In this document: positions 1 through 64,000 of the stretch, in pieces
Layout of the letters: every line of letters starts with the position of its first letter
Position numbering within the stretch: the first letter of the stretch is position 1
From: Burkholderiaceae bacterium 26
GTDB taxonomy: Bacteria > Pseudomonadota > Gammaproteobacteria > Burkholderiales > Burkholderiaceae
Assembly: GCA_000955795.1 (NCBI GenBank)
Contig: JYOB01000006.1
Span: 1-64,000 of the forward strand
Direction: 5' to 3'
DNA: 64,000 nucleotides
The notes under the pieces: model-generated
What the model saw: only the letters and a program-made list of their open reading frames with translations
The model's database searches: none
Told to the model about the DNA's origin: nothing
Position numbers and translations under genes: made by a program

Positions 1-2
1 GC

Positions 3-80
3 GAGGCCTACCGCGCCGCCCTGCCCAAAGAGCCCACCCCACAAGACCGCCGGGCAATGCGTCGCGCTCGCAAATGGTGA
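3..80 (+). CDS. C-terminal 25 residues of an unidentified phage protein (5' partial)
   Basis: An open frame runs in from the window edge and stops with TGA at 78-80. The tail is basic and arginine-rich (ends RRARKW). It lies 10 bp before the next ATG on the same strand, so it is probably the preceding gene of a small operon. Too little remains to identify it. Confidence 0.5.
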   Translation, partial: EAYRAALPKEPTPQDRRAMRRARKW

Positions 81-90
81 CGGTGCGCCC

Positions 91-384
91 ATGTCGAAAC
101 CCATCCGCGAGCGCTACCCCTCGCTCACCCTTGACGAGCTCCACAAGCTGGCCGAAGAACACCGCGACAACGAAACCGTCATGCGGCTCCTGTGGGAGAT
201 CCGCGCGCTCCACGTCGTCGGCTACCACGCCTGGCGCGTAGAAACGGAAGAGTATTTTGTCTACCCGGACAACCCGCTCGGCGCTGCGGTTTTAGCTTTG
301 CGGGCAGCGCTGCAACAAGAGAACTGGCTGTCCGAGATGATTGTCAAGGTCAGAGGGGAGCGACTGCCAGCCGACCGCCGGTGA
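91..384 (+). CDS. small phage protein of unknown function (97 aa)
   Basis: The 97-residue product is soluble and mostly helical, with no signal peptide or membrane segment. It contains an acidic/charged N-terminal half (DELHKLAEEHRDNETVMRLLWEIRALH) and ends in a basic tail. The ATG follows the preceding stop by 10 bp and a GGTGA-like ribosome site. I do not recognise the family. Its position beside the SRAP gene suggests an early phage gene, but that is inference. Confidence 0.6.
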   Translation: MSKPIRERYPSLTLDELHKLAEEHRDNETVMRLLWEIRALHVVGYHAWRVETEEYFVYPDNPLGAAVLALRAALQQENWLSEMIVKVRGERLPADRR

Positions 385-710
385 CGGCCTGAAATAAACG
401 GCCGGGACACCCTCCTTATTGGTGGTTTGATTTCTACCCCGGTCACCAATAATGGAAGTACGCAGGATGCTTAATGGCCCGTACTTTGCGCACCTGCGTT
501 TATGACAGCTCATCCGAGGGGGAGCGTCACGCCCGCGTGTGCAGGGCGCTTTTTTTCGGTTCGCGGCAAACGTTTTACGCACTTAAGCGGGTCGATGCCC
601 CCTTCGGGGCGCCTTCCAGTGCGCGCCCCTGCTGGTGCGGGTTTACCGGCACGTCTTCACGCTACCGCGCGCACTATCATCAGACCACCCCGCTCCAAGG
701 GTGTGCGCCC
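385..710 (+). other. 326-bp leader region upstream of the SRAP gene, with two hairpins
   Basis: No convincing gene is present. ATTGGTG (about 419) pairs with CACCAAT (about 445). A GC hairpin (GCCC...GGGC) followed by a run of seven T at about 552-558 looks like an intrinsic terminator or attenuator. A TTCG-capped GC hairpin follows near 598-610. The general order, terminator then GC hairpin then gene, resembles the Bro leaders at 8.3, 10.3 and 12.65 kb, but the paired guide words found there are not evident here. The frame of the SRAP gene is open up to 474, but there is no ribosome site for that longer form. Confidence 0.45.
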
Positions 711-1646
711 ATGTGCTACTCCGCCCAAATCGAAGCCGACTATCGACGGTTCGTACACGAGTACGGCGCCATCATGTCGCTCGACGATTTCACGCGGATG
801 GTGATGGAGTACTTCGCCAACCCCAAGATGCGCGTCCCCAAGGCGATGACCGCGCACTTCCTCGAATCGCCCGAGACAGAAGAAGAAAAGAAGATCGCCG
901 AGGTCATCCGCGCGCGCATGGCCGCAGACGAGATCGCGCTGCTGCAGGAGCTGGCCAAGCAGACCGAACGGCTGGAGAAAGCCCAACAGTCCCTCGCGGC
1001 CAAGGCCACCAAGAAAGCCGCTGAAGACGCCCGCATCGCCACCAACAAGATCGCGGCAGCCAAGGGCAAGCTCGAAGAGCTCAAGAGCACCGAGCTCAAG
1101 CCGCGCGACTCGCGCATCTACCCCGGCTGGTACGCGCCCGTGATGGTGATGGAGAACGGCCGGCGCGTCGTCAAACCGATGCGCTATCAGTGCCGCCCCG
1201 CCGGCAAGCCGGCCTTCTATGACGAGCAGTATCCCGGCACCTACAACGCCCGCCGGGACAACCTGCGCGGCTTCTGGAAAGGCCAGTACGGCCACACGCA
1301 CGGCCTTGTCCTGGTCGACGCGTTCTATGAGAACGTGACCGGACCAGACGGCAAAAACGTCGTGCTCGAATTCCGCCCCGACCCGTCGCAGACGCTGCTC
1401 GTCGCCTGCGTGTGGTCACACTGGCGCGCGACCAAGCCCGGCGAGAAGGATCTGCTGTCGTTCGCCATCATCACCGACGATCCGCCGCCAGAGATTGCAG
1501 AGGCCGGGCACGACCGCTGCCCGATTCCGATCAAGCCGGAGAATATTGATGCGTGGTTGAACCCGGAGCCGCGCGACCTCCATGCGGTAGATGCGATTCT
1601 TGAGGACAAACTGCGGCCGTATTACGCGCACCGCGCTGCAACGTGA
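711..1646 (+). CDS. SRAP (SOS response-associated peptidase) family protein, HMCES/YedK-like
   Basis: SRAP proteins crosslink to abasic sites in single-stranded DNA through Cys2 after removal of Met1. The start at 711 is chosen because it gives the required N-terminus MCYSAQ. The other active-site positions are present: Asn179 in YNAR, Glu207 in AFYEN and His267 in GHDRCPI. An Ala/Lys/Glu-rich coiled-coil insertion occupies about residues 55-130, making the protein 311 residues against about 220 for YedK. A phage copy could protect replicating phage DNA. The family call is firm from the motifs; the role in the phage is inference. Confidence 0.85.
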   Translation: MCYSAQIEADYRRFVHEYGAIMSLDDFTRMVMEYFANPKMRVPKAMTAHFLESPETEEEKKIAEVIRARMAADEIALLQELAKQTERLEKAQQSLAAKATKKAAEDARIATNKIAAAKGKLEELKSTELKPRDSRIYPGWYAPVMVMENGRRVVKPMRYQCRPAGKPAFYDEQYPGTYNARRDNLRGFWKGQYGHTHGLVLVDAFYENVTGPDGKNVVLEFRPDPSQTLLVACVWSHWRATKPGEKDLLSFAIITDDPPPEIAEAGHDRCPIPIKPENIDAWLNPEPRDLHAVDAILEDKLRPYYAHRAAT

Positions 1647-1716
1647 AGAGTAGCTCTGGGCACCCGTTGGCAGTGGCATTGCTCCTAATTTTGCTAATGG
1701 CAAGGCTGACGCCTGC

Positions 1717-2028
1717 CTAGCTGGGAATAGATCCAACCGGGGGCGCTGCAGCAAAAGAGACAACGAATGTAGCGAATAGCAGTAGGCAGACGCCAGACAG
1801 GCCGATGCATGCTCCTTGCAGCCGCTTGCCCGTCAGCAATGCTACGAGGCCCGAAGAAATGGCGATTACTCCACCGGCAACCAAGCCGATAAGCGCCAAG
1901 ACGGCGATGTCAAAAAGCCCCTCATGACCGCTCTTTAAAGCGAGTAGGCCGCAAATGGTGCTGCCAACACCCAGGCCGACAGCCAGCCACCCCAAGAGAA
2001 TGGCCAGCTTGGCTACACGTTTCTTCAT
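1717..2028 (-). CDS. small membrane protein, unknown function (103 aa)
   Basis: The product has three hydrophobic segments (about residues 8-30, 38-62 and 70-95), a basic N-terminus and GxxxG-like glycine patterns, so it is probably an inner-membrane protein. It faces the SRAP gene tail to tail. It could be a cargo gene of the accessory array. I do not recognise the family. Confidence 0.55.
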   Translation of the reverse strand: MKKRVAKLAILLGWLAVGLGVGSTICGLLALKSGHEGLFDIAVLALIGLVAGGVIAISSGLVALLTGKRLQGACIGLSGVCLLLFATFVVSFAAAPPVGSIPS

Positions 2029-2228
2029 TGATCGGATGTCTCAGTTGGGGAGGAGTCTGTCACGGTTGCACTCCACATTCGTCTCTTTCGGGATTTCGTT
2101 GCTTGCGCCTTTTTTCCGGGCTCAGGGCCGCAAAGCCTCCGCCCCGTAGGGCGACATGTCCCGAGGACAACACTACAGCTTAGGAGCGGATTCACCACCA
2201 AGGGTTATGTCTACTATTTGCGCGCAGC

Positions 2229-2609
2229 TTACGGCAAATCCTGTCCAATCATCATTCGATGCCCATCCGGCGTCCCCACAAGAAACTCGCGCATGCCGTG
2301 GGGTTTATCGGCTGGAGGCTGCAGAATGATGGCGCCGCGACCGACGAGTTCCGCATGAAGCGCGTCGGCGTTCGCCACTGTGAGGTAGCCAAAGTAACTG
2401 TGGTCGCCGGTCGCTGAAGGTAGCATCGCATCTGGGCAGTGCCCGATCATGATGCGCACACCCCCTCTCGTGGCCAATTTCCAACCCATGCCGTCGGGCC
2501 ATTCCAGCCGGAAACCAAGCGCATCACGAAAGTACGAGGCACTGGCTTCGAGGTCCGGCACTGCGATCACGAAAGAGAAAGAACTAAGGTCGGTAAGCGC
2601 ATCGGCCAC
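2229..2609 (-). CDS. VOC (glyoxalase/bleomycin-resistance fold) protein, copy 1
   Basis: This 126-residue protein shows the vicinal-oxygen-chelate pattern: FVIAVPDLEASASYFRDALGF at the N-terminus, the H-Y/F strand DHSYFGYLTV, and a C-terminal EFLVGTPDGHRMMIGQ strand. Members bind metal and act on small organic substrates or sequester drugs; the substrate here cannot be told. It is nearly identical to the gene at 9767-10189, over the coding region and about 40 bp upstream. That marks a segmental duplication within the accessory array. Confidence 0.85.
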   Translation of the reverse strand: MADALTDLSSFSFVIAVPDLEASASYFRDALGFRLEWPDGMGWKLATRGGVRIMIGHCPDAMLPSATGDHSYFGYLTVANADALHAELVGRGAIILQPPADKPHGMREFLVGTPDGHRMMIGQDLP

Positions 2610-2666
2610 TGTGCCGCTCCATTTAGAGTCGAGTCATAGATTGTCAGCCATTCTGCCCCGTGCAGA
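2239..2666. repeat. duplicated VOC segment, unit 1 (partner about 9777-10202)
   Basis: The two segments share the same run from the word tcctgtccaatcatc near the 3' end of the VOC gene to the word attctgccccgt upstream of its start, with scattered substitutions. Outside these limits the sequences diverge at once. The duplicated unit is about 425 bp and has the VOC gene on the minus strand in both copies. Confidence 0.85.
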
Positions 2667-2755
2667 ATGCACGCTTCATGGCCGAACACAGCCATTGAAG
2701 AACTCTACATATCCTTCTGCCTTTCAGCGATATCCGTTCCGCCTGAACACACGAC

Positions 2756-3295
2756 ATGCTCGCGCGACACAAAGCAATCCTGAATCTCACCCTACTATTG
2801 TGCCTGCTGCTGTCACTCATCCCGGGCTTCATCTTTGCCCGCGATTGTTACGCTCCGTCGCTATTTCCAAGGTTCTACATTGCCCTGACCGGAGCACTGG
2901 TCGTCGGCGCACTCTTCGTCATATTTGAAGTTCAAACGCCAAGCCCCTCACCAAAGCGGAAAATTGGCCCGGTGGGGCAGTTTGTCTGTAGTGCACTGAT
3001 TGGATTCCTTACGACGTGGAACTGGGCTACTGCAATTCCCCGCTTCACCGCAGACCGGGTGCTAACAACGCAAACGACTTTTGAAAAGGTTCGAGGCGCC
3101 AAAAGCTGTCACACGGCCGTCCAGTTTGTCGACCCTGGGGGCGCTGGCACGATCAAGACGTGCGCATCCCTGTGGAACCTTCCTTCTCTGCCGGAGCGCG
3201 GCACGATCAGCGTTACCGAAAAGGTCAGCTCGCTTGGCGTCTACCTCGCCAAAATTGAACTCGTCGCTCCGCAGTCTCCAACAGAACGCCAATAA
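2756..3295 (+). CDS. membrane-anchored protein of unknown function (179 aa)
   Basis: Three hydrophobic stretches (about 8-28, 42-62 and 75-95) are followed by a soluble, cysteine-containing C-terminal domain of about 80 residues (two Cys, GAKSCHTAVQF and IKTCASLW). This suggests an inner-membrane anchor with an exported domain that could hold a disulfide. The next gene starts 2 bp after its stop, so the two are probably co-transcribed. No family recognised; probably cargo. Confidence 0.6.
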   Translation: MLARHKAILNLTLLLCLLLSLIPGFIFARDCYAPSLFPRFYIALTGALVVGALFVIFEVQTPSPSPKRKIGPVGQFVCSALIGFLTTWNWATAIPRFTADRVLTTQTTFEKVRGAKSCHTAVQFVDPGGAGTIKTCASLWNLPSLPERGTISVTEKVSSLGVYLAKIELVAPQSPTERQ

Positions 3296-3297
3296 GC

Positions 3298-3729
3298 ATG
3301 CCTCTGGAAACCGTCCGTTTCGATCGCGTCTTCGGCATTACGAAGACCTCGCAGAACCGCATGCCGGTGACACTGTTCGGCTTCCAGAGCGGGGAACGCA
3401 TCGAGTATTCCGCCGCGGCGCCCGGCGAGCCGCGCATCGAGGCGGGCATGACAGTTACCGCCTATTTGAGAGAGCCCGGAAACTGGCAGACGCTGGTGGC
3501 ATGGCGCGATCACGGCAGCGGCGAGATCGTTTGCGAGCCAGAAGCAGGATGGCTGCAGTGCCTGATCGGCCTTGCCGCGCTCTGCTTTATCGTGCCCAGG
3601 TTTTGGCACCAACCGGCCACGCTGTTGCTCGCCGCATCGGTGCCCATTGCTCTGATCGGATCAGGCCTCCATAACATTCGATTCTTACGTTCTGTTCGGC
3701 GACAGTTACTCGCCCACGCCGATACGTGA
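3298..3729 (+). CDS. membrane protein of unknown function (143 aa), paired with the preceding gene
   Basis: The first 80 residues look like a small beta-rich domain (FGITKTSQNRMPVTLFGF, then EAGMTVTAYLREPGNWQTLVAW). They are followed by two hydrophobic helices at about 84-103 and 107-126. The start is 2 bp after the stop of the preceding gene, indicating a two-gene unit. Function unknown. The pair might be an export or immunity-type cargo set, but nothing in the sequence proves it. Confidence 0.6.
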   Translation: MPLETVRFDRVFGITKTSQNRMPVTLFGFQSGERIEYSAAAPGEPRIEAGMTVTAYLREPGNWQTLVAWRDHGSGEIVCEPEAGWLQCLIGLAALCFIVPRFWHQPATLLLAASVPIALIGSGLHNIRFLRSVRRQLLAHADT

Positions 3730-3742
3730 ATCCCTCACTCGG

Positions 3743-4234
3743 CTATGCCCACAGACCATTCAGGGCGGTGTCAGCGGCATGCCATTCTGCGGACACAGGA
3801 TCGCTCGCGTCTTTGAGCCATTCGAGGAACGCGACAATCTGCGTCACCTGCGCAGGCGAGAAGGCACTTTTGAAGCTTTGCCATTCCTCGCGGGGCTCAA
3901 ACTTCGGATTGTCCGGCAGTAGCGCAGACGTGGCCAACGGATCTGCCCATTCGGGGTTTTGCAAAACCCCGCAGAGAATCGACGGCACGTAGTACTTGAA
4001 GAAAGCGGTATCGGTGCCGCTCCGAATCGCGGATGGACGGATCATGTGCGTCCAATCTTCAAGCTTCACTTCGGTCCACACCTTGCCGATGATCCGCGTC
4101 AGGTCTTCCTCGACCTCCCAGTCGACACTTCCGTCCGCCCGACGATGATTCACCGGTACAGGAGTGGTTGGAAAAGCGCTTCGTAGTCCCTCAGCGATTG
4201 CCTCTACCCGATCCGCCAAATTTTTAGAGTCCAT
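3743..4234 (-). CDS. DUF6714-like protein (163 aa)
   Basis: A soluble acidic protein with a long helical N-terminus and the pattern FFKYYVPSILCGVLQNPE, then a C-terminal AFSPAQVTQIVAFLEWLKD helix pair. This pattern fits the small DUF6714-type proteins known from scattered bacterial accessory regions; the assignment is from memory of the motif and needs a profile search. It stands alone, convergent with the membrane-protein pair. Role unknown. Confidence 0.55.
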   Translation of the reverse strand: MDSKNLADRVEAIAEGLRSAFPTTPVPVNHRRADGSVDWEVEEDLTRIIGKVWTEVKLEDWTHMIRPSAIRSGTDTAFFKYYVPSILCGVLQNPEWADPLATSALLPDNPKFEPREEWQSFKSAFSPAQVTQIVAFLEWLKDASDPVSAEWHAADTALNGLWA

Positions 4235-4410
4235 TGCAGATTTCCACTTGTTGAATGATCTTTACCCACTCTTTCTGATGGCGCGCATCTCCGCGACGGA
4301 AACACCCGTCCATAAGATCTCTACGTGCGTTGCCGCAAGTCTGGAGCGACGTCCTCTTTGCCAGCAAGGTAGCCGCATCATCGCCCGCCTTGCAGTACGA
4401 CTGGCCCGCT

Positions 4411-4787
4411 GCCGCGACGCAGTGAAGCCCGGCACCGTGCCGCACCGCTTCCGCAAGTGGGTCACGTCCATCGTCCTGCCGGCCATCCGCAAGACCGGCC
4501 AGTTCACCGCACAACCGCGCATCGACGCCCCGCCCCGCGCAGCCCTCACACCCGAAGACCTCGCCAGCCTCTACCCCGCCGACGTCGAGCGCGCGCTACA
4601 ACAGCTCAACAAACACATCTACCAGGCAGACCGCTACACCGGCATGCTCATCGTCCTGCAGCACGACGACGCCAAAGAGCCGGTCGTCATCTCCGCCGGC
4701 AGCTATCGGCACAAGCGCGCCCGCGCGCTGACTGACTTTGCGCGGGCGGCGGTGCAGATTTCGGATTTGATTGAGGCGGAGGTGTAG
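4411..4787 (+). pseudogene. truncated Bro-N antirepressor-like gene (C-terminal part only), copy 0
   Basis: From CRDAVKPGTVPHRF to the stop, this frame is about 95% identical to the three complete Bro proteins at 8540, 10573 and 12904. The first ~90 residues are missing: upstream of about 4411 the sequence is unrelated, although the frame happens to stay open to 4164. There is no C4-type RNA or leader before it. A deletion or replacement by the neighbouring cargo removed the 5' half. The remnant keeps the helix PADVERALQQLNKH and the GSYRHKRARALTDF segment. Confidence 0.85.
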
Positions 4788-4813
4788 GGGTGGGATGGGG
4801 CCCGCCACACTGC

Positions 4814-5248
4814 CTAACGTGTGCGGCGCTTTGGCATAGAGGAAGCTCTGGCCGATTTGCTGAACGGACATTCGGATCCCTCCGGAAACTCTCCGGCTTC
4901 CTCCGCGTCAGTGTCGACTGCGTCAGAAGTGGCCGCGTCCGGCACTGCATCCCCCCACTTTCGCATCGCCTCAAGCACATCGCGCAAACCTTCACCAAGA
5001 GGCGTCAGCGCATAAACGACTCTTGGCGGCGTCTCAGCATAGGCGGTGCGCGATACCAGCCCATGTCGCTCAAAGCCTTTGAGCCGGTGCGTCAAAGTAT
5101 GGGCGCTGATACCGGGCAGCGCCTCTTTGAGCTGGGTGAATCTCTGCGGCCCGTTCAGCAGTTCACGCACGATAAGCGTCGCCCACGGGCCATCCAGGAG
5201 GGTCAAGAACCGGGCGACTCCGCAACACGGCGTCTTTTTCTTCTCCAT
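4814..5248 (-). CDS. HxlR-family transcriptional regulator
   Basis: The winged-helix HxlR pattern is clear: a Cys pair near the start (PCCGVARF), GPWATLIVRELLNGPQRFTQLKEALPGISAHTLTHRLK (about 19-57), then the wing RVVYALTPLGEGL. HxlR proteins usually repress a divergent oxidoreductase and respond to reactive electrophiles or quinones through a cysteine. It is divergent from the NmrA-like gene at 5340, with an inverted repeat between them. The tail after about residue 105 is acidic then basic and not conserved. Confidence 0.85.
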   Translation of the reverse strand: MEKKKTPCCGVARFLTLLDGPWATLIVRELLNGPQRFTQLKEALPGISAHTLTHRLKGFERHGLVSRTAYAETPPRVVYALTPLGEGLRDVLEAMRKWGDAVPDAATSDAVDTDAEEAGEFPEGSECPFSKSARASSMPKRRTR

Positions 5249-5262
5249 TTTCGAGTTTTCCT

Positions 5263-5326
5263 AATAGTGCATTTGACGTAACTGGTGCACAGCCTACACC
5301 ATTAAAAGTCCAATAACTGCACTATT
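5263..5326. promoter_or_regulatory. inverted-repeat operator between the HxlR and NmrA-like genes
   Basis: AATAGTGCA at 5263-5271 and its exact reverse complement TGCACTATT at 5318-5326 flank a second, inner inverted repeat (GGTG at 5284 and CACC at 5295). Both lie in the 91-bp divergent intergenic region. They are good candidates for HxlR dimer sites controlling both genes. The sites are seen directly; binding is inferred. Confidence 0.6.
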
Positions 5327-5339
5327 GAAAGGAAGCTCA

Positions 5340-6200
5340 ATGACCTATGTGATCCACGGCGCCACCGGAGCCCAAGGCGCCCCTGTGCTGGAACGACTCA
5401 AAAGATCAGGTAAAAGCCCGATCGCTGCCGTGCGCCATACCTCTGCAGTCAAAAGCGGCCCAGCGGTGGCAGTGGACAACGCTTCTGTCGATTCGCTGGC
5501 TGCAGCTTATGAGGGCGCGGACGGCGTGTTCGTCCATCTGCCAGTGGTCGCCGAAACGGAGAGGCTTTTATATGCCCACAACATTGCGCAGGCCATCGGG
5601 CGTGCAAAGCCGCGACGCGTCGTGATTTCCACCAGCGGATGGGTCGTGGATGAGCCGAACTCTCCGCTACAAAATCCGCCTGAAAGTGCCATCGCGACGC
5701 TGATTCGTGAGGTACAGCAAACCGGCGTATCGCTCGCGGTCGTGGCGCCGCGCTTGTTTTTTGAGAATCTGCTCAACCCAGTCGTACTGGAGCCGGTGAA
5801 GGCCGACGGAGTTCTTCGCTATCCCCTGCGGGCCGATTATCCAGTGTCGTGGAGCTCCCATCTCGATGTAGCGGAGGCTGCCGAGCGGCTGTTGATCGAC
5901 ACTACCGTGACGGGCGTGGTGGGGGTTGGCCAGTCACCCGGTATCACCGGGGCAGATCTTGCACGAGGCTTCGAAGGCCATCTGGGCCGCCCCGTGTCGT
6001 TCCACAGCCTGACACCCGAAGCGTTTGGCGACATGATTTCCCCGCTGTTCGGCCCGAACGCAACTGCCGGGGTGGTCGCGGGGTATCAGGCGCAAGCTAA
6101 AGCCTCCGCAAACGCCATCGCTGAACACACGAGCGCCCAGCGTGTGCTCGGGATCATGCCTCGCACGCTACGCCAGTGGCTGGCAGATATCTCGGCCTGA
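5340..6200 (+). CDS. NmrA-like NAD(P)-binding oxidoreductase
   Basis: The protein begins with MTYVIHGATGAQGAPVLERL, a Rossmann NAD(P) motif of the GxTGxxG class (about residues 8-14). It is followed by SVDSLAAAYEGADGVFVHLP and VVISTSGW, typical of the NmrA/quinone-oxidoreductase branch of the atypical short-chain dehydrogenases. ATG 5340 is chosen over an in-frame TTG at 5325 because a GAAAGGA site lies just before it. It pairs with the divergent HxlR regulator, a common arrangement for electrophile detoxification. Substrate unknown. 286 residues. Confidence 0.85.
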   Translation: MTYVIHGATGAQGAPVLERLKRSGKSPIAAVRHTSAVKSGPAVAVDNASVDSLAAAYEGADGVFVHLPVVAETERLLYAHNIAQAIGRAKPRRVVISTSGWVVDEPNSPLQNPPESAIATLIREVQQTGVSLAVVAPRLFFENLLNPVVLEPVKADGVLRYPLRADYPVSWSSHLDVAEAAERLLIDTTVTGVVGVGQSPGITGADLARGFEGHLGRPVSFHSLTPEAFGDMISPLFGPNATAGVVAGYQAQAKASANAIAEHTSAQRVLGIMPRTLRQWLADISA

Positions 6201-6262
6201 GCGGCTGCTCATCCTCAACAGGGCGGGCCTGTCCCGCTTCTGTTGAGCCTGAGCCGCGTAGA

Positions 6263-7276
6263 TCAAGACGACGGCAATTTCCGATTCGTCAGGGAGACGC
6301 CGATTGCCGACAGAGCCCCGCCGATAACCATAGAGGCCAGAACCTCTTCGCCCAACAATCCGGCCGACAGCAAGACACCGAAGGCAGGCACGAGATTCGT
6401 AAAAACGGCGGTGCGAGAAGGGCCGACAGCGCGAATCCCCTGGTAGTACCAGATGAATGCCACGACAGTGCCAATGGCGCCCAGGTAAAAAACTGACAAC
6501 CAAACCTGCCAGCCCAGTGATGACCACCGGATAGCGCCCAGTTCACCCATGGCCCCGACGGACAGAAAGGCAAGCCCCCATAAGGTGGCGTAAGTGGTTG
6601 CGGCAATCGGTGACATCGACTCGGTGGCTTTTCGGGAAATGAGCGTATACGCAGCCCAGTTCAACACCGCCAGGGACATCAGCATTTCACCGAGTCCGAT
6701 CGAAGCACTGATGTCCCGCACTGCGGCTAATAGATCCCCTCGGGTGATAACAATCAACGCCCCCATCAGGGCAATACCGATTCCTACCCACCGACTCAAC
6801 GCAAGCCGCTCCCGAAACACAACACTTGCCGTCAATGCCGTAACGATTGGCGTCAAGCTGACGAACAAGGCGGTCCTGCCCGCAGGAAGGCGTGCCAACG
6901 CACCAAAGAAGCAGATGTTGTAGAGAAAAATGCCGGTCAGCCCCATGGCAGCTGTGGCAAGCAACTGCTTACGTCTTAAACGCGGTAGCCCGCCTTCGAT
7001 GTGGAATGCTGCCCACACCAGAAGTACCGCGGCCACGAGGAACCTGCAAAAAGCCGCAACCACAAGTGGCAGCGCGTTGGCCAACACCTTGCCTGCAATG
7101 AAGGTTCCTCCCCAGAACAGGGCTACCAGAACCAACTTGATGGTCAATACCCTATCCAGTGCGGGCGGCTTGCCGGAAGACCGGGCAGCACCCAACAGCG
7201 CTACGGGTGTCGTCGATGTCGTCATATCTCTGACCACGAAATCGTGGTTCCTCCCCCTGTCGTCGTGATTCCGCAT
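6263..7276 (-). CDS. EamA/DMT-family metabolite exporter
   Basis: The product has ten hydrophobic helices arranged as two EamA repeats, with RFLVAAVLLVW and the proline/glycine-rich ends typical of RhaT/YdcZ-type drug/metabolite transporters. The start may be ATG 7276 (preceded by a GGTGAG site) or the internal MTTSTT at 7225, which gives a more usual length of about 320 residues. It is divergent from a LysR gene that probably controls it. Substrates of this family include amino acids and other small metabolites. Confidence 0.8.
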   Translation of the reverse strand: MRNHDDRGRNHDFVVRDMTTSTTPVALLGAARSSGKPPALDRVLTIKLVLVALFWGGTFIAGKVLANALPLVVAAFCRFLVAAVLLVWAAFHIEGGLPRLRRKQLLATAAMGLTGIFLYNICFFGALARLPAGRTALFVSLTPIVTALTASVVFRERLALSRWVGIGIALMGALIVITRGDLLAAVRDISASIGLGEMLMSLAVLNWAAYTLISRKATESMSPIAATTYATLWGLAFLSVGAMGELGAIRWSSLGWQVWLSVFYLGAIGTVVAFIWYYQGIRAVGPSRTAVFTNLVPAFGVLLSAGLLGEEVLASMVIGGALSAIGVSLTNRKLPSS

Positions 7277-7322
7277 ATGCTATTACTCACCCAATGACAT
7301 AGGGAAATGAGCATTCACTCAT
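7234..7322. promoter_or_regulatory. divergent promoter/operator region, EamA exporter and LysR gene
   Basis: Two dyads are visible. CCACGA-AA-TCGTGG sits at 7234-7247 and ATGAG-N6-CTCAT at 7307-7322. The second sits about 20 bp before the LysR start, where an autoregulatory LysR site is normally found. Binding is inferred. Confidence 0.45.
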
Positions 7323-7340
7323 GCAATCTGCGGCCACGTT

Positions 7341-8228
7341 ATGACTTTCACACAGCTTGAAATCTTCGCTGTCGTCGCGGAGCTGCGCAGCTTTACCGCA
7401 GCCGGCCAACGCCTGGCGATCAGCCAGTCGGCGGTATCGCATGCGCTCAAGCAACTGGAAACCGAGTGGGGCGTGACACTGCTTTCGCGGGGGCCGGCGG
7501 GTATTCAGGTGACAGACGCAGGCAAGAGCGTGCTCCTGCGCGTACGTGAACTACTGGGCATCTCCGAAGCAATTCGGCAGGAAGTCGCGGCTATGCGCGG
7601 CCTGAATAGAGGTGTGCTGCGAATCGGGTCGTTTGGCACCTCGTCGTCGCTACAACTTCTGCCCAAGATCCTGAAGCAGTTCACGCAACGCTACCCAGAG
7701 ATCGACGTGTTCGTGGACGAAGGCGAGGATGAGGAAGTCAGCCAATGGCTTCTGGAGCGTCGCGTTGATGCGGGGTTCGTCGTGCTACCTGACGAGCGCT
7801 TCGATACGGTTCCTCTCGTTGAAGACCAGTTTGTTGCCTTAATACCTGCCGGGCATCCCCTCGCCAACAAGCGCGCTCTATCACTCTCGGATGTGAGCAC
7901 AATGCCTTTCATCATGACGCTGGCGGGCAGCGCATCTGCAATCGAGCGCCTGTTTGAGGCAGAACGCCTGCGCCCCACCGTAAAGCAGCGCTACGCTCAG
8001 ATCATTACCATCATCAAGATGGTCGAGAGCAGCGCGGGCTTCTCCATCGTCGCCGACCTGGCTGCACCTGATGAAGTCATGGCGCTATGCCCAGGGGTTA
8101 TCAAGAAGCCGCTGACCCCTAAAGTGAAAAGATCGGTCGGCTTGGCGGTCCTGAAACGGGAACACGCAAGTCCTGCGGTGGAGGCGTTCTTAAAGGTCGC
8201 CAAGCTGGCCACGGCAACCGTGCGTTGA
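7341..8228 (+). CDS. LysR-family transcriptional regulator
   Basis: This is a standard 295-residue LysR protein. Residues 1-60 form the winged helix-turn-helix (TQLEIFAVVAELRSFTAAGQRLAISQSAVSHALKQLE), followed by a linker helix and a periplasmic-binding-like effector domain from about 90. It faces the EamA exporter across a short regulatory region and is likely its activator. It ends 39 bp before the promoter of the first complete C4/Bro cassette. Confidence 0.9.
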   Translation: MTFTQLEIFAVVAELRSFTAAGQRLAISQSAVSHALKQLETEWGVTLLSRGPAGIQVTDAGKSVLLRVRELLGISEAIRQEVAAMRGLNRGVLRIGSFGTSSSLQLLPKILKQFTQRYPEIDVFVDEGEDEEVSQWLLERRVDAGFVVLPDERFDTVPLVEDQFVALIPAGHPLANKRALSLSDVSTMPFIMTLAGSASAIERLFEAERLRPTVKQRYAQIITIIKMVESSAGFSIVADLAAPDEVMALCPGVIKKPLTPKVKRSVGLAVLKREHASPAVEAFLKVAKLATATVR

Positions 8229-8266
8229 TCTCTCCGGGCTCAAGAAGCCCGTCCACCGCTATGCAT

Positions 8267-8295
8267 TTGCGTGCTCGGTAAACGCCCCGTATACT
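8267..8295 (+). promoter_or_regulatory. sigma70-type promoter of C4/Bro cassette 1
   Basis: TTGCGT (8267-8272), a 17-bp spacer and TATACT (8290-8295). The same elements with the same spacing stand before cassettes 2 and 3, which makes a chance match unlikely. Transcription should start near 8302. Confidence 0.8.
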
Positions 8296-8301
8296 GCGTC
8301 G

Positions 8302-8391
8302 GTCGCCGGAAACACCGGCACACGGGATTGGCGTCCCGGTATACTTCGGCGCACAAGAGCCGCGCCTGCACATTGGACGCGGCTTTTTGTT
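8302..8391 (+). ncRNA. c4: C4-like antisense RNA, copy 1
   Basis: About 87 nt from the inferred start to the T-run. It folds into a GCCGG-AAACA-CCGGC hairpin, then a CGGG...CCCG hairpin whose loop carries guide word b (TTGGCGT). Next comes guide word a (ACTTCGG), and it ends in a terminator (AGCCGCG...CGCGGCT, 8358-8384, then TTTTT). Words b and a (8328-8349) are complementary to leader site 8450-8469. Size, order and linkage to an antirepressor match c4 of P1/P7 (about 77 nt), which blocks antirepressor synthesis in trans. Family membership is inferred. Confidence 0.75.
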
Positions 8392-8449
8392 TGCGCAGCA
8401 TGGTTCTCCTTCGGGCGGGCTGTGTGGGAGGGCTTCGGCCCTGCCGGTT

Positions 8450-8532
8450 CCGAAGTACCGGTACGCCAACCTGCACAGTTCCGCCCACCCGATTGGCGTC
8501 GGGTTGGCGGTTCATATACCGCTACTTCGGAG
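8450..8532 (+). promoter_or_regulatory. leader target and ribosome-site switch of Bro gene 1
   Basis: Site 2 (8450-8469) contains CCGAAGT and ACGCCAA, the complements of guide words a and b. Downstream, word b recurs in a hairpin loop (TTGGCGT, 8493-8499). Word a recurs as ACTTCGG at 8524-8530, overlapping the CGGAG ribosome site of the Bro start at 8540. Site 2 can therefore pair either with the small RNA or with the ribosome site. Confidence 0.75.
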
Positions 8533-8539
8533 TCATGCC

Positions 8540-9190
8540 ATGACTGGTACGTCTGTTGGCGCGTCCGCGCTCGCCCCTACCCCCAATACCTTCAATTTCG
8601 AATCCCATTCGGTACGCGTCGTCATGCGCGACGACGAGCCGTGGTTCGTCGCGGCCGACGTGTGCCGCGCTCTGCAACTCACGAATCCGACAAAGGCCCT
8701 ACTTTCTCTCGACGCTGACGAGAAAGCCCTAACTTCAATTCAGGGCTTATCCCGAGGAAACGATCAGGCCAACGTCATCAGCGAATCCGGCATGTACGCC
8801 CTAGTTCTCCGCTGCCGCGACGCAGTGAAACCCGGCACCGTGCCGCACCGCTTCCGCAAGTGGGTCACGTCCATCGTCCTGCCGGCCATCCGCAAGACCG
8901 GCCAGTTCACGGCACAACCGCGCATCGACGCCGCGCCCCGCGCAGCCCTCACGCCGGAAGAGCTCGCCAGCCTCTACCCCGCCGACGTCGAGCGCGCGCT
9001 GCAACTGCTCAACAAACACATCTACCAGGCAGACCGCTACACCGGCATGCTCATCGTCCTGCAGGCCGACGACGCCAAAGACCCCGTCGTCATCTCCGCC
9101 GGCAGCTATCGGCACAAGCGCGCCCGCGCGCTAACTGATTTTGCGCGGGCGTCGGTGCAGATTTCGGATTTGATTGAGGCGGGGGTGTAG
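8540..9190 (+). CDS. Bro-N domain antirepressor-like protein, copy 1
   Basis: Residues about 17-120 form a Bro-N domain (FNFESHSVRVVMRDDEPWFVAADVCRAL, then ISESGMYALVLRCRDAVKP and FRKWVTSIVLPAIRKTG). These domains occur in phage antirepressors (Ant) and other phage DNA-binding regulators. Residues 140-216 form a helical C-terminal domain with PADVERALQLLNKH and AGSYRHKRARALTDF. The start has a CGGAG site at 8528-8532 and gives the N-terminus shared by copies 1-3. Residues 42-80 differ strongly from the other copies; the rest is almost identical. Probably acts against a phage repressor. Confidence 0.85.
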   Translation: MTGTSVGASALAPTPNTFNFESHSVRVVMRDDEPWFVAADVCRALQLTNPTKALLSLDADEKALTSIQGLSRGNDQANVISESGMYALVLRCRDAVKPGTVPHRFRKWVTSIVLPAIRKTGQFTAQPRIDAAPRAALTPEELASLYPADVERALQLLNKHIYQADRYTGMLIVLQADDAKDPVVISAGSYRHKRARALTDFARASVQISDLIEAGV

Positions 9191-9245
9191 GCGGGTGGGA
9201 TGGGGTTCGCATCGCCGGCCGGGAGGCTGGTGGTGCGGGTTGCGT

Positions 9246-9713
9246 CTACGGAGAGTTCCGTATCTCCACCATCGCTTCAATTTCGACGGCAAAGCCTTTT
9301 GGCAAGGACTTAACCCCCACTGCAGACCGGGTGTGTTGGCCTCGTGCGCCGAACACTTCCACTAGCAGATCGGAACAGCCGTTGATAACTTCGGTGTGCT
9401 CGGTAAAGTCGTCCACCGCATTGACCATCCCCAGCACTTTCACGACCTGCTCCACGCGATCCAGGCTGCCCAATGCGTCCTTCATCAACGCGAGGAGGTA
9501 GATGCCGATTTCCCTGGCGTGGGCTGTTGCTTCTTCGGTGCTGACTTCCCTTCCAACTTTGGGCACTGGTTGCCCCGGTTGCAACTGCCTGCGCGGTGCG
9601 CCTTTTCCAGACAGATAGAGGAAGTTGCCACGGATGATGTAAGGAAGAAAATTCCCGGGTGACGGCAGAACGGGAGGAAGTTCGATGCCCAATTCACGTA
9701 GCCTGGAGTCCAT
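9246..9713 (-). CDS. RidA/YjgF-family protein (155 aa)
   Basis: The protein carries RidA-family features: LPPVLPSPGNFLPYIIRGNFLYLSGKG, HAREIGIYLLALMKDALGSLDRVEQVVKVLGMVNA and the C-terminal VGVKSLPKGFAVEIEAMVEI. RidA proteins hydrolyse reactive enamines/imines and form trimers. The ATG at 9713 is chosen because only from there does the protein match the family; the frame is open further upstream over the VOC gene. It lies 53 bp downstream of VOC copy 2 on the same strand, so the two may be co-transcribed. Confidence 0.85.
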   Translation of the reverse strand: MDSRLRELGIELPPVLPSPGNFLPYIIRGNFLYLSGKGAPRRQLQPGQPVPKVGREVSTEEATAHAREIGIYLLALMKDALGSLDRVEQVVKVLGMVNAVDDFTEHTEVINGCSDLLVEVFGARGQHTRSAVGVKSLPKGFAVEIEAMVEIRNSP

Positions 9714-9766
9714 GAGTCGATGTTTGTGGATGTGGAATTTGCCGGTACCTCGGGTACTGACGCAGG

Positions 9767-10189
9767 TTACGACAGTTCCTGTCCAATCATCATTCGATGC
9801 CCATCCGGTGTCCCCACTAGAAACTCGCGCATGCCGTGCGGTTTGTCGGCTGGAGCTTGCAGGATGATGGCGCCACGGCCGACGAGTTCTGCATGAAGCG
9901 CGTCGGCGTTCGCCACTGTGAGGTAGCCGAAGTAACTGTGGTCGCCGGTTGCTGCAGGCAGCATCGCATCCGGGCAGTGCCCGATCATGATGCGCACAGT
10001 CCCTCTCGTGGCCAGTTTCCAACCCATGCCGTCGGGCCAGTCCAGCCGGAAACCAAGCGCGTCACGAAAGTACGAGGCACTGGCTTCGAGGTCCGGCACT
10101 GCGAGCACGAAAGAGAAAGAACTAAGGTCGCTAGACGTGTCAGCCACTGTGTCACTCCATTTAGAGTCGGGTCGTAGATTGTCAGCCAT
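9767..10189 (-). CDS. VOC (glyoxalase fold) protein, copy 2
   Basis: A near-identical paralogue of the gene at 2229-2609, with the same VOC strands and the same HSYFGYLTV and GTPDGHRMMIG segments. It is 140 residues because its start lies further upstream (MADNLRPDSKW). In copy 1 the equivalent upstream codons are interrupted. Co-directional with the RidA-like gene downstream, so the pair may handle a shared electrophile. Substrate unknown. Confidence 0.85.
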   Translation of the reverse strand: MADNLRPDSKWSDTVADTSSDLSSFSFVLAVPDLEASASYFRDALGFRLDWPDGMGWKLATRGTVRIMIGHCPDAMLPAATGDHSYFGYLTVANADALHAELVGRGAIILQAPADKPHGMREFLVGTPDGHRMMIGQELS

Positions 10190-10202
10190 TCTGCCCCGTA
10201 TT
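9777..10202. repeat. duplicated VOC segment, unit 2 (partner about 2239-2666)
   Basis: This is the second copy of the VOC segment. Left of it lies the RidA-like gene; right of it lies C4/Bro cassette 2. The partner has no cassette beside it, so the duplication is not simply a copy of the whole neighbourhood. Confidence 0.85.
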
Positions 10203-10289
10203 CGGAAGAAATGAGCGGGCCAACGCCATTAGCAAACCAAACTCACGTGGGCCCGCACAACCGCATTTGCGAACCACTGTCACGGAGCA

Positions 10290-10318
10290 TTGCACCCTCC
10301 CCGCACCAGCCGTATACT
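10290..10318 (+). promoter_or_regulatory. sigma70-type promoter of C4/Bro cassette 2
   Basis: TTGCAC (10290-10295), a 17-bp spacer and TATACT (10313-10318), matching cassettes 1 and 3. Start predicted near 10325. Confidence 0.8.
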
Positions 10319-10324
10319 CGGCCG

Positions 10325-10411
10325 GTCGCCGGAAACACCGGCACACGGGATTGGCGTCCCGGAATACAAAGGCGCAAGCAAGCCGCGCTGTCGTTTTACA
10401 CGCGGCTTTGT
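10325..10411 (+). ncRNA. c4: C4-like antisense RNA, copy 2
   Basis: The fold is the same as copy 1: GCCGG-AAACA-CCGGC, a CGGG...CCCG hairpin with loop word b (TTGGCGT), word a (ACAAAGG), and a terminator AGCCGCG...CGCGGCT (10381-10407) followed by TTTGTTGTTT. The guide segment 10351-10372 is complementary to 10481-10501. Word b is the same as in copy 1, but word a is different (ACAAAGG against ACTTCGG). Confidence 0.75.
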
Positions 10412-10480
10412 TGTTTGCGTGTGTCTCGTAGTTGCTCCTATGGCGGCTCCGGGCGGGGCCAGCTTCGGCTGGGCCGGTTT

Positions 10481-10566
10481 CCTTTGTTTCCGGTACGCCA
10501 ACTCCGTTCGGTAGCCGCCCCCTGATTGGCGTCGGGGGGCGGCCTCAAAGCCAAAAAACAAAGGAT
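10481..10566 (+). promoter_or_regulatory. leader target and ribosome-site switch of Bro gene 2
   Basis: Site 2 (10481-10501) holds CCTTTGT and ACGCCAA. Word b recurs at 10526-10532 in the loop of a strong hairpin (GCCGCCCCC 10514-10522 with GGGGGGCGGC 10534-10543). Word a recurs as ACAAAGG at 10558-10564, overlapping the AAAGGA ribosome site before ATG 10573. Confidence 0.75.
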
Positions 10567-10572
10567 TCAACT

Positions 10573-11235
10573 ATGACTAACACGTCTGTTGGCGCGTCCG
10601 CGCTCGCCCCTACCCCGAACACCTTCAATTTCGAATCCCACACCGTGCGCGTCGTTATGCGCGACGACGAGCCTTGGTTCGTTGCCTCAGACGTCTGCAT
10701 GGCGTTGGGATTATCGAATCCGAGCGAAGCACTGCGGTCGCTCGATAGTGACGAACGAATGACCCTCAGCTTAACTGAGGGCTTGGCTGGTCGCCGCGGC
10801 GGCGCTCGTTTGCAGGCGATTGTCAGCGAATCCGGCATGTACACCCTCGTCTTGCGCTGCCGAGACGCAGTGAAGCCCGGCACCGTGCCGTACCGCTTCC
10901 GCAAGTGGGTCACGTCCATCGTCCTGCCGGCCATCCGCAAGGCCGGCGAGTTCACGGCACAACCGCGCATCGACGCCGCGCCCCGTGCAGCCCTCACACC
11001 GGAAGAGCTCGCCAGCCTCTACCCCGCCGACGTCGAGCGCGCGCTGCAACTGCTCAACAAACACATCTACCAGGCAGACCGCTACACCGGCATGCTCATC
11101 GTCCTGCAGGCCGACGACGCCAAAGAGCCCGTCGTCATCTCCGCCGGCAGCTATCGGCACAAGCGCGCCCGCGCCCTGACTGACTTTGCGCGGGCGTCGG
11201 TGCAGATTTCGGATTTGATTGAGGCGGGGGTGTAG
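10573..11235 (+). CDS. Bro-N domain antirepressor-like protein, copy 2
   Basis: 220 residues, with the same N-terminus, Bro-N frame and C-terminal GSYRHKRARALTDFARASVQISDLIEAGV as copy 1. The segment after DVCMALG (GLSNPSEALRSLDSDERMTLSLTEGLAGRRGG) is different and about five residues longer. In Bro/Ant proteins this part of the domain is likely to contact the target, so the copies may act on different repressors. It starts at ATG 10573 behind AAAGGA; upstream in-frame ATGs (10432) lie within the leader and lack ribosome sites. Confidence 0.85.
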   Translation: MTNTSVGASALAPTPNTFNFESHTVRVVMRDDEPWFVASDVCMALGLSNPSEALRSLDSDERMTLSLTEGLAGRRGGARLQAIVSESGMYTLVLRCRDAVKPGTVPYRFRKWVTSIVLPAIRKAGEFTAQPRIDAAPRAALTPEELASLYPADVERALQLLNKHIYQADRYTGMLIVLQADDAKEPVVISAGSYRHKRARALTDFARASVQISDLIEAGV

Positions 11236-11326
11236 GGGGATGGGGCTCGCATCGCTGGCAGGGTTGGCGGCGGTGCGGCTCTTTGGCGATGACGGCTATT
11301 GGCCGGTTGCAGACACTGGCGCTTGC

Positions 11327-11773
11327 CTAGTTATCTGTCACTCGCTGACTTTGATAGGAAATGAAGCGACTCGCTTGGTTTGCGAGGCTTTGATGGATAT
11401 CAACGCGCTCGGCAACACCTCGCAGCGCTGAAAAGTACTCTTCGCGCTCTTGCTCGGACAAATTCGAGTTCAGGACGCGGTTGACCATCAGTAAGGCATT
11501 GAGCGACGGTGCCCGGGCCAGCGACTCGAGAAGAATACCTTTGTAGCTGGGGTAGAAATGCTCCGTTAGATGGACCAGAGTCCCGGGCGCACCGCAATCC
11601 TCCAAAGGGTACTTTTCGAAGAACCGAAAGATGGCAGGGATTAGGCTTGCTTGATATGACGGCGGGACGGACTCAACCAGCTTGTCCACCTCTAGCACGA
11701 AGCTATCCCCCCGAGGGTTTAGCTCTAACAGGCGAATCTCGAAGTTCCTGACGGTATCCATAGAGGCTTGCAT
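11327..11773 (-). CDS. protein of unknown function, helical (148 aa)
   Basis: A soluble, acidic, mainly helical protein, with segments such as YQASLIPAIFRFFEKYPLEDCGAPGTLVHLTEHF and SLARAPSLNALLMVNRVLNSNLSEQE that suggest paired alpha repeats. Small HEAT-like proteins of this size are often immunity proteins, but there is no toxin beside it. The first or second Met (11773 or 11761) could be the start; neither has a good ribosome site. It sits between cassettes 2 and 3 and is probably cargo. Confidence 0.6.
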   Translation of the reverse strand: MQASMDTVRNFEIRLLELNPRGDSFVLEVDKLVESVPPSYQASLIPAIFRFFEKYPLEDCGAPGTLVHLTEHFYPSYKGILLESLARAPSLNALLMVNRVLNSNLSEQEREEYFSALRGVAERVDIHQSLANQASRFISYQSQRVTDN

Positions 11774-11960
11774 AGGCTTGGGCTAGCTCCAAACGCGGCG
11801 TCTCTGCTGTCAGCGGACGCTGCTAGTTTCGGCATTAGGTGCAATGATTGTCAGCCACAGAGCTTCGCTTGTCGAATGACCGCTCTTGGCCGAAAGGCGC
11901 CGATGGCTAACCGCTTACGTTCCCCGACGGTCAATCCTATCGGCTTCAGACCCTAGACCC

Positions 11961-12482
11961 TTAGTGCGCGATCGCGGCTGCCGCCCAGTTACGCTGAACA
12001 TCCAGCAACGCGTCGGTCAGCGTGGTCGATGGGGCGGGCATCAGCATCGTCGCCAGCATCGGACGCTCTGCGCAGTGTTCGACCTCGATGAAAAGATCGT
12101 TGCGATCGGGGGCAAGCTCCTTCACCAGTTTGGCGCCGCGCTGGCTCTGCAGGTACATTGCAATCAGCCGCGGGTGGAACGCCTCGTCCGATGAAGAGAT
12201 CAACAATGACGAGGTCACAATCTTGCCGCCGGCCCACATCGAGAAGATTGCATCGCCGTCCCGCAATGTCGCATCCAGCTTGCACGCCACGCCCGCGACC
12301 TCGAAGCTGTTTTCGATCTTACCTTCCTCAGGACGCGCCACGCCTTGAGCCGGAGCGTCGATCCAATCTTGGCGAAGCACCGTGCCATCTGGAAAGAAGA
12401 GCACCTCGAACATCCTGATCTGTGCAGTGGCGGTCGCGACGGGGGTTTCAACGATATGTTTGCGGCGGCCGAATCTGAACAT
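11961..12482 (-). CDS. protein of unknown function (173 aa)
   Basis: A soluble alpha/beta protein starting MFRFGRRKHIVETP. ATG 12482 is chosen for its AAAGGAGAAGCAAG ribosome site. The middle is beta-rich (IRMFEVLFFPDGTVLRQDWIDAP, FEVAGVACKLDATLRDGDAIFSMWAGGKI), and helices with a hydrophobic end follow. I do not recognise it. The frame stays open upstream into a fragment of a phage Rz gene, which is not part of this protein. Probably cargo. Confidence 0.65.
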   Translation of the reverse strand: MFRFGRRKHIVETPVATATAQIRMFEVLFFPDGTVLRQDWIDAPAQGVARPEEGKIENSFEVAGVACKLDATLRDGDAIFSMWAGGKIVTSSLLISSSDEAFHPRLIAMYLQSQRGAKLVKELAPDRNDLFIEVEHCAERPMLATMLMPAPSTTLTDALLDVQRNWAAAAIAH

Positions 12483-12572
12483 CTTGCTTCTCCTTTTTTT
12501 CGCGGGCCCACCGTCTAGAGAAAACAAGCGTGCCGACTCTGATACTACCGGTGATCGGCCGATTTGCGACTC

Positions 12573-12621
12573 CATCTCCGTGACATGAGTAAGGTCGAGC
12601 GCGTCTAGCTGATCGACAAGC
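12573..12621 (-). pseudogene. 49-bp remnant of the phage Rz (spanin) gene
   Basis: The minus strand encodes LVDQLDALDLTHVTEMESQ, which matches LTDQLDALDRTHFSEMQRA inside the intact Rz gene (DNA 15058-15106) at about 80% nucleotide identity. It ends 6 bp before the -35 box of cassette 3. It shows that this cassette, or the cargo beside it, recombined with the end of the lysis operon. Confidence 0.7.
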
Positions 12622-12627
12622 CGCGAT

Positions 12628-12656
12628 TTGCACGCAACCCCAACCAGCCGTATACT
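12628..12656 (+). promoter_or_regulatory. sigma70-type promoter of C4/Bro cassette 3
   Basis: TTGCAC (12628-12633), a 17-bp spacer and TATACT (12651-12656), as in cassettes 1 and 2. Start predicted near 12663. Confidence 0.8.
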
Positions 12657-12662
12657 CGGCCG

Positions 12663-12752
12663 GTTGCCGGAAACACCGGCACCCCGGGCTTGGTCGCCCG
12701 GCACTCAAGGCGCTAATGAGCCGCGCCGCATTTCAATGCACGCGGCTTTTTG
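12663..12752 (+). ncRNA. c4: C4-like antisense RNA, copy 3
   Basis: Same fold as copies 1 and 2: GCCGG-AAACA-CCGGC, then CCCGGG...CCCGG with loop word b, then word a, then the terminator AGCCGCG...CGCGGCT (12719-12747) and TTTTT. Both guide words differ from copies 1 and 2: b is TTGGTCG and a is ACTCAAGG. The guide segment 12690-12710 is complementary to the changed leader site 12815-12834. The double compensatory change is strong evidence that the pairing matters. Confidence 0.8.
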
Positions 12753-12814
12753 TTTGCGCACGTCTGGCAGCTTCTATGGTGGGCCGGGCGGGGACCCCTT
12801 CGGGGGTGCCGGTT

Positions 12815-12896
12815 CCTTGAGTCCGGTCGACCAACCCCGTTCGGTCCACCCCCCGTTTGGTCGCGGGGCGGCGGGTCTCAAACCGCACTCAAGGAG
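12815..12896 (+). promoter_or_regulatory. leader target and ribosome-site switch of Bro gene 3
   Basis: Site 2 (12815-12834) holds CCTTGAGT and CGACCAA. Word b recurs as TTGGTCG (12857-12863) in a CCCCCCG...CGGGG hairpin loop. Word a recurs as GCACTCAAGG (12885-12894), overlapping the AAGGAG ribosome site (12891-12896) of ATG 12904. A TTCG-capped hairpin (CCCC-TTCG-GGGG) lies just before site 2. Confidence 0.8.
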
Positions 12897-12903
12897 TCAA
12901 GCC

Positions 12904-13545
12904 ATGACTGGTACGTCTGTTGGCGCGTCCGCGCTCGTCCCTACCCCCAACACCTTCAATTTCGAATCGAACGCTGTCCGTGTGGTTGTGCGAGATGGCG
13001 AGCCGTGGTTTGTTGCCGCCGATCTCTGCGCAGCACTGCATTTGGACGCAACGGCAATTCGCAAATTGGAGGAAGACGAAAAGGGTCTGCATTCAATGCA
13101 GACCCTTGGCGGGACGCAATCTATGGCCGTCATCAGTGAATCCGGCATGTACACCCTCGTCCTGCGCTGCCGCGATGCCGTGAAGCCCGGCACCGTGCCG
13201 CACCGCTTCCGCAAGTGGGTCACGTCCATCGTCCTGCCGTCCATCCGCAAGACCGGCCAGTTCACCGCACAACCGCGCATCGACGCCGCGCCCCGCGCAG
13301 CTCTCACACCGGAAGAGCTCGCCAGCCTCTACCCCGCCGACGTCGAGCGCGCGCTGCAACTGCTCAACAAACACATCTACCAGGCAGACCGCTACACCGG
13401 CATGCTCATCGTCCTGCAGCACGACGACGCCAAAGAGCCCGTCGTCATCTCCGCCGGCAGCTATCGGCACAAGCGCGCCCGCGCGCTGACTGACTTTGCG
13501 CGGGCGTCGGTGCAGATTTCGGATTTGATTGAGGCGGGGGTGTAG
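12904..13545 (+). CDS. Bro-N domain antirepressor-like protein, copy 3
   Basis: 213 residues. The N-terminal 20 and C-terminal ~125 residues are almost the same as in copies 1 and 2. The part between DLCAAL and VISESGMY is different again (HLDATAIRKLEEDEKGLHSMQTLGGTQSMA). The start has a perfect AAGGAG. After the stop, a stretch of about 60 bp (TGGGGCTTGCATCGCTGG...) is shared with copies 1 and 2, so the cassette extends past the gene. Confidence 0.85.
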   Translation: MTGTSVGASALVPTPNTFNFESNAVRVVVRDGEPWFVAADLCAALHLDATAIRKLEEDEKGLHSMQTLGGTQSMAVISESGMYTLVLRCRDAVKPGTVPHRFRKWVTSIVLPSIRKTGQFTAQPRIDAAPRAALTPEELASLYPADVERALQLLNKHIYQADRYTGMLIVLQHDDAKEPVVISAGSYRHKRARALTDFARASVQISDLIEAGV

Positions 13546-13730
13546 AGCGGGTGGGCTGGGGCTTGCATCGCTGGGCGGGTTGGCGGCGGTGCCGGCCCTT
13601 TGGGCTGGCCATTACTGGCAGATAACGGTCGATGATGGCCTGCCTACGACTGTCCACTTCCGACCCGAGGCGGACAATTCGAGCCCGGGCCCGAATATAT
13701 CCGCTTACAGCTTGCCTTCATCCATTCAGG

Positions 13731-14528
13731 TCAAATGGCTTTGCGCCTCAAGAAGCCCTCGATAACGGTTGCGAAATAAGGCGGACACTCCTGCATCGGG
13801 TAATGACCGCAGTTAGGGATAACGTGCAGTTCTGCGTTCGGATGCCACGCGAGAAAGGTACGCTCCATTGCCTCCGAATCAAGTCCGGGATCCTTATCAC
13901 CGACAATGACCAAATACGGTGTTTCAAGGCCCCGAACGTCATCGACGAAGTTAGCCGTGACCAGCATTTCGAGGTATCTCGCCCGACAGGCAGGTGCGAC
14001 CGTGTCGCGGCTTTGTCGCACCTTGCGATCAGCCCATCCATCGGAAAGACCTCCGGTGACGAATGTGAACAGCCGCCGAAGGGCGTTGTCGTCTTCTATC
14101 GTGCTGGCAAAGAAGGCCCGAGCCTCCGGACTCAACCGATTTCCAGCGGCAGAAACGGGACACACGGCGATCGCGCTCATGACACGAGATGGAGCGTCCG
14201 CAGCGATGCGTTGTGTGATCATCCCGGTCATCGAGTGGCCGACTACATGGAAGCGCCTCCAACCGAGCTGGTCGGCGAGCATGAGGCAATCGGCGGCAAT
14301 CTCCTCTATCGTAAATTCACCGGCCAATTCGATGGATTGCCCGTAGCCACGCGCATCGACGAAAACATATGTGAACGCGTGGCCATCAAGCCAGGGCATA
14401 ACTGCATCGTAGCTGGAGTGGTCGCCGAGCCAGTCATGCATGACCAGCACGCGAATGGGGCCATTGCCATACTGCACATATCCGAGGCTGGCGCCAGATC
14501 CGGGGCGGATTTCAACGGGTGCTTTCAT
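13731..14528 (-). CDS. alpha/beta-fold hydrolase
   Basis: 265 residues with the classic order: oxyanion region VLVMHDWLGDHSSYD, the strand VFVDARGYGQS, nucleophile elbow GHSMTG (Ser at about residue 110), acid region VIVGDKDPGLDSEA and a late His in NCGHYPMQE. It resembles haloperoxidase/esterase-type hydrolases; substrate unknown. It stands between Bro copy 3 and the lysis genes and is followed on its promoter side by a strong bidirectional terminator, so it is a self-contained cargo gene. Confidence 0.85.
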   Translation of the reverse strand: MKAPVEIRPGSGASLGYVQYGNGPIRVLVMHDWLGDHSSYDAVMPWLDGHAFTYVFVDARGYGQSIELAGEFTIEEIAADCLMLADQLGWRRFHVVGHSMTGMITQRIAADAPSRVMSAIAVCPVSAAGNRLSPEARAFFASTIEDDNALRRLFTFVTGGLSDGWADRKVRQSRDTVAPACRARYLEMLVTANFVDDVRGLETPYLVIVGDKDPGLDSEAMERTFLAWHPNAELHVIPNCGHYPMQECPPYFATVIEGFLRRKAI

Positions 14529-14563
14529 TCCAAGGTTCCATTGGGGTTGTGGGAACCAAAACG

Positions 14564-14597
14564 AAAACGCCCTCCCGGCGAACCGGGAGGGCGTTTT
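14564..14597. terminator. strong bidirectional terminator
   Basis: AAAACGCCCTCCCGG (14564-14578), loop CGAA, and the exact complement CCGGGAGGGCGTTTT (14583-14597). It lies between the hydrolase start and the end of the lysis operon, where it can stop late leftward transcription. Confidence 0.85.
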
Positions 14598-14769
14598 GAA
14601 AGTGATGCCATCCTATCAATCACTCGAACGTGGGTCAATAGGTGGGCACGCCGATGGGCGCTTGGCCGGAGGTCGGCCATCAAGAGCCGGTCGAACATGT
14701 GCATCGGACCCTGGCCGAACGGCCGCAGTTGGATGCTGACGCTCGCGCTCAGCCGATCTGCTGCCCCCA

Positions 14770-15291
14770 TCAGCGCTGCACACAAACGCCAACCCCTTCG
14801 ACCGCACGCTCACGCGCCTGCAAGTATCTCAGTTTCTCCCCGTCCCGCTCGGCTCCTGCGAAGAGATCGACAAGATCCGCCGCATCCTCTCCAGATAGCT
14901 CACATCGGCCGGCGGCTCCATCGCCCAGGCTGGCGGCGGGCTGATCTTCACCTGCGCCGGCACTGGCGTCGGGCTGGCAACGGGCGCGCATTGACATCCG
15001 TACATCACCAGCAGCAAGAGCGCGCTGCAGACGCGTGTTCTCATCGGTGGCACGTTGCATCTCCGAGAAATGGGTACGGTCGAGCGCGTCGAGCTGGTCG
15101 GTAAGCTGCCGGTGCCGGGCGATGGCAGCCTGCAGCGCGGTCATAACGGTATCGATGGCGGCTTGGCGCTCGATGGCGTGGTCGCGTTGCATCTGCGCGA
15201 TGGTCTTGTCGTAGCGGTTGGCCTGCCAGCCCCACGCGGCTGCTGCAGCCACCGCTGCCACTGCCAGGAGCCGGACGATTGCGAAGTTCAT
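14770..15291 (-). CDS. Rz: phage spanin inner-membrane subunit (Rz-like)
   Basis: The N-terminal signal anchor (FAIVRLLAVAAVAAAAAWGW, about 4-22) is followed by a long coiled coil (YDKTIAQMQRDHAIERQAAIDTVMTALQ) and the segment RHRQLTDQLDALDRTHFSEM. It spans the periplasm with Rz1 to fuse the membranes at lysis. The start at 15291 follows from the signal anchor. Rz1 lies inside it in another frame. The last ~60 residues are less conserved-looking, and the 14600-14770 region downstream contains no gene I can support. Confidence 0.8.
   Translation of the reverse strand: MNFAIVRLLAVAAVAAAAAWGWQANRYDKTIAQMQRDHAIERQAAIDTVMTALQAAIARHRQLTDQLDALDRTHFSEMQRATDENTRLQRALAAGDVRMSMRARCQPDASAGAGEDQPAASLGDGAAGRCELSGEDAADLVDLFAGAERDGEKLRYLQARERAVEGVGVCVQR
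14829..15044 (-). CDS. Rz1: phage spanin outer-membrane lipoprotein (Rz1-like), nested in Rz
   Basis: MRTRVCSALLLLVMYGCQC is a lipoprotein signal with lipobox LVMYGC. A proline-rich mature part follows (APVASPTPVPAQVKISPPPAWAMEPPADV), as in other Rz1 proteins. It lies wholly within the Rz gene in the +1 frame. Its ATG overlaps, as ATGA, the stop of the long holin-side frame 15041-15559. Confidence 0.8.
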   Translation of the reverse strand: MRTRVCSALLLLVMYGCQCAPVASPTPVPAQVKISPPPAWAMEPPADVSYLERMRRILSISSQEPSGTGRN

Positions 15292-15559
15292 TGGCTTTGC
15301 CTTGTCGGATGATGTGAGTGACCCACAGCCCCGCCACCGCCAGCGCGCAGTGCAGTTGCACGGTGGCGATGTTGGGGGTGCCGTCGAGCGCGGCGGAGGC
15401 GCTGCCGAGCGCGCACAGGGCAACGGCGCCCAGCAGCAGCGCGCCGCGCAGCCCATGCGGAATGGCCTGCGTGAGCGCAGACCACGCCGCCCCCGCGCAG
15501 ATGGCCACGAGCGCCACGATGTCGATGGCGGTGAGCACGTCGTTTTGGCTGATCGTCAT
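15041..15559 (-). CDS. holin or antiholin-like membrane protein, frame extends across Rz
   Basis: The first ~85 residues carry three hydrophobic helices (TAIDIVALVAICAGAAWSAL, LLLGAVALCALGSASAAL, LHCALAVAGLWVTHII), as expected for a small phage holin-type protein. No stop occurs where such a protein would normally end, near the Rz start at 15291. The frame runs on for another ~250 bp through Rz as an arginine-rich tail and stops exactly at the Rz1 start. The real product may be the full 172 residues, or a stop may have been lost by mutation. Its ATG overlaps the stop of the gene before it. Confidence 0.65.
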   Translation of the reverse strand: MTISQNDVLTAIDIVALVAICAGAAWSALTQAIPHGLRGALLLGAVALCALGSASAALDGTPNIATVQLHCALAVAGLWVTHIIRQGKANELRNRPAPGSGSGGCSSRVGLAGQPLRQDHRADATRPRHRAPSRHRYRYDRAAGCHRPAPAAYRPARRARPYPFLGDATCHR

Positions 15560-15900
15560 TCTTTGCGGCCTCCTGTCCAGCGTTGGGCTGCCTGCTGCAG
15601 CCAGTCGTGCACCAGGCGCCGCAGCGCCGGGAGCTCGCCGTACGCGTGGCCGACGATCGTCAGCCCGAACACGCCGGCGATGAACTTGATGGCGTCAGAC
15701 ACCAGCCCGACTGGCACGCCACTCCACCCAATGACGCCGTTGCCGAGGTAATGCGCACACACGATGCCCAGCAACAGCGCCGCCACGCGCTGCACGGGCG
15801 TGCCCGGAATAAACCGCAGCGACACCAGCGCACCAGCCGCGCTGGGCAGAATCGTGTCCACCACGCGCAGCAGCGCGCCCCAACCTGTTTGCTCTGCCAT
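15556..15900 (-). CDS. putative phage holin (114 aa)
   Basis: The small membrane protein MAEQTGWGALLRVVDTILPSAAGALVSLRF has about three hydrophobic segments and a charged C-terminus (WLQQAAQRWTGGRKE). It lies directly between the endolysin and a second small membrane protein with overlapping or touching ends. Position and topology suggest a holin, but the sequence itself has no family-specific motif that I recognise. Confidence 0.65.
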   Translation of the reverse strand: MAEQTGWGALLRVVDTILPSAAGALVSLRFIPGTPVQRVAALLLGIVCAHYLGNGVIGWSGVPVGLVSDAIKFIAGVFGLTIVGHAYGELPALRRLVHDWLQQAAQRWTGGRKE

Positions 15901-16539
15901 TCATGCTCCCAATGCTTGTTTGGCGACCGCCCAACGCGCGCGGCGCGGCTCTGCGCCTTCCATGGCCGGGCCGTTGATGCGGCGCGTGATTTCGTCGAAC
16001 TTGCCGGCGTCAGCCAGCTTGCCCAGGCCGAATGCCCACCAGTACCAACCGGCGGAGAGCGCGGCGTATTCATCGCGCTCCAGCAGCTCGGGATGTGTCA
16101 GAAGGTCGAGATCGAGCGCATGGCCGCACTCGCGGTAGTTGGCCAGGAAGGTGATTTGCTTGAGGCCGCGGCCCCGGTAGCGCCAGCCGTCACCGCTGGC
16201 GGCATCGCCATTGCCGTAGCGGTTGGCGTAAGCGATGTTGGCAATGCGCATCTGCCGCTCGAGCGGCACCGCGCGCTCGTCGGGCGCGCGGCCCAGCGCG
16301 AAGGCCAACGCTGGCGTGATGCGCGAGAACATGGCAGGCAGCGCGGCCACGGCGTAGTTGAAGGATTCCGTTACGCGCGTGAACCCGCCGGACTCGTGCC
16401 CGATCTGCGCGATGAAGGCCGCTTGCTGCGCGGGCGTGGAGATGCCGAAGCGCCTGCACGTGGCTTCGATGTGCGGCCACCAGCGATTGGCGAGCCCGGG
16501 CGACAAGGACGCAGCCTTGCTGAAGGATTGTTTGTTCAT
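15901..16539 (-). CDS. endolysin, GH19 chitinase-like peptidoglycan hydrolase
   Basis: 212 residues with glycoside hydrolase 19 motifs: AAFIAQIGHESGGFTRVTES (catalytic Glu49 in HESGG), ANRYGNGD, YRGRGLKQITFLANYRECG and the C-terminal FDEITRRINGP. It cleaves the glycan strand of peptidoglycan at the end of the phage cycle. It starts after a terminator hairpin that closes the tail operon and leads the lysis cassette. Confidence 0.9.
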   Translation of the reverse strand: MNKQSFSKAASLSPGLANRWWPHIEATCRRFGISTPAQQAAFIAQIGHESGGFTRVTESFNYAVAALPAMFSRITPALAFALGRAPDERAVPLERQMRIANIAYANRYGNGDAASGDGWRYRGRGLKQITFLANYRECGHALDLDLLTHPELLERDEYAALSAGWYWWAFGLGKLADAGKFDEITRRINGPAMEGAEPRRARWAVAKQALGA

Positions 16540-16551
16540 GGCTTGGAAAAG

Positions 16552-16575
16552 AAAAAGCCCGCCGGGTGGCGGGCT
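16552..16575 (-). terminator. terminator after the tail gene D
   Basis: On the minus strand AGCCCGCC-N4-GGCGGGCT is followed by TTTTT (complement of 16552-16556). It separates the tail genes from the lysis genes. Confidence 0.8.
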
Positions 16576-16614
16576 GTTTGGGATGCGGCCGCAATTGCGA
16601 GCGCGCGTGTCTTG

Positions 16615-17679
16615 TTACTTGGGCGGCGCCGGAATGACCAGGTTGGTCACCTTGGCCGCCTTCTTCGGCTTGCCCTGCCCCACCTTAGCCTTGCCGGTGT
16701 TGCCGCCATTGAGGCTCACGTTCACCAGCCAGCTTTTGTTGGCGTAGATGTGCGTGACCGTCTCGGCCAGGTAGTCGCCGTCGGCTTGGGCTTTGAAGCC
16801 TTGCAGGCGCAGTGTTTTCTCAGCGCTGATGTCGGCCCGGCCCATCATTTCGAGCTCGCCCTCGGCGGTGCTGCGGTTCATGTGTTGCAGCGTGGCTTTG
16901 GCGGCAGCCTTGGCGGCCTGCGGGCTGGCGTGCACGTGCCGCTCGGTGTGCGTGGCCTGCGCGGGGCCGCCGTCTGGCGCGTCCGGGTTCGGGATGTACA
17001 GATCGATCTTGCGGCCGGTCTTGGCATCGTGCGCGCGGGTTCTGACACCGCCGACGCTGCTGCGATCAGGAAACGTCAGGCGATAGCGCATCAAGTCTTC
17101 CGGCCGCAGGACGATGGGCGCGAGCGGTTTGCCCTCTGCGGATTTGCCACCGCCGCGCGGGGCGACGATCAGCCGGCCGCCCTTGACCGTTGCCGTGCCG
17201 CCGTACTGGCGCGCGAGTCGGGTGATGAAATGCAGATCGCTTTCGCCAAACTGGTCGACGCGTTCGATTTGCGCCTCGATCGCACATGCGGGCTTCCACC
17301 CGTGCCGCGCGGCCACGCTCGCCACAATGGCGGCCAGCGTGGTGCCGGTGTAGCTGGCGTTGCGCTGCGCCTTGGCGGTGGCGCGCATGTCGGCCGGTTT
17401 GCCGCGTATGACGATGGTGGCGGGCGGGCCGCTCAGCTCGATCTCGTCAACAGCGTACGTGCCGCGTGTGGATAGGCCTTTGCCCGCCCAGCCGAACGAG
17501 ATGCGCAGCGTGGCGCCCTTGGGCGGGAAGGCGATCTTGCCGTCGCGGTCATCAAGGCGGATCTCGCAGCGGTCGGCTTCCATGCCGGGCTTGTCGGTGG
17601 TGCGGATCTCCAGCACGCGATCGCGCAGCAGCGCGGTGATGTCTTTGCCGTCTGCCAGGACTTCGAATTGCGCTTCCAT
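16615..17679 (-). CDS. D: phage late control gene D-like tail/baseplate hub protein
   Basis: 354 residues matching the P2 gpD family: N-terminal FEVLADGKDITALLRDRVLEIRTTDKPGMEADRCEIRLDDRDG, the central RVDQFGESDLHFITRLARQYG and VKGGRLIVAP. This protein forms the baseplate hub (gp27-like fold) at the tail tip. It is the last gene of the tail operon, followed by a terminator, and touches gpX upstream. Confidence 0.9.
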   Translation of the reverse strand: MEAQFEVLADGKDITALLRDRVLEIRTTDKPGMEADRCEIRLDDRDGKIAFPPKGATLRISFGWAGKGLSTRGTYAVDEIELSGPPATIVIRGKPADMRATAKAQRNASYTGTTLAAIVASVAARHGWKPACAIEAQIERVDQFGESDLHFITRLARQYGGTATVKGGRLIVAPRGGGKSAEGKPLAPIVLRPEDLMRYRLTFPDRSSVGGVRTRAHDAKTGRKIDLYIPNPDAPDGGPAQATHTERHVHASPQAAKAAAKATLQHMNRSTAEGELEMMGRADISAEKTLRLQGFKAQADGDYLAETVTHIYANKSWLVNVSLNGGNTGKAKVGQGKPKKAAKVTNLVIPAPPK

Positions 17680-17682
17680 GCG

Positions 17683-17889
17683 TTACGTCCAAAGCTGGAT
17701 GGGCTCGTCGCGCGCGGGGGCGAGATCCGGCAAGTAGATCTCCACGCCGGCGGCGTACGGTTGGCGCCGCGCGGCGAGGCCCGGGTTGGCATCGAGCACG
17801 GCTTCCACGGTGCCGGCCAGCGTGCCGTATGCGCGGTAGCAGAGCACGTCCAGCACGTCGCCGTCAGATGTTCTGATAGTCATCGCCAT
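17683..17889 (-). CDS. X: phage tail protein X (LysM-like)
   Basis: 68 residues, MAMTIRTSDGDVLDVLCYRAYG and VLDANPGLAARR, ending in YLPDLAPARDEPIQLWT. This is the P2 gpX pattern, a small LysM-fold protein between U and D. The start at 17889 is within the end of the upstream gene. In P2 it is needed for tail assembly. Confidence 0.9.
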   Translation of the reverse strand: MAMTIRTSDGDVLDVLCYRAYGTLAGTVEAVLDANPGLAARRQPYAAGVEIYLPDLAPARDEPIQLWT

Positions 17890-18742
17890 AGCGTCGGAAC
17901 TCCAAATCGAAACCCTGTTTGCGTGGCGTGCCATCGGCCAGCAGCGCGTCTTGCTCTTCGCCCACGCGATCGAGGAAGTAGCGGCCGAGCACGTCGCCCG
18001 AGCCGGTGGTGAGTTGCACGGGCTTGAGCGCGGCGCCAATGGCGCGCAGGCGGTCAAGCTGCCCTGCCCCGGCGCCGCCGGCGGTGAAGATGGCGCCCGA
18101 TACGGTGATGGTGTCGCCGCCGGCGCCCACGGCTTGCAGTGCTTCTTGCCGCTGAATGCGTTCCTGCGCGGCGATGTTGTAACGGGTCTCGCGGCGCAGG
18201 CGGTCATACGCGGCCGTGCTGAGGCCGAACTGGAATTGCTCGCCGTCGTCGGTCGACAGCACGAGCAGGCGTTCGGTGGCGCCGGCGGCTTGGCCGGCGC
18301 CCAGGATCTTGTCCGGGCCGAGCGCGTAGCTGGGCACCAGGCTGCGCACGTTGGGCGAGACGGCGGGCAGCACGGCATCGAGGCGGCGGCGCACGGTTGC
18401 CAGTGCGTCGCCGGTTGACCGGGTTGCCTGCAGGACGGCGGAGAACCGCTCGCCGACTGCGGTGCGTTGGATGCCGACCAGCGCGGTATCTGTCAGGCCG
18501 AGCGCGCGCTGTGCCGCACCGCGTACGGCTGTCATGCGCCCTACGCCGCCAATGGCTTCAGCGGCAGCGGCGAGCGCGGTACCGGCGGTGTTCAGGTCGC
18601 CCAAGGCCTGCGCCTCGTGGCGCTGGGCGTTGGCCTGCCCCGTGCCGCCGGGCTTGTCGAGCAACCGCTCCATTTGCCGGACGTGCTCGGCAGCGCGCGC
18701 CGCATGCGTTGCCGCTGCGGATGCGAAGGTCTGAAAATCCAT
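17864..18742 (-). CDS. U: phage tail protein, gpU-like with extended N-terminus
   Basis: 292 residues, longer than P2 gpU (about 160). The C-terminal ~130 residues carry the U-like part (EQFQFGLSTAAYDRLRRETRYNIAAQERI ... VLGRYFLDRVGEEQDALLADGTPRKQGFDLEFRRYGDD). The N-terminal ~130 residues are alanine-rich and helical. It lies between the tape measure gene and X, as U does in P2. The extension could be a fused tail component. Confidence 0.8.
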   Translation of the reverse strand: MDFQTFASAAATHAARAAEHVRQMERLLDKPGGTGQANAQRHEAQALGDLNTAGTALAAAAEAIGGVGRMTAVRGAAQRALGLTDTALVGIQRTAVGERFSAVLQATRSTGDALATVRRRLDAVLPAVSPNVRSLVPSYALGPDKILGAGQAAGATERLLVLSTDDGEQFQFGLSTAAYDRLRRETRYNIAAQERIQRQEALQAVGAGGDTITVSGAIFTAGGAGAGQLDRLRAIGAALKPVQLTTGSGDVLGRYFLDRVGEEQDALLADGTPRKQGFDLEFRRYGDDYQNI

Positions 18743-18753
18743 GGTGTGTTCCG

Positions 18754-21066
18754 TTACAGATGCGGGCGATCCGACATTGCCGCCCGGCGTTGCTGCGCGG
18801 CGTAGTCGTCAAACTGGCGGCGCAAGTGCGGCATCAATTCCTCGGCAAGCTGGCGCGGGTCTTTGACGTCGCCATGTACCGTTAGCGCGATGCGCGGCGC
18901 GAACTCGAAACGTTGGTCGACCTGCGGCGGTGCCGCCGGTGGTGCCTTGGCCAGCGCACTGACCGTGCCGAGTGCCTCTGCGGCGCCAGCGGGCAGGACG
19001 GGCTTGCCGGTGGTCAGCTCGGCCTTGGGCTTGGTGTCACCCAAGGCGAGCCCGGCGGCGGCGCTGCTGGCCTTGCCGCCCAGGTACGAACCCAACATGC
19101 CGCCGAGCAGACCGCCAACAACGGTGCCGATGGGCCCAGCGATGGCGGTGCCGGCGATTGCACCAATGGCGCGGCCCGCTGCGCCGCCGGCAAGTTCGCC
19201 CGCGAGGCCTGCGCCAATGCCCGCGATGGCTTTGGCCTTGTCGGCTTTGGTGCCGGGGCTCTCGGCCGCTTCGGCGCTTGCCATGCCGGCCGTGCCCACC
19301 AGCGCCAAAACGCCCGCGACAGAGCCGACCTTGCCCAGCTTGGGTGCCGCACCTTTCAGGAACCGGCCCGAAGCGCCCAGCACGCCGGGCGCCTTTGCGG
19401 CAGCCGGCGCCACCTTGGCCGCAGTGCCGGCCACCTCGGCCGCACGGCCGACGCCTGCAGCCACGGCAGTGCCGCGAGCGATGTTGGTCAGCCCCTTGCC
19501 GATCGACCACACGGCGCGCCCGCTGCGGAACGCAAGAATCGACGCCAGCACACCGCCGATGGCGACGGTAGCCTTTGGCGATTCCGCCGCGAGCTTACTG
19601 ACAGAGGTGCCGGCGCCGGCGGCGAGATCCGCAACGCTATCCGTTACGGGCTTGAGCGCATCGCCAATGCGGCGCATCGCTTCATCCCACGCCTGCCCCA
19701 CTTCGGCCCATTTCTGTTTGGAGCTGGCGCGGCGGTCTTCGAGGTCTTTCTCGATCTCGCCGGTGGCCTTGGCGCCCTCCTTCTTCAGGCGCTGGTACAG
19801 ATCGGTGTTCTGCATGTAGGCTGTGAGCGCGGCCTTGACCTGCATGTCGTTGAAGAGATCGCCGGTCTTCATGGTCTCTTCAAACGCGCGCATCTGCGCT
19901 TCGCGCTTGGCGGGGTCGGATTCGCCGTTGAACTGCTTGGCCGCGGCAGCGAGTTGCTGGGCTTTCTCCGGGTCGGCCTGCTCGATGTACGCGCGGGCCA
20001 GCACGAAGGATGCTTCCATCGTGCTCCAGCCTTTGCCGATGGCTTCGCGCATCTTGGCCTGATAGTCGATGCCAGCCTTGGCGTAGTTGCTGGCGGTCTC
20101 TCGGCTGCCGATCTTGGAGAACCAGTTCTTGGTGTTGTTGGCCGCCTCGTCTGCGCTGCCGGCGGTTTTCATCTGCACCTGCAGCAGCGCGCCGAGCTGC
20201 TCGACAGAGGTGTTACCGACAATGCCCAGCTTCTGCATGTCGGCCAGCAGCACCGGGAACCAGCGCGCCATGTCGCTCGATTCGAACGAGCCTTCCTTGC
20301 CTTGAAACGCGATGGTTTCCAGCGCCTGCGCCATCTTGGCGGGGTCGGCAATTTTGGCGTTCTGCTCGAGCGCCTGAATCATCCGCGCGGTTTCCTTCGG
20401 GTCTGCACCCTGGCTGATGGAGAACTTGCCCACCAGCGGCGCGAACGACAGCGCGCGGTCGAGATCCATGCCGGCCGACACCATCTGGTTGACGGCATCT
20501 GCCAGCACGTTGCGGCCGATGCCGCTCTGCTGTGCGGAGGTAGCAATGCCGCTGCTCATCTCGCGCTCTTTGTCGGTGCGCGCGGCACCCGCCTTGATGG
20601 CGATGTCGCGGATGATGGCCTCGTAACCGGCGGAGATGGCGGTCGGCACCGCTGCTGCAGCGACAAACTTGCCGGTGTCGCCAATGGTGTTGCCCAGGCC
20701 GTCTCGGCCGCTGGCGATGAGCTCAGCGCCGCGCGCACGCAGTTCCAACCCGCGTGCGGTGCGGCCGAGCCGTTGGTACGAACGGTCGAGCCGGTCGACC
20801 TCGAACCCGGCATCGCGCAGCGCGCGGGTGTTGCGCTCGATTTTGATGCGCACCTTGTCGGCCGCGCGGTCGCCGGCGGCGTGCAGATCGCGGAACTCGC
20901 GCTGCAGGCGCTGCGTCTCGCCAATGGTGTTCTGCCAGACGCGGGCCTCGCCAGCGCGTTTCTTGAGTGCCTCCAGCTTGGTGCCGACCTCGTTGACGGC
21001 ACGGCCCAGGGTTGAGCTGACCGCGCCGCCGATGAGGATGCCAAGGGCGATGTCTTTTGTTGCCAT
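18754..21066 (-). CDS. T: phage tail tape measure protein
   Basis: 770 residues, mostly helical. It begins TKDIALGILIGGAVSSTLGRAVNEV and has a coiled-coil part to about 130 and a phage-tail TP901-like central domain (GIATSAQQSGIGRNVLADAVNQMVSAGMDLD ... MARWFPVLLADMQKLG). An Ala/Gly-rich hydrophobic region lies at about 500-690, with helices that may insert into the membrane. Its length sets tail length. It follows E and E' as in P2. Confidence 0.9.
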   Translation of the reverse strand: MATKDIALGILIGGAVSSTLGRAVNEVGTKLEALKKRAGEARVWQNTIGETQRLQREFRDLHAAGDRAADKVRIKIERNTRALRDAGFEVDRLDRSYQRLGRTARGLELRARGAELIASGRDGLGNTIGDTGKFVAAAAVPTAISAGYEAIIRDIAIKAGAARTDKEREMSSGIATSAQQSGIGRNVLADAVNQMVSAGMDLDRALSFAPLVGKFSISQGADPKETARMIQALEQNAKIADPAKMAQALETIAFQGKEGSFESSDMARWFPVLLADMQKLGIVGNTSVEQLGALLQVQMKTAGSADEAANNTKNWFSKIGSRETASNYAKAGIDYQAKMREAIGKGWSTMEASFVLARAYIEQADPEKAQQLAAAAKQFNGESDPAKREAQMRAFEETMKTGDLFNDMQVKAALTAYMQNTDLYQRLKKEGAKATGEIEKDLEDRRASSKQKWAEVGQAWDEAMRRIGDALKPVTDSVADLAAGAGTSVSKLAAESPKATVAIGGVLASILAFRSGRAVWSIGKGLTNIARGTAVAAGVGRAAEVAGTAAKVAPAAAKAPGVLGASGRFLKGAAPKLGKVGSVAGVLALVGTAGMASAEAAESPGTKADKAKAIAGIGAGLAGELAGGAAGRAIGAIAGTAIAGPIGTVVGGLLGGMLGSYLGGKASSAAAGLALGDTKPKAELTTGKPVLPAGAAEALGTVSALAKAPPAAPPQVDQRFEFAPRIALTVHGDVKDPRQLAEELMPHLRRQFDDYAAQQRRAAMSDRPHL

Positions 21067-21108
21067 CCGTTCTCCTGCTACTTGGCGGCGCCTGCGCGCG
21101 TTGCTGCG

Positions 21109-21216
21109 TCAGTCGGTCAACCACCACACCATGTCGTCGACCGTCATGGCATCAATGTCAGATGGTCTGACGCCCATCGCCAGCAGGCGCTTGGCCAGGC
21201 GCTTCAGGTCCGGCAT
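21109..21216 (-). CDS. small GpE-type tail protein (35 aa), overlapping the E gene
   Basis: An open frame starts ATG 21216 (MPDLKRLAKRLLAMGV) and ends DAMTVDDMVWWLTD. The end matches the P2 GpE-type signature, in which a 'MT..EL..WR/WL' motif follows an I-D-A-M stretch. It lies inside and beyond the 3' end of the E-like gene, shifted +1 (equivalently -2). It may be made from its own ATG or by programmed frameshift from E, as in P2 and many tailed phages. It is too short for routine gene finders. Confidence 0.65.
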   Translation of the reverse strand: MPDLKRLAKRLLAMGVRPSDIDAMTVDDMVWWLTD

Positions 21217-21478
21217 CGGCAGCCTCGCGGTCGGCCAGCAGCCGAAAGTAGCCGCGCTGCACGCGCTGGTAATCAACGTAGGTCAGGCCCTCGATGTCGT
21301 CCTGGCCGACGCTAGCAACGGACGCGAAGAGCAGGATCTCGCGCAGTTCTTCATCCCCGCCCGACTGCTGGCCGGCGATGCGCATGTCTCGCACGGTGGG
21401 CTGGCGCAGCGTGAGCGCACTGACCTTGACGCCGTTGGCGGTGGCGGGAAACTTCAGCTTGATGGTTGTGATTTGCAT
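21158..21478 (-). CDS. E: phage tail assembly chaperone, gpE-like
   Basis: 106 residues, MQITTIKLKFPATANGVKVSALTLRQPTVRDMRIAGQQSGGDEELREILLFASV ... GLTYVDYQRVQRGYFRLL, the usual pattern of phage tail assembly proteins between tube and tape measure genes. It helps load the tape measure. Its 3' end overlaps the small GpE-type frame. Confidence 0.85.
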   Translation of the reverse strand: MQITTIKLKFPATANGVKVSALTLRQPTVRDMRIAGQQSGGDEELREILLFASVASVGQDDIEGLTYVDYQRVQRGYFRLLADREAADAGPEAPGQAPAGDGRQTI

Positions 21479-21501
21479 TTCGGTGTGTCTCTTGTGGGCT
21501 C

Positions 21502-22005
21502 TTACATGCCGATGGCGGCGCGCACTTCCGCGAGCTGGTCAACGCCGTCAATGACGCGCTTGCAGCCGAGCACGTCGATCTCGTGCCAGACGCGGCCGTC
21601 GATCTCCAGCTTGTAGTAGTTGACGCTGACGGAGTACTTGGATTCGGACATCGCGCCGGGCTTCCATGAGCCCGGGTCGACCTCGTAGAGCATGCCGCGC
21701 AGGACAAGGACGACGCTGCGCGTCTTGCCGTCGGTGCCGCGCACTGCGCCACGGAAGGTGCCGTTGAAGGCGTTCTGATCTGCCAGGCCGAAGAGCTTCA
21801 GCACGGCAGTGGACAGCGTGACGAGCGAGAACGACGCTTCCATCGCCTCCATGCCCATGTCGAGCTTGACGGCTGCATCCATACCGCCGGCGCGGTAGTC
21901 CTCGGTCTTGATCTTCAGCTTGGGCGGGGTGACTTCCGTCGCCTTGCCGGCGAGGTTCGTGCCATCCACAAACAGGTTGAAGTTGTAGAGTGTCTCGGGT
22001 ACCAA
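21502..22005 (-). CDS. FII: major tail tube protein FII
   Basis: 167 residues, MVPETLYNFNLFVDGTNLAGKATEVTPPKLKIKTEDYRAGGMDAAVKLDMGMEAMEASFSLV and VNYYKLEIDGRVWHEIDVLGCKRVIDG. This is the P2 FII tail tube family and forms the inner tube of the contractile tail. It follows the sheath gene at 13 bp. Confidence 0.95.
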   Translation of the reverse strand: MVPETLYNFNLFVDGTNLAGKATEVTPPKLKIKTEDYRAGGMDAAVKLDMGMEAMEASFSLVTLSTAVLKLFGLADQNAFNGTFRGAVRGTDGKTRSVVLVLRGMLYEVDPGSWKPGAMSESKYSVSVNYYKLEIDGRVWHEIDVLGCKRVIDGVDQLAEVRAAIGM

Positions 22006-22017
22006 CTTGCGCCTCCG

Positions 22018-23181
22018 TTATTTGGTGTCGAGCACTTCGGTCAGCCACTCATTGGTGACCTCGAAGCGGAAGATTGGGTTTTCTGCGGGGATGACATCGG
22101 TGAACCGCACGTTCCACACGACGCGGCCCTGCTCGATCTGGCTGGCGGTGTTCAGCACCGGGTCTGCGTAGACCTCGAAGTTGATCAGTGCGCCCGCGTT
22201 GCGCTGGTCGCGCATGAACGCGTGCAGCCCCTCTGTGACGTCGTGCACGTACGTTTTGGTGATGCCACGGTCGATGGCCCATTTGTGGCCGGCTTGCGCG
22301 GCATCCATGAGGATGTCCAGCGTGCGCACGCGTGTGACGAACGACCATTTCGGATCGGCAGACAACGTGCGGTTGCCCCACAGCCGGTAGCCACCGTCGC
22401 GAATGATGGTGGCGATGCGGGCCTCGTTGAGCAGGTTGGCGCGGCAGGCTGGATCGTTGTCGAGAAACTCGATGGGCCGGCCGGTGCCGGTGATGCCGAC
22501 GAATTCCTTGTTGGACGGCGACGCCCAGTAGCCGTATTGCGCATCGGTGTAGGCGAACAGACCTGCGACAAAGGCGGATGCCGGTGCGTCGGCCTCTGCG
22601 TTGGCGGTGGTGTCCCACGTGCGCACGCCGGGGTCGACCATGTACAGGCGTTTGGAGCCGAAGTTGCGCGCATACGCGAGCGCGGCTTCGTCGGTGGTGT
22701 TCGGCCCGTCGATGATGCCGATGGCGCGCAGCTTGGACGCCAGTGCATCCACAGCAGTCGCAACCGGCTGGCGTGCGGAGAACCCCGGCGCGATCAGCAG
22801 GCGTGGTTGGACGTTGAAACGTGATTTGGCATCGAGCAGCGATTGCAGGCCCGTGCGCATGCCGGCGCCCGTTGTGCCGCCGATGACGCTGGAGGTGAGC
22901 GCGTCTGCATCGTCGGACTCGGCCACGCCGGTTGCAACGATGACGGCCGATGTGCGTTCTTGGATCGCCTTGATGGCGCGGGTGATGGCGCTGTTTTGGC
23001 CGAAGGCCTGCGCCGCCTCGCGCGGGTTAGTGATTTGCACCGGCACATCGGGCTGCACGAGATCCGGGCCCGGTGTGTACGTGTCAACCAGGCCGATGAT
23101 GGACGACGACGGCACGGCGATCGGGCGCGGGCCGGTGTCGACAATCGTGGTGGTGATGCCGTGGAAGAATGAAGATGCCAT
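22018..23181 (-). CDS. FI: major tail sheath protein FI
   Basis: 387 residues of the P2 FI sheath family, with N-terminal GITTTIVDTGPRPIAVPSSSIIGLVDTYT and C-terminal VVWNVRFTDVIPAENPIFRFEVTNEWLTEVL. It forms the contractile outer sheath. Transcription begins anew after the terminator at 23209-23234. Confidence 0.95.
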   Translation of the reverse strand: MASSFFHGITTTIVDTGPRPIAVPSSSIIGLVDTYTPGPDLVQPDVPVQITNPREAAQAFGQNSAITRAIKAIQERTSAVIVATGVAESDDADALTSSVIGGTTGAGMRTGLQSLLDAKSRFNVQPRLLIAPGFSARQPVATAVDALASKLRAIGIIDGPNTTDEAALAYARNFGSKRLYMVDPGVRTWDTTANAEADAPASAFVAGLFAYTDAQYGYWASPSNKEFVGITGTGRPIEFLDNDPACRANLLNEARIATIIRDGGYRLWGNRTLSADPKWSFVTRVRTLDILMDAAQAGHKWAIDRGITKTYVHDVTEGLHAFMRDQRNAGALINFEVYADPVLNTASQIEQGRVVWNVRFTDVIPAENPIFRFEVTNEWLTEVLDTK

Positions 23182-23208
23182 GCGGCTCCTCGATGGGATG
23201 TAGAGATG

Positions 23209-23234
23209 AAAAAGCCCCGCGTGATGGCGGGGCT
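23209..23234 (-). terminator. terminator between tail fibre genes and sheath gene
   Basis: On the minus strand AGCCCCGC, a 6-nt loop, GCGGGGCT, then TTTTT (complement of 23209-23213). It ends the fibre operon just before FI. Confidence 0.8.
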
Positions 23235-23259
23235 CGTTTGGGTGTGCGGTCAGTGGCCC

Positions 23260-23685
23260 TTACGGCAGGGCGGCGGCGGCGGCGTCCGGCATGCTGGGCC
23301 ACGTGAAATCGGCCGGGAAACCGGGTAGCTCCGGCACCTCTCGCAGGGCCTGCCGGTACTGGCCCACCTGCTGCGCCTTGCTAGCGTCGCCGGTGTCCAT
23401 GGCCTTGTAGAACATGGCATCTGCTGCTTCAAGGCGGCGATCGCGCTCTTCGCGGGCGCGTTGTCCCAACACGTGCAGCCGAGCAGCGTCACGATACTGC
23501 TCGACCAGCGCGGCCACTTCTTCGTCGGTGGGCTGGTCGTCTACGTGCCACGCGATGATGCGCGCGGCTTCGGTCTGCTTGCCGGTCTCGCGGCACATGC
23601 TCTGGCCGACCCAGAAATCGACGCCGTGAGCGAGATCGGGGTACTTCTGCTGCAGGCAGAAGATCAGTTCATCGTGGGTAAGCAT
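23260..23685 (-). CDS. tail fibre assembly/XkdW-like protein
   Basis: 141 residues beginning MLTHDELIFCLQQKYPDLAHGVDFWVGQ, the pattern of XkdW-like proteins found after tail fibre genes. The C-terminal half is helical and charged (ALVEQYRDAARLHVLGQRAREERDRRLEAADAMFYKAMD), followed by LPGFPADFTWPSMPDAA. It probably acts as a fibre chaperone. Gene order supports the role. Confidence 0.7.
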   Translation of the reverse strand: MLTHDELIFCLQQKYPDLAHGVDFWVGQSMCRETGKQTEAARIIAWHVDDQPTDEEVAALVEQYRDAARLHVLGQRAREERDRRLEAADAMFYKAMDTGDASKAQQVGQYRQALREVPELPGFPADFTWPSMPDAAAAALP

Positions 23686-23697
23686 TGGGCTGTGTCC

Positions 23698-25419
23698 TCA
23701 TTGGTTGCGCAGTTGGACCGCGCGCAGATAGTGCGTGTAGAAGCCGTTGCGCAGGCCGACCAGTACGTACGGAGCAGGCAGGTCAGCCTCCCCGGAGCTT
23801 GAGCCGGTGGAGACGCCACCAAACTCAGTGATGTCGGTGTTCCATTGGCATACCGCCCCCGAGTTGGCTTTGCCACCGCTCAGGCTCGTGAGGTACGTGG
23901 AAAGCCACTGCCCGGCCCACGACATGTAGACGTTGCCGTTGGTGGCGAGGATGCCGCCACCGTTGCCAGCGTGTATGTCGCCTTGAGCGACCAGGGTGCC
24001 GCTGCCGCCGAAAGTGAAAGCGTTGACGCGGCCTCCGACGTGCATGGAGATATAGGGAACAGTTGCATCGCTACCGCCCGCATAGCAATCAATGGCCGCT
24101 AGATGCCGCATTCCCCACTGCGTCCATCGGATGCCCATGTACGCACCTACGTTGCTGGGGCAATCGATTTGCAGGGCGGGCGTGCGGGAGGCGTTCCATT
24201 CGGAAAAGGCGCCGCCGATGGAATCCGTACCGTTCGAGGAAACCTGCAGCGCGCTCCTGCCGTACCCAACACCGAAGTTGAAACCCCGGTTTGCGATCAA
24301 CGCACCACCGTCTGTTGTGATTGGATTGGGCAGGTTGCCCGTATCCCAAGGCTCATGGCCGGCGAAGTTCGGCCGTACCCCAAATGCCCACTGGCCGGTG
24401 GTGTAGTTGATGTAGAACGGCTGGTGCCGGTTTGTACCGTCAACGTTGTAGCTGCCGAGGATTAGGTTGCCGGTCGGACCTACCGAGTACAGCCGCCAGA
24501 TAACGGTATCGCCACCGAACTCCAGAAAGCCGCGCCCGTCGTTGTTGTAGGCCGGCAGGTTGACGTTGGCCCGCGTCTTGATTAAGTCGGCCACGATGCC
24601 GGCCGGTGTGGACATGTTGCCGTTGCCATCGATTGCGCACACACGTACATACGTTGAGAAATCACCCTTGGCGGCCGTATTGCGATCGATGATGAGGCTC
24701 CCGTTGCTGGGGACCACACGAAAGCGACCTACCGTGATGGGTTGGGCCGTGTCAGTGAAAAGCAGCTCATTCGATGTTCCGCTGATGTCAACGATGCCAG
24801 TGACCACGCCGCCCGAGCGCGGCAACGCATCGGCCGCAATCTCCTGGACTTCATCGACATGCCGGGACAGCGCCGCGACCGATTCCTTGGTTGCGTAGCG
24901 CTTGTCCGCATCAACTGTCACGGCCATGCGAACGGCGGTCACCTGCTCGTCGACATACTCGCGCGTTGCCACGACGACGGCTGGATCGATCTTCAGAACG
25001 ATACTGCCGGCCGCCTTGTGGATCAGCATCATGCGGAAGAACTGACCACGCCCGGAGCCTTCTGCGAGCACGGGCTTGTAACTGGGCGGCACGTTGGCAA
25101 CCGCGAACAAGTCGCCGTCTTCGTCATACAGCCCGAGCTCACGCGACCACCATCCGCCCACCTCTTCGGGCAGGTAGACCTCGGCAATCACGATGCTTGC
25201 GTTCTTCTCGTCGCGAACGAGGCGGTTTAACGGCCGGCGCAGGCGTTCGCGCACCAGGGCGCGTTGTGCAGCGCTCGGCATCACATCCGCGTCCGAGCCG
25301 CCGTCGATACCGCCGTCGCCCACGGCCATCTCGGTGAGCGGGACCATCGTATTGGAGAGCAGCGCGCGAGCCATCTTGGCTTCGCCCGTCTCCGTCAAAG
25401 TCGCAAAGTACTTAGCCAT
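23698..25419 (-). CDS. H: tail fibre protein H
   Basis: 573 residues. The N-terminal ~160 residues match phage tail-collar/DUF3751-type fibre heads (MAKYFATLTETGEAKMARALLSNTMVPLTEMAVGDGG ... RPLNRLVRDEKNASIVIAEVYLPEEVGGWWSRELGLYDEDGDLFAVANVPP). The rest is a long Gly/Asn/Ser-rich beta shaft (for example NRGFNFGVGYGRSALQVSSNGTDSIGGAF) and binds the host receptor. The start at 25419 overlaps the stop of I. Confidence 0.9.
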   Translation of the reverse strand: MAKYFATLTETGEAKMARALLSNTMVPLTEMAVGDGGIDGGSDADVMPSAAQRALVRERLRRPLNRLVRDEKNASIVIAEVYLPEEVGGWWSRELGLYDEDGDLFAVANVPPSYKPVLAEGSGRGQFFRMMLIHKAAGSIVLKIDPAVVVATREYVDEQVTAVRMAVTVDADKRYATKESVAALSRHVDEVQEIAADALPRSGGVVTGIVDISGTSNELLFTDTAQPITVGRFRVVPSNGSLIIDRNTAAKGDFSTYVRVCAIDGNGNMSTPAGIVADLIKTRANVNLPAYNNDGRGFLEFGGDTVIWRLYSVGPTGNLILGSYNVDGTNRHQPFYINYTTGQWAFGVRPNFAGHEPWDTGNLPNPITTDGGALIANRGFNFGVGYGRSALQVSSNGTDSIGGAFSEWNASRTPALQIDCPSNVGAYMGIRWTQWGMRHLAAIDCYAGGSDATVPYISMHVGGRVNAFTFGGSGTLVAQGDIHAGNGGGILATNGNVYMSWAGQWLSTYLTSLSGGKANSGAVCQWNTDITEFGGVSTGSSSGEADLPAPYVLVGLRNGFYTHYLRAVQLRNQ

Positions 25420-26032
25420 TCGATACCGTAGTAATTTCAACAACGTGAGCAGCCACCGCCGAGTGGGTGGGGCCTTCTGTGGTAACAACTTCAGGCATGT
25501 ACGGGTACACCGTCACCGTGTCGCCATCGAAGCAGGCGGCGTGCGCGCCAACGTACCCGGCAATCTCGGCGCTCACTGTCAGGCCGGTGAGGTGCCGCGA
25601 GAGCGGCCGAACGTCGTCGACGATCTGCTCGATCTCTTGGTAGGTCGCCTCTGTGACGCCCGTGTTTTCGATGCCGACATCGAGCGAGAACGTGCCCCGC
25701 TCGCCGGGTGGCTGCGTCTGCCACCACTCCTGAATCGTCAATCGATAGCCCAGCGGTTCAAGTGCACGCCGCAGGGCGCCCGCTGTGCCCTTTCGCTGAT
25801 GCACGCCAAAGGCGTTTCGCACAACGCGGCGCTTGACCTCTTCCGGCCAGTTGGCATTCCAGCGGTCTACCGAGCGAGCGCTTGCCAGGTAGGGCAGCAG
25901 CCGCACGGGGCACGTGTCCGCATCCCACAACTGATTCAGCGGGACGGGCGTATCCAGCAGCGTGAGGATGGTTTGCGCCAGAGCGCGTTCCAGCGGCGTC
26001 GCATTTGCGGGCAGCAGCGTTTTGTCACTCAT
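25412..26032 (-). CDS. I: phage tail protein I (baseplate)
   Basis: 206 residues, MSDKTLLPANATPLERALAQTILTLLDTPVPLNQLWDADTCPVRLLPYLASARSVDRWNANWPEEVKRRVVRNAFGVHQRKGTAGALRRALEPLG is the P2 gpI family. It is a baseplate component that receives the fibre. ATG 26032 overlaps the J stop; a longer frame from 26050 is open but lacks a ribosome site. Confidence 0.95.
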   Translation of the reverse strand: MSDKTLLPANATPLERALAQTILTLLDTPVPLNQLWDADTCPVRLLPYLASARSVDRWNANWPEEVKRRVVRNAFGVHQRKGTAGALRRALEPLGYRLTIQEWWQTQPPGERGTFSLDVGIENTGVTEATYQEIEQIVDDVRPLSRHLTGLTVSAEIAGYVGAHAACFDGDTVTVYPYMPEVVTTEGPTHSAVAAHVVEITTVSNG

Positions 26033-26912
26033 CTGCGCCCCCGACAACAACGTCGATGCCCGTGCAGTAAGACGCCTCTGTCAGGTCGACGATGATGTCT
26101 TCGGCGGGCTCGGGAACTTCCACGCGCTGGACGCCCGCCACGTGTGCCGCGGCAAAGATGGCGGAGCGGCGTACATCTCGGCCGATGCGGCGTTGCTCCT
26201 GCGCGTAGGCGGTGAGCCGCTCCCACGCAGCGGCAACCATGGGCTCGGCTTCCGGGCCGGGGTAGTGGTACAGCACGACGCGCAGCCGGTACGGGATGAT
26301 GCGCGCCCCTTGTACGGTCAGCCGGTCGGCCAGCGGGCGGACGTCTTCATCGCTGAGTGCCTCCCGCACGCGCTCCACGAGCTCGTCAGACGCGGTGCCA
26401 TCGCCTTCGTTGCTGAGCACGGACACGATGACTTCCGCCGCCGCCGGCGAGATCGCGCGTGCGTCTGCCACGCGGCCGTCTGCGGCGCGTGCATGAAGCT
26501 CATACGCTGCGCGGGGGCCGGCAACGGACAACCGTTCGAAAGCGCCCTGCGCGCGCGTGCGCAAGCTGGCTTCTGACTCCATGACGGGCGCGACTGGCGG
26601 AAACGCATCCGGGTCGCCCGGCACGGCAATGAGCCGCTTCGTATCGAGGCCGGCGGCCAGATGTTCCAGATCTGCGCCGACGGCGAAGCCGAGCATGGTT
26701 GAGCGGGCCGAGTCGTTGACGTGCGCGCGTTGTTGCACATCAACGTACGCGAGCAGCTCGATCAGCTTGACCACGGGGTCAGACTCCATGGTGGCCGACC
26801 ATTCGGGGCACAAGCCCATGAAAGTTGCGAGCAGCCGCTGGTAGCACGCCTCGAAGTCGAGCGGCTCGACAACATCGGGCGGCGGCAGCGCGGATAGGTC
26901 GATTACGCTCAT
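26025..26912 (-). CDS. J: baseplate assembly protein J
   Basis: 295 residues, P2 gpJ/gp47-like: MSVIDLSALPPPDVVEPLDFEACYQRLLATFMGLCP, KLIELLAYVDVQQRAHVNDSARSTMLGFAVGADLEHLA, and EASLRTRAQGAFERLSVAGPRAAYELHAR. It forms the baseplate wedge with I and W and starts just after W. Confidence 0.95.
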   Translation of the reverse strand: MSVIDLSALPPPDVVEPLDFEACYQRLLATFMGLCPEWSATMESDPVVKLIELLAYVDVQQRAHVNDSARSTMLGFAVGADLEHLAAGLDTKRLIAVPGDPDAFPPVAPVMESEASLRTRAQGAFERLSVAGPRAAYELHARAADGRVADARAISPAAAEVIVSVLSNEGDGTASDELVERVREALSDEDVRPLADRLTVQGARIIPYRLRVVLYHYPGPEAEPMVAAAWERLTAYAQEQRRIGRDVRRSAIFAAAHVAGVQRVEVPEPAEDIIVDLTEASYCTGIDVVVGGADE

Positions 26913-27241
26913 GACATCACCTTGAGATCGACGGCCCGCTCGCTGTAGATACCGACGACACGCCAGACCACCCTGCCGTCTTCAATGCCTTCCACCCGTA
27001 TGCGCGAGAGGCGCAGGCGCGGCTCCCACCGTGTGATGGCGCGCGCTGCTTCTGCCTGCGCGGCGGCAACCCAGCCGCGCGTGATGGGCAAGTCCACCTT
27101 GTCGGGCAAGTCGCTGCCGTATTCGGGGCGCTCCCGCCGGGTGCCGCGTCGTGTGCTCAGGATGTCGGTCAGGCTTTGCAGGAGGTGGTCCATGCCCGAG
27201 AGCAGCGCTCCGGTGCGTCTGTTCATGCCGACGACAGCCAC
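26909..27241 (-). CDS. W: baseplate assembly protein W (gp25-like)
   Basis: 110 residues, gp25/lysozyme-like wedge: MNRRTGALLSGMDHLLQSLTDILSTRRGTRRERPEYGSDLPD and ITRWEPRLRLSRIRVEGIEDGRV. The GTG at 27241 is chosen because a GGAGG site stands 4 bp upstream; an ATG at 27268 would add nine residues without such a site. It overlaps J by the ATGA pattern. Confidence 0.9.
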   Translation of the reverse strand: MAVVGMNRRTGALLSGMDHLLQSLTDILSTRRGTRRERPEYGSDLPDKVDLPITRGWVAAAQAEAARAITRWEPRLRLSRIRVEGIEDGRVVWRVVGIYSERAVDLKVMS

Positions 27242-27300
27242 GGTGCCTCCAATGAAAAAAGACGGCACATGGCCGCCTTGTGATTAATGGACTACTGAAC

Positions 27301-27975
27301 CTAGAACGGCTTTCCGACCGCCGCGCCGTCGCCCTGCTCCATGTGCGAGTGACCGCGCAGGGACACATCGCCGGCCAGCACGTCATCTGTGGCTTTGATG
27401 CCGCCTTGAATGGCGACGGCGGTACCGCCGGCGGCGCCCTGCCCTGACAGGCCGCCCATGAACGCCAGCGCCTTTTCCACGAGCGCATTGCCCGTGAAGG
27501 TGGATGCCGGCACGTCGGCGCGCAGTTGCGGCGCTTTCAGCACGGCGCCGTCGGCGCGCAATGTGAGCGATGTATCGCCGACCTGCAGGACGATTTGCCC
27601 GCCTTCCGGAACTGCGAGCCGGTATTCGTGCGCGGCATGGTCGTACTGCTCGCGGGCGCCGTCCTCATAATCGACGGCCGTAACATCTGCCGAATCGTCA
27701 TTCGCGCCGCCGTGCTGGTCTGTGTAGAAGCCGGCCAGGACAAAGCCACCTTCAAGGCAGCCCGATGGCGAGATCAACAGCGCCTGCTCTTTGGGCGACG
27801 GCGGACGCCATTCGCGCACACGGCCGCCGGCGCGCGTCCACCACGGCAGCCAGTCAGACGTCCAGTCCCCAACGGTGACAGTGCAACGTGCGGCAGCGTG
27901 GTCGACCTGCGCAATGACGCCGGCCTGCACGATGCACGCAAGGCGCCGGTCTGCTTCACCCGCTTCGTAGCCCAT
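27301..27975 (-). CDS. V: baseplate assembly protein V (spike)
   Basis: 224 residues, P2 gpV-like. An N-terminal OB-fold (CIVQAGVIAQVDHAAARCTVTVGDWTSDWLPWWTRAGG, EQALLISPSGCLEGGFVLAGFYTDQHGG) is followed by a beta-helix spike. The HSHMEQGDGAAVGKPF end holds the His motif that binds iron in the spike tip. The start at 27975 is set by the family N-terminus. It is the puncturing needle of the tail. Confidence 0.9.
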   Translation of the reverse strand: MGYEAGEADRRLACIVQAGVIAQVDHAAARCTVTVGDWTSDWLPWWTRAGGRVREWRPPSPKEQALLISPSGCLEGGFVLAGFYTDQHGGANDDSADVTAVDYEDGAREQYDHAAHEYRLAVPEGGQIVLQVGDTSLTLRADGAVLKAPQLRADVPASTFTGNALVEKALAFMGGLSGQGAAGGTAVAIQGGIKATDDVLAGDVSLRGHSHMEQGDGAAVGKPF

Positions 27976-28468
27976 GGTCTGCCTCGCTGTGTCGCGGCTG
28001 GATGTCGAAATCGACAGTCGTGCCGCTGGTGTCTTCAAACGCCCATTCTGGCGGGCCGAGGTCGAATTCGTGCCGCCACTCGGCAGCGATGACGCTGTAG
28101 CCGTCGAGATCGGGCCGCATCCCGTCTGGGTGGAAGCCGTCGGCCTCCAGCTCGGCCATGGTGACGGGCAAGCCCCAGGTTTGATCGTGCAATACCTTGA
28201 TGAGCCGCGCAGCGAGCTGCCACATGGCGGCTTCTGCGTTTGGCTCGGTCGGATCTCCGACAACGCGCGCCTCTACCACCATGACAACGGGCGGCTGGCC
28301 GGTGCCGGGGTGGGTACCGGGGCGCAGCGCGCCGACGTATAGCAGGATCGCCGGTAGCGGCATGCTCTCTTCGATTTCAGGTGCCCAGCCGATGAGGGCG
28401 ACGTCGGGGAATTGCGCTTTCAGGTGCGATTCAACGGCGTCGAACAGTTGTTGCAGATCAGCGAGCAT
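27956..28468 (-). CDS. tail terminator/gp37-like neck protein
   Basis: 170 residues starting MLADLQQLFDAVESHLKAQFPDVALIGWAPEIEESMPLPAILLYVGALRPG, with a middle strand PVVMVVEARVVGDPTEPNAEAAMWQLAARLIKVLHDQ. Size, order (after Z, before V) and pattern fit Mu gp37/tail-terminator proteins. The match is by pattern only and the alternative is another neck protein. It slightly overlaps both neighbours. Confidence 0.6.
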   Translation of the reverse strand: MLADLQQLFDAVESHLKAQFPDVALIGWAPEIEESMPLPAILLYVGALRPGTHPGTGQPPVVMVVEARVVGDPTEPNAEAAMWQLAARLIKVLHDQTWGLPVTMAELEADGFHPDGMRPDLDGYSVIAAEWRHEFDLGPPEWAFEDTSGTTVDFDIQPRHSEADHGLRSG

Positions 28469-29000
28469 GGCCGGTTGCCTTGAGGATTTCGTATTTCACT
28501 TCCTGCTCCAGTAAGACCATGAGGCGCGCTTCGATCTCGGCAGCGGCTTTGCGGAATGCGGCTTCGCCCTTGTCTGCCCAGTCGAGTTTGACGCCCTCGA
28601 TCGGCATCCGCGCCTTGCCGACGCGGCGATACACCTTGCCGTCGTTCTTGCCGCCGCGCTTGCTTCGGTAGATCCACGCCTTGTCGAATCGGTGCCGGCC
28701 GACAGACACGCCGCGCCGCGTTTGGCGCGGGTTGCCTAGCCGGTGTGCCTCGATGGCGTTGAGACCAAGCCACACCTTGCCTTTGTCGGCGCTGTGCAGG
28801 AAGAAATAGAGGCGCTGCCGAACCAGCTTTTGCGCGATGTGCATTTCGGCTGAGACTTGCTTTGCCGTCTGGCCTTTTACCCAGTTGGCGCTCTTCTTCA
28901 GTGCGCGGCGCCAGGCGTTGCGCATAGCTTCCTTGCCAAGGCGGCTGAGCGGTGCGAGCGCTGCGGCGATGTCAAGCTCGGCCTTTAACGTGACGGACAT
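28458..29000 (-). CDS. Z: minor tail protein Z-like
   Basis: 180 residues, highly basic: ELDIAAALAPLSRLGKEAMRNAWRRALKKSANWVKGQTAKQVSAEMHIAQKLVRQRLYFFL matches the lambda gpZ/Prophage-tail family. ATG 29000 begins that pattern; a longer open frame from 29189 is a shadow of the gene before it. It is needed in tail maturation and DNA passage in lambda. Confidence 0.75.
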   Translation of the reverse strand: MSVTLKAELDIAAALAPLSRLGKEAMRNAWRRALKKSANWVKGQTAKQVSAEMHIAQKLVRQRLYFFLHSADKGKVWLGLNAIEAHRLGNPRQTRRGVSVGRHRFDKAWIYRSKRGGKNDGKVYRRVGKARMPIEGVKLDWADKGEAAFRKAAAEIEARLMVLLEQEVKYEILKATGHAR

Positions 29001-29302
29001 GGCTCTGGCCTCAGTACAAGTTTGGTCATGCCGGAGCCATCCGGCTGCAGCTCCATGACGCTGAACACATCGCCCAGCGCCTGCACACGCGTGCGCTGCC
29101 GAACGCCGGCGGCGTCGGCATCGCGCAGGACCACGAACGGCTCGCGCAAGCCCGTACGCTGGCCGCGCACGGTTTCGACGTCCAACCACGGCGAATAGAA
29201 CATGCCCATCACCGGGTCGGGCTTGCCGTCGATTTGCACCTCGTCGGAGAGCGCCTCGAAAACTGCCGTGTCGAGATCCTCCACGTGCTCCCGAAACGTC
29301 AT
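28985..29302 (-). CDS. head-tail joining protein, FII-like
   Basis: 105 residues, MTFREHVEDLDTAVFEALSDEVQIDGKPDPVMGMFYSPWLDVETVRGQRTGLREPFVVLRDADA. Size, order after the capsid gene and the mixed beta pattern with VFSVMELQPDGSGMTKLVL suit a lambda FII-type adaptor. It begins 1 bp after the capsid stop. Confidence 0.7.
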   Translation of the reverse strand: MTFREHVEDLDTAVFEALSDEVQIDGKPDPVMGMFYSPWLDVETVRGQRTGLREPFVVLRDADAAGVRQRTRVQALGDVFSVMELQPDGSGMTKLVLRPEPCPSR

Positions 29303-29303
29303 G

Positions 29304-30305
29304 TCAGGCTGCCTTGCCCGTTGTGGCCGCCAGCTTGATCACGGCGCGCGGGCGGGTGCACAGGTGCAGCGGGTTGGACTGCGCTTCCAGCTCGACGGCC
29401 TTACCGAACTTGCCGGCTTCCTGCTTGGCGTAGTACGGCAGGCCGTTGGTGTTGACCGCTTCCATGTAGTCAGCCGGGGCGAAACGGGTGATGAACAGTT
29501 CCGGTACGCCTTCCGGCACGGCGTAGGCTTCGTCGTCGCCGATGTAGCCCACGTTGCCAACGCGGCCGCGATAGCGCTCCCAGGTGACGCCGCCGAAGTC
29601 GAAGGTGTCGCGCGGGTCGCCACGCAGCGAGGCGGCCATCTGGGTGTTGAGGTAAGTCTCGCGGATATCCTTGGACGTCATCAACTGCCGCCAGAAGTTG
29701 CGCCCGCACAAGGCGCGCACACCCGTGTGCGGCGTGGCGCCCAGCGAATCCTCCACCATGTCGAGCAGTTCCAGCGTGGAGGAACGCACGTCGCCGATGA
29801 GGATGGGCATGTGCTGTTGCTTCAGCCCGAAGCGCTCGAACAGGTCGACCAGGACGGACTGGCCGTCCGAGTCGAGGATCTGGCCCTTGATGGCGCCGAT
29901 GCGGTGGAACTCGTGGGTGGCGTCGAGCTGGCGGCGCATTTTCTGCAGGCGCTTGCTCACCACCGTCTGCAAGGCTTCGAGTTCGGACTCTTCGCCGAAG
30001 GCGCGCAGGTTTTGCACTTCGTCGGCCTTGATGGTGGCGATTTCCGGCAGGTGCACGGCGTTGAACGGGATCACCTGACGCTTGCTGCCGACAACCACTT
30101 GCCCGGGCGAGCCGCGCTCGGCCGAGGCGACAAGCTGCAGCGTTTCGCCGTCGCGCTCGATCTGTGCGGTGGTGACGGTCATGCCCTCTTCTTCAAACAA
30201 GCCGAGAGCGGCCAGCCGCGAGGGCGTCGTCTCCAGCTCATTGATGCTGGCGGTGAGCGCCGTCATGGAAAAGGCGTCGTCATTGAACAGGGCCATATCA
30301 GCCAT
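29304..30305 (-). CDS. E: major capsid protein, lambda gpE-like
   Basis: 333 residues, HK97-fold capsid of the lambda E family: LFNDDAFSMTALTASINELETTPSRLAALGLFEEEGMTVTTAQIERDGETLQLV, DSDGQSVLVDLFERFGLKQQHMPILIGDVRSSTLELLDMVEDSLGATPHTGVRALCGRNFWRQLMTS, and RAVIKLAA at the end. It forms the procapsid shell with the decoration protein upstream. Confidence 0.95.
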   Translation of the reverse strand: MADMALFNDDAFSMTALTASINELETTPSRLAALGLFEEEGMTVTTAQIERDGETLQLVASAERGSPGQVVVGSKRQVIPFNAVHLPEIATIKADEVQNLRAFGEESELEALQTVVSKRLQKMRRQLDATHEFHRIGAIKGQILDSDGQSVLVDLFERFGLKQQHMPILIGDVRSSTLELLDMVEDSLGATPHTGVRALCGRNFWRQLMTSKDIRETYLNTQMAASLRGDPRDTFDFGGVTWERYRGRVGNVGYIGDDEAYAVPEGVPELFITRFAPADYMEAVNTNGLPYYAKQEAGKFGKAVELEAQSNPLHLCTRPRAVIKLAATTGKAA

Positions 30306-30332
30306 GGGGTTCTCCTGAATTCGGGTGAGTGC

Positions 30333-30668
30333 TTAGCGAACGGCGATGAAGGCCGCGAGCAGGTCGGTGCGGGCTTTGGCGTCCAGGCCAGTCAAGCGGG
30401 CTTCGGCGACCTCTGCGAGGCGCACGATGGCGGTGGCGCGGCGGTCGGCTTCGGATGCGCGCAGCGGTGCGTACAGGATGGCGGCGGCTTTGCCGTCTTC
30501 GGTGGTGCCGTACGGGACGTAGCCGGTGCCGTCGGCGTCCTGCTCGAGCAGTTGGCCGGCCGGAAGCGCATCGCCCGCCGCCACGGCGATCTGCTCGCGC
30601 GAGAGGCTGCCCGGCGCTTCGGTCAGCAGGAATTCGGCGGTTTGTACGCCTTGTGTCTGGATGTGCAT
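30333..30668 (-). CDS. D: head decoration protein D-like
   Basis: 111 residues of the lambda D family: HIQTQGVQTAEFLLTEAPGSLSREQIAVAAGDALPAGQLLEQDADGTGYVPYGTTEDGKAAAILYAPLRA. It stabilises the expanded head. It lies between the protease and capsid genes, as in lambda. Confidence 0.9.
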   Translation of the reverse strand: MHIQTQGVQTAEFLLTEAPGSLSREQIAVAAGDALPAGQLLEQDADGTGYVPYGTTEDGKAAAILYAPLRASEADRRATAIVRLAEVAEARLTGLDAKARTDLLAAFIAVR

Positions 30669-30691
30669 TTGGGTGACTCCAATGGGTTGCT

Positions 30692-31795
30692 TCAGGCGAG
30701 CGCCGAAGGCGTTTTCTTGCGACGGGCGCTGTAGATGCTCGGGCCGTGCGGGCCGGTCTTGCGCTCGGTGGGTTCTTGGCTTGCCTGCGGCTGACGGTTC
30801 GACAGCCCGCTCGTGCTGGCTGCCATGACGCGGTCGTACAGCCGGGCGCGCACCTGTTCAGCATTGAGCCCATCGGCAACGAATTGCGCGGTCAGTTCGG
30901 GCAGGTGTGCCGCCGTGCACAGGCCGGCGATGTCTTTGGCGCGTGCGACAACGGCATCGATGGCGTCATTGCTGGCGAGCGCGCTGGATGCCACGACAGC
31001 CTCAGCCAGTTGCGGCAGGCCGGCGGCGCGGCAGGCTGCAAAAGCGTGTTGCGCGAGCGCGCCAGGATCTGGCGGCGGCGTGGTGGCGACCGGTGCTGCC
31101 GCTTGCGCGGCTGGTGCTGCAGGTGCAGCGGCTTTCGGCGGCTCCGCCGGCGGGGCTTCGAGCGCTTTCAGCAACGCTTCGGGCGTGTGTTCGAAGCGCG
31201 CAAGCAGTTCTCCGGTGCGCACAGACGCCTGCAGCTTGACGGGCGCCTCGATCTGATCGGCGAAGCCGCGTTCCTTGGCCTCGCTCGCGGTCATCCACGT
31301 CTCTGCGTCCATCATGGCGACGATCTCGTCGTCGGCCAGGCCGCACTTGTTTCGGTAAGCAGCGACGATGCCATCGCGCGTCTTGTCGAGCAGCTCGGCC
31401 GTCTTGCGCAATGCCGAGGCGTCGCCGGCGGCGATGGTCCAGGCGTTGTGGATCATCATCATGGCGTTTTCGGGCATGACGATGGTGTCGCCAGCCATGA
31501 CGACGAGCGAGGCGGCGGAGGCGGCAATGCCGTCGACGCGCGCCGTGACCTTGCCGCTGTAGCGGCGCAGCGCGTTGTAGATGGCAAAGCCGTCGAACAC
31601 ATCGCCGCCGCCGGAGTTGACGGCGACGAGGACTTCATCTGCGTCCTTGGCTACGGCGTCGAGCTCGTTGACGAACGCCTTGGCGGTAGTGCCCCAAAAG
31701 CCGATGTCGTCATAGATGCGCAGTTCTGCGACCGTCTTGCCGGCGGCGTTGAGCTCGGCCTTGAGGTCGTACCACTTCCTCTGTTTAGCTTTCAT
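30692..31795 (-). CDS. ClpP-like head maturation protease with C-terminal scaffold region
   Basis: 367 residues. The protease part (about 20-200) is ClpP/S49-like: ELRIYDDIGFWGTTAKAFVNELDAV, VNSGGGDVFDGFAIYNALRRY, catalytic Ser93 in GIAASAAS and His116 in MIHNAW. After an Ala/Pro-rich linker (about 225-255) comes a helical scaffold-like tail. It processes portal and capsid precursors. It overlaps the portal stop. Confidence 0.9.
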   Translation of the reverse strand: MKAKQRKWYDLKAELNAAGKTVAELRIYDDIGFWGTTAKAFVNELDAVAKDADEVLVAVNSGGGDVFDGFAIYNALRRYSGKVTARVDGIAASAASLVVMAGDTIVMPENAMMMIHNAWTIAAGDASALRKTAELLDKTRDGIVAAYRNKCGLADDEIVAMMDAETWMTASEAKERGFADQIEAPVKLQASVRTGELLARFEHTPEALLKALEAPPAEPPKAAAPAAPAAQAAAPVATTPPPDPGALAQHAFAACRAAGLPQLAEAVVASSALASNDAIDAVVARAKDIAGLCTAAHLPELTAQFVADGLNAEQVRARLYDRVMAASTSGLSNRQPQASQEPTERKTGPHGPSIYSARRKKTPSALA

Positions 31796-33290
31796 CGTTG
31801 GTGTGTTCCTGGTTGTCGGTCACGTTGCCGGCGCTATCGCGCCTACGCGCGTCCGAGTCGAAAACGAGGCCGAGCCTGTCGGCGCGTTCGTTGTCGGCCG
31901 CGTTTTCGGCATCGGTGGTTTCCGGGTCTTCGCCCTGCGCGAGGATCGTGGCCGAGCGGCTGGCCAGCCCGGCGCGGATGGCGATGCGCTGGGCCTGCAC
32001 GTCTTGCACAGGGTTGATGTACGGCCAGCCCTGCGGCACCCAGCGCACGCGCTGATAGAGACGCCGGTTCCGGTAGTAGTCGGGCATGGGCAGCACGCCG
32101 GACAGCGCTACTGCGTCTGTCCAGGCTGCCCACACGGGGCGGCAGTACTGGTGGATGAAGACGTTCCACTGCAACTGCTCGAGCTGGCGCCGGAACTCGC
32201 CAAGGATCACGCGCAGCGCGCGGTCGCTGACGTCGCGCAGGTCGCCCGTGAGCACTTCGTACGGCAGGCCCACGGACGCGGCGGCGGCCATGAGCTGCTG
32301 CCGCATGAAGGGGCCGTAGTCGGTGCCGGCGCCGGGCGGTTCGGCAAACTGCACCTCCTCGCCGGGGAGCAGTTCCTGCAGGGAGCCGGGCTCCATCGAG
32401 GTGAGCGCTGTGCCGTCGCCGTCGAACTCGACTGGCTGGCCCGTCAACGTATCCAACTTCACGCTGGTGGGCGCTGGCCGGGTGATGAAGCCTGCGAACA
32501 GGTTGGCCACCTCTTGCCGCACGAGCACTGCGTCGTCGAAGCTGTCGAGCGTGTGCAAGCGCAGGAGCACGGTGGCGAGCGCCGAACATCCACGCACCGC
32601 ACCGGGCCGCACTGGCTCGAATACGTGCTGAATTTCCCCCGACGGCACGCGCACCGTTCCTGCCTGCGTGGCCGCGCGCCCTGCTTCGCCCGGGTGCCGC
32701 CGGTGCAGGTGGTAGGCAACGCGGTCGCCATCGCGGTCGAACTCGACGCCGGAGACGATCTCGCCGCCGTTGGGCAGCATCTGATTCAGATTGGCCGGCA
32801 GATGGTCAGCTTCGAAAAGCTGCACCTGCAGCGGCACGCAGAGACCTCGTTCGGGGCGGCGCGGGCGGACGCGGTTCAGAACCTCCCCATCGGTGAACAA
32901 GGCGCGGGCGGCCAGCGTCTGCAAGCCGTAGAAGTCGAGCAGACCATCGGCGTCGGCTTCGAGTACCCAGTCGCTCCACAGCTCTTTGAGCGCGCTGCGT
33001 ACGGCCAGATCGGGATGCTCCGGGTGCGGCACGATGCCGGTACCGATGGCGTTGGTCACCAGACCGGCGATCGCCTTCTTGGCCCACGGGTCATTGCGGA
33101 CGGCGGCGCGTGCACGTGTGCGGATGGTTGCAAGGTTCTGCGTGACAGAGGCGTTGGGCCCTGCGCCCGAGGTGCGCCAGGCGCGACCACGGCTGCCGGT
33201 GGTGCCGCCGGCCTCGTATGCCTGCGCCCGAACCGCTCGCTCCGCCGGCAAGACGAAACCAAGTCGGCCCAGCGCAGGGAATCGGGTCAT
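31785..33290 (-). CDS. B: portal protein, lambda gpB-like
   Basis: 501 residues: PNASVTQNLATIRTRARAAVRNDPWAKKAIAGLVTNAIGTGIVPHPEHPDLAVRSALKELWSDWV ... RRQLMAAAASVGLPYEVLTGDLRDVSDRALRVILGEFRRQLEQLQWNVFIHQYCRPVWAAW. These are the standard lambda portal segments. It forms the dodecameric DNA channel of the head. Confidence 0.95.
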   Translation of the reverse strand: MTRFPALGRLGFVLPAERAVRAQAYEAGGTTGSRGRAWRTSGAGPNASVTQNLATIRTRARAAVRNDPWAKKAIAGLVTNAIGTGIVPHPEHPDLAVRSALKELWSDWVLEADADGLLDFYGLQTLAARALFTDGEVLNRVRPRRPERGLCVPLQVQLFEADHLPANLNQMLPNGGEIVSGVEFDRDGDRVAYHLHRRHPGEAGRAATQAGTVRVPSGEIQHVFEPVRPGAVRGCSALATVLLRLHTLDSFDDAVLVRQEVANLFAGFITRPAPTSVKLDTLTGQPVEFDGDGTALTSMEPGSLQELLPGEEVQFAEPPGAGTDYGPFMRQQLMAAAASVGLPYEVLTGDLRDVSDRALRVILGEFRRQLEQLQWNVFIHQYCRPVWAAWTDAVALSGVLPMPDYYRNRRLYQRVRWVPQGWPYINPVQDVQAQRIAIRAGLASRSATILAQGEDPETTDAENAADNERADRLGLVFDSDARRRDSAGNVTDNQEHTNDES

Positions 33291-33493
33291 GTGACCCCCT
33301 TGCCTGCCGAGCGCAGCCGGATCACGCGCGATGCCGGTGCGGCGTCTTCCAAGTTGCGGACGATCTCGCTGCGGATGCGCAGCATTTCGTCGACCGAGCG
33401 GTATCGGGCACGCCGGTCCTGAAACTGAACCTCGAGCTCGCCCTTCACCAGCGCACGCTCGATGCGCTGGAGATCTTGCTTTGTGTAAGCCAT
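33287..33493 (-). CDS. W: head-tail connector gpW-like protein
   Basis: 68 residues, YTKQDLQRIERALVKGELEVQFQDRRARYRSVDEMLRIRSEIVRNLE, the compact lambda gpW fold. It joins the head to the tail after packaging. It sits between terminase and portal genes and overlaps the portal start. Confidence 0.9.
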   Translation of the reverse strand: MAYTKQDLQRIERALVKGELEVQFQDRRARYRSVDEMLRIRSEIVRNLEDAAPASRVIRLRSAGKGVT

Positions 33494-33501
33494 GCGGTTC
33501 T

Positions 33502-35448
33502 CTATCGTCGTTTGAGGTAGCGCGATGCGGCCACGCGACGGCGTGTGTGCGCGATGCGTGGCGGCTCTAGGGCCGGTGGTGCGGCGGGTTCGGGTGACGC
33601 TTCGTCGTCGACGGGTGCTGCGGCGAACAAGCTGCCTTGATCAAAGTGCATGCGCAGCCGGCGCCAGTCGGGTTCCTGATACTTGTGCACGCCTAGGTAA
33701 TGCGCGACGGCCAGGTTGTAGACGTTCAGGTCGAGGATCTCGTTGCGGTCTCCGCGCGCCTTGACCCACTCGGTGCGCGGGAAGCCCTTCACGTAGCGCA
33801 CGATCTGTTTCTCCGCCGTGAGCTGCTTGTAGAACTCGATCGGGAGATCGTTCGAGAAGTGCAGCGCACCGGGGCCGCTGGTCAGCTTGAAGCGGTTGTA
33901 GATCCAGTCCTTGGCGGTGTCGGTGCCGACGATCCACAGTTCTGCACCATCAACTTCGGTGGTGCCTTGCCATGTCACGTCCACGCGCGATGGTCGCTGC
34001 GCGATCACCGGCTTGTTCGGCTTGCTGGCACCCTTGACGGCCAGCACATGCCGCCATTGCCGCAGGCGCGTGAAGTGATAGACGTCCTGCGTGTGGCTGC
34101 CGCCTGAATCGATGGCCACGGCGCGGATGTTCATTTCCTTGCCGGAGGCGTGCAGGAACGTGGCCTGCAGGGCTTCGTCCAGCGTGGCCCACAGCGCCGG
34201 GTCGGCCGGGTCGCCCATGAAGATTTGATGGTCGATCGTCCAGCGCTCCATGCCCTCGCCCCAACCGATGATGAGCAGTTCGAGGCGGTCGTCCTGTGTG
34301 TCGACGGCTGCGGTGAGCAGCAATGCGCCAGGTGGCACGGTGCGCAGGCGGTAGTCCTCGGCGCGCTCGCGCAGTTCATCTGCGTTGGTGCGCTGCTGGG
34401 CGTTGTCCCACAGGCGCGCGAGGCGCGTGTTGTAGAACACCTGCATCAGGCCCGGATCGCCCTTCTCCATCGCCAGCTTGGCTTCGCGGTGCTCCTTGCA
34501 GAGCGCACGCCAGGACACCCAGCCGAGCGGCGCGTACATCGTCGAGAGATGGAAACCAACGGTCTCGCCGTCGCCCTGCCCGTGTGCGATCCAGTGGCCG
34601 GTCTTGAAGAGCGTGGGCTTCTCGTGCTCGCGGATCTTGTAGAAGCACGCGGGGCACTCGCAATAGACGTCGGACAGATCGTCGCTTGCGCGCAGCTGCT
34701 CGAACTCGAGAATGTGCTCGTGACCGCAGTGCGGGCAGGCCACGTAGTAGTGGCGCTGATCGCTCTGGGCGTAGAGCTCGGCGATGCGCGAGGCGCCATC
34801 GATGGTGGGCGAGCTCGAGTAGTAGAACTTGGCGTTGCGGCCGAAGGTGCTGGCACGCTTTTCGGCGATGCCGATGGGGTCGCCTTCGTTGTTGAGGTCG
34901 CGCACCCAGCGGTCGATTTCGTCGCCGTACACGTAGCGCGCGGAGACTTCTGCCAGGTTGGCTGCGGAGCCGGCTGTGTTGATGAACAACGTGCCCTTGC
35001 GGAAGTCTTTGCGCTCGGCGGTGTTGGCGGCGTCGCGCGAACGGGCCGAAGCGACGCGCTCGCGCAGGACCGGTACGGCTTCGAGCGTCTTTGCTACACG
35101 AGCGGAAAAGCGGCGCGTGAGGCTGAGTGTCGGTTCGAGCGCTAGGAAGTTGGCCGGGGCGCGGTGGATGGTCGCCGAGATCCAATTCAACGCTATCTGC
35201 GTTTTGAACAACTGCGACGCAACCATAGCGACCACGCGCAAACACGGATGCGCGGGCGACAGGCACTGCATGGGCTCGACGGCGTATGGCGTGCGCGCAG
35301 AGCGATATGGTCCGCTTTCGGCAGCGCCCGACTCGTCGGGGATCACCATGAATTCTTCGGACCACTGGTCTACCCACAATTCGGGGTCAGGCTTCAAGCC
35401 GGCCAGGAAGGCGCGGGCGAACAGTGCGGCTCCGTCGGGATGGCTCAC
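33502..35448 (-). CDS. A: terminase large subunit, gpA-like
   Basis: 648 residues of the GpA terminase family: ATPase part (ALEPTLSLTRRFSARVAKTLEAVPVLRERV, DEIDRWVRDLNNEGDPIGIAEKRASTFGRNAKFYYSSSPTID), Cys zinc knuckle (ACPHCGHEHILEFEQL, YCECPACFYKIREH), and endonuclease part (PPGALLLTAAVDTQDDRLELLIIGWG). GTG 35448 is the start, overlapping the small subunit stop as GTGA. The longer frame to 35754 is a shadow of the small subunit gene. It packages DNA and cuts cos. Confidence 0.95.
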   Translation of the reverse strand: MSHPDGAALFARAFLAGLKPDPELWVDQWSEEFMVIPDESGAAESGPYRSARTPYAVEPMQCLSPAHPCLRVVAMVASQLFKTQIALNWISATIHRAPANFLALEPTLSLTRRFSARVAKTLEAVPVLRERVASARSRDAANTAERKDFRKGTLFINTAGSAANLAEVSARYVYGDEIDRWVRDLNNEGDPIGIAEKRASTFGRNAKFYYSSSPTIDGASRIAELYAQSDQRHYYVACPHCGHEHILEFEQLRASDDLSDVYCECPACFYKIREHEKPTLFKTGHWIAHGQGDGETVGFHLSTMYAPLGWVSWRALCKEHREAKLAMEKGDPGLMQVFYNTRLARLWDNAQQRTNADELRERAEDYRLRTVPPGALLLTAAVDTQDDRLELLIIGWGEGMERWTIDHQIFMGDPADPALWATLDEALQATFLHASGKEMNIRAVAIDSGGSHTQDVYHFTRLRQWRHVLAVKGASKPNKPVIAQRPSRVDVTWQGTTEVDGAELWIVGTDTAKDWIYNRFKLTSGPGALHFSNDLPIEFYKQLTAEKQIVRYVKGFPRTEWVKARGDRNEILDLNVYNLAVAHYLGVHKYQEPDWRRLRMHFDQGSLFAAAPVDDEASPEPAAPPALEPPRIAHTRRRVAASRYLKRR

Positions 35449-36089
35449 GATGTGTCGATGGGCTCTATGGAGCCGTACCTCTCTTTCCCCGCGCGTGACA
35501 GGTCGGCCAACTTGCCGCGGTCGGGATCGTTGATGGATTCGGAAAGCACTGCGGCGCCGTGGTCGATCATGTCGTCGAGCACTTTGCGCAGTGCGGTTTC
35601 GAGATGGCGCTCGACGGCCCATGGGTCGGTCATCGAGGCAAGCTCGGGCGCGATCTGGCGCGGGAGGCCCATGATTCGGTCGCGCAGGTTGGCGCCCATC
35701 TTTTCGGCGGCGTCTTCTACGGCGATGCGGCTGACCAGCAGGCCGGAGACCCACTGGTATTCGGTGCGGGCTAGCTGTGCCTGGTAGTACTCGCGTTCGG
35801 CGCGGGCGGCTTGGAAGTCGTGGCCTAGGGAGGGGTCGGCATCGGGCGTGGTGTCTCTTGCGCTGTAGACGTCGCGGTCGATGCGTGTGGCCTCGTGGCG
35901 GGCGCGGACGGCTTCCTTTGCAGGGTCGGCGCCGCGCTTGATCTTCGCGAGCGTGGCATCGACGTCGACCAGCTTGCCGTCGGGCGTGGTGACCAGCTTC
36001 CCTTCTTTGCCAAGCTTGGTGACGTAGCTGGGCGACCAGTTCTGGCGCGCCGCGAACGCAGAGCGCGTCAGGAGGATCGTTTCACTCAT
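35445..36089 (-). CDS. terminase small subunit-like DNA packaging protein
   Basis: 214 residues with an N-terminal helix-turn-helix of the Nu1 type (LTRSAFAARQNWSPSYVTKLGKEGKLVTTPDGKLVDVDATLAKIKRGADP) followed by a helical region. It should recognise the cos site and recruit the large subunit. It overlaps the large subunit gene by the GTGA pattern. A perfect inverted repeat lies 12 bp before its start. Confidence 0.85.
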   Translation of the reverse strand: MSETILLTRSAFAARQNWSPSYVTKLGKEGKLVTTPDGKLVDVDATLAKIKRGADPAKEAVRARHEATRIDRDVYSARDTTPDADPSLGHDFQAARAEREYYQAQLARTEYQWVSGLLVSRIAVEDAAEKMGANLRDRIMGLPRQIAPELASMTDPWAVERHLETALRKVLDDMIDHGAAVLSESINDPDRGKLADLSRAGKERYGSIEPIDTS

Positions 36090-36100
36090 GATTTCACCGT

Positions 36101-36120
36101 TTCACCTCGCAGGAGGTGAA
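36101..36120. promoter_or_regulatory. perfect inverted repeat before the packaging genes
   Basis: TTCACCTC-GCAG-GAGGTGAA, with a third GGTGAA beside it. It lies just ahead of the small terminase start. It may be an operator for a late regulator, a translational hairpin, or part of the packaging site. The repeat is seen; the role is inferred. Confidence 0.5.
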
Positions 36121-36357
36121 TTTCACTAAGCTGGAAAACTGGCCGCTAACGAAGAATCGCGGGTGCCCGCCCCCGCAGTGGCCCTTGAGCCGAGGGGCCC
36201 CCGGCCGCTTGCGACTCGAAGCAATCAGCCTTGGACGCGCTTGGATGCTGCGGATCGCAGGCGGTCAGTGTGGTGCTGTCGTGGACTATGATTGGAGCAA
36301 ACTGCGCCGCACCAAATCGGCCAGGAACGCGAGCAGGACGTCTCGCCAGGAACGCAA

Positions 36358-36924
36358 ATGAAGCTCTTAACCATCTCCGGCAGCGCCCGCCGCGATTCCG
36401 TCAACACAGCACTGCTGCTGGCATTGAAAGACGTTGCCCCTGAAGGAGTTGAGCTGTCGGTATTCCACCGCCTCGACACCTTGCCGGTTTTTTCTCCCGA
36501 TTTGGAGGGACAACAGACACCGGTCGAAGTCCTGGAATTCCTTGCTCGCGTGTCAGGATGCGATGGGATCATCATTGCGAGCCCCGAGTACGTTCGCGCC
36601 ATCCCTGGCGGTCTAAAGAACGCCATCGATTGGATGGTGTCGCGATTCGAAGTCATCGGAAAACCTGTTGCGCTGGCGCACGCATCTCATCGCGGCGATG
36701 ACATGTTGGGATCGCTCCGGCTGGTGCTGTCCACCGTCAGCGATGGATTTCTTGACGACGTATTTCTGCGCATCCCACTGATCGGCAAAACACCGCCCGA
36801 GATCAAGGCCATATTGAAGACACCTGAGTGGCAGTCCGAGATGCGCGGATTCTTGTCCGCATTCGTAGCTGCTATCCAATCTCGACAGACTTGTGCGCAT
36901 GATCCAGTCTCAAATGTCTCTTGA
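36358..36924 (+). CDS. NADPH-dependent FMN reductase family protein (cargo)
   Basis: 188 residues, flavodoxin-like: MKLLTISGSARRDSVNTALLLAL (FMN phosphate loop GSARRDSVN, residues 8-16), IIIASPEYVRAIPGGLKNAIDWMVSR (SPEY flavin motif) and KPVALAHASHRGDDM. Members reduce FMN, quinones or chromate with NADPH. ATG 36358 follows an AGGA site. The gene is on the plus strand between the packaging genes and the early operon, followed by a terminator; it looks like an inserted moron. Confidence 0.85.
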   Translation: MKLLTISGSARRDSVNTALLLALKDVAPEGVELSVFHRLDTLPVFSPDLEGQQTPVEVLEFLARVSGCDGIIIASPEYVRAIPGGLKNAIDWMVSRFEVIGKPVALAHASHRGDDMLGSLRLVLSTVSDGFLDDVFLRIPLIGKTPPEIKAILKTPEWQSEMRGFLSAFVAAIQSRQTCAHDPVSNVS

Positions 36925-36953
36925 TGGTCGTGAGCGCACCGAACAAAACAAAA

Positions 36954-36980
36954 AGCCCGACACGGCAATCCGGTCGGGCT
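36954..36980. terminator. bidirectional terminator after the FMN reductase and the early operon
   Basis: AGCCCGAC (36954-36961) with GTCGGGCT (36973-36980), flanked by AAAA on the left and TTT on the right. It separates converging transcription from 36358-36924 and 37043-37456. Confidence 0.85.
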
Positions 36981-37042
36981 TTCATTTTCTATGGGCGTGC
37001 GTCGCCCCACGAACCGAACTGTAAGCGACGCCCCCGCCCCCA

Positions 37043-37456
37043 TCAATACTCGACACCGAATTTAACAATCCACGGCCTGATCGCCACCTTCGCCGCCGCA
37101 TACACCAACGGCTGCCGCAACCCCGCACGCGGGTTCCGCCACACACCCGGCCCCAGTCGATTCCGAAACTCCACCCGAATCGCCAGCGCATGGTCGCCCG
37201 AGATCGCGTCCATCGCCGCCGCCACCTGCTGCATCTGCCACGCATCCACACTGGCCTCGTGAATGTCATCCGTCGACATCCACTGCCGCGAGCTCGCAGA
37301 CCCACCGCACGTCGCATCCCGGTTCGAATACCACTTCTCGCCCGAATACTGCGCCTCCCAGCGGAACCACTCCAACAGCAGATCATCGAGCGCCTGATCC
37401 TCGCTCGTCACCAACGCAGAGTGCCTCGTCACCTCACGTGGCTTAGCGCAATACAT
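37043..37456 (-). CDS. phage protein of unknown function, last gene of the early operon (137 aa)
   Basis: 137 residues with a helical core (LDDLLLEWFRWEAQYSGEKWYSNRDATCGGSASSRQWMSTDDIHEASVDAWQMQQVAAAMDAI) and a C-terminal part (LRQPLVYAAAKVAIRPWIVKFGV). It is the last gene before the packaging region. That is where late-gene activators or antiterminators often lie, but no family motif proves it. ATG 37456 overlaps the upstream gene. Confidence 0.65.
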   Translation of the reverse strand: MYCAKPREVTRHSALVTSEDQALDDLLLEWFRWEAQYSGEKWYSNRDATCGGSASSRQWMSTDDIHEASVDAWQMQQVAAAMDAISGDHALAIRVEFRNRLGPGVWRNPRAGLRQPLVYAAAKVAIRPWIVKFGVEY

Positions 37457-37742
37457 CCTGCCTCCTCGATCCGACGATTTCATGCATACGCGCAAGGTGC
37501 GTCTTAGCCTGCACCACAGAGGCCGGCGCCCCCACCAACGGCGCATCCGGAATCGGCGGCAGATGCTCAGCCACCGCCACCCGCCACAGCGACGACCATC
37601 GCTCCTCAGCATCAGCCCAGCGCGCCGCCTCAACGGCCTTCATCCCAAACCGCACCGCCGACCAGAACACCGCCCGCGACGGCCACTCACCTTTGCCGCA
37701 CGCCGCCAGCGCCGCCGCGTCGAACGCCTCCTCAGCCGTCAT
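37443..37742 (-). CDS. phage protein of unknown function (99 aa)
   Basis: MTAEEAFDAAALAACGKGEWPSRAVFWSAVRFGMKAVEAARWADAEERWSSLWRVAVAEHLPPIPDAPL is a small helical Ala/Trp-rich protein. It overlaps both neighbours by a few bases, so it is translated from the same early message. ATG 37742 gives the overlap start. Unknown role; it may work with the replication protein just upstream. Confidence 0.65.
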   Translation of the reverse strand: MTAEEAFDAAALAACGKGEWPSRAVFWSAVRFGMKAVEAARWADAEERWSSLWRVAVAEHLPPIPDAPLVGAPASVVQAKTHLARMHEIVGSRRQDVLR

Positions 37743-38782
37743 GCCGCACCTCGCGCAACGCCTGCCGCGTGCCGCAACCGGCCCGCATGCCACGGCATCC
37801 CAGCCACCGCCTGCTCCGCCTGCGCCTGCAACCGCGCCAACGCCTCATCCTGCTGAAGCCGCAACGCCCTCGCCCGCTCGCGCGACTCACGCACAGCGGC
37901 CGCATACGACGGCGCCCAATCAGGATCGCTCGCCCTCTTCGCGTGGTAAGCCAGCATCGCAAACGGATCATCCACACCACCCGCCGCCATACGGCCCCGC
38001 CATTCGTCGATCACCACCTGCCTCATGGCCACAGGTACCCGAGCCACGATCCGTGCAACACGCGCCCGCTCAGGCCCTCTCAGGTCAACCGGCCAGGCAA
38101 GGTCTGCTTGCCACGCCACGCCCTGCCCAACCTCACTCTCTGCAAGCCCATCCCCAACCACGCTCGTGCTCTGACCACGTTCCTCTGAGAGCCGGTGCCG
38201 CCGCGAGCGACGGTGTTGGGGGCCGTTTCGATCCTCCCGCGCCGCAGGCGTGGGGGACTCAATCTCCTTCTTCTCACGCCCCCGGCGTGGGGGGTTAGGG
38301 GGGGTGGTTTTATAGGTGTTACCGGAATACGGATGTGTGGCGGCTTTCGCGTTATCCACAGACTCCGGCACATCCGTAAAACCCGCGTCAGCATTGAACT
38401 CATAGCCATCCTGCGGGTGTATCGAACCTCGACCGGCTTTCTTTTGGACGCACGAATCCGTATCCGCCAACGGGCACGCAAAAACGAGCTCGTACTGCCC
38501 GCCAAGCCGACGCAGCAGCCCCAGCTTCTCCAGCTGCGCCAACATGCGCTGCAGCTTTGACTTGTCATGCGCCAGGTAACGCACGCCACGGCGCGCAGTG
38601 CGCTCCGTCCACTCACGCAGCGCCTGATACGAGATCCGCACCACACGCCCCACCACGCCCGTCCTGAAGTCCATACGCGGACGCAGCGCCACCAGGTACA
38701 GATGTGCGATCTCCGCACCCGCCCCCGCCAGCGCGCTCAATTCAAGATCATTGATGCGATACGCCGACACCCTCGCCTCCAT
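37739..38782 (-). CDS. phage replication protein with winged helix (O-like)
   Basis: 347 residues. The N-terminal ~110 residues form a winged helix (LSALAGAGAEIAHLYLVALRPRMDFRTGVVGRVVRISYQALREWTERTARRG and KSKLQRMLAQLEKLGLLRRLGGQYELVF). A proline/arginine-rich linker follows (PPNPPRRGREKK). The C-terminal half is helical (VPVAMRQVVIDEWRGRMAAGGVDDPFAMLAYHAKRA), as in phage replisome organisers. It probably binds the phage origin. The low-complexity middle may contain the origin, as in lambda O. Confidence 0.75.
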   Translation of the reverse strand: MEARVSAYRINDLELSALAGAGAEIAHLYLVALRPRMDFRTGVVGRVVRISYQALREWTERTARRGVRYLAHDKSKLQRMLAQLEKLGLLRRLGGQYELVFACPLADTDSCVQKKAGRGSIHPQDGYEFNADAGFTDVPESVDNAKAATHPYSGNTYKTTPPNPPRRGREKKEIESPTPAAREDRNGPQHRRSRRHRLSEERGQSTSVVGDGLAESEVGQGVAWQADLAWPVDLRGPERARVARIVARVPVAMRQVVIDEWRGRMAAGGVDDPFAMLAYHAKRASDPDWAPSYAAAVRESRERARALRLQQDEALARLQAQAEQAVAGMPWHAGRLRHAAGVARGAA

Positions 38783-38936
38783 AGGTGCGCGTCAAGCCCA
38801 TATACCCCGCCAGCCACGCCGCGTGATGCGCGCTGCCAGCCGGATACTCGTTCGCCTCATCCAACGGACGGCCCGACAATGCGGCCGCCCTGCCCTTGGC
38901 CCAAACAGCGCCAACGGCCTCGATAGGAATGTCCAT
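38748..38936 (-). CDS. Rmf/CrpP-like small protein (62 aa)
   Basis: The sequence AVWAKGRAAALSGRPLDEANEYPAGSAHHAAWLAGYMGL fits the pattern of ribosome modulation factor and CrpP-like proteins (G..AGLSG...N.YP.GS..H..WL.G). In the host, Rmf dimerises ribosomes at rest; phage and plasmid members are little studied. ATG 38936 precedes that motif. It overlaps the replication gene by a few codons. The family call is by pattern. Confidence 0.7.
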   Translation of the reverse strand: MDIPIEAVGAVWAKGRAAALSGRPLDEANEYPAGSAHHAAWLAGYMGLTRTYGGEGVGVSHQ

Positions 38937-38946
38937 GGAATCGCCC

Positions 38947-39345
38947 TTACAGCCGCAGCGGCGCGGCCTTACACAGCACATCAAACACCGCCACAAACTC
39001 CGGCGACGTCGACGCAACAACGGTGGATCGAAAAGCGAGGCGCTCCGCCTCAGTTGAAATCGCGCGAAAACGCGACGCGCAGGCCAACGCCAGCGCAGAA
39101 GACTCACCAGCCGCATTGAACGGCCAAAACACATCAGCCAGCGGCCACGCGCAAGCATCCAGCAGATGCTCCGCAAACTTCGACAGCACCGGCAACCCGC
39201 GTGGCTTGAACGCCCCCGCAATGCGGTGCCACGCACAACACATCTGGTCCGGCCGGTCACACGACAAGCCCACAGCAACACGCCCCGCCTTGCAGCACGT
39301 CATACCGTGTGAAAAGCGTGGCGTGTTGCTCTGCGTTTGTGTCAT
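38947..39345 (-). CDS. phage protein of unknown function, cysteine-rich (132 aa)
   Basis: Five Cys within the first 40 residues (TCCKAGRVAVGLSCDRPDQMCCAWHRIAG) suggest a zinc or metal site, followed by a helical part (FAEHLLDACAWPLADVFWPFNAAGESSALALACASRFRAI). It lies 10 bp upstream of the Rmf-like gene in the early operon. Unknown role. Confidence 0.6.
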   Translation of the reverse strand: MTQTQSNTPRFSHGMTCCKAGRVAVGLSCDRPDQMCCAWHRIAGAFKPRGLPVLSKFAEHLLDACAWPLADVFWPFNAAGESSALALACASRFRAISTEAERLAFRSTVVASTSPEFVAVFDVLCKAAPLRL

Positions 39346-39391
39346 GCGCGATTCAGCCCTGTCAAAAATCGATACAACCCAGCCCTACTGG

Positions 39392-39447
39392 TTGCCGCCC
39401 CAACCTCTGGCGGCAACACTGCCTCATCGGGTTTCCGGACCCGATGA
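39392..39447. promoter_or_regulatory. two hairpins between the early operon and a plus-strand small gene
   Basis: TTGCCGCC (39392-39399) pairs with GGCGGCAA (39409-39416), and TCATCGGG (39424-39431) pairs with CCCGATGA (39440-39447). They lie between genes on opposite strands and could be attenuators or operators. Confidence 0.4.
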
Positions 39448-39477
39448 CGATCACTTCAACCCTTTCTACGAGGAAAC

Positions 39478-39663
39478 ATGGAACTTCGAAACGCACGCCA
39501 CGACGCACACCAGTTGCTCTTGAAGCTGATCGAACATCAGCCGTACCTACTTCAAACTACAACTACACAGCCCGTTGCGGGTGTGACTGGCGCAGCCGCA
39601 GCGCTGCTCTGCGAGCACTTCATCGAGACCTACGCCGCGTACCTCGTCAAAACGACCGAGTAA
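39478..39663 (+). CDS. small phage protein of unknown function on the opposite strand (61 aa)
   Basis: MELRNARHDAHQLLLKLIEHQPYLLQ, then a Thr-rich link and GVTGAAAALLCEHFIETYAAYLVKTTE, is a soluble helical protein. A GAGGAAAC ribosome site before the ATG supports translation. It is opposite to all its early-operon neighbours, converging with 39647-39844. Role unknown; it could be expressed in the lysogen. Confidence 0.55.
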   Translation: MELRNARHDAHQLLLKLIEHQPYLLQTTTTQPVAGVTGAAAALLCEHFIETYAAYLVKTTE

Positions 39664-39844
39664 CCTCGGCCAGTAACCTCAGCTCGCGTGTCAGGGCCTC
39701 CCGGATCTCAGTCAGGCGCGCGGGCATCGTGAGATTAAAGTCGTTGTATTCCTTGACTTGGGCGCACAGCACATCAGCAATTTTCTTGGCATCGTCGCGC
39801 GACAACTTCGCCGCCCCACCGCAATTCGCTTTACAGCTTTGCAT
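39647..39844 (-). CDS. small early phage protein of unknown function (65 aa)
   Basis: MQSCKANCGGAAKLSRDDAKKIADVLCAQVKEYNDFNLTMPARLTEIREALTRELRLLAE is a helical protein with a Cys pair at the start. ATG 39844 has a GGAG site. It follows the CII-like gene in the leftward operon. No family recognised. Confidence 0.6.
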   Translation of the reverse strand: MQSCKANCGGAAKLSRDDAKKIADVLCAQVKEYNDFNLTMPARLTEIREALTRELRLLAEVTRSF

Positions 39845-39884
39845 TACTTCTCCTATGCGCTCACGCGCTTCAAAAAACAGCCAA

Positions 39885-40409
39885 TCACGCCTTGCCACGC
39901 AGCCGCTGCAACCGCTCCGCATCACGCTGCGCACGCACACGCAGCAACTCACGCAGCACCATCACAGAAGCCGTCGCCTCTTCAAACTCCCGCTCCAGCT
40001 TCCGCATCTCCCCTTCGGAGAGATGGTTGTCCGCCAGCGCCGCAGACATCGCGCGGCTCACATCCCCCACCTCGGCCAACACATTGCAAAGCGCCTCATA
40101 CAGATCCGTATTCGGCAGATCCTCGCGGGCCACCTCGGGCAGCGGAATCGCCACCATCCCGTGCCGCCAGCACAGCGCCTGAATCGGCAGCTTCGCGTTC
40201 GGCACGCCAGCGCCTTCCGCGTGCTCGACAATCACCGACACCTCTTCAAACGACACGTAGTTCGTCTGCACATGCGGCAGCAGCTTGTTGCGCAGCACCG
40301 CGGCGGACTTGTCCATCCGCGCGGCCAATCCTTCAACGCCGCCCGGGTAGCCGCGTGCCACCCAATAGAGCGCGTCGTGTTGATTGATTTCGGAATAGTG
40401 GTGGCTCAA
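39885..40409 (-). CDS. phage regulatory protein CII-like (CP76 type)
   Basis: 174 residues, DALYWVARGYPGGVEGLAARMDKSAAVLRNKLLPHVQTNYVSFEEVSVIVEHAEGAGVPNAKLPIQALCWRHGMVAIPLP, matching the CII/CP76 family with an N-terminal helix-turn-helix. Downstream a helical domain ends the protein. It comes second after Cro in the leftward operon, the normal CII position, and may promote lysogeny. Confidence 0.85.
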   Translation of the reverse strand: MSHHYSEINQHDALYWVARGYPGGVEGLAARMDKSAAVLRNKLLPHVQTNYVSFEEVSVIVEHAEGAGVPNAKLPIQALCWRHGMVAIPLPEVAREDLPNTDLYEALCNVLAEVGDVSRAMSAALADNHLSEGEMRKLEREFEEATASVMVLRELLRVRAQRDAERLQRLRGKA

Positions 40410-40430
40410 GAGGTGCCTCCTAAAGTGGGG

Positions 40431-40859
40431 TCATAGGGCCGCCGTGCGCATCGCACTACCGGCGGTTCTAGCGGGCGCGTACACTCGCCTCATCGTTGGA
40501 AAGGAACGGTCCAGCGTGTGGAAGCAGCCCCTGCGACGAACGCATCGAAGACGGGCCACAGATGCCACAGCCGGTATCATTCGAGGCTTGAGGCGCTTTG
40601 ACGGCCTGTGTCGCCATGCAGATGGCGCGCGGGCGGAGACGAGCTCGGGCCAGATCAAATGCCAGTCGTCAGGACGAAGGTGTTTGCGCGTAACAAGTGC
40701 ACACGTCTCCCTCTCGATGCCGACGCAGAACATCGGCCCCAACCGGATGCGAAGGCTGATTGCCTTGCGCAGGTAGCGGATCGTCGTGCCACACAAGCGC
40801 GCGAAATCCGCCTGCTTGTCCGGCGACATTGCGTTTAAGTAAGCCCGCAGGTTTTCCAT
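40431..40859 (-). CDS. Cro/YdaS-like repressor, first gene of the leftward operon
   Basis: The first ~75 residues (MENLRAYLNAMSPDKQADFARLCGTTIRYLRKAISLRIRLGPMFCVGIERETCALVTRKHLRPDDWHLIWPEL) match YdaS/Cro-type helix-turn-helix proteins. The last ~65 residues are unlike the family and basic. They may come from loss of an original stop. The gene is divergent from the CI-like repressor over 84 bp, so the two form the lysis/lysogeny switch. Confidence 0.8.
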   Translation of the reverse strand: MENLRAYLNAMSPDKQADFARLCGTTIRYLRKAISLRIRLGPMFCVGIERETCALVTRKHLRPDDWHLIWPELVSARAPSAWRHRPSKRLKPRMIPAVASVARLRCVRRRGCFHTLDRSFPTMRRVYAPARTAGSAMRTAAL

Positions 40860-40876
40860 GCGGCGATGGTACCCAC

Positions 40877-40899
40877 AGGTATTTTTTATCTCAATACCT
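40877..40899. promoter_or_regulatory. switch operator AGGTATT-N9-AATACCT
   Basis: The inverted repeat AGGTATT (40877-40883) and AATACCT (40893-40899) lies between Cro and CI. On the minus strand a -35 TTGAGA and -10 TACCAT with 17-bp spacing overlap it. The same repeat with the same 9-bp spacing is found at 47182-47204. Confidence 0.7.
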
Positions 40900-40943
40900 T
40901 AACGGGGCGTTTCCGCGAAAAACAGGGCCGGAATTTGTAAAGA

Positions 40944-41432
40944 ATGGATAAGTACGAACGACGTCGGCAGCGGCTGGACCAGATTCGCATCTCTCGATTC
41001 GAGGGCTCGATCGTCAAACTCGCCCAAGCAATCGGCAAGGCGCAGTCATACGTCGGGCGCATGCTGTACGAAGAAGGTAAGGCGGGCGGCAAGCGCATCG
41101 GCGAAGACGTCGCGCGCGAGATTGAGCAAGCGCTCCACCTTCCGCCTTTCTCCCTCGATGCAGAAGACGAGGCGCCACCAGCGCCCGACTTCGGCGCACT
41201 GGCAATCAGTGCACTGAATGACTTGTCTGAACGGGATATCGAAGCCGCGATTGCGACACTTGAAGCGGTGCTTGCTGCGAAGAAACAGCTCAAAGGTGCA
41301 ACGCCCATTGTCCGTGCAGATGGACCGAAGGCAAAGCGCTTCGAAGAAGCACCGGCAGAAGTTGCAGAGCCCTCCGACTACGGCTACCCCCCTCTTCCCA
41401 AGGCAAAGGCGCAGCGCAAGCGCGCCGGCTAA
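40944..41432 (+). CDS. CI-like phage repressor (short, no peptidase domain)
   Basis: 162 residues. The N-terminal helix-turn-helix (RISRFEGSIVKLAQAIGKAQSYVGRMLYEEGKAGGKRIGEDVAREIEQALHLPP) is followed by a helical link and a charged C-terminus (VRADGPKAKRFEEAPAEV). There is no S24 serine-peptidase part, so RecA-driven self-cleavage is unlikely; induction may need an antirepressor such as the Bro proteins. Terminator after it. Opposite to Cro. Confidence 0.8.
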   Translation: MDKYERRRQRLDQIRISRFEGSIVKLAQAIGKAQSYVGRMLYEEGKAGGKRIGEDVAREIEQALHLPPFSLDAEDEAPPAPDFGALAISALNDLSERDIEAAIATLEAVLAAKKQLKGATPIVRADGPKAKRFEEAPAEVAEPSDYGYPPLPKAKAQRKRAG

Positions 41433-41434
41433 AG

Positions 41435-41458
41435 AATCCCGCCTCGGCGGGATTTTTT
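41435..41458 (+). terminator. terminator after the repressor gene
   Basis: AATCCCGCC (41435-41443) and GGCGGGATT (41446-41454) followed by TTTTT. Confidence 0.85.
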
Positions 41459-41558
41459 GTTTCCTGTTGAGCAGAGCGCGAATAGGAGGATTCTTATTCT
41501 ATTGTTGGCCGCCCACCAACAACATGGCTGCCCGCGCGGGCCGTCAGTCGAATCAACA

Positions 41559-42383
41559 ATGGGCATCCTCATTCAGTTTCCTCAGCCAGGCACGCGCACA
41601 CCGCCTGGAAGACCTCCGTCTAGCCAAAGCGCACCACAAGACGTGCGCCTTGCTGCCGCGTATCGGCGCGACCTCGATCGCGCAGTCTCCCTGTTGCTGG
41701 AGCACGTTCAGAGCGGTGCGTACGACGGAATCGCTCTCATCCTGAAGCCGAGCTCACCTGCCCACAAGCCAGCCTTCGTCGTGGGTGGTTACTACAGGCA
41801 CAAATTGACTGAGGCCGCCGATGCCGCCACGCAGTTGCACCTCGCGATCGACCTGCGTGCGCGCGAACAATGCGCAGCGGCAGAGGCCCGTGATTCTCGC
41901 AACAGTTTCCAACACCCACAGGACCATCAAGAAGGAGCCCTAGATCAAGGTATGCAACAAGCCACTCTGCAGGAAAAATGGAACGATGCCACTGCACGCT
42001 ATCACCACTGCGAGCAAATGCTGCGTCTCGCGTTCAGCAAGCAGTTGCGCGCGTCGCCGGAAACGACGGCCATTCTGCTGAGCATCACACAGCTTCACAT
42101 CGAGACCGTTGCCAATTGTCTTTGGGAACTTGTGCGGCAGCCCGGACGAGCGACGCCTCTGGCAAAACTCGAAACACTGAATGCGATCCAGCTTTTCCGT
42201 AACGCACGCGCTCAAGTGTCCGCCTGGATGCCGCCCGCCGGTCAGGAAGCGGCATATTTTGCGGCGAACGCGAGTGCCCTTTCGGGAGAGATGTTGCGCG
42301 ACGGCGATGCGCTACTTATGGAGGTGGAAACCTCGTTAAAGCGAATCATGGGAGATCTTCCCATCGAGTCTGTGGGCACGTAG
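41559..42383 (+). CDS. protein of unknown function sharing a Bro C-terminal-like segment (274 aa)
   Basis: Residues about 35-98 (YRRDLDRAVSLLLEHV, then DGIALILKPSS, then VVGGYYRHKLTEAADAATQLHLAID) align by eye with the C-terminal domain of the Bro proteins (YPADVERALQLLNKH, GMLIVLQ, VISAGSYRHKRARALTDFARASVQISD). The rest is a helical domain (about 125-260) with AYFAANASALSGEMLRDGDALLMEVE. It lies just after the repressor. ATG 41559 has a weak site. It may work with the repressor or be its target partner. Confidence 0.6.
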   Translation: MGILIQFPQPGTRTPPGRPPSSQSAPQDVRLAAAYRRDLDRAVSLLLEHVQSGAYDGIALILKPSSPAHKPAFVVGGYYRHKLTEAADAATQLHLAIDLRAREQCAAAEARDSRNSFQHPQDHQEGALDQGMQQATLQEKWNDATARYHHCEQMLRLAFSKQLRASPETTAILLSITQLHIETVANCLWELVRQPGRATPLAKLETLNAIQLFRNARAQVSAWMPPAGQEAAYFAANASALSGEMLRDGDALLMEVETSLKRIMGDLPIESVGT

Positions 42384-42580
42384 GGATGCATTCCGCCATG
42401 TATTATTAAGTGCCCCACACGCATTGCAAAATAAGGGGCTACGTCCTTCAAAAAAAGACGAGGTGGGGAATTGGCGGTCGAATTCATTTTGACGAATATG
42501 ACTACGGTGGGGGGTCTGGGGCCGTTCATGCTGCAGCCCATGCCTCGACGCGGCCTTCTAATCCTCGCGGCTCTTCCACA

Positions 42581-44917
42581 ATGATGAAGCTGCGGACCCC
42601 CTTGCCAAAGTGGTGGGCTCGCCTTTGGGCAACACCGAATTCGAAGTCGGCTTCAGCACAGCTAACTGATAGCGGAATCGGGGCTGAGGCACCCATCCGG
42701 ACAGCGTCCGAAGACCGCCTCCGCAGACTGGACTTTGCGGGCCACATTGCCAGTCTGCTTTCGGAACTCAGCGTCCGCGAAGGTAGAGTGTTCGCAATAC
42801 GTGGGGGATGGGGCTTTGGCAAGTCTTCGCTAAAGAATCTCATCACAGAGCGGCTTGACGAACAGAAAGACCGCGCAGTTTGGCTGGACTTCAATCCCTG
42901 GCAATGGGGCGACGGCGATGCCATCGCACGGGCTCTCTTTGGTCAGATGGCTGACCGCCTAGGAGGAGAGCATTCGACCGCCGCCCGCGCTCGTGCAGAA
43001 GCACTGCGGCGCTATGGCGAGATCCTGACAGGGGCGAGCGCGCCGCTGAAAAAGGCGGCCGATTCAAGTCCCTTGATCGCAACAATACTCACGAACGCCT
43101 CGATCGTTGCGATCGCTTCGGCCATAGGCTTCGATCTCCCCACAGCAGCAAAAGTGGCGGCTGTGTTCGCTTGCATATCGGCGGCCGCGTCGACATTTGG
43201 CCGCCTGCTATCGCATCTCGGACGCGATCGCAGTGATCAGCCGCTCGACAAGGTGCGAAAGGGGCTTGAGGATCAGCTTCGCAAACTCGAGCGCCCGCTT
43301 ATCGTCTTTGTCGACGATATCGATCGACTGGAGCCTGAGCAGATTCGGATGCTCCTCCGGCAGGTGAAGGCAAACGCTAACCTGCCCAACATCGTTTTTG
43401 TGCTGCTTTTCCAGCCCAGCATCGTAGAAGCAGCACTTGATCCAGTCGCCGACGGAGACGGTCGAGCTTTCTTGGAAAAAGTCGTGCAGGTCAGCTTCGA
43501 CCTGCCTTCAGTTCCAACATCGGTTGTACATCGAATATTCGCAGAAGAACTCGGCGCGATGGTAGACGCCTATGCGACCGAAGCGAACGGGTTCTCGCAG
43601 ACTCGATGGGGTAACGCGTTTGTCGGGTGTATCCAGCCTTTCTTGCGCAGCATGCGCCATGCGCGGCGCTTAATCTCCTCTATTGCTATACACGTACCGC
43701 TCCATGTGGACGAAGATGTGTTCGAGGTGAACCTCATCGACTTCCTCATTTTGGAAACGCTTCGTGTCTTTGAACCTGACCTTCATGCCGCATTGTTTCG
43801 CGAACGGGAATTGGTCCTGCAGGAGCATCGTTACATGCGCGACGGGCGACGGGATGCGGATAAGAACGAGGCAGCGCGGCTCCTCGAGATTGTTTCAGAG
43901 GAGCGCCGCGCCGCCGCCCAAGCTGCAATTAAGGAGCTGTTCCCACCTTTTGAATGGGCATTCGGGGGATCAAATTATGTGGATAGCTTCCAAACCCGAT
44001 GGCTCGCCGCCAAGCGGGTGTGCTCGCCGCGTTATTTCCCGCGTTACTTCGAACTCCAGACAGCAGCCGGCGAGATTTCGGAGCGTCGCTTTGTCGCTTT
44101 TCTCGACGCAACGGCAACAGAAGACGGGATCTCCGCCGCAATTGCCAGCTTGGAAACTGAAGGGCTTTTACCTTCGCTCATCGCACGACTCGACGAGTCA
44201 GTCGACCGCCTCCCGGTGGAAAACTCAGCTGTAATCCTACCTGCGATGTTTAGTATCGCGCAGAAGTTCTCCGGCGGCGTAGCGGATCCGTTTAGTTCAC
44301 CTTGGCTATCGGCATGGCGTGCCACGAGCTGGTTCTTGAAACGGATTCCGGCTGAGGACCGCAAGTCTCTGGCGCTCGCCGCACTGCACAGGACTGAAGC
44401 GCTGTCCCTCGCGGCAATCCTAATTCATCTGAGCGATCCCGCGGACCGGAGCGAAAGCTCTAACGATTCTTTTGACCCTGACCTTGACGCGGAGACTGTC
44501 GAAGCGATGAAGGGCGAATGGCTTCGGATCGTAAGATCTCGCGCCGCGAGTAACTCGCTCGCCTTTGAACCAGACCTCGTCCCTTTGCTCTATCGATGGA
44601 GAGATTACTCGCACTCAATGGAGGAACCTCGCGCGTGGCTGACGCAATCGATTCGAACCGACGCGGGCTTTGCAAGCATGGTTTCGCGGATGATGACCCG
44701 AGGATCCCGCTATTCCGCAGGAGACCGAGTGTCGACGCCGCACTACACGTTCAACAAAGGAACCGTCGACGACTTTATTGGAATCGACGCTGCAAAGCAG
44801 AGGTGCGACGCGATTGACCCTTCAAACTTTCCCGAGCATGAGATTGCTTTGCGGGCTTTGAACAGCTGCCTCGAACTGTGGCTGGGACTCAGAAAACCCG
44901 GCCCCGAAGATTTTTGA
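42581..44917 (+). CDS. KAP-family P-loop NTPase with membrane insertion
   Basis: 778 residues from ATG 42581; the frame is open to 42410. It has Walker A GGWGFGKSS (about 75-83), FNPWQW (about 104-109), two transmembrane helices in an insert (IATILTNASIVAIASAIGF and AAKVAAVFACISAAAS), Walker B RPLIVFVDDIDRLE, then KAP-specific RQVKANANLPNIVFVLLFQP. KAP NTPases include PifA, which excludes phage T7, and membrane-linked host factors. A prophage copy could exclude other phages. Start and substrate uncertain. Confidence 0.8.
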   Translation: MMKLRTPLPKWWARLWATPNSKSASAQLTDSGIGAEAPIRTASEDRLRRLDFAGHIASLLSELSVREGRVFAIRGGWGFGKSSLKNLITERLDEQKDRAVWLDFNPWQWGDGDAIARALFGQMADRLGGEHSTAARARAEALRRYGEILTGASAPLKKAADSSPLIATILTNASIVAIASAIGFDLPTAAKVAAVFACISAAASTFGRLLSHLGRDRSDQPLDKVRKGLEDQLRKLERPLIVFVDDIDRLEPEQIRMLLRQVKANANLPNIVFVLLFQPSIVEAALDPVADGDGRAFLEKVVQVSFDLPSVPTSVVHRIFAEELGAMVDAYATEANGFSQTRWGNAFVGCIQPFLRSMRHARRLISSIAIHVPLHVDEDVFEVNLIDFLILETLRVFEPDLHAALFRERELVLQEHRYMRDGRRDADKNEAARLLEIVSEERRAAAQAAIKELFPPFEWAFGGSNYVDSFQTRWLAAKRVCSPRYFPRYFELQTAAGEISERRFVAFLDATATEDGISAAIASLETEGLLPSLIARLDESVDRLPVENSAVILPAMFSIAQKFSGGVADPFSSPWLSAWRATSWFLKRIPAEDRKSLALAALHRTEALSLAAILIHLSDPADRSESSNDSFDPDLDAETVEAMKGEWLRIVRSRAASNSLAFEPDLVPLLYRWRDYSHSMEEPRAWLTQSIRTDAGFASMVSRMMTRGSRYSAGDRVSTPHYTFNKGTVDDFIGIDAAKQRCDAIDPSNFPEHEIALRALNSCLELWLGLRKPGPEDF

Positions 44918-45097
44918 CCATCGACACCGCAGACATCACAACCCCTCACCCGCTTGCAGCGAGAGCACCGGTTGGGTTCGGCGCTGCACGCTCACTCAAA
45001 CTTCGCTACAGCGCCAAAACTGTGCCGCCAGCTGATCTTGATTTAACGTCATTTCAAGAGCATCTCGTGCAAGCAGCGGTCTCATTTATTTCGATAG

Positions 45098-45604
45098 CTA
45101 CTTCACCGGGCCATCCGGACCGTCAAAGCTAAGCACCCTCTCAAACTCAAATTCGCCGCACCCCCCGCTCTTAGAATGTAACGGTCCCTTGAACAACTTT
45201 TGATACTCGTTTCGAGCCCTTTGAATCTTTGTATCAATAGCCGGATGCTGCGTACAAACCACCAGGCCCGCAATTTTCTCTCCGCGCAAGAGTCCGTTCT
45301 CTTTTGCAAATTTAGTAGCCGCATGAACCTGTTTCATTGCATGGTGGACATCACCACCTTTCAACTCCACAACCACATTCCCCACATGGTCCTTGGCAAG
45401 CATCCAATCCGCACAGGTATCGTTTTTTACAAGACCCCCATCCATAAGAAATTTTAAGTACTTTTTCCTCTCTTTATTCAGAAATACAGCGTGGCTTTTC
45501 GTCCCCGGATCCGAAAGCTTAATCTTGCTGTCACTCGTTGACGTAATATTCGGATCACTCAGCTCCGGAAGCCCCCCAATCTTCTTCTTATTTTGCTTTT
45601 TCAT
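45098..45604 (-). CDS. small protein with possible PD-(D/E)XK nuclease core, coupled to an ATPase
   Basis: 168 residues with a lysine-rich start. The order D66 (CADWML), E80-x-K82 (VVVELKGG) and Q92 (MKQVHAATKFA) matches the core pattern of PD-(D/E)XK nucleases, in a short alpha/beta fold. It starts in ATGA overlap with the ATPase stop, so it is translationally coupled to it. The DNA is clearly lower in GC than the phage around it. Role inferred: effector of a two-gene defence system. Confidence 0.6.
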   Translation of the reverse strand: MKKQNKKKIGGLPELSDPNITSTSDSKIKLSDPGTKSHAVFLNKERKKYLKFLMDGGLVKNDTCADWMLAKDHVGNVVVELKGGDVHHAMKQVHAATKFAKENGLLRGEKIAGLVVCTQHPAIDTKIQRARNEYQKLFKGPLHSKSGGCGEFEFERVLSFDGPDGPVK

Positions 45605-46893
45605 TTCGAGAGCTCTATTTTAAGCAAATTAGAAAATTCTCTTGCAATATCTCCAGAGACATCATCGAGATAGTCCGCAGCAATCAATCCATCTTCGTCA
45701 ATAATTGGCTGCAAGACATTGTCGACGAGTGCATACGCCCGCACCAAATCCTTCGGCAGCCAAGAGTGCAGCGGATACAAAGAGGCAATCAATTTTCCCT
45801 TCCCACGCTTCGACGCTATCGATCCAGCTTTAATCAAATTATTAAGCTTCGATAGGACATAGGGGCTATGCGTTGTGATAAGCATTTCGGTAGGCGAGCG
45901 TTTCGTCCCAACGATTGCAGCCAATACCTCAACAAGCTTATTTTGTGCGCGCGGAAAAAGATGCGCCTCTGGCTCTTCTATACAAATCCATGAGCGAAGT
46001 TCGCGCCAGTACCTTGGCGGCACGCCGGAGTCTGATGGGTTAATGTCAGCAAGCAACATTGCAAGCGGCAGCAATTCTTGCTGGCCGGACGAAAGCGCTG
46101 ATAGTGGGATTAAACGCTTATCCGTCGTTTCAATGTAATCCTTCTCGCCATTGCGCTTCAGACTTCCACCCAATATCTCCTCAAATAAAACGCGACCCAA
46201 TGGACCATAATAGCTTCGGCCGTGAACATATGCTCGGCGATAGCCATTCTCCCTAAGAGCGGAGAAGCGGCGCCCAAAAGACAAAGTCACTGGGTCCAAT
46301 ATTCGTGCTTGCTCAAACGCCACAAGCGTTTTGCCCACACTCGTGAAAAATGAGCGACCGGCAGGGACAAAAATCTGGCTCGCAGACAGATCTCCCTCAA
46401 ACCAGCTCTGGGTTGAGCTGCGAATTATTTCTCGAATATTTATCTGCGCTTCATAAGTCGCAACTTTTTGGCTTTGCTCAGCTTTTTCGACATATTTTGC
46501 AACATTTTCGCGCAAAGAATTATAAAAATCTCGAAAATCATCTTGGAACGTAACACTTACCGAGTCAAGAAGCTTTCCTCCACTTGTCCGGCGAATAACT
46601 CTAACTCTAAAATTCCCGTAGAAGAACTCAATCGTGAAACGCTTTGCCCCCCAAGCTGATGGAGGAAACCATTCCGCAAATTCCACTGCAATGCTGGCCC
46701 GATATTCCTGGAACGGAACATTTTTTTCTGATATCCGCGTTGCATTTCCCACAATGAGGCTTGAGAAGAAATATGCAAGCTTCGACAGCACACTTTTCCC
46801 ACTAGCCTGCGGCCCGATAATGACTGTTAAGCGGGATAACTCCAGATTTGCATTCTTAATGCAACTAAAGTCTTTAACAACAAGTCGGCGCAT
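45601..46893 (-). CDS. AAA/ABC-type ATPase (OLD/AriA-like), first gene of a two-gene system
   Basis: 430 residues: Walker A GPQASGKS (27-34), signature SALSSGQQE (265-273), Walker B SWICIEEPEAHLFP (301-314) and an H-loop His342 in TTHSPYVLSKL. This is the head of an SMC/RecF-like ATPase with a short coiled-coil insertion (about 120-165). Similar ATPases act as sensors with a nuclease or Toprim partner in OLD, Gabija, PARIS and related systems. There is no Toprim domain here; the partner is the small protein downstream. GC is low. Confidence 0.8.
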   Translation of the reverse strand: MRRLVVKDFSCIKNANLELSRLTVIIGPQASGKSVLSKLAYFFSSLIVGNATRISEKNVPFQEYRASIAVEFAEWFPPSAWGAKRFTIEFFYGNFRVRVIRRTSGGKLLDSVSVTFQDDFRDFYNSLRENVAKYVEKAEQSQKVATYEAQINIREIIRSSTQSWFEGDLSASQIFVPAGRSFFTSVGKTLVAFEQARILDPVTLSFGRRFSALRENGYRRAYVHGRSYYGPLGRVLFEEILGGSLKRNGEKDYIETTDKRLIPLSALSSGQQELLPLAMLLADINPSDSGVPPRYWRELRSWICIEEPEAHLFPRAQNKLVEVLAAIVGTKRSPTEMLITTHSPYVLSKLNNLIKAGSIASKRGKGKLIASLYPLHSWLPKDLVRAYALVDNVLQPIIDEDGLIAADYLDDVSGDIAREFSNLLKIELSK

Positions 46894-47018
46894 TTTTTCG
46901 ATTAAATAGCAGAATGTGGACCGTTTTTGGGGATTCCGACCAAGCTGATCGATCGAAAGGGAGTATTTACCACAGCCGCGCTGTTCCGCAACCCCCTCTA
47001 CGAACTAAGGAGAACTTT
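46894..47018. other. intergenic region between the ATPase and the right operon
   Basis: A divergent region of about 125 bp, low GC near the ATPase start. I see no clear inverted repeat or promoter apart from an AAGGAG ribosome site before 47019. Confidence 0.4.
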
Positions 47019-47090
47019 ATGAAGACAGCGGCGCGTCCTGCGATCGACCCGCCCACCCCATTTCCGATGAGTCAAAAATCCGTCGCTTGA
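47019..47090 (+). CDS. possible 23-residue peptide or gene remnant
   Basis: ATG 47019 has a strong AAGGAGAAC site and encodes MKTAARPAIDPPTPFPMSQ and a few more residues. It is too short to identify. It may be a real leader peptide or the start of a truncated gene. Confidence 0.3.
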   Translation: MKTAARPAIDPPTPFPMSQKSVA

Positions 47091-47181
47091 AGTAGAAACA
47101 CCCGCCTTTCCATTACGTAGCAAGCACGGAGGGGGCGGACAACCTCTCCCGTCACAAATCTCTACATCCAAATAGACCATG

Positions 47182-47215
47182 AGGTATTGTTTCAAAATAT
47201 ACCTATAGGTAATCT
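47182..47215 (+). promoter_or_regulatory. promoter and repressor operator of the right operon
   Basis: AGGTATT (47182-47188), 9 bp, and TATACCT (47198-47204) repeat the switch operator at 40877-40899. ACCTATAGGT (47201-47210) is a further palindrome. Over them lie -35 TTGTTT (47187-47192), 17 bp and -10 TAATCT (47210-47215). The repressor would cover this promoter in the lysogen. Confidence 0.7.
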
Positions 47216-47241
47216 CTCTGCACCTACCACGTGGAGAGCCA

Positions 47242-47382
47242 ATGCAAGTCCCCAAGCAGTTCCTTGCTACCGTCGCATACCTTACAGGCCTCGGCCTTGT
47301 CCTAGCCCTTCACGCATACGCCCTCCATCTCGACGAATCATCCGAGACAGAGCCCACGCGCATCACCCAGCGCCAGGCATGA
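47242..47382 (+). CDS. small membrane protein (46 aa), first gene of the right operon
   Basis: ATG 47242 with a GGAGAG site encodes MQVPKQFLATVAYLTGLGL followed by VLALHAYALHL. It has one transmembrane helix and an acidic tail (DESSETEP). It is too short for routine gene finders. The next gene follows 10 bp after it. Unknown role. Confidence 0.55.
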   Translation: MQVPKQFLATVAYLTGLGLVLALHAYALHLDESSETEPTRITQRQA

Positions 47383-47392
47383 GGAGGGCACG

Positions 47393-47530
47393 ATGCACCG
47401 TTCCGCCCTCCACCGCCTCGCGTCCGGCTACTTCAGCCACCACCCTGCCCTCGGCCTCGCCGTAGTGCTCTTCGCGTTCGGCCTCGCCGGCGCCATCGCG
47501 CCCGACGCCGCAATGGTGCTCAGGGGCTGA
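47393..47530 (+). CDS. small membrane protein (45 aa)
   Basis: ATG 47393 has a GAGGAGG site. It encodes MHRSALHRLASGYFSHHP followed by ALGLAVVLFAFGLAGAIA, then PDAAMVLRG. One transmembrane helix. It forms part of the right operon with gaps of only 1-10 bp. Unknown role. Confidence 0.55.
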   Translation: MHRSALHRLASGYFSHHPALGLAVVLFAFGLAGAIAPDAAMVLRG

Positions 47531-47531
47531 C

Positions 47532-47741
47532 ATGCCTCCGCGCCCCATCGCAGACGCGGCCGTGCTCGCCGAGCGCAACAAGCTGCGCCTCATCTGCACC
47601 GACGCGCAGGCCCTGGCCGCCGGCCCCGTCCGCACCGCCATCGAGGCATCCGCGCACGCCCGCACCCATCCGCGCATTCGCACGACCCGCCGCGTGTGGG
47701 TCGACCTCAAGAAACTGGCTGCAGGCGACTTCGACGACTGA
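47532..47741 (+). CDS. small basic phage protein (69 aa)
   Basis: MPPRPIADAAVLAERNKLRLICTDAQALAAGPVRTAIEASAHARTHPRIRTTRRVWVDLKKLAAGDFDD starts 1 bp after the previous stop. It is basic in the middle with an acidic end. No family recognised. Likely an early gene. Confidence 0.6.
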   Translation: MPPRPIADAAVLAERNKLRLICTDAQALAAGPVRTAIEASAHARTHPRIRTTRRVWVDLKKLAAGDFDD

Positions 47742-47763
47742 CTAGCCGCAACGGAGCCCAACC

Positions 47764-48045
47764 ATGCATCGCATAGTGAACCGTACCCCCGCCACCATCC
47801 GCATCGGCAAGCACGACGTGCAACGCCGCCCCCTGCCGGGCTCGCTGCATTGCAGCTACAGCCTGCGCGTCAAAGGCGTCGTCGTATGGGAGAGCATCAG
47901 CATCCCCTGCGCACGGGATCTCGATGGCGCCGTTAAGACGCATCGCTCGTGTCAGGAAGTCATTGAGGCCGCGCGCCGCGGTGGGCGCCGGATGGGTATG
48001 CAGAAGATCAACGGCGCTGTTCGGCCGAAGCGGGGGGCGTTGTGA
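47764..48045 (+). CDS. phage protein of unknown function (93 aa)
   Basis: A small beta-rich N-terminal half (RIVNRTPATIRIGKHDVQRRPLPGSLHCSYSLRVKGVVVWESISIPC) is followed by a helix and a basic tail. It is the fourth gene of the right operon. No family recognised. Confidence 0.6.
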   Translation: MHRIVNRTPATIRIGKHDVQRRPLPGSLHCSYSLRVKGVVVWESISIPCARDLDGAVKTHRSCQEVIEAARRGGRRMGMQKINGAVRPKRGAL

Positions 48046-48229
48046 GCCACCGGGCCCACGTCTCCTCCCAGGGCTCGGCAAACGTGCTGTAGACGCCGAG
48101 GCCGATCACGATCAGAAGCCACGCCTTGGCTCTATCAGACCATCGATTGGCGAGTCGTTCGATGTTTGGGCTGGGATGCATGTCCATCCGCCGATGGTAC
48201 GAAGGCACCCAGCTAGCAAAGCGCATCAC
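48008..48229 (-). CDS. possible small membrane protein on the opposite strand (73 aa)
   Basis: The frame contains one hydrophobic helix (AKAWLLIVIGLGVYSTF) after a basic N-terminus; the likely start is the internal MDMHPS. It overlaps the end of the gene on the plus strand by 38 bp. The evidence is only the open frame and its topology. Confidence 0.35.
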   Translation of the reverse strand: MMRFASWVPSYHRRMDMHPSPNIERLANRWSDRAKAWLLIVIGLGVYSTFAEPWEETWARWLTTPPASAEQRR

Positions 48230-48279
48230 AACAGAAGTTCACAAGCCGACACAGCGGCAACTATCAATCGGAGCCCAGT

Positions 48280-48489
48280 ATGAAAATCATCGAAAATGCC
48301 ACGCCAGACACCGGTGCCCTCATCTACCGCATCAACGTGGCGCAGGCAAAGTTGGGCGTGTCTCGCTCCACCATCTACCGCCTTGCCAATTCAGGCGTGC
48401 TGGAGCTCGTAAAAATTGGCTCCCGCTCGAGCGGCATTACGGCTGATAGTGTTAGGGCAATGATCGACCGGGCGCGGGTCGCCCGCTGA
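48280..48489 (+). CDS. AlpA/excisionase-like helix-turn-helix protein (69 aa)
   Basis: MKIIENATPDTGALIYRINVAQAKLGVSRSTIYRLANSGVLELVKIGSRSSGITADSVRAMIDRARVAR is a typical short MerR-like/AlpA domain: helix-turn-helix (AQAKLGVSRSTIYRLA) and wing (VKIGSRSSGI). Such proteins act as excisionase or activate integrase genes. It is the last prophage gene before the right boundary, as expected for xis. Confidence 0.85.
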   Translation: MKIIENATPDTGALIYRINVAQAKLGVSRSTIYRLANSGVLELVKIGSRSSGITADSVRAMIDRARVAR

Positions 48490-48495
48490 TACCAT

Positions 48496-48562
48496 AGTGG
48501 CATTCGTGCAACACGGATGCCACTCTCCCAGTGCCCGCAAAATGGGTAGCCAGATGGGTAGC
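48496..48562. other. candidate right attachment region: long hairpin and direct repeats
   Basis: AGTGGCAT-T-CGTG-CAA-CACG-G-ATGCCACT forms a near-perfect hairpin at 48496-48524. The direct repeat ATGGGTAGC stands at 48542-48550 and 48554-48562. Both lie between the last phage gene and chromosomal xthA. Repeats of this kind are typical of integrase arm sites. The crossover core cannot be set without the left end. Confidence 0.45.
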
Positions 48563-48626
48563 TAGAGCAATATTTCTGCCTAGCACCCACCCTAAACCAT
48601 TGAAGTTAAAAGAAGATCCTGAATCG

Positions 48627-49436
48627 ATGCGAGTCGCTACCTGGAACGTCAACTCTTTGAAGGTCCGCCTACCGCACGTGCTGCAGTGGCTGGCTGAGCG
48701 CGAAGCCGACGCCACGCCCATCGACCTGCTCTGCCTGCAGGAACTCAAGCTGCCCGATGATCGCTATCCGCTGGCCGAGCTGGACGCCGCCGGCTATGCG
48801 TCGTTGTTCACGGGTCAGAAGACATACAACGGTGTCGCCATTCTCGCGCGCAAGGCGTCGGTGCCTGAAGGCCGCGATGTGGTGAAGAACATCCCTGGTT
48901 TTGCCGACGAGCAACAGCGCATCGTGGCCGCCACGTACGAGGTGGACGGTGGCCCGGTCCGCGTGATTTCTGCCTACATTCCGAATGGGCAGGCGCTCGA
49001 TTCCGACAAGTTCGCCTACAAGCTGCGCTGGCTGGAAGCACTGCAGACGTGGCTGACGAGCGAGATGGCGGCAAACCCCCGACTGATGCTGCTGGGCGAT
49101 TTCAACATCGCCCCCGAAGACCGCGACGTGCACGACCCGAAAAAATGGGAAGGCCAGAACCTGGTGTCGCCGGAAGAGCGCGCGGCGTTTCGTGCAATGC
49201 AAGGCGCCGGGCTGGTCGATGCCTTCCGCATGTTCGAGCAGGAAGACAAGCTGTTTTCGTGGTGGGATTACCGCATGTTTGGTTTCAAGCGCAATGCCGG
49301 CCTGCGGATCGACCACATCATGCTGTCGCCTGAACTCGCCAAGCTGTGCGAGTCGTGCCATATCGACCGCGTGCCGCGCACGTGGGACCAGCCATCAGAC
49401 CACACGCCCGTGGTCGCCGCCTTGCGTCGCGCATAA
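48627..49436 (+). CDS. xthA: exodeoxyribonuclease III (xthA/exoA type)
   Basis: 269 residues: MRVATWNVNSLKVRLPHVLQWL, catalytic Glu in CLQELKLPDDRYP, the core LLGDFNIAPEDRDVHDPKKW and C-terminal GLRIDHIMLSPEL and DQPSDHTPVV (His). It cuts DNA at abasic sites in base-excision repair. The prophage ends just upstream; ATG 48627 fits the family N-terminus. Confidence 0.95.
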   Translation: MRVATWNVNSLKVRLPHVLQWLAEREADATPIDLLCLQELKLPDDRYPLAELDAAGYASLFTGQKTYNGVAILARKASVPEGRDVVKNIPGFADEQQRIVAATYEVDGGPVRVISAYIPNGQALDSDKFAYKLRWLEALQTWLTSEMAANPRLMLLGDFNIAPEDRDVHDPKKWEGQNLVSPEERAAFRAMQGAGLVDAFRMFEQEDKLFSWWDYRMFGFKRNAGLRIDHIMLSPELAKLCESCHIDRVPRTWDQPSDHTPVVAALRRA

Positions 49437-49448
49437 GGAGCGCCCCGC

Positions 49449-49913
49449 ATGGCTTCTGCCTTCAAGCACCGCAATCTCCCGCATCTCCTGCTGCGCGCCC
49501 GTGAGACCTTCATGGCGCGCTTTCGGCCGATCCTGCGCGAGCACGGCATTACCGAGCAGCAATGGCGCGTGCTGCGTACGCTCAACGATAACGGCGACAT
49601 GGAGCCCAACCAGCTCGCCGATGCGTGCCTGATCCTGAGCCCGAGCCTGACGCGCATGCTGGCCGCGATGGAGCAGTCCGAGATGATCGTGCGGACAAAG
49701 TCGTCGGTGGACCAGCGCCGGCAGGTGATTTCGCTCACGCCCAAGAGCCGACAGTTCCTGGCCGATGTGGAGCCGCAAGTGGATGCGGAATACGCACGCA
49801 TCGAAGCGCAGTTGGGCCGCGCACGCCTCGACGCGCTCTACACCACCATCGACGAGTCGATCCACGTCATGGAAACACACACGCCGATTGGGCGTTTCAC
49901 AGGCGACGAGTAA
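49449..49913 (+). CDS. hpaR: MarR-family regulator of homoprotocatechuate degradation (HpaR)
   Basis: 154 residues, RNLPHLLLRARETFMARFRPILREHGITEQQWRVLRTLNDNGDMEPNQLADACLILSPSLTRMLAAMEQSEMIVRTKSSVDQRRQVISLTPKS, the HpaR pattern with its winged helix. It represses the hpa operon and is relieved by pathway compounds. It faces the end of that operon. Confidence 0.9.
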   Translation: MASAFKHRNLPHLLLRARETFMARFRPILREHGITEQQWRVLRTLNDNGDMEPNQLADACLILSPSLTRMLAAMEQSEMIVRTKSSVDQRRQVISLTPKSRQFLADVEPQVDAEYARIEAQLGRARLDALYTTIDESIHVMETHTPIGRFTGDE

Positions 49914-49919
49914 CGCTCG

Positions 49920-50726
49920 TCAGTACACGCTGCCGGCTGCCTGCGGCTTGACAGCGTCCTCCCCCTTGAATGCCTGCGCCAGCCGTTCGGCGCTGCGCGC
50001 CAGCAGCGTGACATCCGTCCCCACCGCAACGAAGGTCGCACCGAGCGACAGGTAGCGCTTCGCCTGCGCCTGATCCGCCGACAGAATGCCCGCCGCCTTG
50101 CCGGACGCAACGATGCGCTGGATCGCGCCGTCGATCACCTTACGGACTTCCGGGTGCCCCGGCGCGCCGAGGTGCCCCATGGATGCCGCGAGATCGCCAG
50201 GGCCAATGAAGACGCCGTCGACGCCTTGCACGGCAAGAATCGCATCGAGATGCTCCAGGCTCTCTGCGGTTTCGACCTGAATCAGTGTGCACATCTGCGC
50301 ATCGGCCTGGTGTAGGTAATCGTCTACGCGGTTCCAGCGTGAAGCGCGAGCCAGCGCACTGCCAACGCCGCGAATACCGTTCGGGGGATAGCGCATCGCT
50401 TCAACGGCGGCACGCGCCTCGTCAGCGTTCTGGACCATTGGCACGAGCAGGGTCTGCGCGCCGATATCCAGCAGGCGCTTGATCTCGACCGGATCGTTCC
50501 AGGCAGGCCGCACGATGGGATGCGATGCATACGGAGCAACCGCCTGCAATTGCGCGAGTGTCGATTGCAGTTGATTCGGCGCATGCTCGTTGTCGATCAG
50601 CAGCCAGTCGAAACCGGCACCCGCCACAATCTCTGCCGGGTACGGATGCGTCATTGCGAGCCACAGACCGATCTGCGGCCGGCGTTCGGCCAGCGCACGC
50701 TTGAAGTTGTTCACCGGGAGCTGCAT
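49920..50726 (-). CDS. hpaI: 4-hydroxy-2-oxo-heptane-1,7-dioate aldolase
   Basis: 268 residues: [49 protein letters not shown] ... [39 protein letters not shown] ... [38 protein letters not shown] is the HpaI class II aldolase. It splits the product of HpaH into pyruvate and succinic semialdehyde. Last gene of the operon. Confidence 0.95.
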
Positions 50727-50763
50727 CGCGAGGACATCCTTTGAGCGTTAGACGGTTAGACGG

Positions 50764-51567
50764 TCAGACAAAATGGCAGGCGATGCTGCCGAGCGGACCG
50801 TAGTCGCAATGGAATGTATCACCGGGCCGCGCGGGCACCGGCCGTGTGAACGAGCCGCCCAGGATGACCTGCCCTGGCTCCAGTGCGACGCCATGCGGCG
50901 CAAGCTTGTTGGCCAGCCAGACGACACCGTTGGCCGGGTGGTTCAGCACGCCGGCCGCCACGCCCGTCTCTTCGATGACGGCGTTGCGTGAAAAGATGGC
51001 ACTGACCCAGCGTAGGTCCACATCGCGCATGCGGATGGGCCGGCCGCCCATCACGACACCGGCATTGGCCGCGTTGTCGGCTATCGTGTCGTACACCTTG
51101 CGCGGGCGCCCGCTGTCCGGATCGATCGATTGCGAGCGCGCGTCGATGATCTCCAGCGCCGGTATTACGTGGTCCACCGCGTCGTACACATCGAACAGCG
51201 TCACCTCCGGCCCCTCCAGCCGCTTGCCGAGCACGAAGGCGAGCTCCACTTCCACACGCGGCACGATAAAGCGGCTGGCGGGGATCTCGCCTCCCTCGGC
51301 GAAGAACATGTCGTCGAGCAGCGCGCCATAGTCCGGCTCGTCGATCTGTGAAGACTGCTGCATCGCGCGTGACGTCAATCCGATCTTGTGGCCCTTCAGC
51401 CGCCGCCCCTCTGCCTGCTTCATCGCGACCCATTCGCGCTGGATGGCGTAGGCGTCATCGATGGTGATGTCGGGGTACTCAAGCGAAACCTGGCGAATCT
51501 GCTTACGGTCGATCTCGGCTTGGTGCAAGCGGCGCGCGATCGTCTGGATGGTCGTGGTGTCGAGCAT
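50764..51567 (-). CDS. hpaH: 2-oxo-hept-4-ene-1,7-dioate hydratase
   Basis: 267 residues: [70 protein letters not shown] is the HpaH/MhpD hydratase family. It adds water to 2-oxo-hept-3-ene-1,7-dioate. It lies between HpaI and HpaF in the usual order. Confidence 0.95.
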
Positions 51568-51570
51568 GGG

Positions 51571-51960
51571 TCAAGCCTTGCGAAAACGCGCGTGAATGTT
51601 GTTGTGCTTATAGCTGCCGCCCTCGTCGAATTCGGTCAATTCCATCGACAGCGCTAGATAGCGGCGCGCAAAGGCTTGCGCAAAATGTGCCTTGATGGCC
51701 TCGAACAGCGCATCGCACGCGGCCCTCTTGACGGCGGGCGTGCGGCCCGCTGCAATCTTGAGCGTGACGTGGACGAAAGCATCGTCCTCCTTGCCGTCCG
51801 CCACGCGGTAATCGGTCAGTTTGATGGCGCGCGAGCGGATACCTCCGGTCGGAAACACGCCGTTCTGCGCAATCAACGTCTCATTTACCGTCTGCAGCAA
51901 TTCCGGGATGCGGGCGTCGTCGCCCAGGTTGTCGGTGTATTCGACGATCACATGCGGCAT
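51571..51960 (-). CDS. hpaF: 5-carboxymethyl-2-hydroxymuconate isomerase
   Basis: 129 residues, MPHVIVEYTDNLGDDARIPELLQTVNETLIAQNGVFPTGGIRSRAIKLTDYRVADG is the CHMI (HpaF) family; the start Pro2 is the catalytic base. ATG 51960 gives this N-terminus. It isomerises the ring-cleavage acid for decarboxylation. Confidence 0.95.
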   Translation of the reverse strand: MPHVIVEYTDNLGDDARIPELLQTVNETLIAQNGVFPTGGIRSRAIKLTDYRVADGKEDDAFVHVTLKIAAGRTPAVKRAACDALFEAIKAHFAQAFARRYLALSMELTEFDEGGSYKHNNIHARFRKA

Positions 51961-51970
51961 GGCGACCTCC

Positions 51971-52840
51971 TCATACTCCAGTTTGACCGCGCGCGGGCAG
52001 CGGGAAGATCGCGTTGATCTGCCCCGTGCCAGAACTGGGGAAATACTCGGTGACGACCTCGACGCCCTTGTCATAGGCATCCCAGCCTAAAAGGCCGAGC
52101 AGCATGGCCGTGTCGTGCATGCCGCCCTCGCCCTCGCACAACGATGCGTATTCGGGCAGCATCGCGCAGAAGGTCTTCCAGTCGCCCTGCTTCCATAGCT
52201 CGACCACGCGCAGGTCGACCTGCTTGAAGAACTCGCGGCTGATCTGGTGGATGGATTCTTCAGGGCTGCCGTTGTCGTTGAAGCGGTGCGAGAGCGATCC
52301 GCTGGCGAAAAATGCGACGGTGCTGTCGCTAGCCTCGATGGCTTCGAGCAGCGCCGCGCCGAAGCGGCGGCTTTCATCCAGTTTGTGCCACGCGCACCAG
52401 CCCGCGATCGACACGACCTTGAAGTGCTGGTCGCTGTTCATGTACCGCATCGGCACCAGCGTGCCGTACTCCAGCTCGAGGCTGTCGATTTCGTGCGCAC
52501 GCGTGAACACACCGCGCGCCGTTGCCGTCTCCGCAATCAATCGGCCAAGCGCCGGGTTGCCCGGATACGCATACCGCATGTCCTTGATGAAATGCGGCAG
52601 CTCATTGCTCGTGTAGACGCCGTCGAAGCGCGCATTGCAATTGACGTGGTAGCCGGCGTTGACCAGCCAGTGCACGTCGGACACGACGATGGTGTCCACC
52701 CCCAGGTCACGGCAGCGCTGTCCGATGATGCGGTGGCCCTCAATGGCCGCCTCGCGGCAGCCATGATGCTTGCCCGGCAGTTCCGACAGGTACATCGACG
52801 GCACGTGGGTGATCTTCGCGGCCAAGGCCAGCTTGCCCAT
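51971..52840 (-). CDS. hpaD: 3,4-dihydroxyphenylacetate 2,3-dioxygenase
   Basis: 289 residues of the LigB/extradiol class III family: MYLSELPGKHHGCREAAIEGHRIIGQRCRDLGVDTIVVSDVHWLVNAGYHVNC, with metal His residues in HHG and DVHW. It opens the ring of homoprotocatechuate. It starts 43 bp after HpaE. Confidence 0.95.
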   Translation of the reverse strand: MGKLALAAKITHVPSMYLSELPGKHHGCREAAIEGHRIIGQRCRDLGVDTIVVSDVHWLVNAGYHVNCNARFDGVYTSNELPHFIKDMRYAYPGNPALGRLIAETATARGVFTRAHEIDSLELEYGTLVPMRYMNSDQHFKVVSIAGWCAWHKLDESRRFGAALLEAIEASDSTVAFFASGSLSHRFNDNGSPEESIHQISREFFKQVDLRVVELWKQGDWKTFCAMLPEYASLCEGEGGMHDTAMLLGLLGWDAYDKGVEVVTEYFPSSGTGQINAIFPLPARGQTGV

Positions 52841-52882
52841 GGTGTCTCCTTCCGCCTTTGTTGTGGTGTCTCCGGCGGTGCG

Positions 52883-54364
52883 TCAAACGCCCCAGCGCGG
52901 AATGTGGTGGCTACCCATCGAGATACAGACGTTCTTGATCTCGGCAAACACTTCCAGACTGTACTCGCCGCCCTCGCGCCCGGTGCCGGATGCTTTCACA
53001 CCCCCAAACGGCTGGCGCAAGTCGCGCACATTCTGGCTATTGACGAATACCATGCCGGCCTCGATACCGCGCGCCACACGGTGCACCTTGCCCACATCCT
53101 GGGTCCAGATATACGAGGCCAGGCCATATTCGACGTCATTGGCGAGTTTCAGGCCATCGGCTTCATCCTTGAATGGGATCAGGCAGGCCACAGGGCCGAA
53201 GATTTCTTCCTGCGCAACTCGCATGCGGTTGTCGACGTTAGCCAGCACCGTGGGCGCGACGAAGTTGCCGTTCTTGAGGTGGTCGGGCAGGCCCGCGGGC
53301 TTCTCCGCACCGCCGGCCAGAATCTTCGCGCCTTCCTGTTCGCCCAAGCGGATGTAGCCCGTGACCTTCTCCCAATGCGCGCGCGTGATCATCGAGCCGA
53401 CATTGGTCTTCTCGTCCGCCGGATCGCCCACCACAAGCCGTTTGGCACGCTCGGCAAACTTGTGCACGAAATCGTCGTAGACGCTCTCTTGCACGAAGAT
53501 GCGCGAACCCGCCGTGCAGCGCTCGCCGTTGATCGAGAAGATGGTGAATAGCGACGCATCCAGCGCGCGATCCAGGTCCGCATCATCGAAGACGAGCACG
53601 GGCGATTTGCCGCCCAGCTCCATCGAGAATTTCTTCAGACCGGCACGCTCCATGATCCGCTTGCCGGTGATCGTGCCACCGGTAAACGACACCACCCGCA
53701 CATCCGGATGGCGCACCAGCGCATCGCCGGCCGTGGCGCCATAGCCTTGCACCACGTTCAGCACGCCCGGCGGAATGCCGGCTTCCAGCGCCAGGCGGCC
53801 GAGTTGATCCGCTGTCAGCGGCGACAGTTCCGACATCTTCAGCACGGCCGTATTGCCCAGCGCCAAGCACGGCGCAACCTTCCAGGTGGCCGTCATGAAC
53901 GGCACGTTCCACGGTGAGATCAACGCGCACACGCCCACCGGCTGATACAGCGTGTAGTTCAGCATCTGATCATCGACGGGATACGTGCGGCCGTTGACCT
54001 GCGTGCACACCTCGGCGAAGAAATGGAAGTTCTCGGAAGCACGCGGAATGAGCTGCTTGCTCGTCTGCGCGATCGGCAGGCCGGTGTCCATCGTTTCCAG
54101 CGCGGCCAGGTGCGGCACATTCTGCTCGATCAGCTCGCCCAAACGGCGCATCAGCTTGGCGCGCTGCTTGGCTGGCGTGTTGGCCCAGGCCGGGAATGCT
54201 GCCTTGGCTGCCGCTACCGCCGCGTTGATCTCCGCTTCACCGCCCGACGCCACCTCAGCGATGGCCTCGCCCGTCGCCGGGTTGGTCGTGATGAAACGCT
54301 CGACGCTGTCGACCTGGCGGCCGTCGATCCAATGCTTGACAGGGTCCATGTTGACGGGGCTCAT
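52883..54364 (-). CDS. hpaE: 5-carboxymethyl-2-hydroxymuconic-semialdehyde dehydrogenase
   Basis: 493 residues of the aldehyde dehydrogenase family: SPWNVPFMTATWKVAPCLALGNTAVLKMSELSP, VSFTGGTITGKRIMERAGLKKFSMELGGKSPVLVFDDADLDRAL (catalytic Glu) and INGERCTAGSRIFVQESVYD (catalytic Cys in ERCTAG). It oxidises the ring-fission semialdehyde with NAD+. ATG overlaps the HpaG2 stop. Confidence 0.95.
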   Translation of the reverse strand: MSPVNMDPVKHWIDGRQVDSVERFITTNPATGEAIAEVASGGEAEINAAVAAAKAAFPAWANTPAKQRAKLMRRLGELIEQNVPHLAALETMDTGLPIAQTSKQLIPRASENFHFFAEVCTQVNGRTYPVDDQMLNYTLYQPVGVCALISPWNVPFMTATWKVAPCLALGNTAVLKMSELSPLTADQLGRLALEAGIPPGVLNVVQGYGATAGDALVRHPDVRVVSFTGGTITGKRIMERAGLKKFSMELGGKSPVLVFDDADLDRALDASLFTIFSINGERCTAGSRIFVQESVYDDFVHKFAERAKRLVVGDPADEKTNVGSMITRAHWEKVTGYIRLGEQEGAKILAGGAEKPAGLPDHLKNGNFVAPTVLANVDNRMRVAQEEIFGPVACLIPFKDEADGLKLANDVEYGLASYIWTQDVGKVHRVARGIEAGMVFVNSQNVRDLRQPFGGVKASGTGREGGEYSLEVFAEIKNVCISMGSHHIPRWGV

Positions 54365-55131
54365 GCGGGCTCCTTGCTCGGTTCTTCGGCAACGATGGTG
54401 CTCACCAGCCTGCCGATGCCTTCAATTTCGGTAATGACCTCGTCGCCGGGTTGCGTGTCGGCCAAGCCCTCGGGCGTGCCTGTCAGGATCATGTCGCCGG
54501 GGCTGAGCGTCATGAAGCTGGAGAACCACGCTATCAACGCCGGAACGTCGAAGATCATGTCGCGTGTGTTGCCCTCCTGCGTGACGCGGCCGTTGACGAT
54601 GGTGCGCAACGCGAGGTTCATCGGGTCGGGCACGTCATCTCGGTCTACCAGCCACGGCCCGATGGGCGTACAGGTGTCGCGGCTTTTCACGCGCAGATTC
54701 GGCCGGTAGTAGTTCTCGAGGTAGTCGCGGATGGCGTAATCGTTGGCCACCGTATATCCAGCCACATAGTCATAAGCGTGCTCGCGCGGCACATCGCGCG
54801 CGGTCTTGCCGATGACCACGACCAGTTCGCATTCGTAGTGCATGAACGCAACGCCAACCGGGCGCACGGTGTGGGCGCGATGGCCAATCAGCGTATTCGG
54901 CCCTTTCAGGAACGCGAGCGGCTCCTCGGGCGCTTTGAAGGCCAATTCCTTGGCATGGTCGGCGTAGTTCAGGCCCAGCGCGAAGACCGTGCGCGGCTCG
55001 ACCGGCGGTAACCAGACGACCTCGGCTTCGTGCAAGACGCGGCCGTCAGCCAGTCTCAGGCGGGTGTCGTCGCCGGGCATGGCCGTGGCGTGATGGATCG
55101 CGCCGTCATAGGCAATACGCGCGTGTTTCAT
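54361..55131 (-). CDS. hpaG2: HpaG2, 5-oxo-pent-3-ene-1,2,5-tricarboxylate decarboxylase half (FAH fold)
   Basis: 256 residues of the fumarylacetoacetate hydrolase fold: FALGLNYADHAKELAFKAPEEPLAFLKGPNTLIGHRAHTVRPVGVAFMHYECELVVVIGKTARDV with the metal Glu in YECELVVVIGK. In E. coli both halves form one HpaG; here G1 and G2 are separate genes with an ATGA overlap. Confidence 0.9.
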   Translation of the reverse strand: MKHARIAYDGAIHHATAMPGDDTRLRLADGRVLHEAEVVWLPPVEPRTVFALGLNYADHAKELAFKAPEEPLAFLKGPNTLIGHRAHTVRPVGVAFMHYECELVVVIGKTARDVPREHAYDYVAGYTVANDYAIRDYLENYYRPNLRVKSRDTCTPIGPWLVDRDDVPDPMNLALRTIVNGRVTQEGNTRDMIFDVPALIAWFSSFMTLSPGDMILTGTPEGLADTQPGDEVITEIEGIGRLVSTIVAEEPSKEPA

Positions 55132-55877
55132 CGCGAAACCTCCGATTGGCGGATCAACGTGGTCGTCAGTGTGCTCACGTGGGCGATGTCGATATCGATG
55201 CGATCACCTGCGCGCGCCAGCGGCGGATTCTCCGGCATGCCAACGAGCAGCACATCGCCTGCTTCTAGCGTCATGAATGCCGTCACGTCGGCGAGCAGTT
55301 GTGCGACGGGCCGCACCAGCGTCGACGTGTTTGCACGCTGTCTGATCTCACCGTTGACGCGCACGGTGATATCGAGTGCATCGGCGTCGGGCACATCTTC
55401 GCGGTCGACCATCCATGGTCCCATCGGGCAAAAACCGTCGCGACACTTGTGGCGAATCGCCGGGCGGTAGTAGCTCGCATGCGGCACGGTCAGGTCGTTG
55501 ACGATCGTGTAGCCGGCGATGAAATCCGCGGCGTGCAGCGCGCGCACTCGCGTGGCAGTGCGACTGATCACCACGCCGAGGCAGGCACCGGCCCAAACGC
55601 CATCGACGTCTGCCGGCAGCACCACATCGCGGCCATGGCCAACGCGCGTGTTTGCCGGCTTGAGATACAGGATGGGCGCCTTAGGAGGCGCTTGGTAAGG
55701 AGGCGCAGATAGCACATCGCCAAGCGCATCCAGTTCGCTGCGGTAGTTCAGCAACGCGCCAACGACGGTACCTTCGACCGGCGGCAGCCAACGCAAGGAA
55801 CCCCCGGGCTCTGCGGCGGATGCGAACACCTTCTCCACGACTTGACCTTCCGGCGATACGAGTCTGCCTCGCAGCAT
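55128..55877 (-). CDS. hpaG1: HpaG1, HHDD isomerase half (FAH fold)
   Basis: 249 residues, same fold as HpaG2: RWLPPVEGTVVGALLNYRSELDALGDVLSAPPYQAPPKAPILYLKPANTRVGHGRDVVLPADVDGVWAGACLGVVISRTATRV. First gene of the operon. It overlaps HpaG2 (ATGA). The operon's promoter lies upstream, at the palindrome 55901-55914. Confidence 0.9.
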   Translation of the reverse strand: MLRGRLVSPEGQVVEKVFASAAEPGGSLRWLPPVEGTVVGALLNYRSELDALGDVLSAPPYQAPPKAPILYLKPANTRVGHGRDVVLPADVDGVWAGACLGVVISRTATRVRALHAADFIAGYTIVNDLTVPHASYYRPAIRHKCRDGFCPMGPWMVDREDVPDADALDITVRVNGEIRQRANTSTLVRPVAQLLADVTAFMTLEAGDVLLVGMPENPPLARAGDRIDIDIAHVSTLTTTLIRQSEVSR

Positions 55878-55900
55878 GGCGTCTCCTGCCTCCTCATATA

Positions 55901-55914
55901 ATTAACATGTTAAT
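55901..55914. promoter_or_regulatory. palindrome at the hpa promoter, probable HpaR site
   Basis: ATTAACATGTTAAT is a perfect 14-bp palindrome 24 bp before the hpaG1 start. MarR proteins bind such sites. The site is seen; HpaR binding is inferred. Confidence 0.65.
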
Positions 55915-55965
55915 CATCTGGTCGGATTGCAGCCATGTCAAGTCGGGAAACTGCGACGCAATGAA

Positions 55966-55992
55966 AAAGCCGGCCACGCGGACCGGCTTTTC
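55966..55992. terminator. bidirectional terminator between hpa and DUF1488 genes
   Basis: AAAAGCCGG (about 55964-55972) pairs with CCGGCTTTT (about 55981-55989) around a 9-nt loop. Confidence 0.8.
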
Positions 55993-56063
55993 AGGCGGCG
56001 GACGATGTGTCCGCCATGCAGAGCATCGGGCACGCCGATGTCTGCGCAGGCAATCGATCAGAC

Positions 56064-56354
56064 TCAGATCACCGCAATATGCGCGCGCTTGACAACGATC
56101 GGTTGCGGCAAGTCATCTAATCCATGAGATCGCTGCACGCAGTCTGCAATAAGCACGCGGGCGGCATCCTGGATCCGCTCTTGTCCAGCCTCGAAGGCTG
56201 CCTGAAGCGACAACACCTGATCACCTTCCAGCCCTTCCCAAAGCGCCTCGCGCGTTGCCACGCAAGTCACCTTTTCACCGTCGACCAGTGCGTCGAACAG
56301 CAGGCCTTCGTTGTTGATGTCGTACGCCTCTTTCTTTTCGAACTTGATTTCCAT
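56064..56354 (-). CDS. DUF1488 family protein (96 aa)
   Basis: MEIKFEKKEAYDINNEGLLFDALVDGEKVTCVATREALWEGLEGDQVLSLQAAFEAGQERIQDAARVLIADC is the DUF1488 pattern. These proteins are common in Burkholderiales; role unknown. ATG 56354 fits the family start; a longer frame from 56393 is unlikely. Confidence 0.75.
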   Translation of the reverse strand: MEIKFEKKEAYDINNEGLLFDALVDGEKVTCVATREALWEGLEGDQVLSLQAAFEAGQERIQDAARVLIADCVQRSHGLDDLPQPIVVKRAHIAVI

Positions 56355-56882
56355 CGTCAAAGCCCTCCGATTGCAATGGACAACAACGCACACGCTGTTG
56401 CGTGGAAACTTTGCGGGGGGGCCGGCAAGGTTTCGTCAGACATTGGTCTGGCTGCACAGATCATTTTAACCACAGCTTGCGATGCACGTGCGAGCGTCAT
56501 ATGCAGCATCGCAGCCATTGAAGGGGGGCTTGAGGCCTCCATCCTAGGCGGCATCAGGCTTCGCGCGCCCATCGTCGGAGCTATGCTTTTTTGTCAGGGT
56601 CGCGCACTTGCTCGTTTGAGCAAAGCGAAAGCCACATGCAAGGCGCGTGCCGGACGTGCAGCCAAACGGTGCCTGCTCACGCAACCACATGGTTTGCGAC
56701 ACGTTGATGTCAACGCCGGATGCGCTGGAACCATCGCCCAAAAAGAGCGGCGGTTGAACGCAATACATCGGCGTTGTAATAGTTGCGCACCGACCGGGGA
56801 AAAAACACCCAGCCGGCGACCTGAACGGCAGTGTTTGGCCGCGTGGCAGCCATGTCGTCAGGGAATGGACGCGCGCTCTTGA
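56355..56882. other. 528-bp stretch without a supported gene
   Basis: The plus-strand frame from 56377 is open to 56882 but is rich in Cys, Arg and Ala in a way that resembles a shadow frame, and no ribosome site precedes it. Short minus-strand frames are equally weak. No RNA gene or clear terminator was seen. The region may hold the promoters of DUF1488 and the permease's 3' end. Confidence 0.5.
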
Positions 56883-58313
56883 TCAGTGGACCGTTTCGGA
56901 AACTGGCGCAGCGCCATGTTCCGACGTGTGCAGCAGCGAACGACGACGTGCATATCCGAAGTACACCAGCAAACCGATCGCGACCCACACCACAAAGGCG
57001 ATCCAGGTCACGGCCTGCAGATGGCTCATCAGGAACAGGCACATGCCGATGGCCAGCAGCGGCACCACCGGCACGCCAGGGCAACGGAAGCCGCGATGCA
57101 GGTCCGGTCGCGTACGGCGCAGCACCAGCACGGCAACGGCAATCAGCGAGAACGCCGCCAGCGTACCGATGTTGATCAGCTCCGCCAGCACATTCAGCGG
57201 GACGAACGCAGCAATCACCGCGAAAACGATGCCGACCACCCAGGTGTTCAGGAACGGCGTCGCATAACGCGGATGAATGTGCGACAAGCGCTTGGGCAGC
57301 AGCCCGTCGCGCGACATGGCGAAGATGATGCGGGTCTGGCCATACGCCATCACCAGAATCACGGTCGTCATGCCGATGATGGCACCCAGATCGACAAAGC
57401 CCGCCACCCAGCCTTCACCGGCCATCTGCAACGCCAGCGACACCGGGTGATCCACGCCCGCAAACTTCGCGAACGGCACGATGCCAGTCATGATTGCCGC
57501 GACCAGCACATAGAGAATCGTGCAGACCGCCAGCGAACCGATGATGCCAATCGGCAAGTCGCGTTTGGGGTTGCGCACCTCTTCGGCCGCCGAGGTGACC
57601 GCATCGAAACCGATGAAAGCGAAGAACACGATGGCTGCAGCGCCGAACACGCCTTCCATGCCGAACGGCATGAACGGCTGCCAGTTGGCAGGCTGCACAT
57701 GGCGCACACCCACGAAGATGAACAGCAGCACCACCGTCACCTTGATCGCGACCATGATGTTGTTGGCACGCGCCGACTCGCGAATGCCAAACGACAGCAG
57801 CGTCGTGATCAGCAGCATGATCACCAGCGCCGGCAGGTTGAACAGCGTCTGCACGCCCGGAATCGCGCCCGGCGCAGCGGTGAGCGCCACAGGCAGATGG
57901 AGGCCGAAGCCCGACAGCAGCGATTGGAAATAGCCCGACCAACCCACCGAAACAGCGGACGTGGCTAGGCCATATTCAAGCATCAGATCCCAGCCGATGA
58001 TCCAGGCGACCAGCTCGCCCATCGTGGCGTAGGCATACGTATAGATGGAGCCCGACACGGGAATGGTCGAGGCGAATTCGGCGTAGCACAGCGCGGCAAA
58101 CCCGCAGGCAAGCGCGGCGAATACGAAGGACAACGTTAGCGCCGGCCCAGCTGTCAGCGCGCCGGTGCCGGTCAAAACGAAGATGCCGGTACCGATGATG
58201 GCGCCAACGCCCAAGAAGGTCAGGTCGAGGGGCCCGAGGACTTTTTTCAGGCCGGTATTGCTGTGGCCCGTGCGGATCATGTGATCCACGTTTTTGGTAC
58301 GAAACAAACTCAT
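56883..58313 (-). CDS. APC-family amino-acid permease (cationic amino acid transporter type)
   Basis: 476 residues, twelve hydrophobic helices, starting MSLFRTKNVDHMIRTGHSNTGLKKVLGPLDLTFLGVGAIIGTGIFVLTGTGALTAGPALTLSFVFAALACGFAALCYAEFASTIPVSGSIYTYAYATMGELVAWIIGWDLMLEYGLATSAVSVGWSGY. The GAIIGTGIF motif and YAEF are typical of YfnA/CAT-like transporters. Probably takes up amino acids with protons. ATG 58313 has no strong site but fits the family. Confidence 0.9.
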   Translation of the reverse strand: MSLFRTKNVDHMIRTGHSNTGLKKVLGPLDLTFLGVGAIIGTGIFVLTGTGALTAGPALTLSFVFAALACGFAALCYAEFASTIPVSGSIYTYAYATMGELVAWIIGWDLMLEYGLATSAVSVGWSGYFQSLLSGFGLHLPVALTAAPGAIPGVQTLFNLPALVIMLLITTLLSFGIRESARANNIMVAIKVTVVLLFIFVGVRHVQPANWQPFMPFGMEGVFGAAAIVFFAFIGFDAVTSAAEEVRNPKRDLPIGIIGSLAVCTILYVLVAAIMTGIVPFAKFAGVDHPVSLALQMAGEGWVAGFVDLGAIIGMTTVILVMAYGQTRIIFAMSRDGLLPKRLSHIHPRYATPFLNTWVVGIVFAVIAAFVPLNVLAELINIGTLAAFSLIAVAVLVLRRTRPDLHRGFRCPGVPVVPLLAIGMCLFLMSHLQAVTWIAFVVWVAIGLLVYFGYARRRSLLHTSEHGAAPVSETVH

Positions 58314-58503
58314 TGACTGCGTCTCCTGTCTGCGTGCTGCCGAATGTGACGGCATGCACTGTCGCGCACGTGTGGTGCGCGGCGGCGGATTATGCAAAAA
58401 AGCGGGCATTTTACCCGCAGGCGACATTCCGCCCTTCTATCGCCGGCTCATACAGACAGGAAAATAGGTCAATTCGTACCCGATCGCCGGGTCGAGCCCG
58501 ATC

Positions 58504-59574
58504 TCACTCGGCGGAGGAGTTTTCTGCAAACAGCGGTTGCTGGCGCGCATGCGCATCCGACTCATACAGCCGCACTCCCACGCCGAGCAATCGCACTGGG
58601 ATGCCGCGGCGCTCAAACCCCTGCACCAGCAGCTTGGAGAACACCGGCAAGGACACCTGCGGCGAGATGCACTCCACCGTCGTGCCACGAAAATCGGCGA
58701 AACGCAGCTTGACGTAGGTTTTGTGGATCATGTTGCCTGCGCGGGCACGCTCGACGCGGGCGGCAAGCTGCTCGACGAGGATGAGCAACTCGCGCTGGCA
58801 GTCATCGAGCGTGCGCAGATCGGTGGCGTAGGTCTCTTCCACACTGACCGACTTGCGGATCTGCGAGGGTTGCACCTGCCGATGGTCGATGCCGCGGCAA
58901 AGGTCGTGGAGCCGAAAACCGAACACGCCGAAATGCTGCTGCAAGCGGTCGGTGCCCCAGCCGCGTAAATCACCGCAGGTTTCTGCACCCAGGCGGCGCA
59001 GCTTGGCAGCGGTCACCTTGCCCACGCCGAACAGGCGATCGACGGGCAGCTCCGCCACAAACGCGTCAATCTGCTCCGGCCGCACGACGAACAAGCCGTC
59101 GGGCTTGTTCCAGTCACTGGCGATCTTGGCGATGAACTTGTTGGGCGCCACGCCGGCCGACACGGTAATGCCGACTTCTTCGCGCACGCGGCGGCGAATG
59201 TCTTCAGCGATGCGCGTTCCGCTACCGGCCAGCATTGGACTGTCGGTCACGTCCAGGTAAGCCTCGTCCAGCGAGAGCGGCTCCACCAAGGGCGTGTAGC
59301 TGTGATAGATGGCAAAGATCTGGCGCGCGACCTGGCGGTACTTTTCCATGGACGGCGGCACGATCAGCAAGTCCGGACAGCGCTTGACGGCCTGCGCCAT
59401 GGGCATCGCCGAATGGATGCCGAACTTGCGCGCCTCGTAATTGCAGGTGGCGACCACGCCGCGCCGCTCCGGCCGCCCACCCACGGCCAGCGGCTTGCCA
59501 ACCAGGCGCGGATCGTCGCGCATTTCGATGGCAGCGTAAAAACAATCGCAGTCGCAGTGGATGATCTTTCGCAC
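58504..59574 (-). CDS. dinB: DNA polymerase IV (Y family)
   Basis: 356 residues: MRKIIHCDCDCFYAAIEMRDDPRLVGKPLAVGG with catalytic Asp8, Tyr13 as steric gate; SLDEAYLDVT with Asp103 and Glu104; C-terminal little finger and a QQPLF clamp-binding tail near the end. It is a lesion-bypass polymerase. No LexA box was recognised upstream by eye. Confidence 0.95.
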   Translation of the reverse strand: MRKIIHCDCDCFYAAIEMRDDPRLVGKPLAVGGRPERRGVVATCNYEARKFGIHSAMPMAQAVKRCPDLLIVPPSMEKYRQVARQIFAIYHSYTPLVEPLSLDEAYLDVTDSPMLAGSGTRIAEDIRRRVREEVGITVSAGVAPNKFIAKIASDWNKPDGLFVVRPEQIDAFVAELPVDRLFGVGKVTAAKLRRLGAETCGDLRGWGTDRLQQHFGVFGFRLHDLCRGIDHRQVQPSQIRKSVSVEETYATDLRTLDDCQRELLILVEQLAARVERARAGNMIHKTYVKLRFADFRGTTVECISPQVSLPVFSKLLVQGFERRGIPVRLLGVGVRLYESDAHARQQPLFAENSSAE

Positions 59575-59745
59575 GGCACAAGGCCAGAACCGGCCGCAGG
59601 AAGCCGCGTCGGTGTCGGGCTTGCTCGTTCAGGAGGAACGCAAGCGTATCAGCTTCCGCCGGCTGCGCACGCAACGCCGCACAACAATGCATTTCGCCGA
59701 TATTGCAACGCAACATCGGCGAATGAGGGACGGGAAGAAGACGGC

Positions 59746-60117
59746 TTAGCGGCCGATATCATGCGCCACGGCGCCGAGTTCGTCGTTCAGCGCGTGCTGC
59801 TCATCGCCGGACAAGCCGCCGCGATGCTGGCTGGCCATGTCGTTGGCTTCCTGGCGGATGCGACGCAGGCGGTCGCGCAGGCCGTCAGCACGGTACGGAT
59901 CGATGTAGCCCTGCGATTGGCGAACGTCGATACGGTGGAATTCTTCCGCGAGGCGGCCCTGTACCTGGTCAAAGCGTGCGCGCGGGTCTACCGGTGCCGC
60001 GACGGGAACCGGCTCACGCACCACCACCGTGCGCGTTGGCTGCGGGGGCGCCACGACACAACCGGCCATGGAGGCCGCCAGCACTGCGCACAGGGTCAGA
60101 CGCGGAAGAATCGACAT
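59746..60117 (-). CDS. small lipoprotein of unknown function (123 aa)
   Basis: MSILPRLTLCAVLAASMAGCVVAPPQ is a lipoprotein signal with lipobox SMAGC (Cys20). The mature part is a charged helical domain (RFDQVQGRLAEEFHRIDVRQSQGYIDPYRADGLRDRLRRIRQEANDMASQHRGGLSGDEQHALNDEL) with a HxxxD type pattern. It lies in the outer membrane. Role unknown. Confidence 0.75.
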   Translation of the reverse strand: MSILPRLTLCAVLAASMAGCVVAPPQPTRTVVVREPVPVAAPVDPRARFDQVQGRLAEEFHRIDVRQSQGYIDPYRADGLRDRLRRIRQEANDMASQHRGGLSGDEQHALNDELGAVAHDIGR

Positions 60118-60219
60118 GATTGGGCTCGTATTGTCGTTGTAGAAACGCGCAGTCGCGCGAGGACTGGCGCTATCTTACGAACCGCTTCACGCAAAGCTGT
60201 GACGATTGGTAACAGCAGA

Positions 60220-60357
60220 TTACTTCCGCGACAGCTCCGGTGGCTCGACTGGCGGCGGTGGTTCATCGGGCGATGGCAGATCGGGGGGAATTCCCGGCGG
60301 CGAAGGCTCGTCGGGCGGGGGTACGGTATGTGCGGGCAGCACGCAATTGACAGACAT
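60220..60357 (-). CDS. proline-rich small protein (45 aa)
   Basis: ATG 60357 is preceded by a GGAGGG site and encodes MSVNCVLPAHTVPPPDEPSPPGIPP and a further proline/aspartate-rich tail. It has no signal or fold that I recognise. The good ribosome site is the reason to list it; the frame runs back to 60414 without one. Confidence 0.45.
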   Translation of the reverse strand: MSVNCVLPAHTVPPPDEPSPPGIPPDLPSPDEPPPPVEPPELSRK

Positions 60358-60404
60358 GGTTTCCCTCCGGGCAAAACGCATTGACAATCTAGTATGCGAT
60401 TCCC

Positions 60405-61370
60405 ATGCCAACAAGTCACTTCGCCCAACCCATGCACGACCTGCCCACCGCCCGCTTTCAGGATCGCACGCTCATCCGCATCGGTGACACGCGCGCCGAT
60501 GGCTCCATGCTGCTGCTCGCGCCGGAAGCTGGCGGTCGGCTGGTGCGCTGGCGCCAGCGTGGCGAAGACATCCTCTTCTGGCCCGAAACGGCCGATTGGT
60601 CTAATCCGGCCAAAGTGCGCGGCGGCAATCCGCTACTGTTTCCCTTCATCGGCCGGCATTTTGTAGATGGCGAAGTCGGTCGCTGGCGCGACGCGCGCGG
60701 ACAACTTCACGCGCTACCGCAACACGGCTTTGCTCGCGACATGCCGTTCGAGGTGGAAGACGCAAGCGACGCGCACATCGTCATGCTGCTGCGCGACAGC
60801 CCTCAAACGCGCCAAGGCTATCCGTTCGCCTTCGAATTTCGCGTGACGTACCGGCTGATTGACGACGGGTTGGAGGCGACCTTCTCCGTGAAGCATCTGG
60901 ACGAAGGCGACGCACATGCGCCGATGCCCTTCTATGCGGGCCATCATTTCTACTTGGCGCTACCGCATGCACTGCGTGGCGCAACCGAGCTGTCGATGCC
61001 GCCGGCGCGGCTATCGCGCCAACTGCCCGATGGCAGTCTCGCCAGACCCGAGCCGGGGCGCAGGACCTACCAGCTCAACGACCCGGCCCTGCAAGACCGC
61101 TATCACCTACTCGATGACGCCGGGCCGGCCACGCTGGTCATTCCGCCGCATACAGAAGCGCCGCTCGGGCGGCGTATTCGTTTCGAGGTGGACGGCGCGC
61201 CGGTGCCCTGGCACGCCATCACCACCTGGACAGAAAACGCCACGTCGGACTTCTACTGCGTCGAACCATGGATGGGCCTGCCGAATGCGATCCACCACGG
61301 CGAAGGCCTGCACCTGCTCGCCTCCGGCGGGACCCGACAGGCAACCTGCCGTCTGCGGATCGCTCGCTAA
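60405..61370 (+). CDS. aldose 1-epimerase-like protein
   Basis: 321 residues: ALLLAPEAGGRLVRWRQRGEDILFWPE-like start (MLLLAPEAGGRLVRW), GGNPLLFPFIGRHF and PQHGFARDMPFEVEDASDAH (His), then MPFYAGHHFYLALP and CVEPWMGLPNAIHHGEG (Glu) are the aldose epimerase features. It interconverts sugar anomers. ATG 60405 or the internal MHDLPTARF may be the start. Confidence 0.85.
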   Translation: MPTSHFAQPMHDLPTARFQDRTLIRIGDTRADGSMLLLAPEAGGRLVRWRQRGEDILFWPETADWSNPAKVRGGNPLLFPFIGRHFVDGEVGRWRDARGQLHALPQHGFARDMPFEVEDASDAHIVMLLRDSPQTRQGYPFAFEFRVTYRLIDDGLEATFSVKHLDEGDAHAPMPFYAGHHFYLALPHALRGATELSMPPARLSRQLPDGSLARPEPGRRTYQLNDPALQDRYHLLDDAGPATLVIPPHTEAPLGRRIRFEVDGAPVPWHAITTWTENATSDFYCVEPWMGLPNAIHHGEGLHLLASGGTRQATCRLRIAR

Positions 61371-61379
61371 CTAACGCGG

Positions 61380-61715
61380 TCAGAGCTTCTCGTAGGCCTG
61401 AACCGCGTCCATCACGCGCGCCGAGTACACCAACGCGGCCCCGGCATTGAGCGAAATCGCCACGCTCAGCGCGTCGGCAATCTCCTCATGCGTTGCGCCA
61501 TGCTTGACGGCCTCGGCGGTGTGCACGGTGATACAGCCATCGCAACGCGTGGTCACTGCCACAGCCAGCGCGATCAGTTCGCGTGTCTTCGCGTCCAGGC
61601 TACCCGTTGTCGCAGCCGACAGCGTCTTGTAGCCCTTGACCGTATCCGGCGTGATCTGACCGATCTCGCCAATGCGACCCAGCAATTCCTTCCGATACTC
61701 GACCCAGTTCAGCAT
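61380..61715 (-). CDS. carboxymuconolactone decarboxylase/AhpD-like protein
   Basis: 111 residues: MLNWVEYRKELLGRIGEIGQITPDTVKGYKTLSAATTGSLDAKTRELIALAVAVTTRCDGCITVHTAEAVKHGATHEEIADALSVAISLNAGAALVYS. The AhpD/CMD motif CxxC (Cys58, Cys61) with His65 gives peroxidase or disulfide-reductase activity. It is divergent from the AraC regulator at 61830. Confidence 0.9.
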   Translation of the reverse strand: MLNWVEYRKELLGRIGEIGQITPDTVKGYKTLSAATTGSLDAKTRELIALAVAVTTRCDGCITVHTAEAVKHGATHEEIADALSVAISLNAGAALVYSARVMDAVQAYEKL

Positions 61716-61829
61716 GATGTGCTCCGGTGGTGTGGCGCTGGCCCGATGCCGCGCCGTTGGGAAGAGTATTGTCTTGACGCGCGATCCGTTGAATACTTGA
61801 TAAACGCAATTTCTATCGAAATCGTCTCA

Positions 61830-62744
61830 ATGGATGCGCTCAGCCAGTTCATTCAACTCACCCGGCCACAGGCCAGCCTCGATTTGCGCTGCCTGTTCCA
61901 AGGGCCCTTCTCGATCCCGCACGATCCGGAGCCGAATGGCCAAGTGCTGTTCCATCTGGCGCTGTCGGGCAGTTGCCTGGTCGACACTGGCGGCCGCACG
62001 CTCACGCTGCGCGAAGGCGATTTCATTCTCTTCCCGCGCGGCGAGGCACACACCATTCACGACCTCAGCGCTGCCGACGCACCCACCCGGAAACCCCGCA
62101 CATCGCATGACGGCATGCTGCCGCTGCGCCAAACCGGCCGGGGTGCCGCCGACGTCGATCTGCTTTGCGGCCGCTTCGTTCACGAGCACGGTTCGACCAC
62201 GCTGCTGGTGCGTACGTTGCCCGATCCGCTGCACGTGTCATTGAGCGATAGCGCGTCGTATCCGGCACTGCAGGCACTCATTGGGTTGATGCGCGACGAA
62301 GCCGAAACCCGCGCGCCCGGCGCGCTGGCGATCGTTACCTCGTTTAGCCAAGCATTGCTGACAATGGCACTGCGCGTGTACGGCCAGCAGGAAAACGCAA
62401 GCCCCGGCACGCTGACGTTGCTATCAGACGCGCGCCTCGGCCCGTCCGTACAAGCCATGCTCAGCGCGCCAGAGCGTGCGTGGACCATCGACACCCTCGC
62501 CGATCTGGCGGCGATGTCACGCGCCACCTACGCGCGACACTTCAAGGCGCGTGCCGACATGACGGTGTGGGACTTTCTCACGCGCGTGCGCATGACGCTG
62601 GCATGCGACGCGTTGGTCCATACGCGGCACAGTGCAGGAGAAATCGGAGCGCGCGTCGGCTATCAATCCGAGGCGGCATTCGGCAAGGCGTTCAAGCAGC
62701 AACTGGGAATGACGCCGGCGCGGTATCGGCGCGCGCCGGGTTGA
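61830..62744 (+). CDS. AraC-family regulator
   Basis: 304 residues. N-terminal cupin (LVDTGGRTLTLREGDFILFPRGEAHTIHD) and C-terminal double helix-turn-helix (WTIDTLADLAAMSRATYARHFKARADMTVWDFLTRVRMTLACDAL and AGEIGARVGYQSEAAFGKAFKQQLGMTPARYRR). It faces the AhpD-like gene across 114 bp and is likely to control it. Confidence 0.9.
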   Translation: MDALSQFIQLTRPQASLDLRCLFQGPFSIPHDPEPNGQVLFHLALSGSCLVDTGGRTLTLREGDFILFPRGEAHTIHDLSAADAPTRKPRTSHDGMLPLRQTGRGAADVDLLCGRFVHEHGSTTLLVRTLPDPLHVSLSDSASYPALQALIGLMRDEAETRAPGALAIVTSFSQALLTMALRVYGQQENASPGTLTLLSDARLGPSVQAMLSAPERAWTIDTLADLAAMSRATYARHFKARADMTVWDFLTRVRMTLACDALVHTRHSAGEIGARVGYQSEAAFGKAFKQQLGMTPARYRRAPG

Positions 62745-62769
62745 TCATCTGCCAACGTCGCGGCCATCG

Positions 62770-63225
62770 CTAGCGCTCGGGCTTGCGACGCGTGCTCGTT
62801 CTCGCGGTGTTTTGCGACAGCCTAGGCTCGCGTACCGGCCGCGTTCCCGTGGCCACCCATTCGCCGTAGAAATCGATCTTGCCGTCGATCAGCGCAAGCG
62901 AGCGCGTCCACTCCGCGATCATCCGCGTCACCTGCGCGCGATGCGCAATCAGCAATGCATGCCGAGCCTTCAAAGTGCTGCGGCCCTCGCACACCAGCGC
63001 CGTGTATTCGCGCATCTGTGCGACCGACATTCCCGTATTGCGCAGGCGCTCCATCAACTCAAGCCAGTTGACGTGCTGTTCGGTATAAACACGTCGGCCC
63101 GTAGCATCACGCGCAACGCCAGGAATCAATCCCTGCGCCTCGTACCAGCGAATCGTATGAATGCTGCGGCCTGTGCGTTCAGCCAAGGCACCGATCAGCA
63201 AGCGAGCCGGATCGCGCTCAGCCAT
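62770..63225 (-). CDS. MerR-family regulator
   Basis: 151 residues: LIGALAERTGRSIHTIRWYEAQGLIPGVARDATGRRVYTEQHVNWLELMERLRNTGMSVAQMREYTALV is the MerR winged helix; a coiled-coil end follows. No metal Cys is seen in the tail. It shares an overlap with the SnoaL-like gene and is probably in the same operon. Confidence 0.9.
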   Translation of the reverse strand: MAERDPARLLIGALAERTGRSIHTIRWYEAQGLIPGVARDATGRRVYTEQHVNWLELMERLRNTGMSVAQMREYTALVCEGRSTLKARHALLIAHRAQVTRMIAEWTRSLALIDGKIDFYGEWVATGTRPVREPRLSQNTARTSTRRKPER

Positions 63226-63643
63226 GGGACTCAGTGGAGACGCCTTCCGGAGCGCCGAGCGCGCGGTTGACGAGATCGGTGTCGAAGTACTCGATCAGTT
63301 CGCGCATCTTGCCCTCCTGCATGTGGATGACGAAACAGTACTGATTGTTATAGGCAATGCCATCGCGCGTCGTGTTACGGCCTTGCGCTTCGACGACCAC
63401 GGTATCGCCATCGGCAATAAAGCGATTGGCAACCGTCGTGATGCGACCGAGCTTCGCGCGCAGCGGAGCGAACAGTTCGGCCAGCACCGTCTGCTTGCCG
63501 GCATAGCGACGAGACCACTGCGTCGTACCGGTGCAAACCCAGCAGAAATCATCCGTCATGAGATCAACGAATGGCTTGGCGTTGCTCACAGCCAGTTCGG
63601 CAAAAGCGGCTTGCACGATCTGCTTGTTCTCGAGCGCGTTCAT
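63218..63643 (-). CDS. SnoaL/NTF2-like protein
   Basis: 141 residues: MNALENKQIVQAAFAELAVSNAKPFVDLMTDDFCWVCTGTTQWSRRYAGKQTVLAELFAPL ... VVVEAQGRNTTRDGIAYNNQYCFVIHMQEGKMRELIEYFDTDLV is the NTF2-like/SnoaL fold, usually an isomerase or hydrolase of small molecules. The regulator MerR gene overlaps its end by 8 bp. Confidence 0.85.
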   Translation of the reverse strand: MNALENKQIVQAAFAELAVSNAKPFVDLMTDDFCWVCTGTTQWSRRYAGKQTVLAELFAPLRAKLGRITTVANRFIADGDTVVVEAQGRNTTRDGIAYNNQYCFVIHMQEGKMRELIEYFDTDLVNRALGAPEGVSTESHG

Positions 63644-63807
63644 GGGAGTCTCCTAGTGTGAACGCTCTGATTACAGATGCTAGAGCGCACTCTAGCGCAA
63701 GGACTTTCTTTGCCGCAGCCCGGCGCAACATGGCCACACGTGGCTTGATCGAACTGCGAGCGGACTACTAGTCATCGGCGCCAAGCCTCTGTTATACTTT
63801 CAGGCTT

Positions 63808-63886
<79 letters not shown>

Positions 63887-63887
63887 C

Positions 63888-63924
63888 AAAAGCCAGTGTA
63901 ATCAAGCGGTTACACTGGCTTTTC
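63888..63924 (+). terminator. terminator after tRNA-Pro
   Basis: AAAGCCAGTGTAA and TTACACTGGCTTTT around an 8-nt loop form a strong hairpin ending in TTTT directly after the tRNA. Confidence 0.85.
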
Positions 63925-64000
63925 TATTTCTCCGCGCAGCGCGGTTGGGGCCGTATATTTGACAGTGTCCAATATTCGAGTGCGCAGATCCGACGCCCCG

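Follow-up and report, generated by a model that had tools for sequence, protein, structure and literature searches.

Phages P1 and P7 carry the C4 RNA, the classic antisense immunity switch that works through two words, and in P1 an icd-like leader ORF lies between C4 and the antirepressor gene. The P1/P7 system (RF01695, RF03163) shares with the locus described here the RNA fold, the two guides, an a1b1 element upstream, an a2b2 element at the ribosome site and an antirepressor downstream. Since this three-site layout is published (PMC2864571, whose motif table includes c4-a1b1; RF03163), it is not the unusual part of our locus. A second relative is the IsrK/STnc1160/orf45-anrP system of Gifsy-1, in which a short terminated RNA, a processed RNA and the antirepressor mRNA likewise lie on one transcript. 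The sections of PMC4825925 consulted report experiments in which IsrK acts in trans to switch on its own read-through mRNA and a processed RNA, STnc1160, is found downstream of IsrK; four terms relating to C4 and P1 are absent from its main text. The CI RNA of phage P4 (seqA, seqB, seqC), said in the same sections to act through termination, shows the same three-site complementarity on one transcript, a likeness in layout. The Group 1 sRNAs of Acinetobacter baumannii are C4-like as well, 21 of them in a single genome and with a' loops that vary; the parts of PMC5320573 consulted give incoming phages as one possible target, consider host transcripts likelier, and report neither matching targets nor guide swaps linked to alleles. 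Finally, sRNA-Xcc1 (RF02221) sits in the C4 slot before Bro-N genes and its words recur at sites 1 and 3 in three loci (L179, L188 and L072), but it is a separate Rfam family with no clan in the Rfam table. If isrK and sRNA-Xcc1 were parts of one three-site scheme, this would unite families that stand apart in Rfam.

The window, a 64,000-nucleotide stretch, contains three adjacent cassettes and a fragment of a fourth (Table 1). The original prediction was that two words, a and b (ACTTCGG and TTGGCGT in copy 1, ACAAAGG and TTGGCGT in copy 2), occur in a structured leader RNA (site 1), return about 100 nt later as their complements (site 2) and are repeated at the start codon (site 3), and we found this arrangement in all three copies. 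The prediction also placed the C4 RNA at site 1, an assignment that we dropped because every Rfam C4 match in the cassettes is site 2. An Rfam search had been proposed to detect C4, and it did, downstream of the stretches suggested for scanning. All three matches span the full model (1-87), score above the RF01695 gathering threshold of 45 bits and carry GG at the start of P1, the expected RNase P cut point. Their a' (P3 loop) and b' (3' linker) are exact complements of a1/b1 and a2/b2 in all copies, and the target overlaps the ribosome-binding site of the antirepressor operon, a2 covering the GGAG or GGA ahead of the ATG. The predicted identity of the C4 RNAs and of the downstream antirepressors was borne out by these scores (62.7-77.7 bits) and by the Bro-N (PF02498) and PHROG matches.

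Table 1. Features of the three cassettes and the partial fourth copy in the window.
Feature	Position	Strand	Basis
Copy 1 promoter-like pair TTGCGT-17-TATACT	8267..8295	+	read from sequence; absent from promoter scan list
Copy 1 site 1, IsrK-like RNA: b1 (8328) in hairpin, a1 (8343), intrinsic terminator	8305..8389	+	fold; isrK 35.0 bits; c4-a1b1 match 8289-8342, 21.9 bits
Copy 1 terminator GCCGCG...CGCGGCTTTTTGTTT	8359..8392	+	read from sequence; absent from scan list
Copy 1 C4 antisense RNA, a' 8450-8456, b' 8463-8469	8407..8492	+	RF01695 62.7 bits
Copy 1 target site 3: b2 8493-8499, a2 8524-8530 on Shine-Dalgarno	8493..8530	+	sequence words
Copy 1 Bro-N antirepressor, 216 aa	8540..9190	+	PF02498 E 5.9e-19; PHROG anti-repressor Ant
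Copy 2 promoter-like pair TTGCAC-17-TATACT	10290..10318	+	read from sequence; absent from scan list
Copy 2 site 1, IsrK-like RNA (b 10351, a 10366) and terminator	10328..10412	+	isrK 36.2 bits, below gathering; c4-a1b1 match 10312-10365, 26.2 bits
Copy 2 C4 antisense RNA, a' 10481-10487, b' 10495-10501	10436..10525	+	RF01695 71.7 bits
Copy 2 target site 3: b2 10526-10532, a2 10558-10564	10526..10564	+	sequence words
Copy 2 Bro-N antirepressor, 220 aa	10573..11235	+	PF02498 E 6e-17; PHROG match
Copy 3 promoter-like pair ending TATACT	12627..12656	+	scan, 9/12 matches
Copy 3 site 1, IsrK-like RNA (b 12690, a 12703) and terminator	12663..12752	+	isrK 32.1 bits, below gathering; c4-a1b1 match 12650-12704, 21.1 bits
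Copy 3 C4 antisense RNA, a' 12815-12822, b' 12828-12834	12772..12856	+	RF01695 77.7 bits
Copy 3 target site 3: b2 12857-12863, a2 12887-12894	12857..12894	+	sequence words
Copy 3 Bro-N antirepressor, 213 aa	12904..13545	+	PF02498 E 1.2e-16; PHROG match
Fourth, partial copy: last 126 residues of antirepressor	4407..4784	+	tblastn 95% identity to residues 88-213

Site 1 is an a1b1/isrK-like element. Its c4-a1b1 matches lie in the correct places but none reaches the RF03163 gathering score of 46.7; it appears to act alike without being filed as a member. Its isrK scores likewise stay below the RF01394 gathering score of 50, which sets it apart from Gifsy-1, as does the lack of any visible orf45 equivalent. 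The second hairpin of site 1 has UUGGC, like the isrK consensus. Among 17 other loci scanned, 15 of which have a C4 match, isrK reaches gathering just upstream of C4 in six, and C4 lies directly before a Bro-N gene in 6 of the 20 viral contigs scanned out of 80 such loci with relatives. Given C4 matches at site 2, an a1b1/isrK-like site 1 and Bro-N antirepressors, the cassettes are, judged from sequence, of the P1/P7-type a1b1-c4-a2b2 layout. They differ from P1/P7 in forming three adjacent copies with different words, in setting the antirepressor ORF right at the target in all three, with no intervening icd-like ORF, and in the terminator-like hairpin and T run that separate site 1 from C4. 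The promoter scan listed one of the three cassette promoters (copy 3), and the terminator scan only one partial stem in the cassettes (10390-10406); terminator-like sites overall (6 found, 4.7 expected) were not above chance. No C4 reached gathering beside the partial fourth copy. The cassettes lie near a prophage, and a search of the phage collection gave nothing close to the prophage region (13.6-38.5 kb).

We consider it very likely that each cassette controls its Bro-N antirepressor through a C4-type antisense switch. In the scheme that we infer, one transcript would run from the promoter through site 1 (b1 hairpin, then a1), the intrinsic terminator, C4 and site 3 (b2, a2) into the antirepressor ORF. 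Read-through transcripts would be cut to release the C4 RNA, whose a' and b' would prevent antirepressor translation by pairing with a2 and b2, and so keep a linked phage repressed. Because the short site-1 RNA has the same words as the target, it should be able to bind C4, and such binding may relieve repression in the fashion of IsrK in Gifsy-1. The hairpin that follows site 1 in every copy, together with the P4 seqA/CI/seqC parallel discussed in the consulted sections of PMC4825925, would also fit a C4 that acts mainly through premature transcription termination, like P4 CI, with site-1 pairing tipping the terminator. We think this unlikely, since a2 falls on the Shine-Dalgarno sequence, as a translational block would predict, and since growth arrest was stronger rather than weaker when STnc1160 was made constitutively alongside IsrK (reported in the same sections).

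In a GC-rich leader, inverted repeats that arise by chance could in principle mimic such words, and single ordered triplets of word, reverse complement and word did turn up in 149, 169 and 294 of 4000 dinucleotide-preserving leader shuffles for copies 1 to 3. At least two such triplets appeared in only 12, 12 and 22 of the 4000, whereas all three copies hold two in fixed order. With the Rfam matches and the cognate pairing found across the genus, which exclude this explanation, we regard chance as extremely improbable.

C4 matches were present in all 16 Ralstonia-group genomes searched (191 in total, 2-20 per genome), and 150 of the 153 strongest of these loci were surveyed for cognate pairing. 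The median score of a' against its own Shine-Dalgarno region was 10.5, against 6.7 for foreign ones (105/150 above the null 95% point), and against its own site 1 it was 10.0 versus 7.1 (88/150); the corresponding figures for b were 8.5 versus 5.9 at its own site 3 (41/150) and 8.5 versus 6.5 at its own site 1 (65/150), related genomes being counted as independent throughout. The weaker preference of b is partly due to b words being common to several cassettes. The words change together across the 16 genomes, in agreement with the co-variation that had been predicted. As the word pairs differ from copy to copy, each cassette should mainly recognise itself. The prediction went further and called the copies orthogonal: cognate pairing is indeed favoured overall, but the duplex-energy matrices led us to drop clean orthogonality, which appears to hold only partly. 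The copy-2 target forms a marginally stronger duplex with copy-3 guides (-26.0) than with its own (-23.8), and the strongest partner by energy is the cognate one for 77 of 107 targets overall and for 6 of the 13 in this genome. The original interpretation is partly supported.

These energies also fit a different origin of the words, namely drift under a pairing constraint plus recombination in place of selected orthogonality, as does the mosaic-like structure of the three antirepressor genes: for most of their length the 3' halves agree at 95-100% identity, but leaders and 5' parts diverge. Against this, among 108 complete cassettes every a' loop is unique within its genome in all 16 genomes, although between genomes an identical a' can be found in different flank clusters. 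This is not decisive, because orthology inflates the former point and the clusters, built from the downstream flank only, can over-split; we hold drift to be a serious alternative, at somewhat less than an even chance. Here 'complete' means an A2 score of at least 8.5 and a B2 score of at least 7.5, a lenient cut that two orphan RNAs of genome G006 passed before being reassigned by hand, leaving 108 complete cassettes and 13 orphans. The 110 loci initially scored complete hold 58 distinct word pairs, in one genus a natural set for finding the minimal base pairs that set specificity.

The cassette type is known; on present sequence comparisons, the new part is the orphan C4 RNAs whose words fit the cassettes of other strains. 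Among the surveyed loci of the 16 genomes, 13 C4 RNAs (52.7-71.4 bits), some in tandem, have no matching target alongside. For 11 of them a complete cassette with both words exists in another genome, and for none was one found in its own (P 0.024 by label shuffle and 0.086 by the random-genome test); one of the other two (G007:C2:538172) matches on a only, and one (G015:C2:2129792) has no target in the set. With a' alone, 12 of 13 have a cognate, one of them in its own genome (label shuffle P 0.036). Whole-genome pattern searches again gave an own-genome cognate for 0 of 11 (label shuffle P 0.016, random-genome P 0.057) after matches without cassette form had been discarded by eye: one extra for pattern A (G007), one for E (G011), three for T3 (two in G012, one in G014), three for G (two in G005, one site-1 match in G013) and two for C, both site-1; T1 matched all 16 genomes, G004 included, and five were counted. 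A loose helix criterion, which gave own-genome matches for 4 of 12 (label shuffle P 0.44), was judged to reflect mostly the shared AGGAGG core and was replaced by shared-word matching.

Many C4 cassettes in Ralstonia may control uncharacterised small proteins in place of antirepressors. The small protein of solitary cassettes had no match at E <0.01 in Pfam, PHROGs or NCBIfam among the members tested, and the one member searched further (from L004) had no relative among phage records, plasmid records or viral contigs. We tentatively propose that the orphans, as survivors of cassettes that lost their gene, with guides rewritten to other strains' alleles, sometimes of the same locus, are RNA immunity arrays. 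The main rival, to which we give close to an even chance, is that they are decaying, functionless relics of whole cassettes. Absence of a target from the orphan's own genome fails to separate the two, because relics predict it as well. Remnants of b2 and the start region follow some orphans, a small-protein gene after one G007 orphan looks, from its sequence, internally deleted, and G000, G005, G007 and G014, half of the eight genomes compared at locus 1, lack the whole array, all of which suits decay. Decay accounts less readily for the high orphan scores and for guides replaced at the same position on a conserved backbone, as seen at two loci. At locus 1, the first C4 differs at 9 of 14 loop positions and 1-2 of 78 backbone positions (two differing pairs); the second shows no clear guide excess (P 0.05), since a', b' and the intervening stretch changed together. 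Locus-2 orphans differ at 13/36 guide and 26/240 backbone positions, pooled over three dependent pairs, of which G004-G002 is weak (only 3/12 and 12/80). If immunity arrays they are, the orphans would parallel, at the RNA level, the orphan immunity genes that accompany toxin systems, and they offer a direct test of RNA-guided immunity between competing alleles. Locus 1 pairs residents and orphans accordingly: resident A with orphans C and B in G004, B with C and A in G015, and D with A and B in G006, the residents' common locus having been checked afterwards by their flanks. In G015, whose resident is type B, an orphan with a type-A guide is followed by B-type remnants, a further point against simple decay.

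The three leaders in the window follow a common plan, in which a site carrying words b1 and a1 (site 1) is followed by a terminator-like stem, the complements a' and b' (site 2), the words again as b2 and a2 (site 3) and the open reading frame. All words and complements of the original prediction were found at the three sites of each leader, and at least two ordered word/complement/word triplets were rare in shuffled sequence, appearing in 12, 12 and 22 of 4000 shuffles of leaders 1–3, respectively. Rfam returned the three C4 matches that had been proposed, at site 2 and not at site 1, which had been taken for the C4 RNA. Within these RNAs a' is located in the P3 loop and b' in the 3' linker. 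In a permissive scan, site 1 matched the c4-a1b1 model ('a1, b1 targets of C4 antisense RNA') at 21–26 bits (gathering threshold 46.7) and the isrK model at 32–36 bits, below its gathering threshold of 50; its predicted fold is a hairpin, a second hairpin containing b1, then a1, then the terminator-like stem. The three cassettes are solidly placed as new members of the C4 kind, and their triple arrangement is an unusual layout.

The cassette genes encode Bro-N proteins matching PHROG anti-repressor families; copy 3 shares 86% identity with copy 1 and 83% with copy 2. Identity reaches 95–100% across most of the 3' half of the genes, the leaders and Bro-N core being far more diverged. A RidA-like and a glyoxalase-like gene separate copies 1 and 2, and a prophage lies to the right of the cassettes (14.8–33.3 kb, minus strand), with spanin, endolysin, tail, tape measure, sheath, head and portal genes. 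Upstream of the cassettes are a fourth antirepressor gene, represented by its 3' half and with no adjoining C4 match, and a second glyoxalase-like gene copy; a 52-bp segment ahead of copy 3 is 83% identical to part of the spanin gene. Among the matches listed, the window-type cassette also occurs once each in five searched genomes (G001, G002, G005, G006 and G015), and in G001, G002 and G006 a spanin-like fragment lies about 2.5–4.5 kb from it.

Locations of RNA elements and associated features (G, searched Ralstonia-group genomes; L, individual loci)
Feature	Location	Remarks
Leaders, copies 1–3	window 8267-8540, 10290-10573, 12627-12904	common plan
C4 antisense RNA, copy 1	window 8407-8492	Rfam, 62.7 bits
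C4 antisense RNA, copy 2	window 10436-10525	Rfam, 71.7 bits
C4 antisense RNA, copy 3	window 12772-12856	Rfam, 77.7 bits
Glyoxalase-like gene, second copy	window 2223-2661	
Fourth antirepressor gene, 3' half	window 4407-4784	
Spanin-like 52 bp	window 12573-12624	resembles 15058-15109
sRNA-Xcc1 (RF02221)	L178: 2245-2332, 2459-2542	tandem pair, further upstream of Bro-N gene
sRNA-Xcc1 (RF02221)	L179: 2854-2939	C4 slot before Bro-N gene
sRNA-Xcc1 (RF02221)	L181: 2849-2938	C4 slot before Bro-N gene
sRNA-Xcc1 (RF02221)	L188: 2840-2926	C4 slot before Bro-N gene
sRNA-Xcc1 (RF02221)	L072: 2325-2409	C4 slot before Bro-N gene
Locus 1 residents	A: G004, G008; B: G015; C: G005; D: G000, G006, G007, G014	
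Locus 1 orphans behind resident	G004: C + B; G015: C + A; G006: A + B	
Locus 2 residents	T1: G000, G005, G014, G015; T2: G002, G004, G006; T3: G007	
Locus 2 upstream orphan	G004: T1-directed; G002: T3-directed; G015	aim unassigned in G015
Two orphan C4 RNAs	L051 (G007:C2:538172-538528)	flank small-protein gene

According to excerpts of the respective papers, C4 of P1/P7 acts on the operon that it targets by blocking the ribosome site there (PMC5320573), and in Gifsy-1 the short IsrK acts in trans, activating its own read-through mRNA, with a processed RNA, STnc1160, downstream of IsrK (PMC4825925). The window layout suggests a single scheme that could cover both systems: the C4 RNA would exert repression through site 3, and the terminated RNA from site 1, bearing the target's own words, would be able to titrate C4. 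Among 17 loci scanned, 15 of which have C4, isrK above gathering directly precedes C4 in 6, which supports the isrK–C4 link. Four C4 and P1 terms do not occur in the main text of the Gifsy-1 IsrK paper (PMC4825925), and among the literature covered one paper mentions both isrK and C4 antisense RNA; the link may already be in print in Weinberg's supplement.

The window genome holds 17 C4 matches, 14 above gathering, and all 16 searched Ralstonia-group genomes contain C4 (2–20 each, 191 in total). Under stricter filters, a family sample gave C4 in 49 of 120 genomes, 10 of genus Ralstonia among them. Of 150 loci inspected from the 191 matches, 108 were counted as complete cassettes and 13 as orphans, that is, C4 RNAs with no matching target beside them; another 28 form two subfamilies of 17 and 11 members, which one more locus resembles. 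In both subfamilies the match usually seen at site 3 is weak or absent, but a' scores above the site-1 null in 23 of these 28 loci. The site 3 match is likewise weak or absent in the subfamily with b' TATTGCAG (L013, L015, L120, L123-L125, L127, L129, L130, L133, L136, L137, L139-L141, L148, L149), where a' and site 1 mostly match, over up to 14 nt, and co-vary between genomes. The cognate C4 had the best pairing energy for 77 of 107 targets (6 of 13 in the window genome) in a matrix built without G009, which has a single cassette. Excerpts of PMC5320573 describe 21 C4-like RNAs in Acinetobacter baumannii, for which phage targets were considered and host targets judged likelier by the authors. 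Judging by their listed entries, none of 15 of the 17 papers that mention C4 antisense RNA, in a collection with few subscription papers, concerned orphan guide arrays or Ralstonia, and none appeared among the entries listed by further searches. The wider Ralstonia-group pattern, beyond the three window cassettes, is what sets this C4 case apart.

Orphans accompany complete resident cassettes of differing word alleles at locus 1, a single shared locus confirmed by flanks on one or both sides, and at locus 2, where G000 and G005 have an apparent partial orphan and G006, G007 and G014 have none. In whole-genome pattern searches for eight targets, with matches lacking the cassette form set aside by eye, each target occurred in 1–6 genomes, and no orphan had its matching target in its own genome (0 of 11; random-genome P 0.057, label shuffle P 0.016). 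At locus 2, and in C4 number 1 of locus 1, the guide loop differs more than the backbone does; C4 number 2 of locus 1 shows no clear excess, and the P values of this comparison pool dependent pairs. From these sequence patterns we read the orphans as possible functional immunity; that they are relics is a serious rival. The small-protein gene between the two orphans of L051 is apparently internally deleted.

Another RNA, sRNA-Xcc1, occupies the C4 slot at several loci. In L179, L188 and L072 a pair of words is present at site 1 and again at site 3, so that by sequence it looks like a C4-type RNA.

Many cassettes encode a small-protein family of about 90–130 aa (LTKNRxYLxGA...RPGxLREQL...GFxDAID), found after the C4 cassette in L004, L006, L008, L009, L011, L012, L017 and related loci; tested members had no match at E <0.01 in Pfam, PHROGs or NCBIfam. 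Some cassettes sit among chromosomal genes, the next gene being isocitrate lyase in L003, glyoxalase-like in L009 and DUF2968 in L007; in L002 it is toprim/DnaG-like, as in mobile elements.
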